From Tetradesmus obliquus (taxonomy: Eukaryota; Chlorophyta; Chlorophyceae; Sphaeropleales; Scenedesmaceae), in assembly GCA_030272155.1 (NCBI GenBank), contig CP126197.1, forward strand, positions 1,736,001 to 1,800,000: a stretch of DNA of 64,000 nucleotides, in the 5' to 3' direction. The position numbers and the translations under genes are program-made. A model generated the notes under the pieces. The model was not told where the DNA came from and searched no databases. It was given only the letters and a program-made list of their open reading frames with translations. Numbering within the stretch: the first letter of the stretch is position 1; every line of letters starts with the position of its first letter. Of the stretch, positions 1 through 64,000 are shown piece by piece.

Positions 1-392
1 CACACCAGAACTGCAGTGCCTGATCAGCCAGCAAGGGAAGCCCAGAAGTATTACATTACACATCAAAACATGTTGCAGGCAGCAGCACCCACAGCAACAC
101 TCTACAGCGCAAGTTAACATATGTAACAGTCGAGTCGGGGCACTTCAGGGCAACGTGTTTTTAGCTCTTTTCTTGCAGTACACTGTGCCACTGCTAACAG
201 CTCAAATTGATTTAGGTTCGTCGTTGAAAGCTTGACATTTATATGTAGGCCACTTGTTCGCTACGTTTGTACCATGCCCAGCTGAGACCGGTCAAACTCC
301 ATGATGCCGCAGGCTGTTGTTTGACCTGACCAGTTACTTCTGTTCACACTGCTGCTAGAAGCACAGCTAACATATCCATACGTTTTGGATTC

Positions 393-2596
393 ATGCCTGC
401 AGGGGGGCTGTCCATGGTGCGCAAGCACCCTTCAGGATGGAAGAGCAACCGCAGCACCACGGCCATGAGGGTGGCGGCGGTGGTGTGTGTGATAATGGCT
501 TTGACCACAGCTGACGAAAAGTTTACGCCCGCATATTATTACAGAGAGCAGTACCCTGACTACGCCAAGGAGGTACACGGGGACCTGAACCGGTTCTGCA
601 AACTTCATCACAAGAACTTCACAGCAAACGGCACAGTGGCTACACCCAAGCATGGCGGCAGGCCCTCAAATGTCCCACATGCTGTCGCCTTCCATGCCAG
701 CACAATATTCAAGGCTGGCAAGGTGGTAAAGGCCTACCCATCGGCAGATTCAAAGAGAAAGGTTGATGTGCACGTGTGGTGGACTTCAATCGAAGTCGCA
801 TGTCAGGAAAATGACACACTGCGCCAGCTGTGCACTGACTACAACATCACACCCAAGAGACTGCTGAAGTACATGAAATGGGCTGACCCCGACCTGGTGC
901 GCAGGAGAATAGATGTGAAGCTGGACTTGACAAAGATACAGAAACAAAGGCGAAAGGCAGCAGCTGCGGCGCTGTGGCAGAAGTACCAAAGTGACCCCGA
1001 CATGCTGCAGCGCATATATTTCGTTGATGAGTGCAAATTCTGGATGTCAGACCTGGCAGGCGGCTCCGTCAAGGTCTATTGTGATGCACACGATGAAAAC
1101 GTGCATGCTGTGCTGCCATGCAAATGGATGCGCAAGGGCAAGGACGCAGAGCCGGTCAAGTTGCACTTTGTCTGCGCCGTCAACGCTGTGCACGGGCCCG
1201 TCTACTGCAAGTTTGTCACCGGCACAACAGACAACAAGGACCATGCTGGCAACCTCAATGTACCGTACATGGTGAGTGTGCGCTGCTACTGCGCAGGCGC
1301 CTGCCATCGAAAGACATGCCAGCCCTGCTGTACTGTGTAGTAACAGTCCCGCAGTGCTTTTTTTAGTGCTGTAGTGAAGCTGCAGCGCTGCCCGTCCTCT
1401 GCTGTGAACATAACAGCAGAGTAACTTGGTGACAGTACAATGACACCACCTGCAGCAGCAAGCTGGAAACCAATGTGCAAGGATTGGTGCATGTCACATC
1501 CGCGCGTGCTCACGCGCAGCACACTGCCCCCTGGCTGCAGCCAGTTGTCATATGCTGCAGCGCAGAACTCAAAGTCGCGCTCCAGCACCTGCTGCCTGCT
1601 GCTGCTGTAATAACCCTTGTCATGACATGAGCCATCAGCTTGAATCAGCATGTTGTGCTGTGCATGGAGGAAATTAATCCGCCCATCCCACCAGTCCACT
1701 GCTACCTGAGCACACATACTGCTGCTGATGCCTAACCAATACAGCATGCACACCAGCTGCTCCTCGCTTGTGTGCATGTAGCCCATGCATGTGCCAACCA
1801 TATCAGCCAGCACACATGCACACATCTTGCACTGAAGCGCTGCTGCTGTGGCGACTGCACGCGGCGCGCAGAACTTGAAGTGCTGCACACCTGGCAAGCA
1901 GCCAGTCAAGCCCCAGAACAATCTCTGCCCCCTCATAGACTTGGTGATGTATCTGACCTTGTCTGCACTGAGCCTGATGTAGAAGCGTCCCATCGCATCC
2001 ATCCACACCGCTGCGTTGCGCTCCTGCGCTGCTAACAAGGCTGCGCGCTGCCAATCCGGCAATTCTTGCACCTGCAGTTGAAGGACAAACCAACCCAGCA
2101 GGCCAAGAGCATGACTCAGCTGGAGTTTGTTCACTGCATGATGGAGATCAAAGACATAGCCAACCAACAGCAGGCGCAGCGCGGCACTACGCCGCTGTAC
2201 ATCTTTGACAACCCAAGTGTTCACCTGGGGAAGGATGGCCTACAGATGTTGGTTGCAGGTGGCATCAATGAAGATCAACTGCTGCACATTGCACCCTACT
2301 CCCCAGATTTCAACAAGCCCATTGAACATGCATTTGGCAGCCTCAAAGCAGCCTTCCGCAACTACTTGTATAACAGCTGCCAGCTGGGTGGTGCTGATGT
2401 GAAGCCGCGAGACCTGCAGCACGGCCTGTACAACACCTTTATGAAGATCACAGCTGCATCTGTCATGGCTGATGTATTGAAGCTGCCAGATTTGTGGAAC
2501 ATGGTGCGCAGCCGCAAGAGGAGTCTTTGTGTGTGCCGAGACGGGAAGCAGCGCCGCGGCACTGCTGGCGACTACCCCAGGAAAGACCAGCGCTGA
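393..2596 (+). CDS. Tc1/mariner-IS630-like DDE transposase, copy 1, two exons
   Basis: Cut-and-paste transposase of the Tc1/mariner-IS630 superfamily. Exon 1 is 393-1271 and exon 2 is 2078-2596. The intron starts GTGAGT, ends CTGCAG, and keeps phase 0, giving 465 residues. The N-terminal part is basic and probably binds DNA, with a region like a helix-turn-helix around residues 140-200. The catalytic triad is visible: D212 in YFVDECKF, D337 in YIFDNPSVH, and E376 in SPDFNKPIEHAFG, the last resembling the Tc1 signature SPDLNPIE. The second D and the E are 38 residues apart (DD38E). The frame is intact in both full copies, so the element may be active or was until recently. The ATG at 393 is the first in frame; ATGs at codons 8 and 25 are alternatives. 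The oddity is the intron, which is nearly filled by an antisense ORF. Confidence 0.85.
1272..2077 (+). other. Transposase intron (806 bp) hosting an antisense ORF
   Basis: The donor is G|GTGAGTG after residue 293 of the transposase and the acceptor is TTGCACCTGCAG. Removing it joins the first catalytic D to the second D and E in one frame. The minus strand is open without a stop from 2224 down to the stop at 1286-1288, so 792 of the 806 intron bases lie inside that ORF. The same arrangement recurs at 5554-6359 in the second copy. Splicing is inferred from sequence only. Confidence 0.75.
1286..2002 (-). CDS. Vsr/DUF559-like PD-(D/E)XK nuclease candidate in the intron, copy 1
   Basis: The frame is open from 2224, but its first 49 codons are antisense to transposase exon 2. 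The first ATG inside the intron, at 2002, gives 238 residues. With that start, D106 lies in WWDGRINF, then MLIQADGSCH carries Q121, D123 and H127, followed by R136, D143 in LERDFEF, and a VLRVST strand with R163. This D-x14-(E/Q)-x-D-G-x-x-H then R, D and VLR order is the core of Vsr-like, DUF559 and EDxHD nicking or homing nucleases, with Q at the usual first acidic position. A Cys-rich stretch (FKFCAP, QCKMCAC) upstream might bind zinc. Family membership is motif reading only. An ORF conserved by chance opposite the intron is unlikely given its length and motif order, but both copies are identical and so give no independent support. Confidence 0.55.
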   Translation of the reverse strand: MDAMGRFYIRLSADKVRYITKSMRGQRLFWGLTGCLPGVQHFKFCAPRAVATAAALQCKMCACVLADMVGTCMGYMHTSEEQLVCMLYWLGISSSMCAQVAVDWWDGRINFLHAQHNMLIQADGSCHDKGYYSSSRQQVLERDFEFCAAAYDNWLQPGGSVLRVSTRGCDMHQSLHIGFQLAAAGGVIVLSPSYSAVMFTAEDGQRCSFTTALKKALRDCYYTVQQGWHVFRWQAPAQ

Positions 2597-4674
2597 GTCT
2601 GCTGTTGTGCTGCTGCATGGCATGTAGGGATTGTGGCTGTCAGCTGCATGCAAGATGGCTGGCCAGCAGTGCACAGGGTGTCACTCAGAGAGCCCTTGAG
2701 CTCACCTGTTTGAGGGCACCTGCGCTTGTCGCCGTCCTGCATGTTCGCACCGCCCGGGGCTTGGGAGGTGCTGGCACCATGCTGCTGTAGGGTGGTTACT
2801 TCCTGGTGTTCACCTGAGAGCGAGTGTGGGAACAAAATGGCATGTTCAGAAGCTTATTGTATGAGTAAACTACATGTGGATGTTGTGCTTTGGTGCTCAG
2901 ACTTGTCAGGAGCGGTTCCTGCTTCAAACGACTGCTGCAAGGCAGCAAGGCACTTGGTGGCCATTTCACATACAGGCATTTGCAGTCATGCTGAATTGCC
3001 GAATGTAATGGTAAAATTCCTGTCATAATTCAACTACGCTCGAAGCTCTTGAACATGGCTCCTGCTGCTGTCACTCGCGTTGGTTGTGACGACTGTTGGC
3101 CTGCCAAGCGATATGCACGGAGCCTGCAAGAAACCTTGCGGTCGATTAACTTTTAAATTTGATGATTGATTTAAGCATGGCTTGAGCCGAAATAAACTGC
3201 GATATGGTGAAGAACTTCAAGACGGAAAGGTGCCCTGAAACAAGCCTGCTCCGAGCCACACAGCTGCCACGCTGCCAACTTATCATCGTCGACACATTAT
3301 GCAACGTACCTTTGGTTAAAGCAGAAAACCAATCCTGACGGGCCCTCGCAAGCCCACGTTGCAGGTGAGCCTGACGGGTCAACACGGATGTCCAGAGCAC
3401 TGCAGCTCGATCGCGCTGCTGCAGCACCTGCATACAATTTGTTTTGAACATTGAACGACGTTAAACACAGCGCAGTGCTGAAAGGCTTCGCCAAAAAATT
3501 AGGTGGCAGCAGTGAGGCACCTGCTGGCACATGCTGCTGCTGTCACGCCCACCAACAACTGCAGTTGAAAAACACATGCCACCGTGATTCACAGCACACA
3601 TAGCTGTAACGTTTCCTGTTGTCTGCTGCTGCTGCTGCTCCTGCCCAGGCAGATATCATATATTGCAAACAGTGCTACTGCCGCAGTAAAATCAGCTGCA
3701 TACCCAGCAGCAGCAGGAGCACATCAGCCATAGCATAAAAAGGTAGGTGTGCACTTCAGGCACCAAGTCCAGGAACAGCAACAGAAGGGATGCAGTGCAG
3801 GCTAAGAACTGCTGCAGCAAAGGCTGGCATGCAATCACAGTCTCAGCTGGGTATGGTACAAACGTAGCATCTGCATTTTGCAACAAATCAACACAGCTTG
3901 CAAGCAGACAGCCATGCTGGCATAGCAACCTGCTGTATGTGGCAGGCACAGTAAGGCACAGCTGCCAGTGCTGCTGCTTTGGTTTGCTTGCATCCCAACT
4001 GCACAGCAGGGCCCCCACCTGCCAGCAGCAGCAGCTTCAAACTGCTAGTAATTTTGAGCTCCAGAATTCGCCTTGATCACACAAGAAGGATGTTTGCAGG
4101 AAACTGTGTAGAATACTAGTCCTCAACAAACTCTGTGCAGCCACACTAGCTGCACGCGCGCAGCAGCTGCCGGTGGGCCTGAAGCGGTGTTGCGCAGTAT
4201 GTCACAGATATGACAGTTGAAACTGTATGTGCAGCGCACAGCGCCAAGCAGCAGAGCGCAACAGCAGCGGCAGGGCACTTGGCACACCAGAACTGCAGTG
4301 CCTGATCAGCCAGCAAGGGAAGCCCAGAAGTATTACATTACACATCAAAACATGTTGCAGGCAGCAGCACCCACAGCAACACTCTACAGCGCAAGTTAAC
4401 ATATGTAACAGTCGAGTCGGGGCACTTCAGGGCAACGTGTTTTTAGCTCTTTTCTTGCAGTACACTGTGCCACTGCTAACAGCTCAAATTGATTTAGGTT
4501 CGTCGTTGAAAGCTTGACATTTATATGTAGGCCACTTGTTCGCTACGTTTGTACCATGCCCAGCTGAGACCGGTCAAACTCCATGATGCCGCAGGCTGTT
4601 GTTTGACCTGACCAGTTACTTCTGTTCACACTGCTGCTAGAAGCACAGCTAACATATCCATACGTTTTGGATTC
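2597..4674. other. Non-coding remainder of the repeat unit
   Basis: About 2 kb between the transposase stop and the next transposase start, repeated at 6879-8848. It holds only short overlapping ORFs without recognisable motifs, a small CTG run near 3627, and scattered AT-rich stretches. It must contain the element's ends and the promoter of the next copy, but I could not delimit either. Confidence 0.6.
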
Positions 4675-6878
4675 ATGCCTGCAGGGGGGCTGTCCATGGT
4701 GCGCAAGCACCCTTCAGGATGGAAGAGCAACCGCAGCACCACGGCCATGAGGGTGGCGGCGGTGGTGTGTGTGATAATGGCTTTGACCACAGCTGACGAA
4801 AAGTTTACGCCCGCATATTATTACAGAGAGCAGTACCCTGACTACGCCAAGGAGGTACACGGGGACCTGAACCGGTTCTGCAAACTTCATCACAAGAACT
4901 TCACAGCAAACGGCACAGTGGCTACACCCAAGCATGGCGGCAGGCCCTCAAATGTCCCACATGCTGTCGCCTTCCATGCCAGCACAATATTCAAGGCTGG
5001 CAAGGTGGTAAAGGCCTACCCATCGGCAGATTCAAAGAGAAAGGTTGATGTGCACGTGTGGTGGACTTCAATCGAAGTCGCATGTCAGGAAAATGACACA
5101 CTGCGCCAGCTGTGCACTGACTACAACATCACACCCAAGAGACTGCTGAAGTACATGAAATGGGCTGACCCCGACCTGGTGCGCAGGAGAATAGATGTGA
5201 AGCTGGACTTGACAAAGATACAGAAACAAAGGCGAAAGGCAGCAGCTGCGGCGCTGTGGCAGAAGTACCAAAGTGACCCCGACATGCTGCAGCGCATATA
5301 TTTCGTTGATGAGTGCAAATTCTGGATGTCAGACCTGGCAGGCGGCTCCGTCAAGGTCTATTGTGATGCACACGATGAAAACGTGCATGCTGTGCTGCCA
5401 TGCAAATGGATGCGCAAGGGCAAGGACGCAGAGCCGGTCAAGTTGCACTTTGTCTGCGCCGTCAACGCTGTGCACGGGCCCGTCTACTGCAAGTTTGTCA
5501 CCGGCACAACAGACAACAAGGACCATGCTGGCAACCTCAATGTACCGTACATGGTGAGTGTGCGCTGCTACTGCGCAGGCGCCTGCCATCGAAAGACATG
5601 CCAGCCCTGCTGTACTGTGTAGTAACAGTCCCGCAGTGCTTTTTTTAGTGCTGTAGTGAAGCTGCAGCGCTGCCCGTCCTCTGCTGTGAACATAACAGCA
5701 GAGTAACTTGGTGACAGTACAATGACACCACCTGCAGCAGCAAGCTGGAAACCAATGTGCAAGGATTGGTGCATGTCACATCCGCGCGTGCTCACGCGCA
5801 GCACACTGCCCCCTGGCTGCAGCCAGTTGTCATATGCTGCAGCGCAGAACTCAAAGTCGCGCTCCAGCACCTGCTGCCTGCTGCTGCTGTAATAACCCTT
5901 GTCATGACATGAGCCATCAGCTTGAATCAGCATGTTGTGCTGTGCATGGAGGAAATTAATCCGCCCATCCCACCAGTCCACTGCTACCTGAGCACACATA
6001 CTGCTGCTGATGCCTAACCAATACAGCATGCACACCAGCTGCTCCTCGCTTGTGTGCATGTAGCCCATGCATGTGCCAACCATATCAGCCAGCACACATG
6101 CACACATCTTGCACTGAAGCGCTGCTGCTGTGGCGACTGCACGCGGCGCGCAGAACTTGAAGTGCTGCACACCTGGCAAGCAGCCAGTCAAGCCCCAGAA
6201 CAATCTCTGCCCCCTCATAGACTTGGTGATGTATCTGACCTTGTCTGCACTGAGCCTGATGTAGAAGCGTCCCATCGCATCCATCCACACCGCTGCGTTG
6301 CGCTCCTGCGCTGCTAACAAGGCTGCGCGCTGCCAATCCGGCAATTCTTGCACCTGCAGTTGAAGGACAAACCAACCCAGCAGGCCAAGAGCATGACTCA
6401 GCTGGAGTTTGTTCACTGCATGATGGAGATCAAAGACATAGCCAACCAACAGCAGGCGCAGCGCGGCACTACGCCGCTGTACATCTTTGACAACCCAAGT
6501 GTTCACCTGGGGAAGGATGGCCTACAGATGTTGGTTGCAGGTGGCATCAATGAAGATCAACTGCTGCACATTGCACCCTACTCCCCAGATTTCAACAAGC
6601 CCATTGAACATGCATTTGGCAGCCTCAAAGCAGCCTTCCGCAACTACTTGTATAACAGCTGCCAGCTGGGTGGTGCTGATGTGAAGCCGCGAGACCTGCA
6701 GCACGGCCTGTACAACACCTTTATGAAGATCACAGCTGCATCTGTCATGGCTGATGTATTGAAGCTGCCAGATTTGTGGAACATGGTGCGCAGCCGCAAG
6801 AGGAGTCTTTGTGTGTGCCGAGACGGGAAGCAGCGCCGCGGCACTGCTGGCGACTACCCCAGGAAAGACCAGCGCTGA
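4675..6878 (+). CDS. Tc1/mariner-IS630-like DDE transposase, copy 2
   Basis: The second unit of the array. Exon 1 is 4675-5553, the intron 5554-6359 and exon 2 6360-6878. The predicted 465-residue protein is the same as copy 1, including the DD38E triad. Both copies keep an uninterrupted frame, so neither shows decay. Confidence 0.85.
5568..6284 (-). CDS. Vsr/DUF559-like nuclease candidate in the intron, copy 2
   Basis: An identical copy of the antisense intron ORF, 4282 bases downstream of the first. It has the same 238-residue reading from the first intronic ATG and the same ADGSCH core. It keeps its frame, which is expected of so recent a duplicate and is not by itself evidence of selection. 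Confidence 0.55.
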   Translation of the reverse strand: MDAMGRFYIRLSADKVRYITKSMRGQRLFWGLTGCLPGVQHFKFCAPRAVATAAALQCKMCACVLADMVGTCMGYMHTSEEQLVCMLYWLGISSSMCAQVAVDWWDGRINFLHAQHNMLIQADGSCHDKGYYSSSRQQVLERDFEFCAAAYDNWLQPGGSVLRVSTRGCDMHQSLHIGFQLAAAGGVIVLSPSYSAVMFTAEDGQRCSFTTALKKALRDCYYTVQQGWHVFRWQAPAQ

Positions 6879-8848
6879 GTCTGCTGTTGTGCTGCTGCAT
6901 GGCATGTAGGGATTGTGGCTGTCAGCTGCATGCAAGATGGCTGGCCAGCAGTGCACAGGGTGTCACTCAGAGAGCCCTTGAGCTCACCTGTTTGAGGGCA
7001 CCTGCGCTTGTCGCCGTCCTGCATGTTCGCACCGCCCGGGGCTTGGGAGGTGCTGGCACCATGCTGCTGTAGGGTGGTTACTTCCTGGTGTTCACCTGAG
7101 AGCGAGTGTGGGAACAAAATGGCATGTTCAGAAGCTTATTGTATGAGTAAACTACATGTGGATGTTGTGCTTTGGTGCTCAGACTTGTCAGGAGCGGTTC
7201 CTGCTTCAAACGACTGCTGCAAGGCAGCAAGGCACTTGGTGGCCATTTCACATACAGGCATTTGCAGTCATGCTGAATTGCCGAATGTAATGGTAAAATT
7301 CCTGTCATAATTCAACTACGCTCGAAGCTCTTGAACATGGCTCCTGCTGCTGTCACTCGCGTTGGTTGTGACGACTGTTGGCCTGCCAAGCGATATGCAC
7401 GGAGCCTGCAAGAAACCTTGCGGTCGATTAACTTTTAAATTTGATGATTGATTTAAGCATGGCTTGAGCCGAAATAAACTGCGATATGGTGAAGAACTTC
7501 AAGACGGAAAGGTGCCCTGAAACAAGCCTGCTCCGAGCCACACAGCTGCCACGCTGCCAACTTATCATCGTCGACACATTATGCAACGTACCTTTGGTTA
7601 AAGCAGAAAACCAATCCTGACGGGCCCTCGCAAGCCCACGTTGCAGGTGAGCCTGACGGGTCAACACGGATGTCCAGAGCACTGCAGCTCGATCGCGCTG
7701 CTGCAGCACCTGCATACAATTTGTTTTGAACATTGAACGACGTTAAACACAGCGCAGTGCTGAAAGGCTTCGCCAAAAAATTAGGTGGCAGCAGTGAGGC
7801 ACCTGCTGGCACATGCTGCTGCTGTCACGCCCACCAACAACTGCAGTTGAAAAACACATGCCACCGTGATTCACAGCACACATAGCTGTAACGTTTCCTG
7901 TTGTCTGCTGCTGCTGCTGCTCCTGCCCAGGCAGATATCATATATTGCAAACAGTGCTACTGCCGCAGTAAAATCAGCTGCATACCCAGCAGCAGCAGGA
8001 GCACATCAGCCATAGCATAAAAAGGTAGGTGTGCACTTCAGGCACCAAGTCCAGGAACAGCAACAGAAGGGATGCAGTGCAGGCTAAGAACTGCTGCAGC
8101 AAAGGCTGGCATGCAATCACAGTCTCAGCTGGGTATGGTACAAACGTAGCATCTGCATTTTGCAACAAATCAACACAGCTTGCAAGCAGACAGCCATGCT
8201 GGCATAGCAACCTGCTGTATGTGGCAGGCACAGTAAGGCACAGCTGCCAGTGCTGCTGCTTTGGTTTGCTTGCATCCCAACTGCACAGCAGGGCCCCCAC
8301 CTGCCAGCAGCAGCAGCTTCAAACTGCTAGTAATTTTGAGCTCCAGAATTCGCCTTGATCACACAAGAAGGATGTTTGCAGGAAACTGTGTAGAATACTA
8401 GTCCTCAACAAACTCTGTGCAGCCACACTAGCTGCACGCGCGCAGCAGCTGCCGGTGGGCCTGAAGCGGTGTTGCGCAGTATGTCACAGATATGACAGTT
8501 GAAACTGTATGTGCAGCGCACAGCGCCAAGCAGCAGAGCGCAACAGCAGCGGCAGGGCACTTGGCACACCAGAACTGCAGTGCCTGATCAGCCAGCAAGG
8601 GAAGCCCAGAAGTATTACATTACACATCAAAACATGTTGCAGGCAGCAGCACCCACAGCAACACTCTACAGCGCAAGTTAACATATGTAACAGTCGAGTC
8701 GGGGCACTTCAGGGCAACGTGTTTTTAGCTCTTTTCTTGCAGTACACTGTGCCACTGCTAACAGCTCAAATTGATTTAGGTTCGTCGTTGAAAGCTTGAC
8801 ATTTATATGTAGGCCACTTGTTCGCTACGTTTGTACCATGCCCAGCTG

Positions 8849-9056
8849 GACACTGATCCTGAGGTTATTTTGTCCTCTCATGCTATTGCTCAAGCTATTG
8901 ATGACGCTGAGGAGTTCTTTTCTGCGGTTTCTTCTGGCGGTTTGGACGATGATGAGTTTTTCTTCGATGTTTCCTCCCCCTATGAGCCTCTCGTTGGCTC
9001 CTGACTGGGGTTCCCACTCCTCGTTGAGTGGAGCATGTAATGTAATGTAATGTAAT
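8849..9056 (+). mobile_element. 5'-truncated LINE-like 3' end with TGTAA-type tail
   Basis: Right after the array breaks off, a frame runs from 8846 to a stop near 9004 and encodes an acidic, Phe-rich tail (DDAEEFFSAVSSG, then DDDEFFFDVSS). Its T-rich third positions are unlike the GC-rich genes around it. About 30 bases after the stop come four tandem GTAAT/TGTAA units (about 9033-9056). A short 3' UTR ending in a simple pentanucleotide tail is typical of LINEs in green algae. The fragment is probably a LINE truncated at its 5' end, but no reverse transcriptase remains to prove the family. A short ATTAC run at 58987-59008 could be a reverse-oriented remnant of a similar tail. Confidence 0.4.
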
Positions 9057-9640
9057 GTTCACCAGCCTTTGTTTACGCACATGCCAAAACCGTAGAGGGG
9101 TCAATGGCAAACAGCCGGTTCATCGCTGTGGGCGACAATAGGCAGACCAGGTGGCCAGCAAAGCGGCAAAGAGGGACTAGCAGCACAACAAAAACATCAG
9201 ATCTGCTCAGCCCAAGCTACGATCGACTGAAATAGCCATAACAACAGAACGGTGTGCCGCCATAGCCAGCACAAGCCAGCAAATAGCAATATCTGTTCTG
9301 TAAAGCAGCCGCGCACCAAAAATACAAACATGATGGCCAACATATGTGTCGCTAACCTGGCACTACAAATCAAGCACATGGTCTATACTGCGCTACATTA
9401 TGTGGCCTGAAATGAACCTGAACAGGAAGCAGGGCATGGTTCAGTCACACGAGTACGAGCATCTCCAGCAAAGAAAGCACAACAGCCTTGGCACCTCCTT
9501 GACAAAAAGCGCGCTGCACGCAACAGGCCAGGCATACCAACACCCGCCTCCTGCGCAACGCCAACACATCACTTTCTCCCAACCAGCAAGCTGTCCAGCC
9601 AGCCTCAGCGCATGTGAGAACACGCAGCAGCGACCGGCAT
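9057..9640. other. Intergenic stretch without recognised genes
   Basis: Mixed-composition sequence between the LINE-like tail and the minisatellite. I see only short ORFs with no family signature. Confidence 0.5.
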
Positions 9641-9647
9641 GCAGCCC

Positions 9648-10255
9648 CAACAGCCAGCTCACACCAGCAGCCAGCCCACACCAGCAGCCAGCCCACACCA
9701 GCAGCCAGCTCACACCAGCAGCCAGCTCACACCAGCAGCCAGCTCACACCAGCAGCCAGCTCACACCAGCAGCCAGCTCACACCAGCAGCCAGCTCACAC
9801 CAGCAGCCAGCTCACACCAGCAGCCAGCTCACACCACCAGCCAGCTCACACCACCAGCCAGCTCACACCACCAGCCAGCTCACACCAGCAGCCAGCTCAC
9901 ACCAGCAGCCAGCCCACACCAGCAGCCAGCTCACACCAGCAGCCAGCTCACACCACCAGCCAGCCCACACCACCAGCCAGCTCACACCACCAGCCAGCTC
10001 ACACCACCAGCCAGCTCACACCAGCAGCCAGCTCACACCAGCAGCCAGCCCACACCAGCAGCCAGCCCACACCAGCAGCCAGCCCACACCACCAGCCAGC
10101 TCACACCAGCAGCCAGCTCACACCAGCAGCCAGGTCACACCAGCAGCCAGCTCACACCAGCAGCCAGCTCACACCAGCAGCCAGCTCACACCAGCAGCCA
10201 GACCACAGCAGCAGCCAGCTCACACCAGCAGCCAGCTCACACCAGAAGCTGGACA
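9648..10255. repeat. 17-bp minisatellite, about 35 copies
   Basis: The unit is AGCTCACACCAGCAGCC, with common variants in which CAGCAG becomes CACCAG or AGCTC becomes AGCCC. Because 17 is not a multiple of three, all three frames stay open and give the same Gln-Pro-Ala-His-Thr-Ser-Ser pattern, so the long ORFs here are by-products. It lies directly beyond the stop codon of the Hsp70-like gene and may be transcribed in its 3' UTR. Confidence 0.95.
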
Positions 10256-10276
10256 CCCCCAGGCAAGGTCCCTGGC

Positions 10277-11783
10277 TCAACGCCTGCGCTTAGCGGGCAG
10301 CTTTCCGTCTTTGTCACCGCGGCTGTGGCTGCTGCTGCTGCTGTTGCGCTTGTGTGTTGATGACTGCGGCCCACTGCCACTCCCACCATCACCAGGGCTC
10401 CCTGATGCACGCTGTCCTCCCTTGCGTGTCCTCCTAGCTGGCGCAGCAGCCTGTGAGGCCCCCGGGCCAGCCATCAGCCTGCTGGATGGTCCACCTCTGT
10501 TTGCTGCTTCAGGGCTCATGCATGAGGCATTGTCCTCGGACAGTGCTGCTGCCTGCTGCGCTGCTGCCTGCTGCAGCATGGCGTTCAGAGCTGCGGCCAT
10601 CGTTGCTACTGTTGCTTGCGTCGGGGCTGCAGCTGCTGGCGCCACAGCTGCTGGCGCGGCAGCTGCTGGCGGCACAGCTGCTGGTGCTGCAGCTGCTGGC
10701 GGCACAGCTGCTGGCGCCACAGCTGCTGGCGCGGCAGCTGCTGGCGCCACAGCTGCTGGCGCGGCAGCTGCTGGCGCCACAGCTGCTGGCGCGGCAGCTG
10801 CTGGCGCCACAGCTGCTGGCGCGGCAGCTGCTGGCGCCACAGCGGCTGGCGCGGCAGCTGCTGCAGCAGCCACTGCTGCCAAAGCAGCAGCCCTGCGCTG
10901 CGCAATAGCTATGTGTATAGGGTTGACAAGCCCTGCTGCCGGTGCTGCTGCAGGCTGAGTAGGTGCTGCCGCCACAGCTGCTGGTGCTGCAACTGCTGGC
11001 GCCACAGCTGCTGGCGCGGCAGCTGCTGGCGCCACAGCTGCTGCAGCATCTGCTGGCTGTGGTGCTTCCAGCGCCTTCTTGCCGCTGATTATGCTCTTGA
11101 ACTCCTGGGCCAGCGGCGACAGGCGCGGCAGCTTGCGCTCTGCGTCGCGCCGCTGCGCCTCGAAGCTGTCACTGTCTGTGCTGACTGTCAGAGACTGCCC
11201 GTCAGAGCCTGCAGGACTCGCAGAGTACAGCATCGCACTGCACGCCAGCTGGCTGTCTTCATCCACGCTGATTGCAGCGCTGATGTACTGCCCAGGCCCG
11301 GGGTTCTGCATGGTCCAGCTGGCTGCCAGCACCTCGTCGTACTTGAACTGCGGGTCGATCTTGACCACCTCCAGCGACAGGCTGCTGCTGCCTGGCGCGG
11401 CCTTCAGATGCCACGGCAGCGGCACATTCTGCACGGGCAGCTGGTCCAGCGGCGTCACCACCGAGTAGAAGAAGGGCAGCCCTTTCGGCGGCCCTGGCCG
11501 CGGCTCTGCCCTGGGCTGATCTGCCTGCAGCGCTGGGTCTACGCGTGGGCGCTGCGTGGTCTTGCTCTTGATGTGGTACTGGATGTGGGCCAGTAGCTGC
11601 TGCTGGTCCTGCTCGCGCTGCTGCAGGTCTGGCTCGCCGCTTGGGAGCTTGGCGGCAGCGTGCACACGCCGGCTGAGGTCCCTGAGCTGCTCCGGCGACA
11701 TGTTCCGCACAATGCGAGGGGTGTACCTGCACAGCACTGCGTAGTAGCAGCCGGCGGGGCCGATCCACACCTACCACAGCAGC

Positions 11784-11815
<32 letters not shown>

Positions 11816-14800
11816 GAGTGGCAGTTTGAACAGGTGAGCATTTCATGGCACTAGCAGAAATTGTTGCAGAACATGACGTGTGGCACCAACTCAATGCCGC
11901 GCCAGGGAAAGTAGCATTCCCTGTGGCATAGCTTGCTCGGCAAGAGGGGAGGGTGACAAGGCCTACGGCAGCTGCCAGAAAACAACAAACAGCAGATGGC
12001 CCATGCGTCTGTACTTGCGCAACCAAGAGCCGCCAAACATACAGACCTCAGAGCCTTGGCAACAATGCATATGATTATACCCCAACCTGCACGCACCTCT
12101 GGCAGCAGGTCTTGGTAGGGGGAGCCTGGCTGTGGCAGGGGCTGGCCACCTGCATGGTGTGCATTCAGCCAGCAGATGCCCAGTTCGGCGGCGCCCATGG
12201 CGACTACGTTGCTGTTGCCTCCTTCGCCAACCAGTACTGGCACGCCTTGCCCGAGCTTGTCTGCAGCCACGTCCCTGCAGCAGACATGCGCACACCAGGA
12301 GTGTCATGTGGCAGCTGCCCTGCGACGAGTACACAAAGTGTAACTTCAGGTCAGCCGCAGTGGTCAGGAACATCAGCATGTGCGAAGGAGACGCAAGCTT
12401 GCAGACCAGCTGTCTGCAGCGGTTGAGGATCGTGTTACAACAGCAAGCAAATAGTGAGTCAGCGCTCGCGGCAGCATCTTCAGCGCATCAAAACCCGAGC
12501 AACAAGTGTCAGGCTACAGTAGCAAGGCTATCGATACAGTCATCAGGACATTGCAGCACAGCCGTGTAACATTCACCTCCACAAAGCAGCCGCAATGCCG
12601 CCACGATTTTACTCACCTGACGCCCTTCACCAGCTGAGGGTTGTGTCACATATCAGAAAGCAGTGGAGATGCTGTCATGCCTTTGTCAAGGAGTACTACT
12701 GTTCACTCACTTGATGCCCTTCACCAGCTGGGGGATCATGCCGCCGCCGCCTGTCAGGAACAGCACGGTGGGGGGCTTGCTGCACTGCTGGCTCATCTCA
12801 ATGGCAGCCTCCACCATCTGCAGCAGGCAAACCCAAGCAGACACCAACATTGCCATCAGGCAGTTGACGCTGCCGGCTAGGTCAGAACTGTGACTAGCAT
12901 GTCGCACATGCAGTAGACTTGGCGTTGATGAAAGCCCAACAAAATTGCTCTGCAAGCAACCAGGTATGCAATGCCACCGACCGATTGGGACTCTGGCAGC
13001 GTGCCATGTGTGCCTTGACACACTGCGGTGAGGTTGTTGCCTGTGGTGAGAACTGTGCAGGTGCCAAATGCTGCAATGCGGCACCCACCTGCTTTGCGGC
13101 GTCTGCCACCAGCTCACTGCACGCCTGCACCTCTCCCAGGGTGATGCCCTCCGGCTTGAGCTTGTCCAGGTCATCATCCTCGCGCGAGACACGCTTGCCT
13201 TTGTCGCTTTGGTCTACCTCGTCTGTAGCCGCCTCCACTGCTTTGCGGATGGTCTCCTGCAAGCGGCGGGCGTTGCGTACGACAGGCAGAACAAAAGCAG
13301 CAAGTTTGGCAGAGAGGCGTAAGGTGAATGGTACTCTGTACGAATCTGGATGTGCTGTTGCTGAGATGCAAGCTGTGCCATACGCAAAAACCAGCCAGCA
13401 GCCCTGGCAGCTGTTGACAACGCAGGCTCAGTGCAAAATGTTCAAGTGCTGCGCCTCTGCAAGCAATGCAACAATACACAAAGCACAGGCATGAGGCAGG
13501 CACCAAGTGGCATATGCAAGTGCTGGCGGCTGTGTTGATCCACGCACCTTCAGCCTGATGCCCTTGGCCGGAGAGCCGTCCCTGATCATGTCGTTCACGA
13601 ATTGCTGCAGCACCACGCCCTGCTCCTGCTCGGCCAGCATGTTCACCAGCGCGTGCTCGATGTCCTGCGCGCCCCTGAAGCTGTTGCTGAGGCGCAGGAC
13701 GACGGTAGGCAGGCGGCGTGGCACATAGTCGATGAGGCAGGTGGCCATGGTGGAGTGTCCTGCGGCAATAAGCGCAGCAGGCAGAACAACAATGGAGGCC
13801 GCATGTGGGAGTTGAACCAGGGTCCTTGACAAGACCTTTTGCACAAACCTGCCATTGCATTTCCTGGTTTTGACAGCGCATGGCAAGCCGTGAAGGCAGG
13901 GCATGCTGATGCACCTCTTGGTATGAGCATCACGCTATGCGAGCGTGTGCCATGCAGCAGCACACTACATGTAAATTGTCACACCCCAGCGCTGTCGGCT
14001 ACCGCTTGTAACGCCTGTGGCATATCAATGAGGCTGGCAATCCCTGGAGTTTCACAGTTGCTGTAGGTTTGTGTATGCTTGCAAGCATACCACACCCTGC
14101 CATAAGGCAGCTGCATGATGCTTCACCCGTGCATAGCAGTTTATTGTTACGTTCTGTTGTGCTATGAAACGCTACGTGCATAGCAGTTTTGCACTGCCAG
14201 GATATGCGTGTGCGCAGACCAAAACGGTATGTTGCAACCCCAAACACATGACCGGCGGCAGCTCACACAGATGCAGCAGCACAAGTAAGCATGCAGCAGG
14301 CTGAACTTCACACCACCGGCTGCCTGCAGCCTTGCACCTACCCACGTCTATGATGAGCACACGCTCCCGCTTGGCAAGCTGCCCGCACAGCTGCTGCGCA
14401 GCAGCCACAGACTCTGGCACCACCACCACCACGGGTGGCTTGGCCCTGCAGAAGCAAGTGGTAGTCAGAGGCGGAGACAACAACAAGCCTTGTTACGTTT
14501 GCAAAGCCAGTTGCTCTGTATGCGACTGTGACTAGGCATGTGCATATATTTTGCATGTAGGAGTGCCCTGAAGACAAGACACAATGTTTGCTCTGCTGTG
14601 CTGCGATCACACTGACGTCGTCATGGCTGCATCCAACAACAAGCTATGCCCATTCCACAAGTCATACGGGGGCGTGCCATGTGCTGCTGGCATGCAATGC
14701 AAGCCTTTGCAGCCTGCAGTGCTGCGCTCCAGCACAAACCATGCCACTGGCATGGTGCACTGCCATATCTGCTCACCTGTTGTCCCGCAGCATGTTGAAC

Positions 14801-15665
14801 TCGCCGCTGCTGCTGTCATACTTCTGCACCGCGGAGTCTAGCGCAGCAGCGGAGCACGCACGATAGTCGCGTGTGCAGCCGTCAGGCGCAGCCAGCGCAA
14901 TGACAGGTATGCACGAGTAACGCCGCAGCCCGTGCACACTGGACAGCAGCTTGTCCATGAACAAGGCGTAGATGTCTGACATCTTGATGATGAGCGGCAC
15001 GCCCCGGAACATGACTGCAGCAGAATGACGGTCGGCAGCACAACGGGAACAGTGCGAGCGTCAGGCTTGCACTAGCTAGCTGCAGATGTGAGTGCACTCA
15101 ACATGCAGCCCACCAGGTGCTTCACCACTTGTGAGTGTTGTGTCCAACATGTGTCGCTGGCTGTTACCACATAGTGCCACTATGCTACTGCTGCCGTCAT
15201 AATGCTGAAACAACTCGAAGGAATGCGTCTGTGATATTTGAACACACACACAGCATTCCCATGTCAGCAGGGCCATGGCCAGGCTGATGGCCAGGCTGAG
15301 CTGCCTTGGCACAACCACCTACCTTTGATTGCCACGTAGCCGTCGCTGTCCGCAGCAGCCTCCCCGCTGGCCAATGCAAAGCCGATGTCCTCCATGACCT
15401 TGCGCGAGCCCGCAGCAGAAGCCTTCAGGTGGAACGCCCGCTTGGCGTCTGTCACCACAGCCTGCAGTATGCAGCAGAACCACAGTTGCCAAGAGCTGCA
15501 TGCCATCTGCAGAAAGCGCCTGAAATGGTCTTGTTGCAAATAACTGTTGTCTGCTTAAAAGCAGGCGAGAGGTGTATGTACTGTTCCCCATGAGTACAAA
15601 CGGGACCAGCTGGGCAAACCCCAAGGGACACCCCTGGCACACTCTCACGGCAGGCTGCTGAATGG

Positions 15666-15745
<80 letters not shown>

Positions 15746-15845
15746 CTGGCAGGCTGGCTGGCAGGCTGGCTGGCTGGCTGGCTGGCTGGCAGGCTGGCAG
15801 GCTGGCTGGCTGGCTGGCTGGCAGGCAGGCTGGCTGGCAGGCTGG

Positions 15846-15881
<36 letters not shown>

Positions 15882-17030
15882 CTGGCTGGCTGGCAGGCTG
15901 GCTGGCTGGCTGGCAGGCAGGCAGGCTGGCTGGCTGGCTGGCAGGCAGGCTGGCTGGCAGGCAGGCTGGCTGGCTGGCTGGCAGGCAGGCAGGCAGGCTG
16001 GCTGGCTGGCTGGCAGGCAGGCTGGCAGGCAGGCAGGCAGGCAGGCAGGCAGGCTGGCTGGCTGGCTGGCTGGCTGGCAGGCTGGCTGGCTGGCTGGCAG
16101 GCTGGCAGGCAGGCAGGCAGGCAGGCAGGCTGGCAGGCTGGCTGGCTGGCTGGCAGGCTGGCAGGCAGGCTGGCTGGCTGGCTGCTGCATGTGTTGGTTT
16201 CAACAGCCTCCACGACAATGGACTGCGCCATGCCCAAGCAGCGCTCCATACATGAGCCCTACCTTGTTCCTGCCGGGGTGTGCACCATCCACCAGGTGGC
16301 TGGTCTGTGGAGCATTGGTGGGGCCTCCGCTGCGGGTGTTGTGCCCTGCGGGCCTTGTCATCAACTCCAGCTTGACGGTGCAGCTGGTCGGCACAGGGCC
16401 GTCTTGGGACCGAAAGGGGTCGCGGAACTGCACCGGCGCGGCATGTGTCTGCTGCTGGCGGCTGGACAGCAGCGTGCTGCCTTCCTCTGCACAGGCAACC
16501 TTCCTGCAGACAAGCAGCAGAACAGATCAGTCAACAAGGGGCCTGAAGGGGCGGGCTTGGGCATTGTTGTATGAAAAGACACCAAATGAAAGCAGCATTT
16601 GCGATGATACAAGGCAAGTTGCAACTGCACTGTTACAATAAGGACGGTTACCAAGGGCGCCATCACTGATAGCGGTCTGAGACCAGTGACGACATGTCGA
16701 CTTTGCCATGCAAGCGTAGGCTAGGTATCTAACCGTCAAAGTTAAGGCTCCAGCTGATCATGTGACATTATGTTGTTATGCTGTCTTCAAGACAGCAAGT
16801 GGCTTCGTCATGACCATGACAGTTGCAACAGCGCTGTTGGCTAGCCATGGTCACGTGACCAGAGAGTGCACTCTCTGGCAAGCACTGAGCGTCGAAAGCA
16901 CTCACTTGGCGCTGGAGCCCAGATCAAACCCAGGTATGGCCCAGGTCTTGGTCACATCTGCGCCGTCTTTTGCAGCAGCAGCCAAGGCGCCTCTGCTCAC
17001 TGTGAGCCCGCCAGGCGCTGGCAGCGCCAT
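10277..17030 (-). CDS. Diverged Hsp70-like ATPase with Ala/Pro-rich tail, ten exons
   Basis: Exons: 17030-16906, 16503-16263, 15461-15323, 15014-14777, 14445-14342, 13759-13548, 13256-13089, 12817-12711, 12274-12097 and 11770-10277. All phases agree, giving 1001 residues. The Hsp70/actin fold is read from phosphate-1 GFDLGSSA (34-41), phosphate-2 IIDVGHST (279-286), the adenosine motif LFLTGGGGMIP, and VVAMGAAELG, which matches the Hsp70 AVAYGAA segment. In canonical Hsp70s the second phosphate loop is DLGGGT; here one Gly is His. About 130 residues of unfamiliar sequence sit after phosphate-1. Past residue 504 no Hsp70 substrate-binding domain is recognisable; instead there is a globular part, a run of AAPAAVAP repeats (about 10615-11060), and a basic KLPAKRRR end that could be a nuclear signal. 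It is probably a diverged Hsp70/Hsp110-type chaperone or co-chaperone. Substrates and location are unknown. Confidence 0.75.
10612..11048 (-). repeat. Coding Ala/Pro repeat tract (GCGCCAGCAGCTGTG-type units)
   Basis: Near-perfect 15- and 30-bp units within the last exon of the Hsp70-like gene encode alternating AAPAAVAP. They are interrupted once by a non-repetitive block (about 10870-10970). Other frames of the tract are also open and give Leu/Gln/Arg-rich shadows. Confidence 0.85.
15662..16187. repeat. AGGC/TGGC tetranucleotide tract in intron 2 of the Hsp70-like gene
   Basis: About 526 bases made only of AGGC and TGGC units, without another tetramer by eye. It starts with a pure AGGC run (15664-15746) and then alternates in blocks. 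It lies in the intron 16262-15462 of the minus-strand gene, where the transcript reads CCTG/CCAG. The long Pro-Ala-Cys-Leu ORFs across it are by-products of the repeat. Confidence 0.95.
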
Positions 17031-17242
17031 GGCCCAGGCCCGGCCTTCTATCCGCAGCGGAATGCAGATCTAACGAACCAGCTGCTTGTGCGTGTGTTGA
17101 AGCATAGAGGTGCACAACACGTGATACAGGAGCGATGTGAGCACACAACAAGCCTGAAGGACGAGCAGGCTCCTTGCAAGATGCGACAGTTGTCGTCCAA
17201 TGGCATGTGTGCGGGCTGCGCACGGCGCTCTGCAGTATGTAG

Positions 17243-17254
17243 GGAATATATATA
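17243..17254 (-). promoter_or_regulatory. Candidate TATA element of the Hsp70-like gene
   Basis: TATATATATTCC on the minus strand, about 215 bases upstream of the ATG at 17030. It is the only clear TATA-like stretch between the start and 17300. Position and strand fit a core promoter with a 5' UTR of about 180 bases; there is no other support. Confidence 0.3.
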
Positions 17255-17914
17255 GCATGAACAGTGCAAGGATGCGTGGATCTGGCAAAAACTGCCTTCG
17301 GCGAACCGTTGTCAACCGGACGCCGGAGGTGACGCAACGCTGCAAAGCAAGCTGGATTGTCGCCAAGAGGCGCTGCCAGATATTTTGTTAGGTGTCGAAT
17401 CCGGTTATTCAGGCAACGATGGTGCTGCAAACCGGAGCAGCGTCGAAAGTCGGCGGGGTGATGCGCACCGGTCATGCAACGGTTTCATCCAACGATGCAA
17501 CCGTCAAATAGCTCAGTCAATCATAGTGAAGTAGATTTACAGTTTCAAAGATATCCAACATGCTGCGCCGACGTCAAGCGGCCCAGCCTTTCACGTGAAT
17601 GAGTGCATGTGCACCAACGTTGGGTCAACCCAAAGTGGGTTACCCAACCCCTGCCGAGGTCACTGACCTAAAGACACCCATCACACCAACTTGTCATGAA
17701 CTAAGCAACGTCGCAGCAGCTCACACGTTGCACGCACTTCACCTTGAAGCTGCCCTGCCGCCCACAAAGCTGGAACCCCTGATGCTTGAAACACGGTAGC
17801 AAGCTTGCTGTGCTTAAGCACAACCCCTGCAAGTGCACAGCTACAAGCATTCTTATGCTTACACACTCAGCTACAAGCTGCTGCTGCTGCATGCAGTTGC
17901 GGCGACAGCAACAC

Positions 17915-18020
17915 TCAACCCTGCTGCCGCCATCCGCAGCAGCCTTCATCCCACAGGTCATGCAGGACATCATCTTTGAACAAGCGACTGCCCTCAAACT
18001 TCGTGTAAGTGCGCACCGAC
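17915..18020 (-). pseudogene. C-terminal fragment of an LRR-family gene
   Basis: On the minus strand a short frame encodes KFEGSRLF, then DDVLHDLWDEGCCGWRQQG and a stop. It aligns with the last 30 residues of the LRR protein on the other strand (EEFETDGLF, then DAVCDVWDDECCGWRQPRN and a stop). Only this tail is visible: the upstream minus-strand sequence does not continue as leucine-rich repeats. The fragment has diverged at about half its residues, so it comes from an older related gene and is not a recent copy of the neighbour. Confidence 0.65.
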
Positions 18021-18791
18021 AGCATGCTGTCAGCAGCAGCAAATGTAAAGCTCCTGCTGCATGCTTGTCATGGCGCAGCATCCGATGCACTGCCGAGATG
18101 CAGCAGCTGTTGTGGAACTCTGGACAATTCTGAGGTGAATTTTCGAGATGGTGGTGTGTACTGCCAATCCCTGCTTCACCTAGTGCGCTCACTAGCTATT
18201 AAAGCACATTGTTCGTCGCGCTTATGCATTGACGTTGCCTGCAGGTGTTGTTTTGAATGCAGGTAATACTAGAACAAGCAGGAGGAGCAGCAGCACCACA
18301 ACATTGAAGTTGAAGTAGCCATGCTGGTCCTGGGGGGCCCCTTCTTGCCATGTGAGTACGCATTATGTTGCATACGCTTGCAATGAATGACCTGCATGCA
18401 CGTAATAACCCTTGAATACTGCAGGCAGCTGCCAGGCCAACCCACCCGGGTGCAGGGTTACGTAGGCAGGGTTACCTTATATGTGTGGCATATGTGTGGC
18501 ATATGTGTGGCATATGTGTGGGCAAGTTGTAACAGTTCTGCCTCCCAGACAAGCCGGTGAATAATGCAAATCGGCTGCAAATCGGCTGCAATTGAGAATG
18601 ATTGCACGTTGTGGTCGTGTGTTTTGGCTGTGCTGGCAGAACTGACCTCAGTGGGCGTATCAGCACAACGATCGCAGACATCCGCAAAGACCTTACCATC
18701 GCGAACTGGTGTATTGAATCGTAATGCACTGACTTAACAGAGCAATGCACGCCAAGATCACAGTTTGTAGGCCAGAATCAGTAATCTGAGA

Positions 18792-18792
<1 letters not shown>

Positions 18793-18838
<46 letters not shown>
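18793..18838. repeat. CAG trinucleotide microsatellite
   Basis: About fifteen CAG units followed by TAG/CAG variants, in the 5' flank of the LRR gene, about 170 bases before its ATG. Confidence 0.9.
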
Positions 18839-18845
<7 letters not shown>

Positions 18846-19007
18846 CAGTAGCAGCAACAAGAAATGGCTGGTATCCAGCACTGCCAGGTGAGCTGCTAAG
18901 AGCATCGTACAAGATTGAATACCCATCATCCTCTGCATGAGCGCAGCTGGCGCCGTCAAGTTCGACGCTCGCATACGCTTTCACAAGCAAGGCAGCGTCC
19001 ATACAGC

Positions 19008-20693
19008 ATGCTGTTTGCTGCTGCACTGCATGCCCCATCAATAGAAGCGCTAGCCATAGCGCTGCAGCACCCAGCCATCACTGGTGACCTGAGGGCAGTT
19101 TGCAGCCTGCTGCAGACCTGCAAGGCATGGCGGGCAGCGCTGCAGCAGTGCACAGCAGGACACCTCAGCATTAATGTAGGCACCTGCCCAGCAATCCACC
19201 AGCCCAAGCGGCTCTCTCGCTTTGCTGTGTGGCTAACAAAGCACAGCGGCTTAGTTGGGGGCCTCAATTTCTTGCACAGACATCCCGCTACTGCAGACCT
19301 CTGTGCAGCAGCAGAGCAGGTCCTAGCACTCAGCGTGCAGCATGCAGCCACCCGCGTAGCAGCAGCAGGCACAGCACCGCTGCTGCGCCTGCGCAGCGTC
19401 AGCCTCGACTTTCTGTACAGCCCGCTGCTGCTGCAGGCGCTGCCCGCAGCGGCTCTCACACAGCTGTCAGTGATGGAGCTCTGCCAGCGGCCGGCGCATT
19501 TGAGCCTGAACAGCAGCAGCATCACTGCGTGCTTCAGGCAGCTCAGCAACCTGCAGCATCTGTTTGCAGATGCAGAGCGCAACCCCGTGAACAATGCCTG
19601 CTTGGCAGCAGTGGGTCAACTGCAGCTGCTCACAAAGCTGCAGGTAAGCCGCGTGGGACATGGCGGTGACCTGTCGCTGCTGCCTGGCCAGCTGCGCCAG
19701 CTGCATTTAGAAGTATGCTGCAGTGCCAGTGAGGGCAGCAACAGCAGCAGCACAGTGGATCTGGCACACCTGACAGCGTTGCAGCAGCTGAATTTGCTGG
19801 TCCAGGGCGATCCTGGCGCAGGCTCCAGCCTTCCTGCAAGCCTGACAGGGCTCACAGTGTGCGGGAACAGCAGCAGCGGTGGCAGCAGCTTGCGGCACTT
19901 CAGCTTTGCGCCGCTGCAGCGGCTGCAGCAGCTGCAGCTGTGTGATGCAATGGAGGTACAGCAGCTGCAGGCGCTGTCCAGCTTGTCGGCGCTGAGCAGC
20001 CTGGCTCTTACATACAACAACATCAGGCATGCCAGCGATGCAGCAGCGGCATGGGGGCACCTGCCAGCGCTGAAGAGCCTGTACCTGTCCCATCACTGCC
20101 ACGTTGCTCTGAACGAGCTTGGTGATGGGCTGGAGCAACATCGGCTTGGCCGTGCTGCAAACTTGGCGCTGCTGCATGGCCTTGCTGCTGCCACCAGCCT
20201 GACAGGCTTTACGTGGTACGGCATGTTTCTTAAGCCAGATGAGCCGTGGTGTCAGCACCTTAGCAGCCTACAGCAGCTGCGCAAGTTGCAGCTCATCTAC
20301 CAGCCGCCCTTCAACCGTGCAGATGTGCTGCAGCTGGCAGCACTCACAAACCTCACGGCGTTGAGGATATCTGCTGCTACAGCGGTGGATGACGCAGCAG
20401 CTGCAGGACTGGCATTGCGGCTGACCAACCTGCAGCAGCTGTATCTGGACGGGGTGAAGATGATCAGTGCAGCTGCTCTGCCGGTGATTGCAGCGCTGAC
20501 AGGGCTGACACAGCTGCGTCTGTATACGTGTACCTCGGCAGCCGTGGCAGACAAATTGGGCCATGGTGACCTGCTGCTGCTGACAGCACTGACGCGGCTC
20601 GAGGAGTTTGAGACTGATGGTTTGTTTGATTATGATGCTGTCTGTGACGTGTGGGATGATGAGTGCTGTGGATGGCGCCAGCCGCGTAACTAG
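19008..20693 (+). CDS. Leucine-rich-repeat protein, single exon, F-box-like N-terminus
   Basis: 561 residues from the first true ATG; the frame is open further up to 18915 but without an ATG. The N-terminus (ALHAPSIEALAIALQHPAI, then LLQTCKAWRAALQQC) resembles the degenerate F-box-like heads of algal LRR proteins, where CKAWR takes the place of the usual C+xW signature. From about residue 150 irregular leucine repeats follow, for example LRLRSVSL, LTQLSVMEL, LQQLNLLV, LQQLQLCDA, LRKLQLIY and LQQLYLDGV, with spacing near 24. The C-terminus is a conserved cap (DDECCGWRQPRN) also found in the antisense fragment nearby. No intron is needed. An SCF substrate receptor is one possibility; function is not determined by the sequence. 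No transmembrane segment or signal peptide is seen. Confidence 0.8.
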   Translation: MLFAAALHAPSIEALAIALQHPAITGDLRAVCSLLQTCKAWRAALQQCTAGHLSINVGTCPAIHQPKRLSRFAVWLTKHSGLVGGLNFLHRHPATADLCAAAEQVLALSVQHAATRVAAAGTAPLLRLRSVSLDFLYSPLLLQALPAAALTQLSVMELCQRPAHLSLNSSSITACFRQLSNLQHLFADAERNPVNNACLAAVGQLQLLTKLQVSRVGHGGDLSLLPGQLRQLHLEVCCSASEGSNSSSTVDLAHLTALQQLNLLVQGDPGAGSSLPASLTGLTVCGNSSSGGSSLRHFSFAPLQRLQQLQLCDAMEVQQLQALSSLSALSSLALTYNNIRHASDAAAAWGHLPALKSLYLSHHCHVALNELGDGLEQHRLGRAANLALLHGLAAATSLTGFTWYGMFLKPDEPWCQHLSSLQQLRKLQLIYQPPFNRADVLQLAALTNLTALRISAATAVDDAAAAGLALRLTNLQQLYLDGVKMISAAALPVIAALTGLTQLRLYTCTSAAVADKLGHGDLLLLTALTRLEEFETDGLFDYDAVCDVWDDECCGWRQPRN

Positions 20694-21694
20694 TGCAGCC
20701 TTGCTTTTGGCGAGCAGGCCAGGCCTTGGATTGTATGACCTGCCACTCTTTATATTGTCTGAAAGCTTTCAGAATGTGGCATCGGCCATTGGACAATCTG
20801 TTACAGCCAGCGTCTCAGAACAGTGTGCATCCTTTGTGGTCATACTGTCATATGTGATGCCAGGGCCCACATTTAATCGTTTTCGTCGCCGACGTTTTGA
20901 TGCCATAGCAATGAAGCCATAGCAGTCATCATCATGCCCCGCCACCGCAAGGCCCGCACTCGCTGTCCCTGGCGCAACCTGCCCCCGGGGCCCCCTCTCC
21001 TTTACTGTTGATTAGGGACAATCGTGTTGAATGAACTAGGGGTGCAAAACATTCTCTCATTATTGAGCCACATCACCTTTGCCAATGGCCCCAAGCCTAG
21101 CACTGCAACATGTTACTGTCTTTTCAGAGGCAAGGCTCATAAGTCAGGTAACTGACAGCCTTGTTGACAGGCGCCCACGCTGCACCATTCATACTATGAA
21201 CAGTAGTACTGTTGTCCTACCATCCGGTGTGTTGGGCGTCATGTGATCAACTCAACCTGCTGGCTGCTAGGCCAGGCTGACAATATGTGCACACGCTTTC
21301 GCACTTCAAGTGTCCAACCACAGCAAATTTTCGGCCAATGACGCCGCTGACTCACAGAGTTGGGAGCCCCGGCGGCACAGCATGCACTGAACGCCACGAT
21401 GCGGTATCTGCTGAAAGCTCTACTAGAGCTAGTAGCTGGCACTCGTTACTTCAAGTAAGAAGTTCTTACCAAATCAGCGCCACAGGCCACCCACTTAGGA
21501 GCCAGACAAGGCGCATGGGGTCCACTCAACACTGTCCTGGCTGGCGCCATCCATGGACCCATGAGTCCATGGACTCCTGTTATCACAACCTCCCGACGCA
21601 ACAATGGAGTTGCAAACAGCTTGGCCACATGCATGTACACATTTGCAGCGTACAAACGGCATCTGCAAACGCACGAACTTCAAAGTCAGAGCTC
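20694..21694. other. Intergenic stretch
   Basis: Between the tail-to-tail LRR gene and the ankyrin-like gene. It holds only short ORFs and a small inverted repeat (TCCATGGAC arms, 21550-21573, 6-base loop). Confidence 0.5.
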
Positions 21695-23632
21695 TCAGAA
21701 CTGGTTCACGTTAGTCTTGCTTGATACCACAACGTTGGGAACCTCAGCTGCACACAGCACCCGCATAAGAACGCCAGCATTCAGCTGCCTCACTGCAGGC
21801 AGCCCGCACAGTGGTTTCACGCAGGAGTGATGGCCCATCCTTGCAGCCGCTAGCAGCAGCGACCCCAACACTCTGGCGCCAAGCTGCTGTGCAGCAGGCA
21901 GCAGGCACAGGTGCCTCAATACAGCAAGACCGCCGCTGACCACAGTTGCCTGCATGGCTGCCACCACAACACTGCCGGCCAGCTGTGCGGCAGCAGGCAG
22001 CGAGCACAGCCGTTTCATGCAGTACTCCAGCTGCACCTCAGTAGCTAGCTGCAGCGGCGCCACCAGCGCACCACTGCCCAGTCCCTGCGCTGCTGGCAGC
22101 CCAAACATGTAGTGCATGCAGATCGCTGAGCACTTTGCTGCATCATCCTTTCCTTCTGCGGTCTGAGCAGCTGCTGCAGCTGTAGCTGCAGCCAGCAAGC
22201 GGGTCAGTGTGCTGCTGCAGATGAGCTGCACAGCTGGCAGCTCACAGAGGTGCATCATACAAAGGTAATTGCCATTCTCCACAGCTGTCTGCAGCAAGCC
22301 TGCCAAAAACAGAACGCTGCCGCTCAGCCCACGTGCACCAGCCAGCCCTAACAGCCGCTGCAGGCACCCCACAGAGCCCTTGCGCGCAGCAACATGCAGC
22401 AGCTCCCGCACAGCGTTGCTGCTCAGCTGCGCAGCCGCTGGCAGCTGCCTCTGCAGCATGACTTCAGCGCAGGTCATGTTGCCGAATACGTCCTGCACTT
22501 TCTGCTGCTGCAGCATGGCCAACACTACGGACTGGTCTTTCTCTGCCATCAGGTGCTTGAGCACTGACCTAAGCACAGGAGCTGTGATGTGGTGCTGCAT
22601 GCTTGGCTTGCAGGACAGCTTGAAAGCCAGCCACCCGTGGCCGCATGCTGCTGCTGTGACCATCATCAAGCAATCAGCAGCGGGGTCTGTGACTGCTGAC
22701 AGGCTGTGGGCAGCTGCTACTACTGCACTGTCATTGTTGCTGGCCAGTGCCAGCTGCAGGAGCTCAAAATCATATGCTGCTGCTGGCTGCTGCTCTTCCT
22801 GCAGGAGAAAACACAAGTAGATGCGAGTCACATGTCTGTCTACTTCACGCTGTCTGACTTAATGTTTCTGTGAATGCCTGCAGCAGCAAGGTGACTTCAT
22901 GATGCCCAGCAACAATCAAACATACAAAAATTCACTGTTAACGCTGGCTGGATTCATGCAGAAGCACTCGCCGGCGACACCACAGGTGGGGCAGCAGCTG
23001 TGCAACTCTTGCATGAGGGCTGCACATGCTCAATTGCATCCTCTGTTTTGCTCGAGCTGCATCTTACCCAGACTTTACCAAGGCATACCGCACGAGCGGC
23101 CTCAGGGATGTCCTGTGTGGATGCCCAGCTGGTGCTGCGCCTTGACCCACACCTGCACTCCAGGCACTGCGCAGCTTGCTGCATCCAGCAGCTCTGCATA
23201 GTGAATGCGAACGCCAGAGTTTACCCACTGCAGCGCATGCTGCAGAGGGATGAATGGACACCAAAGGATGCTGTTGGCCGCTCCTGCAGCAATCATAGCT
23301 GCAGGCACCGTCTGAAGGAGGTTCTGTACAGGCTGCCAGCATGCAACTACTTGTGCCTGCTTGCAGCTGCTGCGTGCTTCTGTAGCTGCTGCTGCTTCTG
23401 CTTTTGCTGCCTCCAGGGTGCCCAGCACAACATCAGTTGCATCTTCTCGACCAAGTTTGATGCTCACGAGCTTGGCCTGTTTGCTGCAAGATGCTATGCA
23501 AGCCAGGCCCTGGACGCCCAACTGCCTGCTGCATAAGGGCAGCAGGCTGAACACAAGTGGTTCCTCATGTTCTGCCCTGTTTCCCATTGTCAGTGCCTGA
23601 TGTGTCCTGCATGTTCCTTCAAAAAGCGGCAT
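21695..23632 (-). CDS. Ankyrin-like repeat protein, two exons
   Basis: Exon 1 is 23632-23153 and exon 2 22798-21695, joined in phase 0 by a GTGTGG donor and a CTCCTGCAG acceptor, giving about 527 residues. The second exon contains four or more units of 35-40 residues built on LL-AA--G---C---LC-LPA, for example HVAARKGSVGCLQRLLGLAG, HLCLLPAAQQLGARVLGSLL and GHHSCVKPLCGLPAV. These look like diverged helical ankyrin units with a Cys-Leu-Pro-Ala turn. The first exon (GLACIASCSKQAKLVSIKLG, then Ala/Glu-rich) is not recognised. A second ATG (MGNRAEHEE, 16 codons in) is an alternative start. No catalytic domain or membrane span is visible. A scaffold role is the default guess. Confidence 0.55.
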
Positions 23633-24460
23633 TGCTTGCTCAAGGCCAACATGCACCTTCCGAAGGTGACCTTCGTCGATGTCAGTCAAAACGGAAATTT
23701 GAAAGTTGAGCCATGATTTGCCAATGACAATGCAGAAATCCAACGTTACTCCAAATGTCAGTTATTTGCTTCGGGTTCTTGCGGCACTCGGGTAGAGCTG
23801 GGCGGGCACTGCAGTGCTGCAAAAACCCTCGGGACCTTGGGACAAAGTTGGGAAAATAACAGCACAGCTACACGTACAACAGTAGCTGAAGTCAAAGGTC
23901 TCAACACAAGTAAGATCAAAACAACTTTGGGGTGATATCCTGGGGCTTATTTTGTGCATGCTGGTGCCACAGCAGTGACACTGACTGGTTGTGCCAAAAC
24001 AGATGCATATGCATGCTTGACACCCTAAAAGGGGAATCAACGCATTCGAAACATCAACTAAACCGCTACATTTTGGCAGCAGCAGCAGACGATGGAGGAA
24101 ATTGTAGCAGTGCATGAGCAGGGATCCCACTTTCTGCGGTTACAGGAGCACGGCTCCCAGCCTGGTTGGTGGTGGTGGGTTCCTGCTGGCAGTGGCACAC
24201 AGCCTTCAGCAAAGAAAATGCATACATCATGGTATGTTGACGGCAGTTCGCTCTATGTTGTAGCCAAAATAGATAACCTGAGGTCACCAGGGAGGTTTTG
24301 GGGTGGCAGGTCACGTCTTCAATGGCACTTCTGTCGACATGATACTGTACATGGGCCACAACGACGCGACAGCGCACGAAATTGTGCAGTAATCAGGCTC
24401 AAGATACAAACCCACTCTGCGCTGCACTGCTGTTGGTGGATCACTAATCGGAAGCATCAG
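23633..24460. other. Intergenic region between divergent genes
   Basis: Upstream flank of both the ankyrin-like gene (minus) and the PDK-like kinase (plus). No gene recognised. AT-richer than its surroundings around 23860-24080, which would suit promoter DNA. Confidence 0.45.
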
Positions 24461-25575
24461 ATGGGGTCACTCGCTGGTGCCCCGCTGCTGCAATTCAGTA
24501 GATCTGTACTGTTCAGTTGTTTAGGGAGTTCCGGAGGCTGTAAAGGCGTCCTGCAGGCGACTTCTACGCTATCCCGGTATGCAGCACAGCACTGTGGCAC
24601 AGCAGCTGTTCACATGCAGCAGCAAACACGCTCGTGTGGCCGAACACGTGTCGTGACGTTTCCACAGCAGCTGATACAGTCAATGAACTTGCAGAAACCT
24701 CTGCAGCATACGCATGTTTAGCACGGCTTCCTCAGCTGACATGCTCCACCCTGCTGCTGCTGTCGCTGTCCCTGCGCTTGCAGGCATCTGTCAGGCAGGC
24801 AGTCGCAGCAGCACCAGCAGCAGCAAGCACAGCAGCAGTACTCAACTATCCCAGATCCAGACCCTGCAGAGACCCAGCTGTATGCTGAGCAGCTGCAGCA
24901 GCCAAACTTTGTCCACCCAGTAACTATCACTCAGCTGGACAACCTGTGCAGGCAGCCGACACTGCAGCGGCTGGTCAAGTCAGCCACCTTTCTGAAAAGC
25001 CAGTTACCTGCACGGCTGCAGAATCATGTGCACAGGCTGCAGGTGCGCCTTGTAGGAATGGACACTGCTTTGGGGTTTGTTGTTTTAGTTTGCCACATCA
25101 ACACTCAAACATGATGCACCTGCTGTGTGCAGCTGTCTGGGCATTATCACGTGGCAGCTTCAGCAGCGGCTTTGTGTCAACTAGCCTGCATGTTGCAGTC
25201 AGCCTCTGCAAGCTTTGCATTGACACCTTGCTGGCTCGCCAGTTGTGGCTGCATCCTCCTCTTGCTGCAAGCGCAGCAGCGCAACAGCTGTCATGCCAGC
25301 AGCGCTGGCGAGTATGCTTGCATCAACATGTATGTGTGCATGAGGCACCACCTGCTGAGAAAGCGACTGCAGCAGCTACGAGGTGCTATTCCAGAGACAC
25401 AGTAACTTCATCCGCAGCTGCTGCTGGGTCGCAGACCACAGCCATGTGGTCTGGCACTGCGTGCTGCGCAGCCGCTGCTGCTGCTGCTGCTGCCCGTGGT
25501 GCTGGCATGTGGTGTGCACTCGTGCTGCTGCTAGAGTCCTAGCCACACCTGCCGTGCAGCATCAATTTTGTACCT

Positions 25576-25629
<54 letters not shown>

Positions 25630-27307
25630 AGGCGCTGCCGCAGCCGGCCAACCCCCAGCTGCAGGAGCTGCTGGCCAGCACTGTGCGCAGCAAGCAGCGG
25701 GGGCTGGAGGTAGCCAGCGACTGGAAGCAGCAGGGCACAGGTGCGCAGGCAGTGAGGAGGTGTTGCATTTGTTGGGTGTGATATGAAGGATAGCCATAGA
25801 CATTTCAGTAAGCAATGCAGGCAGTAGTATTGCTGACACAGTTGCGTCACATGAAGCTCAACCTGCATGCGTGAAGAAACTGCGGCTGGCAGAGCACAGG
25901 TTGGGAGACAGCAGTTGATGCGGTGAACCAGGGACTGGGGATGTTTTGGGGGGCACAGTCTGCAGCAATGCTTGTTATATATGCTGTCACTCTGTGAAAC
26001 TGACGCAGATGACCTGGCAGGGCTGCGTCACTTTGAGCCGCACCTGGCCACTTTCAGGGAGCACCTTTGACCTGTCACTGCTGTCTCCCATGCACTGAAC
26101 AACCTTATGTCATGCATCTCCGTTACAACACTGTTACACCATTGAAACTTTTTTCTCACATAAACAAGGGGGGGGGGGGGGGGGCACTTTCTCCACTGAC
26201 AGCATCATCATCCCTTTTTGGCTGGCAACTTTAGAACATCTTATATGCTATATAAATTAACTACTGCAAGTTCTTACAGGGGTTCTGAGGTGGTTTTTGG
26301 GAGGGGGGGTGGGTGGGTGTCTGGGGGCCCACTAACTTTCTTGTCTTGGGGGTCCGATTTTTTTTGCCAGGAGCCCGATGAAGGCAAGAGTGGGCTCATA
26401 TGAAAGCTTAGGTCATGTACTGTTGTTTGCACACGTTTTTGTATCCTGGCCATAAATACCAGAGGATAACAAGGTGGCAGACAGACGCTGAGACGCGCCG
26501 GGGGTGGCGGCAGTAGCAGCACAGCAGAGACATCAGATCGTTCGTGTGATGTTGCAACCACGCCAAAGCACGGCTTTTAGGGTCCAGAAATGTTATAATA
26601 GCTATAACATAAAACATATGTACTTCTGGGGCCTGACAGCGCACATTTCTGCAGTGGGGGGGGGGGGGTCTAGGGCCCGTCAAGTTTTTTTATGATGATG
26701 TCCTAGACTTTCTTGCGTGCCCCCCCCCCCCCCCCCCCTGACATAAACACTTGATTTTCTTTGGTTACAAATATACTATCATAACAGTGTTACTTTGTTT
26801 GCACTGCCGCAGACGACCTGGCAGGGCTGCTCCACTTTGAGTCGCACCTGGCCACCTTCAGGGAGCACCTGAGACCTGCCACTTGTCCCCACAGCTATGC
26901 GTTGACATTTGGTTACACCAGCACTGTCATAACAATGTTGATTTTTATCCGTTGCCGCAGATGACCTGGCTGGGCTGCGCCACTTTGAGTCACACCTGGC
27001 CACCTTCAGGGAGCACCTTGAGGTGGAGGTGGGCAAGCTCACAGTGAATGCGCAGGCGCTGACAGAGGGCAGGGGCTGGTGGGACAACGCCCAGCAGGTG
27101 GGGTTTTGCAGCCTTGCCTGCTTGGTTGCTAGTCTTGGATGTTGGTGGAGTGAGGAGCCTCCTGCTAGCGGCTAGCAGAGCTCGCTGTTGACGCACGCTC
27201 CTACACTACGAGCAGCAGCGGATGTGACAATGCGCAGCTGTCCTTATCCACAACACTCCTCGCATGGCCAACGTGCAACACTGCTGAATACCTCCCACTG
27301 CTGCTGG

Positions 27308-27342
<35 letters not shown>

Positions 27343-29211
27343 CCTGCATCGCGAAAACCTCAACCCCAGGTGCGGTGGCTAAACCGCATGCTGGACCTGT
27401 GCCACTGGTACTTGCTGTCAACACGCGTCATGCTGACTCAGCATTCAGCAGCACTCGCAGCACTGCAAGCCAGCAGCAGCAGCAGCAGCAGCAGCAACCC
27501 GAACCCCAACGCGGTGCTGCATTACCATGAGCCAGGGCACAAGTCCACAAACCCTAAGCAGGTGTACACGCCGCCACACCAGCAGCTGGCGGGGTCAGCA
27601 GCCACAGCAGTGAGCCTGGTGCGGCGGCAGGCCCGAGTACTGGACCTGACAAAGCTGGTGGCCGAGGATTGCCGGTGAGACATATGACAGCTCGCTTATT
27701 ACATGTGAAATCGCTGTCCCATCGCTCCTCTGCTCCCCTGTGTTTTGCCTGCCGTGCCGTATGCGTGTCAGTTCCTGCAGCGAGGCTGTGTAGGAAGCAT
27801 CAATATGAAGTTGTAATGCTGGGGGTGCTGCTTTTCTACTGACCGCCAGCCTGCTGCCAGCACACTATAATCCGCAGCACGAGGTGTGTCTTTTAATCAC
27901 CAAACCCACATGCAGCCAACTGTAGCGCTGCTGCAACTGCGTCATCGTGCTGCTGATGCTGCTGATGCTGGCACTGCTGCTGCTGCGCTGCTGCTGCTGC
28001 TGCTGCTGCCGCAGGGCGTTCTGTGTGGAGAAGAACAGCGCAGCGCCTGACGTGCAGTTTGTGGGCGGGGAGGGGCTCACAGCTACGCTGGTGGTGCCAT
28101 ACGTGGAGTTCCTGCTGACTGAAGTGCTCAAAAACGCCATGCAGGTGCGTGTAACCTTGGCAGGCATTTTGGCAATGGAGTACACGTGATGCTGAAACGT
28201 AGTGCATGTGCATGGATTTGAAAAAGTTGCCCTGCCACGGTGTGTGAGCATGTCTGGTGTTGCACCCCCCTATGAGGTCAGTTGAAACCTAATAAAAGAT
28301 ATCAGCACAGCATGTGTCATGACATAACGCATGATGTGATGCGCTGCTGCTGTGCAGGCTGTTGTCAGCCGCTACGGCGCCTGGGAGGTTGATGATGCGC
28401 AGCCAGTGCTTGTGCAGATCATTGTCATCACAAACATTTCTCTCAATAACAAACATTGCGCTGCTGCTGTGCAGGCTGTTGTCAGCCGCTACGGTGCTTG
28501 GGAGGTTGATGACGCGCAGCCGGTGTTGGTGGAGATGCAGGAAATACCAGGCGACAGCACAACCGGCAGCAGCAGCAGCAGCGGCGGCAGCAGCAGCAGC
28601 GGCAGCCAGATTGAGATCGTTGTTACTGACAAGGGCAACGGCATTCCTGCAGATCAGGCTGCACACATGTACGACTACTTCTGGAGCAACAACAGGGCGA
28701 CAAACACGCTGTGGGTGATGCTGCAGCAGCAGTGAGCTGCAGCTCGGCAAACAGCTGCTGCAAAACGGCAGCAGCAAGCGGGGAGGACATCTCACTGCAG
28801 AGCACGGTTGTCACAGTTCTGGATGACGGTCATGCTCTGCAGGCATGCTGTTACACATGTGCGTCACATGCTGCCGCATATATGATGCTGACACAGTGCT
28901 CTGCTGCGCATGCCCTCCCAGATATAAGTATCGGCGTGTGCCTCACATGATGTGCAGCCATCACATTCACCCAGCAGTATGACAACACTGTGTTTTCTGT
29001 GTGCTGCCGTGCTGCTGTAAACACTTATATGCGCTGCAGCTACGGCTACTCGCGCAACCACGGCAGTCCCTTCCAAGGCATTGGTGTGGGCGTGCCCATG
29101 TCTCGCGTGTATGCACACTTCATGGGGGGCAGCATTGAGTGGGAGACTGACAGCTGGCGGCGGCACACCAGCGTGACGATCCGCCTGCCAAAGCACGGCT
29201 TCACATTCTGA
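24461..29211 (+). CDS. Mitochondrial PDK/BCKDK-family protein kinase, eight exons
   Basis: Exons: 24461-24576, 24784-25042, 25632-25740, 26961-27097, 27370-27674, 28015-28144, 28475-28710 and 29040-29211; 487 residues, phases consistent. It would phosphorylate and inactivate pyruvate or branched-chain 2-oxoacid dehydrogenase in the matrix. Exon 1 encodes a Ser/Arg-rich presequence (MGSLAGAPLLQFSRSVLF) and exon 2 a Gln-rich linker, then the four-helix domain (VTITQLDNL, LVKSATFLKSQLPARLQ). The GHKL ATPase core follows: H-box region VRWLNRMLDLCHWYLLST, N-box TEVLKNAMQAV, G1 TDKGNGIP, and G2 GIGVGVPMSRVYAHFMGG. A Ser/Gly insertion lies between the N-box and G1 exons. LKNAM and the GVP loop lean slightly to the BCKDK or fungal Pkp side, but I cannot separate these from PDK. 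Introns carry degenerate copies of exons 4 and 7 and a hAT-like insertion. Confidence 0.85.
26009..26871 (+). repeat. Two decayed copies of the 5' part of kinase exon 4
   Basis: After a CGCAG acceptor-like end, 26009-26068 and 26813-26871 repeat the first 60 or so bases of the true exon at 26961 (DDLAG, HFESHLATFREHL). Both break off or hit a stop where the real exon goes on, so they are not full exons. The hAT-like insertion lies between them. Confidence 0.85.
26158..26749. mobile_element. Non-autonomous hAT-like element with poly-G termini
   Basis: The insertion spans 26167-26740. It begins A followed by 17 G and CAC, and ends GTG(C)19TG, so the ends are inverted repeats of a homopolymer plus CAC. 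It is flanked by a direct repeat ACATAAACA at 26158-26166 and 26741-26749. An 8-9-bp target duplication and CAGGGG-type ends fit hAT elements; a Mutator-type 9-bp duplication is the alternative. The 574-bp interior has no transposase frame and further G-rich runs (26656-26668), so it is MITE-like. It lies in the intron before exon 4 of the kinase. Exact homopolymer lengths are unreliable in any assembly. Confidence 0.7.
28358..28411 (+). repeat. Copy of the 5' end of kinase exon 7
   Basis: TGTGCAG, then a 54-base near copy of the start of the true exon at 28475 (AVVSRYGAWEVDDAQPVLV). It lies 117 bases upstream, with the acceptor kept and the rest of the exon missing. Confidence 0.85.
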
Positions 29212-29287
29212 GGCGCCGCTCCGGGGCGATCAAGCAATGGACTGTTGATGGTGGCTGTTTGTCGTGGCGGCGGACCTGTGTGTGTGC

Positions 29288-29350
29288 CCCGATCCGCCTG
29301 CCAAAGCGCGGCTTCACATTCTGAGGCGCTGCGGCGCGGTGATCAAATGG
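29288..29350 (+). repeat. Copy of the terminal kinase exon end
   Basis: About 60 bases repeat 29178-29240, including the last ten codons (IRLPK-GFTF) and the stop, about 110 bases downstream in the presumed 3' UTR. One Cys/Arg-type change separates the copies by eye. Confidence 0.85.
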
Positions 29351-29981
29351 TTGGTGCTGGGCAACATCATGTCCCAGCGTGTCAGCCTGGGCTGTTAACA
29401 TGGAGTTTGGGCTGTGCATGCTTGCGTCAGGTGCTGCTTTGCAGTGGGCCTGCATCTTGACAAGGCAGGCAGAAGCTTGCTGAATGGCAAATGCCTGCCT
29501 GGGCTTCCAGTGCTCAGGCTGTCATATGGCCTCGTACTGCTGTTTATGCTTGTCATTTGCCAACCTCAGCGGTTGTTTTCAGGGGTGCGCTGGACCTATT
29601 TGTTACTCTACAAGATGTTGACTGTATGCAGCCCCAGTGCTGGGCTGTTCTACAGGGGCCCCTGTCCTGTATGCTGTAAAATGCCAATGTTCCTACTCAG
29701 GCACTAGAGGACCTGAAAGCAGCACCTGAATGAAGTGCCACTAGCTTCAATGCAAAAAAAAACCGATTGTGAGATCTTGTTTGCACGGATACGGGAGGCG
29801 TAGCAGACGTCACGCGCGTGCACTGGTCTAGGTCTTTGGCAGTTGCAACCGATGCAAGGGCTGCAACGAACGTCGCAGAAGGTGACCAGATTCACTGTTT
29901 GATTAAGAATTCAAAAATCGGCATGCAGGCTTCAAATCACAACATGTAGCAGCACGGGCGTGCAGCATTGGTGTCAGCAGA
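29351..29981. other. Intergenic stretch between kinase and SEL1L-like gene
   Basis: Holds a TGTAAAA at about 29675, a possible algal TGTAA polyadenylation signal for the kinase, and an A9 run near 29754. No other gene recognised. Confidence 0.45.
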
Positions 29982-32900
29982 ATGAGATTGATCGCTGCCG
30001 TGTGGCTGGCAGCGCTGATTACTGTGCATAAGATAGTTAAAGCGTCTGCAAATGATCATGGGCAGCCAGTGGTGCGCATGGCTCGCTATGGCGCGCAGCA
30101 AGGAGCACAAGCAGCAGCGCCGCTGCTGTGGAGTGAGGTAGGAGCATTGCATACCTGAGGATGCAGCTATCTGCTGGAAGCAGTGCGGTTTGCAATCCTT
30201 ACGACATCAATTGGTCGCAGGAGGAGTTGAAGCAGCTGTATGAGCGTCACGGCATCACTCTCAAGCATCCGCGGCATGCACTGCAGTGGTAAGTGATCTG
30301 GGCATACCATGACCACAACATACGCCCAGCCAGCTTCACCTGTTGTCAGATTGAATCAAAAATGGAGACATTGGCTATTTGATTGCCGTTTTCAAAGCAG
30401 CGTGCTGTAGTTGAAATTCTGCACACACTATTTCTGCTGGAGGTGACCAATGCCTATGTCCGTAAGCATGGCCTGGGATGGCATTGTCGCCTGCTGTGGT
30501 GCCCAAAGGAGTGCAATCACTTTAAAATATAGAGTATATTGCCGATCTGTGCTAGTATCATCAGGTTGGCTGAACCTTGCACAGTGCATGTTTGTGCTGC
30601 CCGCTGTGCTCTGCAGGCTGCGCCTTGCAGAAACGAAGCTCTTCAGCAGCAACAGTAGCAGCAGCGACTTGCAGGACAGCGTAGACATGCTGCTGGAGGT
30701 TGCAGATGCACTGCAGCAGCAGCTGCGGCCAGGCGCAGCGCAGCAGAGGGCTGGTGCGGAGCTGACCAGCAAACTGGGCAGCAATGCAGAACAGCAGGAG
30801 GCAGCAGCAGCAACTGGCACCTCAGGCAGCAGCAGCAGCAGCAGTGACACCAGCAGTGATACCAGCAGTGAGAAATTTGAGAAGGTTGGCACTGCCAATG
30901 GCAAGCAGCAGTCGGTGCATGGCGTCAGCCGCTTCCACAAAAGCAGGCGGCGGCTGAGGCAGCATCAGCGGCCAATGCACAGTAGGAGGGCAGCAACGCT
31001 AGCACAGCTAGGCAGGGCTGGCTTCTTGCTTGCAGGATTCTCAGCATCTGGCTTAATGCATGACTGCATACCACCCCCGCCACCCACCCCACCACCTGCA
31101 GCTACTGCTGCGAGTAGCAGCAAGCTTGGCAGTGGCAGTGCACATGGCAGCAGTGGTGTGGGTGCAGCTGTGCGGCTGGTTGTTGTGGGGCCTGAGGCCA
31201 CATCTGCGCAAGTGCGGGAGCTGAGCTGGCTGGAGACTGCTGCAGTGGCAGGCAATGTGGACGCGCAGCTGGCACTGGCAGACAGGTGAGCCAGTGTGAC
31301 GCAGCTGCTGCCTGCAGGGTTGTGTAGAGACATGCTGGGATGTGAAGCTACATGCGATGCCATCCACATGATGGTGCAGCAGCAGCAGCAGCAGCATCTC
31401 AACGTGTTTCGATGTGGTTCCTGTTGTGAATGGAAAGCTGGACTCTTGCAGACTTAGCACTGGTCTGTGGCAGCCGGTGCACCTCATGCTGCCTCACTGC
31501 TGCTGCTGCTGCTGCTCCTGCTGCTGCTGCAGGTACACGCTGGGGCGTGGCGGCGTGGCAGCCAGCTGCACCAGGGGCCTGGCCTGGCTGGCGCCGGCAG
31601 CGCGCAGCCTGGCAGCACAAGCAGAGCAGGTGCGGGCTGACCTGGGACAGCGCTGCTGTTTTGTGGAGTATGCTTTGCTCCATCAATTTAGTCATTGGTA
31701 CCTAGGGCAACTGCCGCCTCTACCTCTGCCGCTTTTGCCTGCTATGTCTGATCTCGCTCCTTTGCCCTTGCAGGAGGGCAGCATAGATGCCGCCTGGCGG
31801 CGATCTTCCTGCACTGATTTAAATTCAAAGCATAAAGCCGCTTCTGCCGCAACATAGCCTGATGCTGCTGCTTTTGTTTTCTCGGGAGGGCAGCATTGAT
31901 GCCGCCCCTGGGGCCATATTCCTGCGTGAGCGCTGGCAGGATGCGGCCAGCCACCTCTTGACGTATAGGCTATGCCTGCCCGCCAATTCTGTAACACGTC
32001 CACTTGCCTGCCCCATTCACCTCTGCATTTGCAGGAGGGCAGCATCGATGCTGCACCAGGGGCTATCTTTCTGCGGGAGCGCTGGCAGGATGCGGCCAGT
32101 CCAGCACGTGCTAGCGTCAGCGAGCGCCAGCTGAGCGTTGAACTGGAGGCAGATGCGGCAATTCATGCAGATGCTTACTCGTTGCGGCGGCTGGGCTACC
32201 GACGGCTCATGGGCAGGTGCGCTTCCTGCAAGGTTGCTTTTTTGGGCAGTCTTTCGCTTGGAATATCTATCTGTTGTGATGTGGATGGTGTAATTGAGTG
32301 CTGTTCCAGTGCAAGCAGAGGGTGCTGGCCTGTGATGGCGCGGGGCATGAATTTGTCACAGAGCGTCAGCTGAGCGTGGAGCTTGAGGCTGATGCAGCGA
32401 TACACGCAGATGCGTACTCGCTATCGGCGGCTCATGGGCAGGTGGGCTGGCAGGAAGCGCAAGCTTGCAGGAGTGTATGCATTCACTTGCTGGATTGGTT
32501 GGTGTGGTTGTGTAGTGCACCAGTTATAGTTGAAGCACGCTGTTGTAGTGCAAGCGCAGTGGGATGGCGTGTGGCTGCTTGTTATTCTTCTTCAGCGAGC
32601 GCCAGCTGAGCGGTGAATTGGAAGCAGATGCAGCGATTCATGCAGATGTGTAATTGCTGCGGCGGCTGGGCTACCGGTGGCTCATGGGCAGGTGGGCTGG
32701 CAGGCAGAGATGAGCTTGGGCACCTGTTTGATGTGCATGGCCTGACTGTCTCGGGTTTGGTGCTCAAATTTGCTGGCATGATGTCTGTGAGGTGGGCGAT
32801 TTGTATCGTGCGGTTGTCTGGTGTTGTGGCTCTGGTGTGTCGAGCGCCAGCTCTGCGCTGAATGAGCAGCAGATGCAGCGATTCATGCAGATGCGTACTT

Positions 32901-35900
32901 GCTGCGGCGGCTGGGCTATCGGCGGCTCATGGGCAGGTGGGCTGGCAGGCAGTGAATGAACTCGTGCACTTCTTTGACGTGCATGGCTTGGCTGTCTGGG
33001 GTTTGTGCTCAGATTTGCTTGGACGATGTCTGTGAGGTGGGCGATTTGTATCGTGCGGTTGTCTGGTTTCATGGCTCTGGTGTGTCGAGCGCCAGCTCAG
33101 CGCTGAATTAGCAGCAGATGCAGCGATTCATGCAGATGCGTACTCGCTGCGGCGGCTGGGCTACCGGCGGCTCATGGGCAGGTGGGCTGGTGGGCTGGCT
33201 TGTGAACAGGGATTTGGACAAGCTTGCTGCATCGTTTTGGTGTGGTCTTGTCTCTGCTGTAGTGCAAGGTTACATCACATATATCTTTTCACATTGTAGT
33301 GTAAGCAGAGAGTGGTGGTTTGTGATGACGCGGGATGCGCGGCAAGCTGAGTGTGCAGCAGGACGGCAGTGGTGAGCGCCAGCTCATCGTAGAACTGGAG
33401 GCAGATGCAGCGGTACATGCAGATGCTTGCTCGCTGCCGTTGTGCGTGCGGGGGCGTGCCGGCCGACCCTGTGGCAGCTTTCCAGGACTTTATCGCTGCT
33501 ACAGCATGCCGGCTTACCCTGTGACATTTGCGTTGCTTCTGTTTGCTTGTGTCTGCAGGGGTGTGCCGGCTGACCCTGTGGCAGCGTTTCAGGACTTTAT
33601 TGCTGCTGCGGATGGCGGCGATGGCTATGCCTGGTGAGTCAGCCCAATGCCATGTGTAGATGTAGAGATCACGTAAGTTTGTGTCTGCATTTCCGCATCT
33701 CCCAGTGCGCACTTGTGCAGGACTACAGGGTGCACACACGATGGCTCTGGGACTGATGTGCCTTGTTAGATCTCCGTTCTGTGCCACCTGTTGCGATCAG
33801 CATTATTTGCCAGTGCAGCGGTCACGGCTGTGCAGCTGGCATGTACGCACACATACAACACAGCTCCTGGACTGCTCCGCTAGCTTGTGACTGCTCCGTG
33901 GCTGCTGTGTGTGCGTATGATTGTTATTTTCATAACTATATTTCAGCAGATATCTGTGCCTTTCCACACTGCTGGGTTGGGTATTCTGCCTGTGCCCCTT
34001 TTTCCACATGCAGGCACAACCTCGGGGTGATGCTGCTGCAGGGTGGCCACGTGCAGCGCAACCCCTCCAAGGCCCTCACCTACTTCCAGCGGGCTTTGGA
34101 CCGCGGCGTTGCTGCTGCTGCCAATGCGCTGGGTGTGATGCATGCTGTGGGTGTGGGTGTGCCTGCAAGCATGGCTGCTGCGCGCAGCTGGTTTGAGCAG
34201 GGCGCCAACATGAGCAGCTCGGAGGCATACTTCAACCTGGGAACCGTCTACCTGCATGGTGAGTGTCATGATGAGTCTGGGCGGCAGCAAATGTTGCTGG
34301 TGTGGGCTGGCTGTGGTGCCTGCTTGTCATTGCACTGAGCTAGCTTTGTTGAACGGCCTTTTGACTGTTTGGGCGCTGGGTGCGATGCATGCTGTGTGTG
34401 TGGGCGTGCCTGCTAGCATGGCTGCTGCGCGCAGCTGGTTCGAGCAGGGCGCCAACATGAGCAGCTCTGAGGCATACCTCAACCTGGGAACCATCTACCT
34501 GCACGGTGCGGGGCAGCACCCGTGTTTTGCTGCTGTGGTTTTGGCAGCTTTGCTTGTGTGCTTGTCATTGTATTGTTTGGCGGACAATATTTTTTCCGCC
34601 AATTAGGAGCTGCTTGGCATGGTCTGTCGTAGTGTGTAAGGGCGGACATGTGTATGAGCAATGCTGCTGTGGCTGGCTTGCTTATCTGCAGGTCTTGGTT
34701 GCGCCGGATGCTGCTGCTGCTGCTGCCAGCAATTTCAAGAAGGCCCACAGCCTGGGCCGAACGCCGCTGATGCTACAAATCTATAAGTTGCTTCATGCAT
34801 GCTTAATGGCTGCTGTGGCTGTTCCTGGCCCGTGTGCAGGGCTTGGCGTTGCTCCGGATGCCGCTGCTGCCGCCGCCAACTTCAAGAAGGCCCACAGCCT
34901 GGGCCACTGGAAGGCATCACTTTCGATGCATTCTCACAGTGCTGCTGTGGCTGATGTTTGTGCAGGGCTTGGCGTTGCTCCAGATGCTGCTGCTGCCGCC
35001 GCCAACTTCAAGAAGGCCCACAGCCTGGGCCACTGGAAGGCATCACTTTCGATGCATTCTCACAGTGCTGCTGTGGCTGATGTTTGTGCAGGGCTTGGCG
35101 TTGCTCCAGATGCTGCTGCTGCTGCTGCCAACTTCAAGAAGGCCCACAGCCTGGGCCACTGGAAGGCAGCACTGCCCATCGCTGAGCTGCACATGAAGGC
35201 AGCAGGTAGGGTGATGTTGGCTGCTGCTGTGCTGTGTGTAGAAGTCGAGTTTGCACATAGCCGCAACATGCGGTGGTGATGTTGGAAGTCGGCAAAGCAG
35301 GCTACAATCCTTTGTGCAGCTGGCAGCTGAGAGTGTGCTGTACTGGCGGCCAGTGACAGAAGAGGCTGGCTGCTGCAGAGCGGACAATGACAACAATGCC
35401 GTGGCATATGGCTGTTGTTGATGCATCATGTGCCGTCTGCTGCAGCGTTGATTGCAGCAACTGCTGATGGGTGTGCTGAAATCAGTTTTGGCTCACAGCT
35501 ACGTCTTCTTGTTATTTCATGCCAACCTGCAGGCAAGGGTGGCCTTGGGTACAACTGTGAGCCTGTTTGATAGCTACTGCTCATGTGGTTTCTGCTGTTG
35601 CCTCATCGCTGCAACATCCTGCCGTTTGCCCACTTGCAGGAAACGGTGGCCTTGGGTACAACTGTGAGCTGGCTTCGCACCACCTCTGGCAGTTTGTCTC
35701 GCAGCGCCCCAGTGTGTGGAGTAATCTCATGGACGCGGCGCTGCGCGATTACTACGCCACCGGCACTTACGTGGCACGGCCCTCTCCACAGGCCACCCAG
35801 CAAGCTGCTGCTGCAGGCACTGCAGACACTGCTGCTGTTGGTGTGGCTGCTAGTAGTCCTTTACCAAGTATGCGGCTGCGCTGGGGTCAGCGCTACAGGC

Positions 35901-38232
35901 TGCGGCAGGCGCTGCTGCGCTTTCTGCTGATGGCTGAAAGCGGCAGCGAGGCTGGCTCCGCAAATGCGGCGTGGATGCTGATGCGGGGAGAGGGCGCAGG
36001 CGGGCCTGATGCTGTGGATGCGGCTGCTGAGCTGCTGCTGAGGTGGGTGCAGGTTTTGGGCTTGTGCAGTTGCTTTGCTTTCGAGGGCAAATGAGTTGGG
36101 TGGCCATTGCCATGCCGATGCGGCTGCTGAGCTGCTGCTGAGGTGGGTGGGGTGATGTGAGTCAAGGGGTGCCTGGTGTGGTGTGCTGTTGTAGTCCTTT
36201 GTTTCTTGTAAATGCTGATGCGTGGAGAGGGCGCAGGTGGGCCTGATGCTGTGGATGCTGCTGCTGAGCTGCTGCTGAGGTGGGTGCTGGTTTTGGGGTT
36301 GTGCAGTTGCTTTTCTTGCGAGGGCTCATGGTTTGGGTTGCTGTTGCTGTGTACATGCGGCTGCTGAGCTGCTGCTGAGGTGGGGTAGGAGTCGAAGGGG
36401 GTGCCTGTTGCGGTGTGCTCTGTTGAAGCACTGTGTGTCAAATTCAGTGCTGCGCACGAGTTGCTGCAGAGGCACGCAATACTCCTTTGTCACCCTCTTT
36501 CGTCCTTCAGTGCTACCTATCATCCCTGGCTGTCTATGTGCAGCGTTAATTGATGTGAACGGGCTAGCAGCATGGAGTCGCCATCAGCAGTAACAGGCAC
36601 CGCAAGCAAGCCCACTACTCCTGCCTGCCACCCTGCGGCTGCACGTGTTGTGTTCCTTTGACCGGCACCTCAACCATCTGCCTACAGGGCTGCAATGCTC
36701 AACCACACCAGCAGCATGGTGGTTCAACTCCTGCGCAGCTGCCACATGCAACACCTAAAGCCTGCTCATGCTGCCTGCTGCTTCTGATTGCTCCTACCTG
36801 AGTCCGCAGCTGCCGTTGTACGTACACATGATCAAAGTGCATCTTGTTCTATGCACATCCCGCTTGCAGAGCCGCAATGCTCAACCACACCAGCAGCATG
36901 GTGCAGCTGGGCCAAGTCCTCGTGGAGTCTGCACAAGTGCTGCTCGCCAGCACCCAGCAGCAAGGCAGCACAGCAGCAGCAGCCACAGAGCTGATGCTGC
37001 ACTACAAGCTGCAGCAGCAACCAAACACCAATCTGCCGCCTGTCGGCGGCGTAACAAAGGCTACAGGCCACCAGAGACCGCCGCTGCCGGCCCTACTCCA
37101 GCAAATTCGGGCACCCTGCAGCAGCAGTGGATCAGCTAGCAATCTTGATCCCCCAGGATCTCTGCAAACCCAGCAGCAGCAGGAACTGGGGTCGATCGGG
37201 GCCGAGGATGCCTGCGAGATCCTGCAAGCCGCCTGGCGGGCTGCGGTGGGCTGGCTGGCTGAGGGGGCCCACCTGGGTGACGTGGAGGCGGCTGCGCAGC
37301 TGGCGTGGCTGTGGCAGCGCGGCGAGGTGCTGCCTGCTAACGCTACAAAGGCGGACAGGCTCATGGACAGGTGGGTCTGATTGTGTGGCGCTGTGCCACT
37401 GGCACATCGCATACAGAAGCGTTGGCATGGAGCTATGGAGTGCGTGTGGGGAGGGGTGTCAAAACTGCTTTGGGCGAGGTGTATTGGGAGGTGCTGCCCG
37501 CTAATGCTACAAAGGCGGACCGGCTCATGGACAGGTGAGCAGCTTTGGGGTACAGAGGGACACCTACTGCATACAGATCCCTGGCATGTCCATGTGAAGG
37601 GTGCTGCCTGGCAGTGCCTGCTGATGCTGGAAAGGCAGGTCGGCTCATGAAGAGGTGAGGCTGATTGTGTGGTGCATGCGCTTTGTGGATGCTTGCTTTG
37701 CATATAGACTCCTGGCATCAGTATGTGAGGATTGCTGCCTGCTAATGCTGGCAAGGCAGGCCGGCTCATGGGTAGGTGAGGCTGATTGGCTGGCACGGCT
37801 GTTGTGTAGATGCTTGCATTGCATACAGGTTCCTGGCACGGCGTAGAGCTGTTGCTGGTTGAATTGCTTCATTACACGAGAGCATCTTGAAGTTGTGCAT
37901 GGATTGCCTTGCAGTTCATCAGCATACTGCCTTCATCCCCAGAATTCTTGCTGCGCCGCTGCTGCGCAGGGCGCTGCAGCACGCGGAGCTCACTGCATCA
38001 CACGCCGCGCTGCTGCTGGTGCGGCTGTGCATGTGGCTGGAGCGCGCCAGCCAGCACCTGCTGGGCATGCGGCTGGCTGCCTCGCTCAGCAACGCTTTAG
38101 CAGCTGCACGAGATGTAGTGGTGCAGCGAGTGGGGGTAGCTGAGATCCTTGCTATGCCTGAGGGGTTGACAGCACCTCTGGAAGGATGGGTTGTGTTAGA
38201 AGCTAGTGAAGAAGAAGAGGAAGACTTGTGGG

Positions 38233-38271
<39 letters not shown>

Positions 38272-38594
38272 GCAGCAGCAGTTGGGCTAGTAGATGGCTT
38301 GCAGGCGAAGGAGATGACGATGACGCGTCAGCAGCACATGCAGGCGGCAGTACGAGTGCAGCTGCGGCGAAAGCTCGCGCTGCTGCTGCTCGAGGTAAGC
38401 GCGGTGCAGCAGCAGCGGACGCAGACGCGTCCGGCAGCAGCAGCAGCAGCAGGCCGGGTGGAGCAAGGGGTGCAGCTGCTGCTGCTGAGGCAGCAAGGCA
38501 GATGGCGACAGCAGACAACATCATGCTCACCATACTGCTGGGAGCTCTGGCTGGGGTGCTGTGGCGGCGGCAGCGGCGAGGCGTCCCACTTTGA
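29982..38594 (+). CDS. SEL1L/Hrd3-like ERAD adaptor, eleven exons
   Basis: Exons: 29982-30137, 30221-30288, 30617-31285, 31533-31629, 32035-32216, 33559-33633, 34014-34258, 35092-35205, 35640-36042, 36870-37370 and 37943-38594; 1053 residues, phases consistent. SEL1L/Hrd3 partners the Hrd1 ubiquitin ligase and recruits misfolded lumenal proteins in the ER. The start encodes a signal peptide (MRLIAAVWLAALITVHKIV). Exon 3 is Ser/Ala-rich. Sel1 repeats follow: VAGNVDAQLALADRYTLGRG, WHNLGVMLLQGG, ALGVMHAVGVGV, YFNLGTVYLHGLGV. The Hrd3-specific block GNGGLGYNCELA, then ALRFLLMAESGSEAGSANAAWM-type sequence, matches the family's second repeat cluster. The C-terminus has an acidic patch, a Ser run, one hydrophobic segment (NIMLTILLGALAGVLW) and a short basic tail: a type I anchor as in SEL1L. 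Introns are full of exon-edge copies, so alternative exon choices are possible. Confidence 0.85.
31774..31953 (+). repeat. Two upstream copies of SEL1L-like exon 5 start
   Basis: 31774-31806 (after TTGCAG) and 31887-31953 repeat the beginning of exon 5 (GSIDAA, then FLRERWQDAAS). Each stops matching before the exon's middle. The true copy at 32035 is the only one that continues into the SERQLSVELEADAAI segment. Confidence 0.85.
32360..33440 (+). repeat. Five downstream copies of the exon 5 3' part
   Basis: Segments near 32360-32440, 32599-32690, 32838-32936, 33088-33180 and 33377-33440 repeat the exon end (ERQLSVELEADAAIHADAYSL, then RRLMGR and GTGGG- or GTG-type donor). They lie 160-290 bases apart. 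The intergenic spacers between the third and fourth also repeat, so longer blocks of about 250 bp were duplicated. Confidence 0.85.
33451..33500 (+). repeat. Upstream copy of SEL1L-like exon 6
   Basis: About 50 bases (GVPADPVAAFQDFIAA reading) precede the true exon at 33559 by about 107 bases. Confidence 0.8.
34375..34506 (+). repeat. Downstream copy of the exon 7 3' half
   Basis: About 130 bases repeat the second half of exon 7 (ALGVMHAVGVGVPAS to GTVYLHG) and end in a GTGCGG donor-like site. The frame is open. If used in place of, or with, exon 7 it would add or swap one Sel1 unit. Confidence 0.85.
34692..35042 (+). repeat. Three upstream copies of SEL1L-like exon 8
   Basis: Copies start at 34692, 34840 and 34966; the true exon starts at 35092. 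The last three starts are spaced by exactly 126 bases. Each has an acceptor-like TGCAG and reads GLGVAPDAAAAAANFKKAHS. Only the last goes on to ALPIAELHMKAAG and a GTAGGG donor. Confidence 0.9.
35533..35561 (+). repeat. Upstream copy of the exon 9 start
   Basis: After CTGCAG, 29 bases repeat the start of exon 9 (GGLGYNCE), 107 bases before the true exon. Confidence 0.8.
36115..36380 (+). repeat. Downstream copies of the exon 9 3' end
   Basis: 36115-36142, 36213-36280 and 36357-36380 repeat the end of exon 9 (LMRGEGAGGPDAVDAAAELLL reading in the longest) and each ends AG|GTGGG. Confidence 0.85.
36688..37775 (+). repeat. Copies of both edges of exon 10
   Basis: Upstream, 36688-36724 repeats the exon start (AAMLNHTSSM) after TACAG. 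Downstream, 37488-37534, 37615-37652 and 37733-37775 repeat the exon end (LPANATKADRLMDR) followed by GTGAG donors. Together they frame the true exon 36870-37370 on both sides. Confidence 0.85.
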
Positions 38595-39714
38595 GAGCCT
38601 GCCTTTGCTGTACGCACTGCTGCAGCGCTGCAGCTGAGGTGGTGTAACATGTTGCAGGGCTGTACATGTGGTTGACGTGCTGGCATGTGCTGCTGATAAA
38701 GTGTTCAGGCCCTTGGCAAAGGCATCATCGTCCGGATCCCCTGGGTGCAGCAGCAAGAGTGCTTGTTGTAACTAGTGGATGTTGGCCCTGTTGGACTCTT
38801 CATGTCGAAGATATATGCCAGTACCACTCAAGCCACAGCATTAGTCGTTGTCGGCCTGTTACAAATGGAACTATCTACTAGATGACAAGCTTTAAATTCA
38901 CCCCCATGCACGACAACAGCTGCATGCGGCCTCTACCACCGACATTCAGAAACTAAGCAGCACAGCGTGGCAGCGGAAGTGATGCGCTGCAGCAACATGT
39001 CTGCAATCGCATGCCGCAGCAACTTCAAAGTACGGCTGTAGCCCACGGGCTTCAGCACGCACAGCTGCCAATGCGATCTGCTGGCGACACACTAACAGGT
39101 AGGCATCTGCTTCAGTACATCAACCGTCACACCTCCATTCATAGAGCTAGCAACTACCAGCAGCACCTGCATACACATGATCAGGCTGGTGGGTGGCTAC
39201 TAGTAGTAGTACGTCTGCTTCACAAAAGATGCCTGCAGCTGCCTGCCCAACTGCTGTGCACGCACACACACCACAGCTGCAGCTGCATAATGACAGGGCC
39301 GCAGAGCAGGGCGCCACGTGATGGCACTCCATTGCTCACACACAAGTGCTGCGCTGCTCCGCAAGCACAGGCCAGAAGCACCAGCTCGTGTGCTGAAGCC
39401 ATACGCATTGGCGTGATGCATTGCGCTGAGCTCAGTCAGCTGCTGCACCTGGGCCAGCCACAAGCTGGAACACTGTGCTGTGCACCATATCAGCTTGAAT
39501 ACATATCGAACCTGATAGCCCTTGCATAATCACAGCTCTCTGATGGTGATAAGCCAGAAGCCAGACTGAGTCCTAAGCTGCATTGATCAACTCCAGCTCA
39601 GATGAGCAGCACACTGCTGCCAAGAACAATGACTTCACCCTCAGTAGCTGCCTCTGCTGCTCAACAGGTGCTGCTGTCGCCTCTTCGCCTAGTCTTGGAT
39701 TTGCTTTCATGCTG
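38595..39714. other. Intergenic stretch between convergent genes
   Basis: 3' flanks of the SEL1L-like gene (plus) and NDUFS4 (minus). TGTAA at 38767-38771 is a candidate polyadenylation signal about 170 bases after the SEL1L-like stop. No further gene recognised. Confidence 0.45.
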
Positions 39715-40669
39715 TCACTTGCTGGCGGGCTTGGTTGCGGTCCTGTTGGATGGCAGGGTGCTCAGGTCAGGGACACCAGCGCGCTTCACACTGCAGGGGC
39801 AGCAGCAGCGGCAGCAGCAGCAGCAGCAGCAGGGAACATGCGCATGCAGTCAGTGAACCACCCTGCCGCCCTTGATACGCAGTGATGAGCAATAAGTGCT
39901 GAGCAGTTGCACCTTACGACAGCGCTGCAACTGCACCTGCAGTGGTTGCGATAGTTTGTGATGTAGTTCTGCCGCAATCAATTGCAGTGCACGCCTGAAC
40001 CATTAACCTTAGGCCAAAACAAAGTCCTACTTCCCAACCCTAAACATGCTGCAGCCGCACCTGAAGTTGTCGCCATAGCCAGCAAAGCGCTTCTGCCTGA
40101 TAGGGTTGCGCTGCTGCGGGTCTTCCACAGTTGCCTCCCAGCCATACTTGCGCGCAAACTCAACAGCCTCCTCCTGCAGGCATGAAAGTAACACCAAGCG
40201 TGTCGTAAATGTTTGATCCGGGTAGGATACAGCCTTTCAGCGCCAGAGCCAGCTTCAGCCCTGCTTACATGTGTGAAAGGTAAACTCTCCCTTCACACCA
40301 ATTCATGAGAGGACAGTTACACAAAGATATGTAGCTGCAGACCAATGCCTCATCAGCATGGGTACTGCGCTGCGCATATGGCGCTTGAAGAGCAGCCGTG
40401 TCGTATGGCAAAATGCACTTCCTGCTGCTGATGCACGGGCAGGACACTACGGCACAGTCCAGGCACGCAAGCTGTAAAGCAGCTCCATGAAAGCTGAGGG
40501 TAGGCTTGTAGCCTGAACCTGCTGGGGCAACACCTGCTGCTGCTGCTGCCGCTGCTGCTGCTGCTGCTGCTGGGCGCACCTTGGTGTAGAACTGCAGCGC
40601 TGCGCGGCTCACGTTCTCCAGCGGGTCTGCTGTGGAGGTCCATCCCATCAGCGGGTTAATCCACCTGGC

Positions 40670-40709
<40 letters not shown>

Positions 40710-41091
40710 TAAGCAAGATGAATTGCCAGGCGCAAATCGCATCGATACGACACAACCTTTGACAGCTCACAGGCTACTCGAGAGGGCCGTCTGCGCAAGC
40801 ACAAGACGCGAAAGCAAGCTGCAGTGAAGTTTTAAGATGGCGGCTGTCCAGCTGCCGATATGTGCAGTGGCTGCCTCGAAAAGCATGCCGACGCCCCGCC
40901 TGCTGACACCAACTTCGGCAGTCATTGCCGCACCGGCCAGCCTGCGCCACAAACGGTTCAGCCTTGGCTCCTGGCATGCTGCTGCACTGCTGCTGCTGTT
41001 GCTGCTGCTGGTGGCAATCCATGCACATGGCACAGTCTTCACTCAGCCGAAGCCTGAGAGCAACCGCTGCTGCCCCTGCTGCTGCTGCCCG

Positions 41092-41134
<43 letters not shown>

Positions 41135-41985
41135 GGCGCTCACTTCTCCTGCGTGTCGAAGGCGATCCTCCAGGGCCGCGCCTTGGCGAAGATGGTGCCG
41201 CCCTGGCCCTGCTGCCCCGCTGTGCGCGCAGGGCTGAAGATGCGCACCTGCAGTTGCAGCGGCAGCAGCAGCAGCATCGAGGAATGCGGCATGAGGCGAA
41301 GTTGGGCATGCGACGTGCTTTGCGAAAAAACCAGAGTGCTCAAAGACGGTTATGCCATGCGAACAAGCAACAGGACCAACGCATGGTTTCAGTGGACGCA
41401 GGCTGGTGCAAGGGTACAGAAACGTGCATGGTCGCTCTGCAATGCTCATGCTGCTGCTGCAACTTCTGCTATGTCTAACAGCTGCTCCACTAGCAGCAGC
41501 AGGGCATGTGTAACAGCATGCAAAGCAGCAGGTGCAGCTGTGCTCTGTCATGCATGCTGAGGACAACATGGCTCCACGTTGGCTCAAGCAGCTGCATATA
41601 ACTCGGCCTCTTGAACTGGCAGTGCTGTTACGGATGCAGCTTCTGCTGATGCTCTTGGTTGCATCAGAAGGCAACAGCAGCTGATGTTGCTGATGAAGCT
41701 GCTGTGTTCATCTTGCTTATATGCCCTGCCCTGCTGCACGGCCACTGCCACTGCTGCTACCGCTGCTGCTGCTGCTCAACAGCAGAGGCGCACCTTGCGC
41801 TTGTATGTCTCCATAGGCACGCCAGCACACATGCCAATCTCCTTATCAGGCACCGGGTCGACCTTAGCTATGTCACTGGTGGCCTTGATGACCAGCTCAT
41901 TGTAATCTGGCAGTGTAGAGAACAGGCAAGCCTGCTGCAGCAGGCTCGCCTGCGGCAGCACCAGGCGCTGGGCGCTGCGTAGCAT
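39715..41985 (-). CDS. NDUFS4: NDUFS4 homologue, complex I 18-kDa subunit, five exons
   Basis: Exons: 41985-41794, 41247-41144, 40664-40580, 40173-40061 and 39742-39715; 173 residues, close to the family's usual 175. NDUFS4 is an accessory subunit of the peripheral arm of mitochondrial NADH:ubiquinone oxidoreductase, needed for stable assembly of the N-module. The start is a transit peptide (MLRSAQRLVLPQASLLQQAC, then LFSTLPDY). Family blocks are clear: YKRKVRIFSPARTAGQQG, WRIAFDTQEKWINPLMGWTS, DPLENVSRAALQF, and EEAVEFARKYGWEATVEDP, then GYGDNFR. The last exon is tiny (TATKPASK and a stop). It is supported by phase, a CAACAG acceptor and the basic short tail seen in animal NDUFS4, and is the least certain part. 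The gene is divergent from the Vps55 gene. Confidence 0.88.
40665..41143 (-). other. NDUFS4 intron 2 with complementary CAG and CTG ends
   Basis: In the transcript orientation the intron opens with GTGAGC and a run of about fourteen CAG (41090-41133). It closes with a run of about eleven CTG (40676-40709) just before the GCCAG acceptor. The two runs are complementary and could pair across the intron. Intron 1 shows a weaker version, with CAG units at 41757-41775 and CTG units at 41254-41275. Confidence 0.75.
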
Positions 41986-42390
41986 GTTGCCGAGCCTGTG
42001 CTAGTTGAACAGGCGCTCAGCGCAGGAGCTGCTGCACGCAAAGACTGGCAATGGGTGGGCTGTGCGAGCAGAGAGCGTGGGAGGGTGACCTGATCTAGCT
42101 CCTCGAGCGTAGCAACAGCGCACAGCTATCTGAAACAGCACCCATTTGCGCTTTTTGCTCGCTTGCACGGTCCCTGAGCAGAAACCTACTTGCACTGTTG
42201 TCATGTGTGACAGATGGTGTATGCAGTCCGATCCCGTCCCTGTTGAGCTTTTCTAGCATCGTTTGCGCACAACAGCCTTTGAAAACAAACTAGTCACGCT
42301 ATCAGTTGCTCAGACAGGACTCGTTTCGCTGCTACTGTTCCAAGTTCCTGCAAGTACTGTCTGGTCGCTTGGGCACTTGATTGCGTTGGC

Positions 42391-42396
42391 TATATA
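42391..42396 (+). promoter_or_regulatory. Candidate TATA element of the Vps55 gene
   Basis: TATATA within GGCTATATAGC, about 146 bases upstream of the proposed ATG at 42537, in the 551-bp gap shared with divergent NDUFS4. Support is position only. Confidence 0.3.
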
Positions 42397-42536
42397 GCTT
42401 TGATCCCGGTTTGTGTATTGTTAGTGCACGTGCAACCTGTGAACAGGCACGGGAGTCTGTCAACTGTGGGGAGCACCCCACTCCCCCAGCAACACAACAG
42501 AAGTAGTAGCAGCAGCAGCTAAGCAGCAGGGACAAC

Positions 42537-44580
42537 ATGGCGCTGCATGACTCCAGAGGTTTGTTCGTGCCTCCCATGCTCGTGCAGCAGTGCGCATGCA
42601 GCTCTGGGGCCCTTCCTCACAACTGTCCCTGCTGCTGCCTGCTGTGGCTTTCTTTCTGGACCTGTCGCGGTCTGATTGCAGTGTAAGTGGCACTCTCAGG
42701 CAGGCTATGCTGCCAGGACAGCAGTTGACTTGCTTCTTTGACACTAAGAGGCGATGTTGCAGCACATATACTTGCTGGTAAACACTCAGCTGAGCAGCCT
42801 GACAGCTCTGCAGCAATGACACTGGCCATGCTTGCTTGTGCTCAGCTCAAAGCAGGCTCATGCACCAAACCAGTTGCTGCTGTTACTGCTCCTGCAGTAT
42901 CCTGGTGCTGGCGTTGATGTTCTCCACAGGTGTACTGCTGCAGATACTGGTGCGCGGCACTTGCAGCTGACCAGCTGGCGCGACACGCTGCATGCAGCCA
43001 GTCAATGCTCATCTTGCCCACAGCTATGCTATACTGTGCTGTACGATGTGTGCCGCCTGTGAGAACTTCCCTCACAGGTCCAGCAGAGCTCTTGCAGCAC
43101 TGCATAACAAATAGGCTGTCCACCTGCTGCTTTTGCTTCAACATCATCTGCTTCTGTTGCATCATGTGCTGCTGATCCTTACAGGGCTGCGTGCTGTGGC
43201 GCAACTGGTGGCCCATGCTGACTGGGCTGATGTACGTGCTGGTGCCCATGCCCTACCTCTTCTTCGGCTCAGCAGGGGACAGCTACGGCTACGGCTCTCT
43301 GGCCAGCGGGTGCGGCCTGCAGCAGCAGCAGCCACGCCTTGTATTGCAGCACATACCCATGCAGCTGCTGTTCCTTGCTGATTGCAGTCAAGAATGCACT
43401 ATATGACTTGCAACAGCCTGATAAGTGCTTTGGGGGTGCGCAGCAGGGGACAGCTACGGTTACGGCTCACTGGCCGGCTGGTGCGGCGGCAGCAGCAGCA
43501 GCAGTAGCAGCAGCGAACACGACGACGCAGAGTTGCTGGTTTGAGGGCTTGGCGGCAGCCCCAGCCAGCCGGGCAGGCGGCAGCCCGCTGCAGACATTAG
43601 ATTAGAGATGCAGTTGCTTGCTGATTGGATGATGAGGACACGGAGTGCTGCAGTTTGGCTCACACCAGCCAAGCCGCCGGCATCATGCAACTGCATGTAC
43701 GGCCGTAAGATTCAGCACACATTTGCATGTAGGATGCGCATATGCAGACGCGCAGTCAGCTGTGCAGAGTAGCGGCAGCAGCACCTACGCAACGGCGGCA
43801 GCAGCTGGCCCGCGTAGCTGATCTTGCCATGGGTGTTGACTCGGGTCTTACGTGAGTCTGCTGTGGCGTCCTTTTGGCTGCGCTGCCTTCTGCGCTGTGC
43901 TGTGCAGCTGCTTTTATGCCGGCAAGTTCCTCACAGGCTTCTCAGCAGCCGTCTTGGCTGCTCAGTTTCTGTCGCTGCCATGGTGCTTATCGTCTGACTG
44001 ACTGCTGTCGCACGCTGTCCCGCCCTGTCATGTGTGCCACGCTGTGCAGTTGGATTGATGCCGGCAAGTTCCTCACAGGCTTCTCAGCAGTTGCCCTGGC
44101 CGCTCAGCTTCTGTCCCTGCCAGACGCCTCACTGTGTGACTGGATGATTCAACATGCTGTGCCGCCCTGTCCTGTGTGCAGGTGGATTGATGCTGGCAAG
44201 TTCCTCACAGGCTTCTCAGCAGTTGGCTCGATTGCCATCCCAGCCATCCTGGCGCACGCACAGGTAGGTGCAGCAGCGGCTGTGGAAGCAGCTTGTGCTG
44301 GAGACTTTATGTCACCAGCATTAGCACCACCCTCTCCCTGCTTGGGTTGCATATGCGAAGTCGGCGACCGCGTATCATCAATGTATCATCATTCGCATGT
44401 TGACAAAGATATCACTGTGTGCTGCTGCTGCCGCTGCTGCTGCCGCTGCTGCTGCCGCTGCTGCTGCAGGTCATCACGGTTGGGGCGCTGATCATGGAGC
44501 TGGCTGCTGCCTTTGTGCTGGGCTGCACCATCGTGACCTATGACTACTTCAGCAGTCGAGATAGCATGTCATATTTCTGA
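42537..44580 (+). CDS. VPS55: Vps55/LEPROT-family membrane protein, five exons
   Basis: Exons: 42537-42682, 42898-42949, 43185-43309, 44182-44263 and 44470-44580; 171 residues. Vps55 acts with Vps68 in late endosome to vacuole traffic and has four membrane spans. The match is strong from exon 2 on: ILVLALMFSTGVLLQIL, then GCVLWRNWWPMLTGLMYV and LVPMPYLFFG, then WIDAGKFLTGFSAVGSIAIP and AILAHAQ, then VGALIMELAAAFVLGCT. These follow the plant pattern (QILACALYNNWWPML; KFLTGASAVGSIAIP). Exon 1 is the weak point: its phase fits and its end is hydrophobic, but the first 35 residues are Cys-rich, have no known counterpart, and make the protein longer than the usual 140 or so. The introns before and after exon 4 contain copies of exon edges. 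Confidence 0.82.
43438..44101 (+). repeat. Copies of Vps55 exon edges
   Basis: 43438-43487 repeats the end of exon 3 (SAGDSYGYGSLA) about 170 bases downstream. 43916-43951 and 44050-44101 repeat the start of exon 4 (DAGKFLTGFSA) upstream, each with adjoining intron sequence, at spacings near 134. Confidence 0.85.
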
Positions 44581-45688
44581 TCATGCAGCTTGCAACGTAG
44601 CTTTTTGATTATGAAGTTCAGTGCACCGCAAAGCAGTGCAGCGCAGCGCAACAGGAGTGGCTGTGGGCTTGTTGGCTGTCAGCTGTGGCAGGGGTGGTGC
44701 GATCTCAGCAGCCTGGTTGCATGGTAAGGCAGTGCCTGGGTGGTGCGTAGATGTGCGTGCAGCATTATTTGCTGCTTTTGCTGGCACGGACCAACAGCAC
44801 AGCAGCTGCCATGGTCACCACAACGCTTGTGGCGCTTGCGGCTGCGCCATTGTATTCTACATGTTCCAGTGCAGGCAGATGGCAGTGCAGGCAGATGGTG
44901 CCGGCTTGCAAGTGGTGGGGTGTGTTGCAGGCACATTGATTTCCGGCAAGGCATGTGAAACGAGTTGGCGCTGTCGCATGCAGAGCAAGCATTCAGTGCA
45001 TGCGCTTGTGCTTGCACATTAGGAGGTGCATTCACCTGCCTTGTATTGCGTCGCACAGTTGTCAAACAACCTCTGCAAGCACTACGTTTACAGTGTTATC
45101 TGGTTGAACTCTCACTGGGTTTGGCTGTGACCTGGTAACCCCTCTCCCCTGCTGCAGCGAATCCACCTGTGCGTTTGGTACAAGTGTATATTGCAGAGCT
45201 ATCAATTCGTTCACATTCAATCCTGAGCTACTAGCATGATACAGACAAGAACAACAGCAAGCCTTAAGGCTTACGTTCGAGCCAGTGTTGCAACCGACCT
45301 GCACATCCACTTCATGTGTTGACTTGCTGCGGTTAATGCAGGTCCAGCATAGCTAGAACATGTGGCACATGCGTCCGTTTTCTTGACGTAGCAGCGCTGC
45401 ATTCAGCCTGAACGGCTGTGCCTGGGAAGGCGGCTCCTTCCTGCCCCAGCTGTGGCTGCGACAGGAAAGCCTGTGAGGAGTAGAGGTGGTTAGTGCGGGA
45501 CGCTGCAGTTTGTGGCATTGAAGGGCAACAGCAACTGCTTTTGACAGCAGCGCGTGCTGGCACACATGATGCGAGAGTCTGGGGTTCAGCCCCAAAGTTT
45601 GCAGGACTTTGCTGGCTTCGCTGACCTCTGGGTGCTTGCCAAGTGCTGGCTGCCACCCGGTTAACGGCTCAAACAGAAGTCCGGCTTT

Positions 45689-45734
45689 AGCTCATGGCCC
45701 ATGATGGGCCATGAGCTTCAAACACTTTGAAGCT
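45689..45734. repeat. Two adjoining perfect hairpins
   Basis: 45689-45717 has 13-base arms AGCTCATGGCCCA with a 3-base loop. 45714-45734 has 9-base arms AGCTTCAAA with a 3-base loop and shares four bases with the first, so the two structures compete or stack. Confidence 0.85.
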
Positions 45735-46295
45735 GCAGAGACGCAGCCGGGTCTGCACTGTCATATGACGATTATGCATCAGCAATCTCAGGCTGCTTCA
45801 AAAGTCACAGCATGTCGCTGACACGCCATGTTGGTCGTGACAACCACGGTAGGCATTTGCAAGATTTTTTACGCTTTATAATGGCTCGATATTAGTTTTC
45901 GGAAGTTTGCTGACGACAAGAGAACCCCGTCGCAACTGGCGCCGAGTTTGCCGCCAATTGCTGCTCCGAACAGCACTGCTGCTTCACTCGTGGCCCTTCC
46001 CTGGCAATGCCTTGGCCGCGTGTGCTCGGCCTCAAGATTTACTCTATAGGTCTTACTGTTGTAATATTTGCAGTCACAGCTGTGCACACAGGTGGTCTTG
46101 CCGCTACCATACCATGACGTGGCAGCAACATATGCGTCGTAGTTGGCCGCGGGTCTGGGGAGGGGGTATATCAGCACGTCCAGCAGAGCTCTTTGTCAGT
46201 GAGGGAGACAGATGGTGTCAACCACTGACATTGCAACCATCAACACTAAACATTCAGCCATCGTTCAATGTTCAAGTGGTCAATGCTCACTTGGA

Positions 46296-46528
46296 TGCGT
46301 GAGCCCACCCGTGGCGGGGCATCCATGTGAGTGTTCCACCTGCTCCCACCCCGGCGAGGCGGCTGCTTGCCCCGTGGTGGGGCATTAGTAAATTGCGTGA
46401 GCCCACCTGTGGCGGGGCATCGATAGCCTTGGACTGTAGATAGCCTTAGATTATAGGAGATGCTTGCGCCCAATCGCGGCGGGGCATCTGAGTCGTATGC
46501 TTCCGCCCGTCGGCGGCGGGGCATAAGG
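46296..46528. repeat. Dispersed short repeats around GGCGGGGCAT
   Basis: Five imperfect copies of a 24-base GTGAGCCCACCCGTGGCGGGGCAT-like sequence (core GGCGGGGCAT, once GGTGGGGCAT) at irregular spacing. The family is not recognised. Confidence 0.7.
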
Positions 46529-46643
46529 TGAGTTTAGTTTTGCATGAGCAGGTAACGCAAGGCTTGATAGTTCAGTTACATATGTGTTACATATCTGTTC
46601 GGTTGAATATGTGCCGTAGGTGTGGCTGCTGTTGCTGCTGTTG

Positions 46644-46686
<43 letters not shown>

Positions 46687-46962
46687 AGGTGTGGCTGAAC
46701 CTGTCCTGCACCACTCAAGCAGTGCATGCACCACACACCACACTTGCAGTGCAGAGTGAGGTGCATGTACATACTGTGCTGTGTTCCGGATGTACTTTTG
46801 ACTGCAGCCTGACTTGTCTTTGGAACTTTCAAAACAGGGCTGTGACCAACCCCTGCTGCATCGGATAATGCGTGGACGCGCTGACATTTCACAGCAGCGG
46901 AGTTGCGGGCCTTGTCATTGCCGGTTTTGGAACTGCAAAGAAGCTGCAGGGTCAGTTAAGTA

Positions 46963-47520
46963 TAAAGAACTGTGTAGTCCTTGGTATACATATGCTGCTT
47001 TAAGCTGTAGTGCTTTCATTTGTAAGCATGATGTGTGGTGAAAGACAGGATGTCAGGCATTACTGTGCATAGCTGTGTGTGAGCTGCGCTGTACAATCCA
47101 CTGGGCAGCCGTGCAGGCATGGTCAGCAGCAGACCAGCACGCATGCAGAACTGTGTCATCATTGGTATACATTTTCTGCCCCAAGCTGTGGTGCTTTTAG
47201 TAGAAGGCATGATGTGTTTTGTAAGACAGATCGTCAGGCATGGCTGTGCATAGCTGTGTGAGAGCTGCACTGTACATTTCACTGGGCAGCTGTGCAGGTA
47301 TGGTCAGCAGCAGACCAGCACGCATGCAGAACTGTGTCAGCATTGGTATTAATTTTCTGCCTCACGCTGTGGTGCTTTTGCCTGTTAGCATGACGTACAT
47401 TGTTAGACAGAACGTCAGGCATGGCTGTGCATAGCTGGGTGAGAGCTGCGCTGTACATTTCACTGGGCAGCCGTGCAGGCATGGTCAGCAGCAGACCGGC
47501 ACGCAAGCAGATTGATGTCA
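46963..47520. repeat. 182-bp tandem repeat, about three copies
   Basis: The block CACTGGGCAGCCGTGCAGG begins at about 47098, 47280 and 47462. It is followed each time by GGTCAGCAGCAGACC and an AGAACTGTGTCA-type segment. Copies differ by about one base in ten. Confidence 0.9.
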
Positions 47521-47841
47521 TCCTTCTGACCTGTCACCAGCTGGCGCGGTTAAACGGTTATGTATAGATACTGAAATGAAAAGAAGCAACTCTGCTTGCT
47601 GATTAGCAAAGCATTTAGCTGCCCAGCTCCCCGGGAAGGTGGCACCTACCGCCGGCTGCGGCCCGGGGCTCCCTCCCGGTACCCGACACAAGACCGGCCA
47701 CCCCCATGTCTTCAATACCTATTGTTGAACACCGTCGCACAAACCTTTCAACCGCAAACAAAACAAAAGCAACTTTAAGCTACAAGTCTTGAAGTACAAA
47801 GAACAACGAGCAACCCGCCTCGGCTTTCCCGCGCGAGCACC

Positions 47842-48415
47842 ATGGCAGCAACTAGCCCACTGCCGACAGTGACAGCGTCAAAAGCAATTGAAGCGAGTTT
47901 CGGTGAATTTGTTGCAGCAGCTGTGGAGAGCTTGCAGGTGAGGAGGCGAGCCTGGCCTCAGTTTGCATGCCTTGCCCGCAGCAACAGCACCGGGCCCTTG
48001 CGCAACAGCATAGCCATCGCAAAGAACTGAGATAAGTCATCAAACTGTATTGCAGCAGATGTAATGCTAGCTGGCTGTTGCAGTGCTCAAGCACTGGCTG
48101 CATGACCTTCATGAACAGCAGCCGCAGCAGCTACTGCAGCTCCCCACCCCTGGCACCCCTGCAGCTGTCTTTCCCACTCAAAAATGCTCTCACAACCTGT
48201 CTGCTGTCCACATTCGACTGTCTACAGGCCATGTGCAACGACCCTGAGCTCCAGCAGGCAGCCGCAGGTGCCCTGCAGAACATCAAGAACCTGCGGCATC
48301 TTGCCTTGGTGTACAAGCCTGCAACAGCAGCCGGCTTGCCCTTGTTTCAGCGCCTTGCTGCCGAGTTCAACCTCAGCTGCAGCAGTGCATCAACTACAGA
48401 CCCCAACAACGACAT

Positions 48416-48467
<52 letters not shown>

Positions 48468-49870
48468 GATGTGCACCAGCCAGCAGGCCCGTCAGCAGCA
48501 GACGAACAGCATATCTGCGAGATAGCGCAGCTACTGCAGCTGCATGGCGGTGCGTCATGGGACCTGAATGTGCTGCAGCTGGCTGAGCGCTATGGCCAGC
48601 AGCTGCTGCTGCCAAAGGTTGTCCTGGCTATCTATGACAACCTGGACATATGCAGCCGGCTGCGCTATGACAGGCAGCAGCTGTGGGCAAACTTGGTTGC
48701 TGCAGAGTCCCTGTACTATGTCTGCAACCCCTACCACAATGCGCTGCATGCAGCAGATGTGGCAGTCTCGGTGTTTGGCATCGTGCAGCGCGATGCAGCC
48801 AAACTCAAGCCAACACCGGAGGAGAAGGCAGCGATGGTGTATGCTGCCGCTGTGCACGACATGCTGCATACAGGTAGGGTTACCCCCACAACAGCTGCTG
48901 CAGCATACAACATGTTGGCATCTGGTTTCCCGTTGTTGCTTGCGTGTCCGCTGCCAGTCTGAGTGGCATGCGGTACTCAGCTAGCAAGCTTGCATGCATG
49001 CTGACCCCACTCATGTGTAATGCCTGCCTGCTGCTCTTCTGAACACTTTTGCCACCTGCCCCACACTGTTGTTGCTGCAGGGAACAGCAACAGCCTGCTC
49101 AAGCACGTGGCCCACCCCTGCGTGCAGCAGGCAGGAGCAGCAGGCGCGGCCGAGTTCCTCAGCGCTGCTGCAGCTGCTGCGCTGATGCAGCAGCCAGGCC
49201 TGAACTTTGTGCCTGCAGCAGCAGCAGCCGACTTCATGCGCCTTGTGCAGGACATCATCCTTGGCACCGACATGGCGGTGAGTGTTGTATGACGTGCTGT
49301 TCAGATTGTAGTTGCTCCTGCTGAAACGCCAAGCCGCATGGTATGGTTTGCATGCAACAAGCGTCCTGTTAGTAACCAACAGCTGCGTCTTGCTCACACA
49401 GGCAGGCACTGCCGACGCGCCATCTATACCATCAAGCAAACCTCCCACTGTCCACTGACGTTGCTGCTGCTGCTGCCACATCCACAGGTGCACAAGGCCA
49501 GCCTGGCAGGTGCTGCAGGCAATCACAGGCAGCGCCTCATCTCTGTGGTGCACTTTGCTGACGTGGCCAATGCAGCCAAGCCGCTGGCCATCTGCAAGCC
49601 CTGGGGCGGCCGCATCAATGGAGGTGAGTTGTGGCTGGGTCAGCTGTGAAAGGAAGGTTTCTGACAGGTGCCAAACATGCGGCATGTGATGTGTGCAACA
49701 TATATGTTGTTACTATGGTGGTGCCCTGCGCATCCAATCATTATCAGGTAGCCGGTTTTTCATGAACAACAGTGCTTAATGCAAATTGGTCACGTGGCGC
49801 TGCTTTCTCAAAGCTAGTTCTGCATTGCCTGCAATGGCTCGGCCCTTCTATGTCTGCCTGAACATGCCCG

Positions 49871-49912
<42 letters not shown>

Positions 49913-50401
49913 CTGCCACAGAGTTCAGCAGCGAAGCCGCGCTGTGGCTGGCGCTGGGAGTGCCGCCGCCAGCCCACCTCACAAGCTCGGTGCAGGCCGC
50001 CCAGGTGCGCTGCACTGCCTTCTGTTTGCAATAAGCTGTGGTGGTCAGAAACACACCAGCTGTATGGGGCTTTTTTTTTATGCCACAGACGCAAGTGTCT
50101 TGGGGCTTGTTACGCGCAGCAATAGAGTGGCGCAGCAAATTATTTAAGCATTGCAGTCTGTCATCACTGCCAACTTCTGGTGTGGCTGGTGACAGCAGTG
50201 CGTTCTAGGCCAGTGCTTCTCTACGGACTGCCCTTGACTCGGAGAGCGTGCCCCTCTTGCTTGTGCTGTTCGCAGATTGGATTCATTACCAACATCGTGC
50301 AGCCCATGCTGAAGGAGATGGCTGAGCTGGTGCCCCACACAGCAGCACTGGCCCTGGCTGATTGTGCAGCCAACGTGCAGTATTACCAGGCCCAGCAGTA
50401 G
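47842..50401 (+). CDS. 3',5'-cyclic nucleotide phosphodiesterase (class I), six exons
   Basis: Exons: 47842-47937, 48228-48873, 49081-49277, 49488-49623, 49922-50004 and 50276-50401; 427 residues. Class I PDEs hydrolyse cAMP or cGMP with two metal ions. The catalytic core is complete: YHNALHAADV (metal His), VHDMLHTGNSN (the HDxxHxGxxN signature), DIILGTDMAVHKASL, and HFADVANAAKPL (metal Asp). Near the end, QAAQIGFITNIVQP carries the conserved nucleotide-binding Gln. A run of about 17 Ser (48418-48468) separates the N-terminal part from the catalytic domain. No GAF, PAS or membrane segment is seen, so the protein looks soluble. The stretch 48084-48227 is also open in phase and may belong to exon 2, adding 48 residues. 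Substrate preference cannot be read. Confidence 0.87.
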
Positions 50402-51736
50402 CGGCAGCAACAGCCAGCCAGCCAGCCAGCAGGTTGCTAGCAAGCACATTGCAGCTGCACAGTACTACCAGGCTCAGATGTAGCTGCAGCAACAGCCAGC
50501 CAGCAGGTGAACAGCAGGTCAGCAAGCATATGCAGCTGCGATCCCTGCTGGTACATGGCTAAGCTGGCGCTGAACACTACCACGGCACAGCAGCGCATGC
50601 TGCTGGTGCAAGGCGCAGCGTGAGTGGCGGTGGTGGCGTCTTGCACCAGGTTGGCCACCAACTTGACTTCCGATGGTACATTGTGGGCTTGTTGTGGATG
50701 GCTGGAGTTTGACCAGCCAATCTTGACCAAGCAAGCCCCAGCGCTGATGAGTGAGTTTCGTTGCGTTCATCTGTTTTGGTTTTTTGGTTTGAGTCGTTTG
50801 ACTTTGGAACTTGGGAAAATGCTTTGTGCCAGTCAAATATGCAGAAAAAAAAAACCCCACAGGCTGGATCAGCTGATACTTGAGACGCACAGCTGCCTGT
50901 GCCAAAAAACCACAAGAGGATGAAGCAGGCTGCTGCCGTGTCTGGCATGTGCGCAAGTGTGGATGGGCTGATGTTGTTGTTTCGGATTCACAGCTGTCTG
51001 TGTGACGAAACCGCTATGACGTGATGGCTGATATGCTGTTGATGATGCAGCATGTGCAGACAAGAATGGCTGATGCTTCGGATGCACAGTTGATTGTGCG
51101 ATAAAACCAGCCAACATGTTCACGCAGGCGGCTGTGGTTGTTGTGACGTGTGTGGACGGGCTGTGTGGGTGTTGCAGCCGCACCGCTTGCTAGCGCTTGA
51201 AGTACCGCACGATGGAGGTGGGCTGTGCCCTGTCTGGCGACGGCACTAGTGTACGATGGTGCGTTCAGTGCATTGAGATGCATGCATGCGTTGCACTGCA
51301 CTGGCTCACGGCTGATCATGTGGCTTGCAAGGTCAGACACCACAGCAGCTTAGCTGAGCCAGCTTCGCTTATCTTCATACAGCTGGGTGTGCGGCAGTAT
51401 ATATTGTTTCAGACCTTGCATCCGGCTTGTTGTAGTGTCAACTTGTGAACAGCATGATAACCTTGGCAGCTTGGCAGCTGCTGAACGACTGCCACCCATC
51501 ACATACCCTTCGTCAACAGGTTTGTCTGTGAATATTGTACTGTTCTACGTGTTTCGTCCAGTTGTGACGCTCTCACACGGGAGCAACGGTAATTTGACGA
51601 TGCAACTTTTTCGAGGGTTTGAACGTCCTGTCCCTCTACCAAGGCACGCAGCACCTGATCAAAGCAATGATGCTAGCTATAGCTACGTGAGATATTCGTG
51701 TCCGGTAACTGAAGCGCCGAAGTATAGCCCGTCCTC
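50402..51736. other. Intergenic stretch including a copy of the PDE gene end
   Basis: 50451-50507 repeats the last codons and 3' flank of the PDE gene (AQYYQAQM and a stop against VQYYQAQQ), about 85 bases downstream. CACAGCTG-type words recur between 50880 and 51080. No other gene recognised. Confidence 0.6.
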
Positions 51737-52952
51737 ATGATAGCTAACCAGCAGGATGAGGAGCAGCAGCAGCAGCAGCAGCAACAGCAGCTAACACCTG
51801 TTGAACCGGCAGCCAACTGCCAAAACATCACTGAAACCAACCAACCAACATCACGTGTCATCTGTGCCGCTTGCCTGGGCTCGCTGGGCCTGTTTGGCAA
51901 CAGTGTGCTGCAGCTTATTGCCTGCCAGCTTGCTGCAGAGCAGCAGGGCCTGCGGCTGCAGGTGACACCAGCATACCATATGCAGTGTATACATAGCAGC
52001 ATCTGCAAGCGTGCTGCATCAGGCGCAAGCATAGCAGCGGACTGCTGCTAGCAGTTGTTGTGAACCAAGCACAGCATCTGGTGCCTTGTGTCTCTGCAGG
52101 TGACTGCAGCTGCAGGTGAACCCAGCACGAGCACGCCACGCAAATGCTGATAACATGCATACCCTGGTCTAGCTGCAGCCGACTACTGCTAGCAGATGTC
52201 CTGAAGCAAGCTCAGCAAGCTCAACATCACAGTTTCTGCTGCAATGCCTGCAATGCCTGCAATGCCTGCCTGTAGGTGCCTGCGCGCTGGCGGCAGCGGC
52301 GGTTCTTCGCTGCTGCAGCAGAGTGGCAGGTGGTGCCTGACCAGCAAGCCTGGGGGGCGCCAATCATATGTGAGAGGTGCAGCAGGTTTTGAGGATCCTG
52401 TTGAGCCCTGCAGTGCGCAGGGCAGCAAGGTGTCCTGCGCATCTGCAAGATATGATAAGGCAGTGTCGCTGCGGCAGTGTAGCTGGGGGCTTGCTGGCCA
52501 CAGTACTACTGTAGTACTGGCTTGCCACACTGGCTGGCGACACTTCACTACAGTACTACTGTGCCCAGCAGTACTACTGTAGTGGTACTAGCTGTGCAGT
52601 AGACACGCACCGCAAATCTCAGCCAGAGGTATCCCTGCAGAAGCAATGGCACATCAGTAGTGCTTACTGCGCATGCTGTGTAGCCATGAGCCACACCACC
52701 CTGCAGGTGCTTAGCAGCAGCAGCCCCTGCCAGCAACAGCTACCTGCCGTCGCCGCCCTAGCTTTTGCAGTGTGTGCATCATAGTTTGCACCCAAACAAC
52801 TCTGAAACCATGTGTGCCTTTGCTTCCTTGCCATGCAGCGGACCATGTGGTGCTGTCTCACGCTGGCTTCCGCACATGGCTGACAAGCAGGCCGCAGTAC
52901 AGTCAGCTCTGCTGCAGCCTGGGCCTGCTGCTGCCAGCAGCAGATGTAGCAG

Positions 52953-52990
<38 letters not shown>

Positions 52991-53494
52991 CCGCAGTACG
53001 CACAGCTCTGCAGCAGCCTGGGCGTGCCAGCAGTAGATGTAGCAGCTGGCAGCAGCAGCAGCAGCAGCAGGCCGCAGTGCGCACAGCTCTGCAGCAGCCT
53101 GGGCCTGTTGCCACCACTGTCAGGCAGGCAACAGCTTACTGAGTCAGATGTAGCAGCCCCCAGCGGCAGCAGCAACAGGCCGCAGTACAGCCAGCTCTGC
53201 AGCAACCTGGGAGTGTCAAAAAGACATCTTTCAGGCCGGCAGCTGCGCAAGCACTGGCCACAGATAACAGAGGCAGATGTAACAGTTGGCAGCAGTACTA
53301 GCAGCAGTACCAACAGTACGAGCAGCTGCAAGCAGCAGCAGTGGGCTGGTGCAGGGCTGTGGGGCTGGTTTCAGTTTCACACCTCACTCTATGCACAGCA
53401 TGGCTTGCAGGGCCGTATCCTGCAGCTGCTGCAGCTCAAGGCAGCACCGCAGCTGCATGCTGCGCTGGCTGCTGCGCTTTGCCAGCTGCGCCGC

Positions 53495-53549
<55 letters not shown>

Positions 53550-54010
53550 AGCCAGGCAGGTTGGTGGTTGCACATGTGCGGCGAGGGGACTTTCGGGAAC
53601 TTCGAACCCAACCCAGCAACATCCAGAACACGGACCGCAAAGCTAGTAGTAGCAGCTGCTGCAGCTGCAGCGGCTGCTGCAGAACACTTAGTAACAGCCA
53701 GTGCCAGTGTCAGAGAGGCAGTGACCTTGTCTTCCCCCAACAGCAGCAGCAGCAGCTGCGTACAGAGCCGCCGTTTGAGGACGGTTCTCAAGGCGCAGCC
53801 TGGGACAGCAACGGCTGTGACTGGCGAGCCCCCACAGTCTGGCTGTTGTCTGCACTATCTGCATTACAGCTGGATGGAGCAGCAGGGGACGTACTGTGGG
53901 TGTGCAGCGATGATGCAGCTCTGTTGCAGCAGCCAGGCCAGCTGCTGCAGCAGCTGCAGGAGCACCAACGGCAGGAAGGGAAGTACGGCGCTGGGGCAAC
54001 AGGGGCAACA

Positions 54011-54054
<44 letters not shown>

Positions 54055-54507
54055 GCAGCCCCTGGTAGCATCATGGGCCACTACTGGAATCCCGGCCGGC
54101 CTGTGTGGCACCACTCAAGGTGGCACAGCGGGTGCAGCAGACACTACTGCTGCTGCTGCTGCTGCTGGTGTAGGTGAGGCAGCAGCAGACGATGCAGATG
54201 CTGCGCTGCTGGCTGACTGGTTTGTAATGAGCCAGGCAGATGTGCTGCTGGCGGCCAACTCCACACTGTCATTCACAGCAGCCATGGTCAATGCAGCACA
54301 GCGGCAGGCAACAGCAAACCCTAGTGATTGTGCAGCTGAGACAGGTGCGGCAACTGCAGCAGCAGCAGCAGCTGCAGCAGCAGCAGCAGCCAGGGCGGTG
54401 GTGTTTCTGCGCCCTGACCCCCGGGCGTGCTGCTATGTGCCGTTTGACCCGTGGGACGCACTGCCGCTGCTGCCAGCACGAGCAGCACTGCCTGGCAACC
54501 ACCGCCT

Positions 54508-54564
<57 letters not shown>

Positions 54565-54571
54565 TGTGTGA
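51737..54571 (+). CDS. GT11-like (alpha-1,2-fucosyltransferase-type) glycosyltransferase, three exons
   Basis: Exons: 51737-51961, 52276-52369 and 52839-54571; 683 residues. Three family signatures occur in order. CLGSLGLFGNSVLQLIACQL matches the GxLGNQ-FQYA loop, though it lacks its usual Gln. LVVAHVRRGDF matches the GDP-fucose-binding HxRRGDY motif. MSQADVLLAANSTLSFTAAM matches the C-terminal SNSTFSWWGA motif. The protein is swollen by low complexity: a Gln run near the N-terminus, four in-frame copies of a RPQYSQLC-SLG block separated by Ser runs (52893-53215), another long Ser run before the HVRRGDF motif, and Gln and Ala runs later. No signal anchor is obvious in exon 1, so Golgi targeting is not shown. 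The substrate is unknown. Confidence 0.75.
52501..52584. repeat. CAGTACTACTGTAGT repeats forming an imperfect hairpin
   Basis: Within intron 2 of the glycosyltransferase. One copy is at 52501-52515. A pair at 52546-52561 and 52569-52584 forms 16-base arms with about two mismatches and a 7-base loop. Confidence 0.75.
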
Positions 54572-54583
54572 TGGCTACTTAAG

Positions 54584-54621
54584 GCACTGGCTGTGCACTT
54601 GCGCAGGTGCACAGCCAGTGC
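54584..54621. repeat. Perfect 15-bp hairpin just after the glycosyltransferase stop
   Basis: GCACTGGCTGTGCAC and its exact complement flank an 8-base loop, 13 bases beyond the stop. It is a likely 3' UTR stem-loop; its role is not known. Confidence 0.9.
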
Positions 54622-55319
54622 ATGTGTGATGTACGGTTGGAGACTGCGACTGTGATTGTAGCTGGTGCCTGTGAAATCATGAGGATTGAGCCTTCAGCTC
54701 CATAGGGGGCGCGATCCTTCGTGCTGCTTTCAAACACGCGCTGTAGCGTTGTCAAGGCCACCCGTGCCGCATGGTGCATGGCGAGTATCCGCAGTCTTGC
54801 CTGCGGCTGTCTTGCACAATGCCTTGCAGGGCGGGGTGTCATGGTGAGCATGTGCTGATGTTGGCAGCAGCTGGGAATCATCTATCTGGGGAGTGACAAG
54901 GGCTGTTATTGTGCCGCAGCATTGCCAGAGACTGACAAGGCTGGGTGCTATCTCCTGTGTGTGTGAGTCTAGCTGCAGCATTCTGGCACTCTGTACAGTG
55001 CTTGTGGGTCACAGCAGTTGGCTGCGCAGCGTGTGCGGAGCCTGCAAGTCGCGTTGTATGCAGCGTATACAAGAGTCAGCCCAGCGTTTGGAGGTGCTTG
55101 AGCTGCTGATGGGCGCTCTGGCGCTAGCCAGCTCGCAGATTACGAAGTTGTGTTACTTGTCACTGCACACACTCTACTGTGCCAGGCCGCATGTACCATT
55201 CTTTGTCGATTACGTATCACTGAAACCTGACAGGCTGCCTTTGGCGTGCCGCGCCTTTCAACACACATCTGCCGTATTCCTGCTGGCCTCTCGTGGCCTT
55301 TTCCTTTCATAGCGGCAGC
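54622..55319. other. Intergenic stretch
   Basis: Between the glycosyltransferase and the permease, both on plus. No recognised gene; it must hold the permease promoter. Confidence 0.45.
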
Positions 55320-57451
55320 ATGAAGTGGGTACACTCGTTGAATGAGAAAGTAGCTGCCTCAAAGGTACGTTTCATAACCCCAACAACGCTCGAAGCAAGC
55401 GCGTTTGAGCAGACGTTGATCTAGGGTTGCTGGCTGCTTCGCCAGGTTGGCAGCTACTTTGAGCTCAAGCAAAGGGGCAGCACCTTCTCGACAGAGATCA
55501 GGGCTGGTATCGTCACCTTCCTGACGGTGAGCGAGCAGCGCTGGCAGCGGCCTCTGCTTGATTGCTGAACTCTGCTTTCGGACCTGTCGAGGCACAGCAA
55601 AGCTGGTCCGTGTACAAGTTTATATCCAAAGAAGCAATCCATCGACAGCAGCTGTTTGATGCCTGTAACATGCAATTGACCGGCCTGCTCCATGTGCGCC
55701 ATGTGCTGCCGTGGACCCACGTGCCTCGGGCGTGATTGGCTGGCCATGTGTGCGCCTGCCTCGCTGCGATGCAGACAAGCTACATCTTGGCAGTGAACAG
55801 TGGCATCCTGAGCGACACCGGCGGTACTTGCACGGATGCGGACTGCACGGTGCGTGTTTTGGCTGCCGTCTGGGTGGTGCTGCTGAGCTGCTGTGCAGTA
55901 CTGCTGGGAAAGCAAGGGTGGTATGCTGCGTGCTGCCAACATGCTGCCAAGGGCACCCCAGTAAATGCAAACATTTGTCTAACGTCTTGCCGTAGGCATA
56001 GTAGTAGCTGTACAGGGTGAGCGGTGGGCAATGGGCTTAGTGCCATCTGCATGGCTAGTCTGGGACAGCAGCAGTGCACGTCAGCAAACCATGCTTCACC
56101 AACTGTCAGACCACCAAACAGGGGATGTCTTGCCTTCCGTGTGCCAATATCCCTACCAACGAACCATGCAAGCCAGGCGGTTGTTTTGTTGCAAGGTATC
56201 TTGCTGGCTGTGCCGACATCTGTTTGCGCTGCCATGCTTGCTGCTGCAGGGCCCCAAGGCAGGCCAGCCCGGCTGCAGGTGGGAAGTCAGGGATGCAGCT
56301 TGTTACTTTTCAACACAACATTGTAACACGTTATCACGTGTTATTGGTGCAGCATGCATGCTTATACAAGTTCATCTTGCTGTGAACTTGGGAGTGGTCA
56401 GGCTGCAGGTGGTGTTGGCAGGCAGGGGCTGGTCCTGCAAATCCACAGCCACAGCACGCGCATCTGCTGGGGTGTTCATATTGATGTCTGTTGAGGCTTG
56501 AGACGTCCAACCACTGCTTGCGTTGAGCCAACCACTGCCCGCGTAGAGCCAAGACAAAGTGCATTTGCGTGTCTCTCTGGCTGAAGCTGGCTGCCTACAC
56601 TCCTGCTGCTGCCGCAGGTTCACAGACCCCGGGTTCCAGTCATGTGTGGTGAGTGCCCGCCGCTGCAACCCGCACTGGCTGGCGCCTGCTGTACTGCTGC
56701 TCAGCTTCTGAAAGCACGCCATGCTGCTTGCACTGCCGCCTGCATATGCTGTGCTGCCGGCTGCCATGCAGCCGTCGTCCATGACATGCGCACTCCTGCT
56801 CCTGCAACAAAGCAATTGCACATCATGCATATCGCGTACTGAAGTCGCGGGTCTCCTGCCTCCGGTCACACAGCAATTGCACTGTACTTGCCAGCTTTGC
56901 ACACCAGGCATTTTGCGTGATGCAGCCGCTGCTACATCTTCAACCTCATGTGCTGTTGCTGCATGTGCTCTGCGTGTGCTCTGCCTGTGCTGCATCATCG
57001 TCCCTGCTGCAGCAAGAAGTGCGCCGCAGCCTCATCAGCGCCACCGCAGCCACCAGCCTCATGGCCTGCTTCCTCATGGGGGCCATTGCTAACCTGCCGC
57101 TGGCAGTCGCACCAGGCATGGGGTGAGTGTGATGATGGAATGATTGCTGCTGTCTGTGTTTGGAGCCATGGCACTGAACAGCAGTCTCTACTCTGCCACT
57201 GTTTGCTGCTGTTGGTGTCTTGATGGCAGTTGAACTGCTGTCTGAATAGGAACCTGACGGTGCCTGCTGAACTGGGGACCTGCCCTGCACTGGCTGGCGC
57301 GCGCCGCGCCTCTGCTGCTGGTTCTGTCACACGGCCGTAAACTGCCAGCATCATCGCCTACTTCAGCTGCTGGATCTTGGGCTGCTGCTGTTGCAGCTGC
57401 TTGCGCCAACACCTAGCAGCTTCAACACCTTTTTCACCTCAAATTTTGGCT

Positions 57452-57489
<38 letters not shown>

Positions 57490-60400
57490 TCACTCGCAGC
57501 ATCAACGCCTACTTCACCTACTCCGTGGTGGGCTTCTACGGCACGGGCATGATCACCTACCAGCAGGCGCTGGCGGCTGTGTTCATCGAGGGCTGGATCT
57601 TCATTTTCATCTCGCTCACAGGTGCGGCCGGTGAAAGGCTCTGTTGTTGGCTCAGCCGCTGACAAGAAGGCTGGGAGGGAATGGCAAGGTTTCTAGCACC
57701 AACACGGGATGGGTGAGATCACTGCACTCTGCTCTCTTGTAGGTGCCATGTGGGCATCTTCTTCCCGCACTGCAAACAACCCAAGTTCAAAACAGCAAGC
57801 TTGTTCCTGGTGCCATCTGCTGCTGCTCTTGTTCCACAGGTGTCAGAGGCCGCATGGTGTCATTGGTGCCCAAGTCCATCATGCTGGCCACTGCGGGTGG
57901 CATTGGGCTGTTCCTGGCCTTCATTGGGCTGCAGAACAGCGAGGGCATTGGGCTGGTGACCTACAACAGCGCCACACTGGTCACACTCGGTGGGTGGACA
58001 CACATGTTTGCTGCGTACTAGTATCGGTGTGCTGTGTGATGTGAGCATGGCCTGCAACGGGCTGCAGAACAGCGAGGGCATCGGGCTGGTCACCTACAAC
58101 AGCGCCACACTGGTCGTACCTGGTGTGCTTAAACGATTGCAGTGGTAGTGTGTTGTGTTTTTGTGCGTCAACGCTTTCCTCGGGCTCAAGAACAGCGAGA
58201 GCATTAGGCTGGTGACCTACAACAGCGCCACACTCGTCACACTCGGTGAGCTTGAAGCGCAGGGCGGTGCTGTTGTTTCAACGTGTTGATCTGATCTGTT
58301 TGCGTTGCTGGACGGCTGGGCTGCAGTTGCGGTCGTTGTTGCCAATGTGGTGGCGCCCGCAGCAGCGCATCAACGCTCACCCTTGGTTGTATACATTACA
58401 TGTTGCTGCGTGTTTGATGCTGCAGGCGGCTGCCCGCGCGAGAACCGCATCTACCAGTACAGCATCGCTGACCCCAGCCCCGACGCGGTGTGCAAGATGA
58501 GCCCAGACACCAACACGCTGATGGCAGAGCTGGGCCCTCCCTCATCGTCCTTTATGTGCAAGGTGGGGAGCTCTTTTGTAAATTTGATTGCTTTTTGCAT
58601 CATAATTGTGATAAGTCGTCATCTCACCCTCATCGACCTTCATGTGCAAGGTGTGCAGATGTGCTGTGCAGCAGCTGCCATGTGTATATATGTGCCTTGC
58701 TGGAGCTTTGAGCAATTGACGCATGGTGGGTGCTGATTATGCTTCTTGTTGCCTCTTGCACAAATGCTGCAACACTGAACCAATCGCATGCGTGCACTCG
58801 ACGCAGCACAAGCCAGTGCCCTTTCAACAGCCGCTGCATCACACAGACAATGCTTGCGCTCCACTTGCCGCAGGGCAAGCGCATGCACCTGGCCACCATG
58901 TGGCTGGGCATCTGCGGGCTGACCATCATGGCTATGCTCATGGCACGGCGCGTGAAGGGAGCCATCATGGTCGGTGAGTGGCCACGCTGAAATCATTACA
59001 TTACATTACACTCAAACGAACAAATTTCACATCAGCAGCAGGTGAGCCTGCTTCAGCCTATGCTTCATAGTGAGGGGAGCCATCATGGTCGGTGAGTGGC
59101 GGCCTGCAAACCACACACATCAGCAGCAGGCAAGCCTGCCTCAGCCTATCATGCTGCTATGCTTTACTTTGAAGAAATTGTTGATTACAGATAAGGGCGG
59201 GCCTGGTGATGAGGGGTGTGCCAGCTCTGCAACACGCCAAGGGGCAACAACAGTGCAGCATAACATCGTTGCTTGCAAAAAAAGGCTTCGGCACACAAGG
59301 GTGCTGCAGCAGTTAGGGTGTGGGCTTGCTAGCTGCTGCTACCTCTAGCCGCATGCTGGTGAAGATGCTCTGGAGTCATTGCAGCAAGTGGCGTACCAAG
59401 TTGGCGCGGAGCACTCCTTCTGCCAGGAGTGATAGAGTGTGAACTCAACAGCAGGGCTGTATGGTGTATATTCAACCCAGCCGCTTTTCGTGTGCGTTTG
59501 TTCCTGCAGGCATTCTGTTCACCACCTTCATCTCGTGGATCCCCAACCACGGCGCAAGCTTTCTAGGAGCAAACTCGCAGATTCCAGGTGAGGCCGGCGC
59601 ACAGCAGTACATCTTTTTGACGCCCACTTCATCGGCTACTTCCATCTGCTTCACATGCTAAGAAACTCTGCCAACTCCATGCTAACAGCAGCCTAGGGAG
59701 GCCTCAGCATTGATTGGTGTGTTAGTGCGCGGCCCTACTACTTCCTGCAAGACCCTGTACTAGCTAGAAGGCCTGCTGCGTTGCCTATAGACAGCGGGGT
59801 GCAAGTAGTAGTGATACAGCGCCCTGCAGGCACCGGAAGACATGCAGGAACCAGCAGCTGCAGCAGCGGATGTCCCCTCCCAGCTCGTCTCGGATGCACC
59901 TGCATGCAGCGCATGCAACTGCAGCTGCCGCAGCCTCTTTACGCCGCATGCTGTGGTGTGTGCTGTGCTGCTGCAGGCGGTGCCGACCGCTACGAGTTCT
60001 TCAGGAATGTGGTGTCCGTGCCCAACGCCAAGAAGACCACGCTGGCCTGGAACTTTGACGCCTTCCACAAGTCGGAGCTGTGGGTGGCACTCATCACCTT
60101 CCTGTAAGTGGCGATGCTGTGCTTTCAAAGTAGCAGTAACACAGTGTGTCAGTGGCAGTGGGTGCAGCAGGGTGTTGACGCCTTTCACAAGTCGGAGCTG
60201 TGGGTTGCACTCATCACCTTCCTGTGAGTGGGGCTTGATCTTCTCGTTTGACTGAAGTTTGGCTGTGAGTGGTGTTTGTCACCCTCCTGTGCTTGCGGTA
60301 CCATGGCTGCAAGTGCTTGCTGTATGCTGCCGGCTAGTTTTAGCACTTTTACAAGTCGGAGCTGTGGGTGGGACTCATCACCTTCCTGTGAGTGTCACCA

Positions 60401-63400
60401 AGCTTTGCATATGCTCTCGACTGGGTTTTCCTGAATTGGAGCTTGTGATGGTGCTTTGGATGCAGCGCTGTGGATGGCGCTCATCACTTCCTGTGGGTGT
60501 GGGAGTTTGATGGGTGTTACCAGTCAAGCCATAGCCGGTTGGGCATCAGCACTCTGTTGAGCGGAAACTACTAGATACTTCATATTTTATCTCTGTATGC
60601 AGCTTGTTGCACAATGCTGCCTTCAAGGGGTGTTGCAGGACGGCTACAGGGGGGACAGCATGGGTCGCAGGCAGCGGCAGCAGTGCGTGTGGCAGCCTTG
60701 CCTTGCACCCCCCTGAAGGTTGCCTCGGGATCTGGCCGGCTGTAAGCCTTGCAGCATGTTCGTGCCTTGCTGATGGGCCCTGTCCTGCAAGCGCTTGCTG
60801 ACTGGGCTGTTGCTCTGCGCTGCCGCTGTACTGCTGCATATTCTGCTGCCTATGCACAGCTACCTGGACTTCCTGGATGCCACAGGTAGGAAAGGAGTTG
60901 GGCAGACGGTGCTACCACAGTTGTGTCAATGCATGCAGTGTGGTAGGCCCTTCCAGGACATTGAATGCAGTCGCACAGTAGCTACAGCCTGAGGCAATAG
61001 CAACAGCTGCTTCAGCAGCAGGAGCGTTGACCGCTTCTCAGGTGACTTATGCAGCACCTGCAGCTGCAGCTGGGTAGTCTAGCTGCTACGCCCACGCACG
61101 ATTTTCAGCATTACCTCTGTGACACTCCTGCCACTAGCATTGATGCTGCTGATTCTGCTGCCTTCGCTGCTGCTGCCGCCCCCAGGCACGCTGTTCAGCA
61201 TGGCATCCATGCTCAACCACCGCATCCCCGGCTTTGTGGATGAGAAGACCAAGGCCTTCCCGCGACAGGTGCGTTTGAAATGTGTTGTAACAGCCTTGCT
61301 TGGTGCAGCTGAACGTGCTGGGTTGAGCTAGTGTGGCTGAGGTGAAGCACTGTTGCAATGCTGTCCTGGAAATATTTACCAAACATCAGCCGCGCGCTGC
61401 TGCTGAATTACTTGATAAGCTGTGCTGTGCCACCGTTCTACTCACGATGTGTTCAGAGTCACCTGTCTTCAACTGTTTGCTTACTGCATCTGCCTGAGAG
61501 TAAACAGTTTCTTGCCACTTGCTGCTGCTGTTGCCTGACCACATTTATGTCGTGCACCTGCCGCATTACTGCAGCTGTTTGCGTTCTGCGTGGATGGCAT
61601 TGCCATCGTCATCGGCTCTCTGCTAGGCTGCGCACCGCTGACCGTGTACATCGAGTCCGCATCAGGTGCGGCGGCCGGCTGGTTGCCATACAAGCTGCAG
61701 GGTTTCCCACCGCGCAGCAGCAGTGTCTTCTGCATGTTTGGCTGCGTGCACCAAATGCCATGTTTCAATACATGCGCTGGGTGCGTCACCATTTTCAGAG
61801 CTCCATCAGCAATGATGTAGCAAAGCTCGCTGTAACTGGTGTGCTGTCTTTTGCCCTGGCGTTTGATGTATATGGTGGCGTCGCCAAGCGGCATGCCGAC
61901 ATGCTATCCTAGCGGCAGAAGTGAGCGCCCGTCTGTCTCTCTGTGCTGTGCTTCCTGCAGGCATTCGAGAGGGCGGCCGCACAGGCATCACTGCCCTGGT
62001 GGTGGCCTTTGGCCTCTTCCGTGTCACATAACGCTTGTCATCGCACTTATCAAAGCAATTTGTCTATGCTGTTTCCTGCAGGCATCCGCGAGGGAGGGCG
62101 CACGGGCATCACTGCGCTGGTGGTGGCCTTTGTAAGCAACACCATCAACCTGTCAACACGCATAAACTGTTATTGCACGTGCTTCCTGCAGGCATCTGAG
62201 AGGGCGGCCACACAGGCATCACTTGCAGCAGCGTCTTTGCATGCAACACAATGCAACCTGTCAACACGCATTCAACTGCTGTTGTACGTGCTGGCTGCAG
62301 GCATTCGCGAGGGCGGCCGCACAGGCACCACTGCGCTGGTGGTGGCCTTTGGCTTCTTCCGTGTCACACAATGCTTGTCATCGCACTGATCAAAGCAATT
62401 TGTCTATGCTGTTTTCCTGCAGGCATTCGTGAGGGAGGGCGCACAGGCATCACCGCCCTGGTGGTGGCCTTTGGCTTCTTCATCAGCCTCTTCTTCACAC
62501 CACTCATCGCCAGCATACCGCCATTCGCAACCGGGCCAGCGCTGGTGCTGGTGAGGCTGCTGCTCCCCGCTGCTGTGTGGTCTCTGCCTGTGCTCCCATG
62601 CAGCTGTAAGGTGGTGGCAGCACGCGCCAGCAGCTGTTCTTCAGCACAGCAGGCTGGCAGGACGCTGGTGCTGCACGCTGCTGTGGCGGCGGCTGCCTGT
62701 GTAGCTGCTGTTTTGCTCAGCACTGGGGGCTTGGGGCGTGCGCATGTGCTATGGTGATGTTGCTGTTGCGTCGCATGCTGTGCAGTGGTTGGCGTTTGTG
62801 TTTCATCCTTTTACCACCTTGGTCTTGGAAGGCAGATGATGACATCTGTGCACCTAGGCTGCAGCTACAGGCGAAGAGGTGCCTATCAGGCTGTACCAAT
62901 GCAACTGCGAATTTGCTATCATGCAGGAATCAGCGCAGCCTGCAGTTTGAGGAACAGTCAAAAGAGCAGTACTTCTTGCTGAGGCTTGTGGTGTGCGTTG
63001 TCGCTGCTTCTCGCTGTTGCACGCGCTGTGCAGGTTGGTGATGATGAAGAGCCTGGTGGGCATCTGCTGTGATGCTGGCACTGCTGTGCTTGTCATGACG
63101 CTGTTATTGTGTTGCTGTGTTGCTGTGTCACTGCTGCTGCGCAGGTTGGCGCCATGATGATGGAAAACCTGGTGGACATTGACTGGGCTGATGTCAGGGT
63201 GAGTTCGTTCGACCAACGTTTGGGCAGCAGCAGCAGAGGGCCCTGGCAGGCCTATCGCACGGCGGCTTCCCCAAAGTGACATGCACAGCAGATTTATCGT
63301 TTGGTATTGTCAGTCATCACTGCCATTGATGATTGCCTGACACAACTGCACATCAGGCTCCTGCTGCTGCAACCCCATTCACTGCTTTGCCTGAAGCGCT

Positions 63401-63912
63401 CCGGGATTCCTTCCTATGATGTATCAAATGCTGCCCATACCTGTTGCAGCATGCTGTGCCTGCCTTCACCACCATCATGATCATGCCCCTGCTGCCACCC
63501 TGACTCCTTTGCTGCACTGCTTTCCCTTGCTGTTGCTGCTCCTTCATCCTCCCTGCAGCACGTAGTGATCGCCTTCATCACCATCGTGACCACGCCCCTG
63601 CTGCCATCATCTGACTGGTCTGTGTGCTGCCCCCTTCCATCCTCAACTACTGCTTTGCTCTCCTCGCAGCACGCTGTGCCTGCCTTCATCACCATCGTGA
63701 CCATGCCCATGACTTACTCCATCGCTTACGGAGTCATCGCCGGCTGCTGCAGCTACATCGTGCTGTACCTCGGCAACTTCCTGCTGGACCTGATTGGTGT
63801 GGCGCTCGGCAGGGACTCAATTCAAAACGTGTTATATAACAACTGCCCCGAAGCCTTCCAGGACAAGATGAAGACGCCGGTGCCCTTCAAGAGCCCCAGT
63901 GCAGTGCTGCAG
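55320..63912 (+). CDS. Azg-type purine (adenine-guanine/hypoxanthine) permease, 18 exons, 3' end outside the window
   Basis: Exons: 55320-55364, 55446-55526, 55775-55849, 56250-56278, 56618-56648, 57013-57122, 57500-57621, 57840-57989, 58426-58562, 58874-58973, 59510-59587, 59977-60103, 60860-60885, 61186-61268, 61575-61665, 62423-62550, 63145-63198 and 63670-63912; 570 residues so far, all phases consistent. Azg proteins are plasma-membrane nucleobase-proton symporters of the NAT/NCS2 fold. The order matches plant AZG1 throughout: [113 protein letters not shown], and [20 protein letters not shown]. Three tiny exons (26-31 bases) are needed. The last visible exon already reaches the usual C-terminus ([15 protein letters not shown]) and extends about 45 residues further. 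Confidence 0.92.
58058..59092 (+). repeat. Copies of permease exon 8, 9 and 10 3' ends
   Basis: 58058-58123 and 58173-58247 repeat the end of exon 8 ([18 protein letters not shown]; Leu and Lys/Ser variants). 58627-58650 repeats the end of exon 9 (TFMCK and GTG). 59070-59092 repeats the end of exon 10 (GAIMVG and GTGAGT). Each lies downstream of its parent exon. Confidence 0.85.
60175..60492 (+). repeat. Three copies of the permease exon 12 3' end
   Basis: 60175-60223, 60347-60388 and 60463-60492 repeat [14 protein letters not shown] and its donor. They diverge and shorten with distance from the true exon at 59977-60103. Confidence 0.85.
61962..62360 (+). repeat. Four upstream copies of permease exon 16 start
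   Basis: Copies begin at about 61962, 62083, 62193 and 62302, spaced 109-121 bases; the true exon begins at 62423. Each has a CCTGCAG- or GCTGCAG-type acceptor and [16 protein letters not shown]-like reading. None continues into [14 protein letters not shown]. Confidence 0.9.
63034..63605 (+). repeat. Upstream copies of permease exons 17 and 18
   Basis: 63034-63064 repeats the start of exon 17 (the [12 protein letters not shown] coding region) with indels. 63450-63485 and 63559-63605 repeat the start of exon 18 ([13 protein letters not shown]) after TTGCAG and CTGCAG acceptors. Confidence 0.85.
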
Positions 63913-64000
63913 GTGGGTGACAGCGCATGCTGCATTGCTTAGCTTGTGACGTATCTTGCATTGGTGCCAACGAAATGGGCCTGCGCCAGGGGGCGTCCAT
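63913..64000 (+). other. Start of the last permease intron or 3' region
   Basis: GTGGGT donor after LQ, then unresolved sequence to the window edge. Confidence 0.5.

Follow-up and report, generated by a model that had tools for sequence, protein, structure and literature searches.

A putative IS630/Tc1-related transposon array in Tetradesmus obliquus with a DUF559-like reading frame on the opposite strand of the transposase intron

Introduction

The locus analysed here raises the question of how an open reading frame on the opposite strand comes to fill almost the whole intron of a transposase gene, and whether that frame encodes, or once encoded, a nuclease that moves the intron between transposon copies. 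The locus lies in the green alga Tetradesmus obliquus, the assembly of which (GCA_030272155.1) comprises 17 contigs and 104.66 Mb, and the analysis started from a stretch of 64,000 nt of contig CP126197.1 (positions 1,736,001–1,800,000), hereafter the window. The original prediction, made from these letters, had described a Tc1/mariner element with an antisense Vsr/DUF559-like frame in its transposase intron, and had proposed that the encoded protein may be a homing-type or helper nuclease. Judged from sequence comparisons, the observation was confirmed and the mechanism found partly supported. A nuclease-like gene lying backwards in a transposase intron would, if true, represent a natural experiment on gene capture by transposons and on the onset of homing.

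Architecture of the element and its array

Positions 1–8848 of the window form the right-hand portion of a tandem array with a period of 4282 bp, the two repeats present in the window being identical across 4566 bp. Along the plus strand, the window holds the 3′ portion of a module R (1–284, identical to 4283–4566 and 8565–8848, the array starting left of the window), a first core I (285–3843), a complete 723-bp R module (3844–4566), a second core I (4567–8125), and a terminal R (8126–8848), where the array ends and the next three bases, GAC, repeat the GAC found left of the array. With 20 further stretches read, the single-copy form was R(723)-I(3559)-R(723), ca. 5005 bp, i.e. with R on either side of the core. 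The R modules are in direct orientation, and each has its own ends inverted-repeated (24 of 25 terminal bases).

The window locus is best explained as a tandem array formed by an R-I-R DNA transposon related to IS630/Tc1, whose core I would code for a spliced DDE transposase. Of the element originally predicted, the transposase gene with its intron was retained; the element itself exceeds the gene and corresponds to R-I-R, repeated in arrays.

In the 3′ part of I (window 2600–3843) no gene was recognised, and this part showed the fastest divergence between lineages (up to 78 per kb) in most pairs compared. Just beyond the array, a minisatellite of 17-bp units (35.5 copies, window 9647–10249) and a 4-bp GGCA repeat (ca. 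130 copies, window 15664–16182) were located.

Transposase gene and intron

The transposase gene on the plus strand consists of exon 1 (414–1271, with its ATG at 414), a phase 0 GT-AG intron of spliceosomal type (1272–2077; 806 bp, GTGAGTG...CTGCAG), and exon 2 with the stop codon (2078–2596), which is an open frame and joins exon 1 in frame. A CTAAC ca. 45 nt before the acceptor is presumably the branch motif. The spliced product of 458 amino acids matched DDE_3 (E-value 5.4e-5) and IS630 transposase (E-value 1.3e-5), in each case with a score below the curated cut-off.

Compared with lineage B (L032, L030), the window copy had a transposase dS of 0.047–0.057 and a dN of 0.0065–0.0093. In the alignment of the copies, each coding site was covered by 27 to 34 rows, among which several stem from the same array and two are readings of a single unit. 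Over these rows, 65 changes were counted in the transposase, 27 of them synonymous, 36 missense and 2 stops (p = 0.004), with a synonymous excess in exon 1; the dN/dS-like ratio was 0.47, and 0.29 for changes common to at least three rows. In exon 2, read in the spliced frame, lineages A and B are separated by seven synonymous and two missense fixed differences, and this synonymous excess, suggesting constraint on exon 2 in the spliced frame, is the best evidence here for splicing of the intron. That the 806 bp are an insertion which broke the gene, and not an intron, is scarcely credible against this excess, against the consensus splice sites of the segment, and against the 163 occurrences of the exon 1/intron border within 2 mismatches (83 forward, 80 reverse, with 100 of the places listed), when no intron-less exon border was found in the genome within 3 mismatches. 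A search of window 1–9000 against Rfam (E-values up to 1) gave no match, and hence no sign of a group I ribozyme core.

No transposase relatives were confirmed in viral_contigs, and a degenerate DNA pattern for diverged transposase copies returned 0 matches. Other DDE_3 loci in the genome amounted to five distant matches, three of which were read with their surroundings; the locus on C17 has an uninterrupted 391-codon frame, too distant to date the intron. In L040 (1940–3938), an IS630-like transposase frame adjoins or lies within a reading frame that, by motif, resembles a LINE endonuclease.

Insertion sites, joints and probable array growth

Target duplications of 3 bp were present at 22 of the 23 sites read, i.e. 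11 single or near-single insertions and 12 arrays. Both ends were read for 11 single or near-single insertions, and in 10 of them the flanks were identical (GGC, AAT, GTT, GCA, ATC, GGT, CCT, TCT, AAC and AGC), the exception being L031, flanked by TAT and TCT; the insertion with CCT flanks (L013) consisted of a core and a truncated second core. All 12 arrays read at both ends had identical 3-bp flanks, GAC in the case of the window array; for the C16:0.9 array, each end was read on a different copy of a duplicated segment. Of a thirteenth array, a single end was read. As the arrays are bounded by identical 3-bp flanks, each is assigned to one insertion site, and growth in place from a single insertion would be the simplest reading, although a block may also have entered ready-made, since any block is bounded by R ends.

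One stop occurs in all ten units of the C17 array and also in a single copy inserted elsewhere on C17 (GTT versus TGT flanks), which favours growth in place. The units of one array mostly scored alike; in the C16:0.73 array two units had a TAA absent from the others, and the C16:0.9 trio of units showed slight differences. An element-bearing segment of 10,558 bp was apparently duplicated in tandem at C16:0.885-0.932 Mb (L021–L024), with three cores in one copy and one core in two copies; since core number varies among the copies of this segment, arrays can grow in place.

Many neighbouring cores followed one another at a distance of 3562 bp, without an intervening R. Module R starts with CAG and finishes with CTG, and in the loci read the R-less joint was ...CAGTCT-CTG-AGACCGG... 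at four places, with CAG in place of CTG at one (read in two overlapping loci, i.e. one distinct place). Excision by Tc1 and Sleeping Beauty leaves 3-bp joints of the CAG/CTG kind, and the ends of R together with the observed joints are as expected after Tc1-type excision of R. We infer that R modules may be cut out by Tc1-type staggered cleavage 3 nt inside their ends, and that single insertions would become arrays where they sit, with unequal exchange among directly oriented R copies as the probable route.

The R-I-R element with its 3-bp duplications, CAG/CTG joints and single-site arrays is better founded than the nuclease story treated below. In this design the excision-type joints can be read and a single target duplication bounds each array, which would make arrays born from single insertions traceable within one genome. 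The variable 3-bp duplication made by an IS630-like enzyme is open to biochemical testing.

Several irregular structures were also observed. In arrays of C3, C5 and C16 (L058, L059, L060, L061 and L062), R-bounded blocks were inverted inside the array with exact R borders, and in L033 (C6:5867600-5870700) a truncated core was fused to a reversed R piece, with a TAG in the antisense frame. One R-less spacing in the C5 array, near 1175590-1179154, was 3564 bp instead of 3562 bp, perhaps with a different joint.

The antisense reading frame and its DUF559 likeness

On the minus strand the intron is open for 792 bases (1286–2077), as had been predicted, and the frame extends further to 2239, comprising 317 codons from stop to stop (1286–2239) or 238 amino acids from the first ATG, and overlapping 162 bases of exon 2; it is open in the second core of the window too. 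The motif D-x14-Q-x-D-G-x-x-H of the original prediction was present, and the DUF559-like stretch covers ca. residues 171–242 of 317. The longest stop-free run in the intron (263 codons) was reached by 5 of 3000 dinucleotide shuffles, and among 135 further segments of 806 bp taken from the window, genes not excluded, 12 held an equally long open run. The GC content by codon position was 0.565, 0.466 and 0.641 (chi-square p = 2.7e-4), when the smallest p in 40 overlapping control windows was 0.11. The frame is probably not a chance ORF.

DUF559 was the sole Pfam family matched at E-values up to 10, in 12 of the 13 copies scanned, with a best E-value of 0.039, under the cut-off; the window copy, with Asn in place of the aligned Asp, gave no Pfam match at E-values up to 10 and no match in PHROGs, NCBIfam, PADLOC and PDB sequence searches. 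In a whole-genome search for DUF559 (PF04480, E-values up to 10), all six matches were copies of the antisense frame (E-value 2.94 each), and their score of 14.1 bits compares with a curated cut-off of 20.6, which was never reached. A profile of 11 DUF559 proteins, made with 10 of 43 matching plasmid records, gave 9.4 bits for the frame with the majority Asp and 6.2 bits for the window copy, and the DUF559 profile score was matched by none of 2000 shuffles and none of 228 window ORFs. The corresponding profile of seven Vsr proteins gave -3.6 bits, with 935 of 2000 shuffles scoring as high. Accordingly, of the Vsr/DUF559 likeness first claimed, a weak, sub-threshold DUF559 resemblance was left and the Vsr part was not supported. 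Comparison of the frame with a single YcjD or Vsr sequence was uninformative.

The order D, ExD, H of DUF559 is catalytic. In the profile alignment, the antisense frame follows the order DF, xDG, H, R of the DUF559/YcjD proteins, with DG and H kept, and differs from them in having Gln for Glu in ExDG, Asn for Asp in the window copy, and a score below the cut-off. The aligned Asp sits four residues after the D of the original motif and was present in 25 of 32 rows (one Asn unit being read twice via overlapping loci). On the strength of the weak profile match, PD-(D/E)XK-type nuclease activity may be ascribed to the frame. Relatives of the frame were not confirmed in viral_contigs or genome_contigs, nor YcjD relatives in viral_contigs, and a degenerate nuclease DNA pattern gave 57 matches versus 42 for its reversed control, which was taken as noise.

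Selection on the frame and spread of altered copies

The intron part of the antisense frame had accumulated 50 changes (8 synonymous, 40 missense, 2 stops; p = 0.19 versus the neutral mix, for which ca. 25% synonymous changes and 4% stops were expected), distributed over the codon positions as 17/19/14. The dN/dS-like ratio was 1.74, versus 0.47 for the transposase in the same copies, and the dN/dS comparison put forward with the prediction thus detected no current purifying selection on the frame, with the transposase constrained. Within the nuclease-like half (1289–1790), 31 of 36 changes were missense, 4 synonymous and 1 a stop (p = 0.079), which leans to missense excess and not to constraint; diversifying selection could give this as well as drift. 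Stops were found in the frame in 14 of the 146 copies listed, the other 132 being without stop. Broken transposases were also seen, in L029 and in L038, the only C3 unit read, and loss is therefore not one-sided.

Four insertion sites, with the duplications AAT, GGC, ACT and GAC, were occupied by the lineage in which Asn replaces the aligned Asp. Moreover, a C5 copy at 3.65 Mb, with R ends 4279 apart, had an intron one base shorter (1310 versus 1311 bases from marker to exon 2) and an open exon 2. Five exon 2 matches at C16:260-278 kb had the same 4279-bp period as this copy, and both the C5 copy and the C16 units were absent among the nuclease-frame matches listed. They probably share an antisense frameshift, caused by a 1-bp intron deletion, at two sites. 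That the element must have the nuclease in cis to move is not supported, the Asn lineage being present at four insertion sites and the 1-bp-deletion lineage probably at two, and present evidence leans against such a requirement.

Probable exchange around the intron

Along the unit, 72 fixed differences separated lineage A (nine rows) from lineage B (two rows), and only two, both intronic, fell within positions 602–2250. This tract of 1.65 kb covers the intron and extends 670 bp into exon 1 and 173 bp into exon 2. Of 777 intron sites, 2 carried a fixed difference, compared with 50 of 1244 sites in the 3′ part of I. Synonymous fixed differences were found at 1 of ca. 181 sites counted to the tract versus 10 of ca. 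119 outside (p = 5.5e-4), the sole one counted to the tract lying at its very edge (position 2251); with four-fold sites alone, the p-value for a conversion tract was 0.063. With a smaller A set, five fixed differences occurred in the tract (743, 1308, 1335, 1739 and 1750), three of which were common to B and other A copies.

Constraint could also explain the low intron divergence between A and B, and recent exchange appears to explain it better, because the changes inside the intron showed no codon bias. The extent of the tract is what co-conversion in homing would give, and it is equally compatible with ordinary gene conversion; other lineage pairs also seem to have exchanged stretches, of other extents, and ordinary gene conversion therefore suffices.

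Interpretation of the antisense frame

We give an even chance to the reading in which the R-I-R transposon array carries, in its antisense frame, a real and formerly selected DUF559-like gene of PD-(D/E)XK type. Such a gene would have been captured and lodged backwards in the transposase intron, would now drift as a passenger or act only in trans, and would have passed from one element lineage to another through gene conversion. Unlikely, though still to be taken seriously, is a chance ORF in a GC-rich and CAG-rich intron, never coding and only accidentally similar to DUF559: the neutral-like substitution pattern, the equally long open runs elsewhere in the window and the sub-cut-off score of every profile match agree with it, against which stand the few shuffles that reach the open length, the coding-like codon-position bias, and the single-family Pfam signal together with the empirical profile test. 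We give little credence to a purely regulatory role, in which antisense RNA against the transposase pre-mRNA would limit transposition and the protein be irrelevant. A minus-strand scan of 686 bases past the stop found no TGTAA, the algal poly(A) signal, which argues against this role, despite its capacity to explain an unconstrained protein and the overlap of the frame with nearly the whole intron and part of exon 2.

That the frame encodes a working homing-type or helper nuclease, which cuts intron-less or divergent copies and thereby has the intron and adjoining exon DNA copied between elements, is in our estimation improbable. The exchanged tract around the intron, the stop-free frame in most copies listed and the missense excess in the nuclease-like half point towards it, as do antisense homing genes in nuclear introns, the existence of which is documented in the accessible text of PMC9548176. 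Against it are the lack of purifying selection on the frame, the spread of the Asn lineage and the probable frameshift lineage (unless complemented in trans), the search for intron-less copies, which found none, the seeming exchange of other stretches by other lineage pairs, for which ordinary conversion is enough, and the Rfam result. A conversion tract was seen around the intron, and neither an intron-less copy nor a link of the tract to the nuclease was found. Still more doubtful, and quite a distant prospect, is the bolder form, in which an intron-resident DUF559-like nuclease homes among transposon copies, two selfish modules lie on opposite strands, and the cuts also drive array growth.

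Comparison with known systems

A close parallel to the antisense frame is I-DsqI, for which the accessible text of PMC9548176 describes an antisense homing endonuclease gene in a nuclear group I intron. In both, a nuclease or nuclease-like gene runs antisense to the intron that holds it; according to that text, I-DsqI is a His-Cys enzyme with shown activity in a self-splicing rDNA intron, whereas here the intron is of spliceosomal type and located in a transposase gene, and the frame is a putative DUF559-like nuclease gene.

The element resembles the IS630/Tc1/mariner group in its DDE transposase, with weak IS630 and DDE_3 matches, and the Tc1 type in the CAG...CTG ends and CAG/CTG 3-bp joints. 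It differs from the group in its variable 3-bp target duplication, which is not TA, and in its 723-bp direct terminal modules, intron and tandem arrays. The label Tc1/mariner thus held for the transposase homology and the footprint-like 3-bp joints, and failed for the TA duplication. The accessible text of a survey (PMC7325037) states that green algae yielded no Tc1/mariner elements. In the literature searched, mostly outside subscription journals, no paper with this layout or with an R-I-R element was recognised. The foldback transposon Tetris of Drosophila virilis (PMC4079207) reportedly gave building blocks to a satellite, and is thereby similar as a DNA transposon linked to tandem repeats; the difference is that whole coding units are arrayed in T. 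obliquus.
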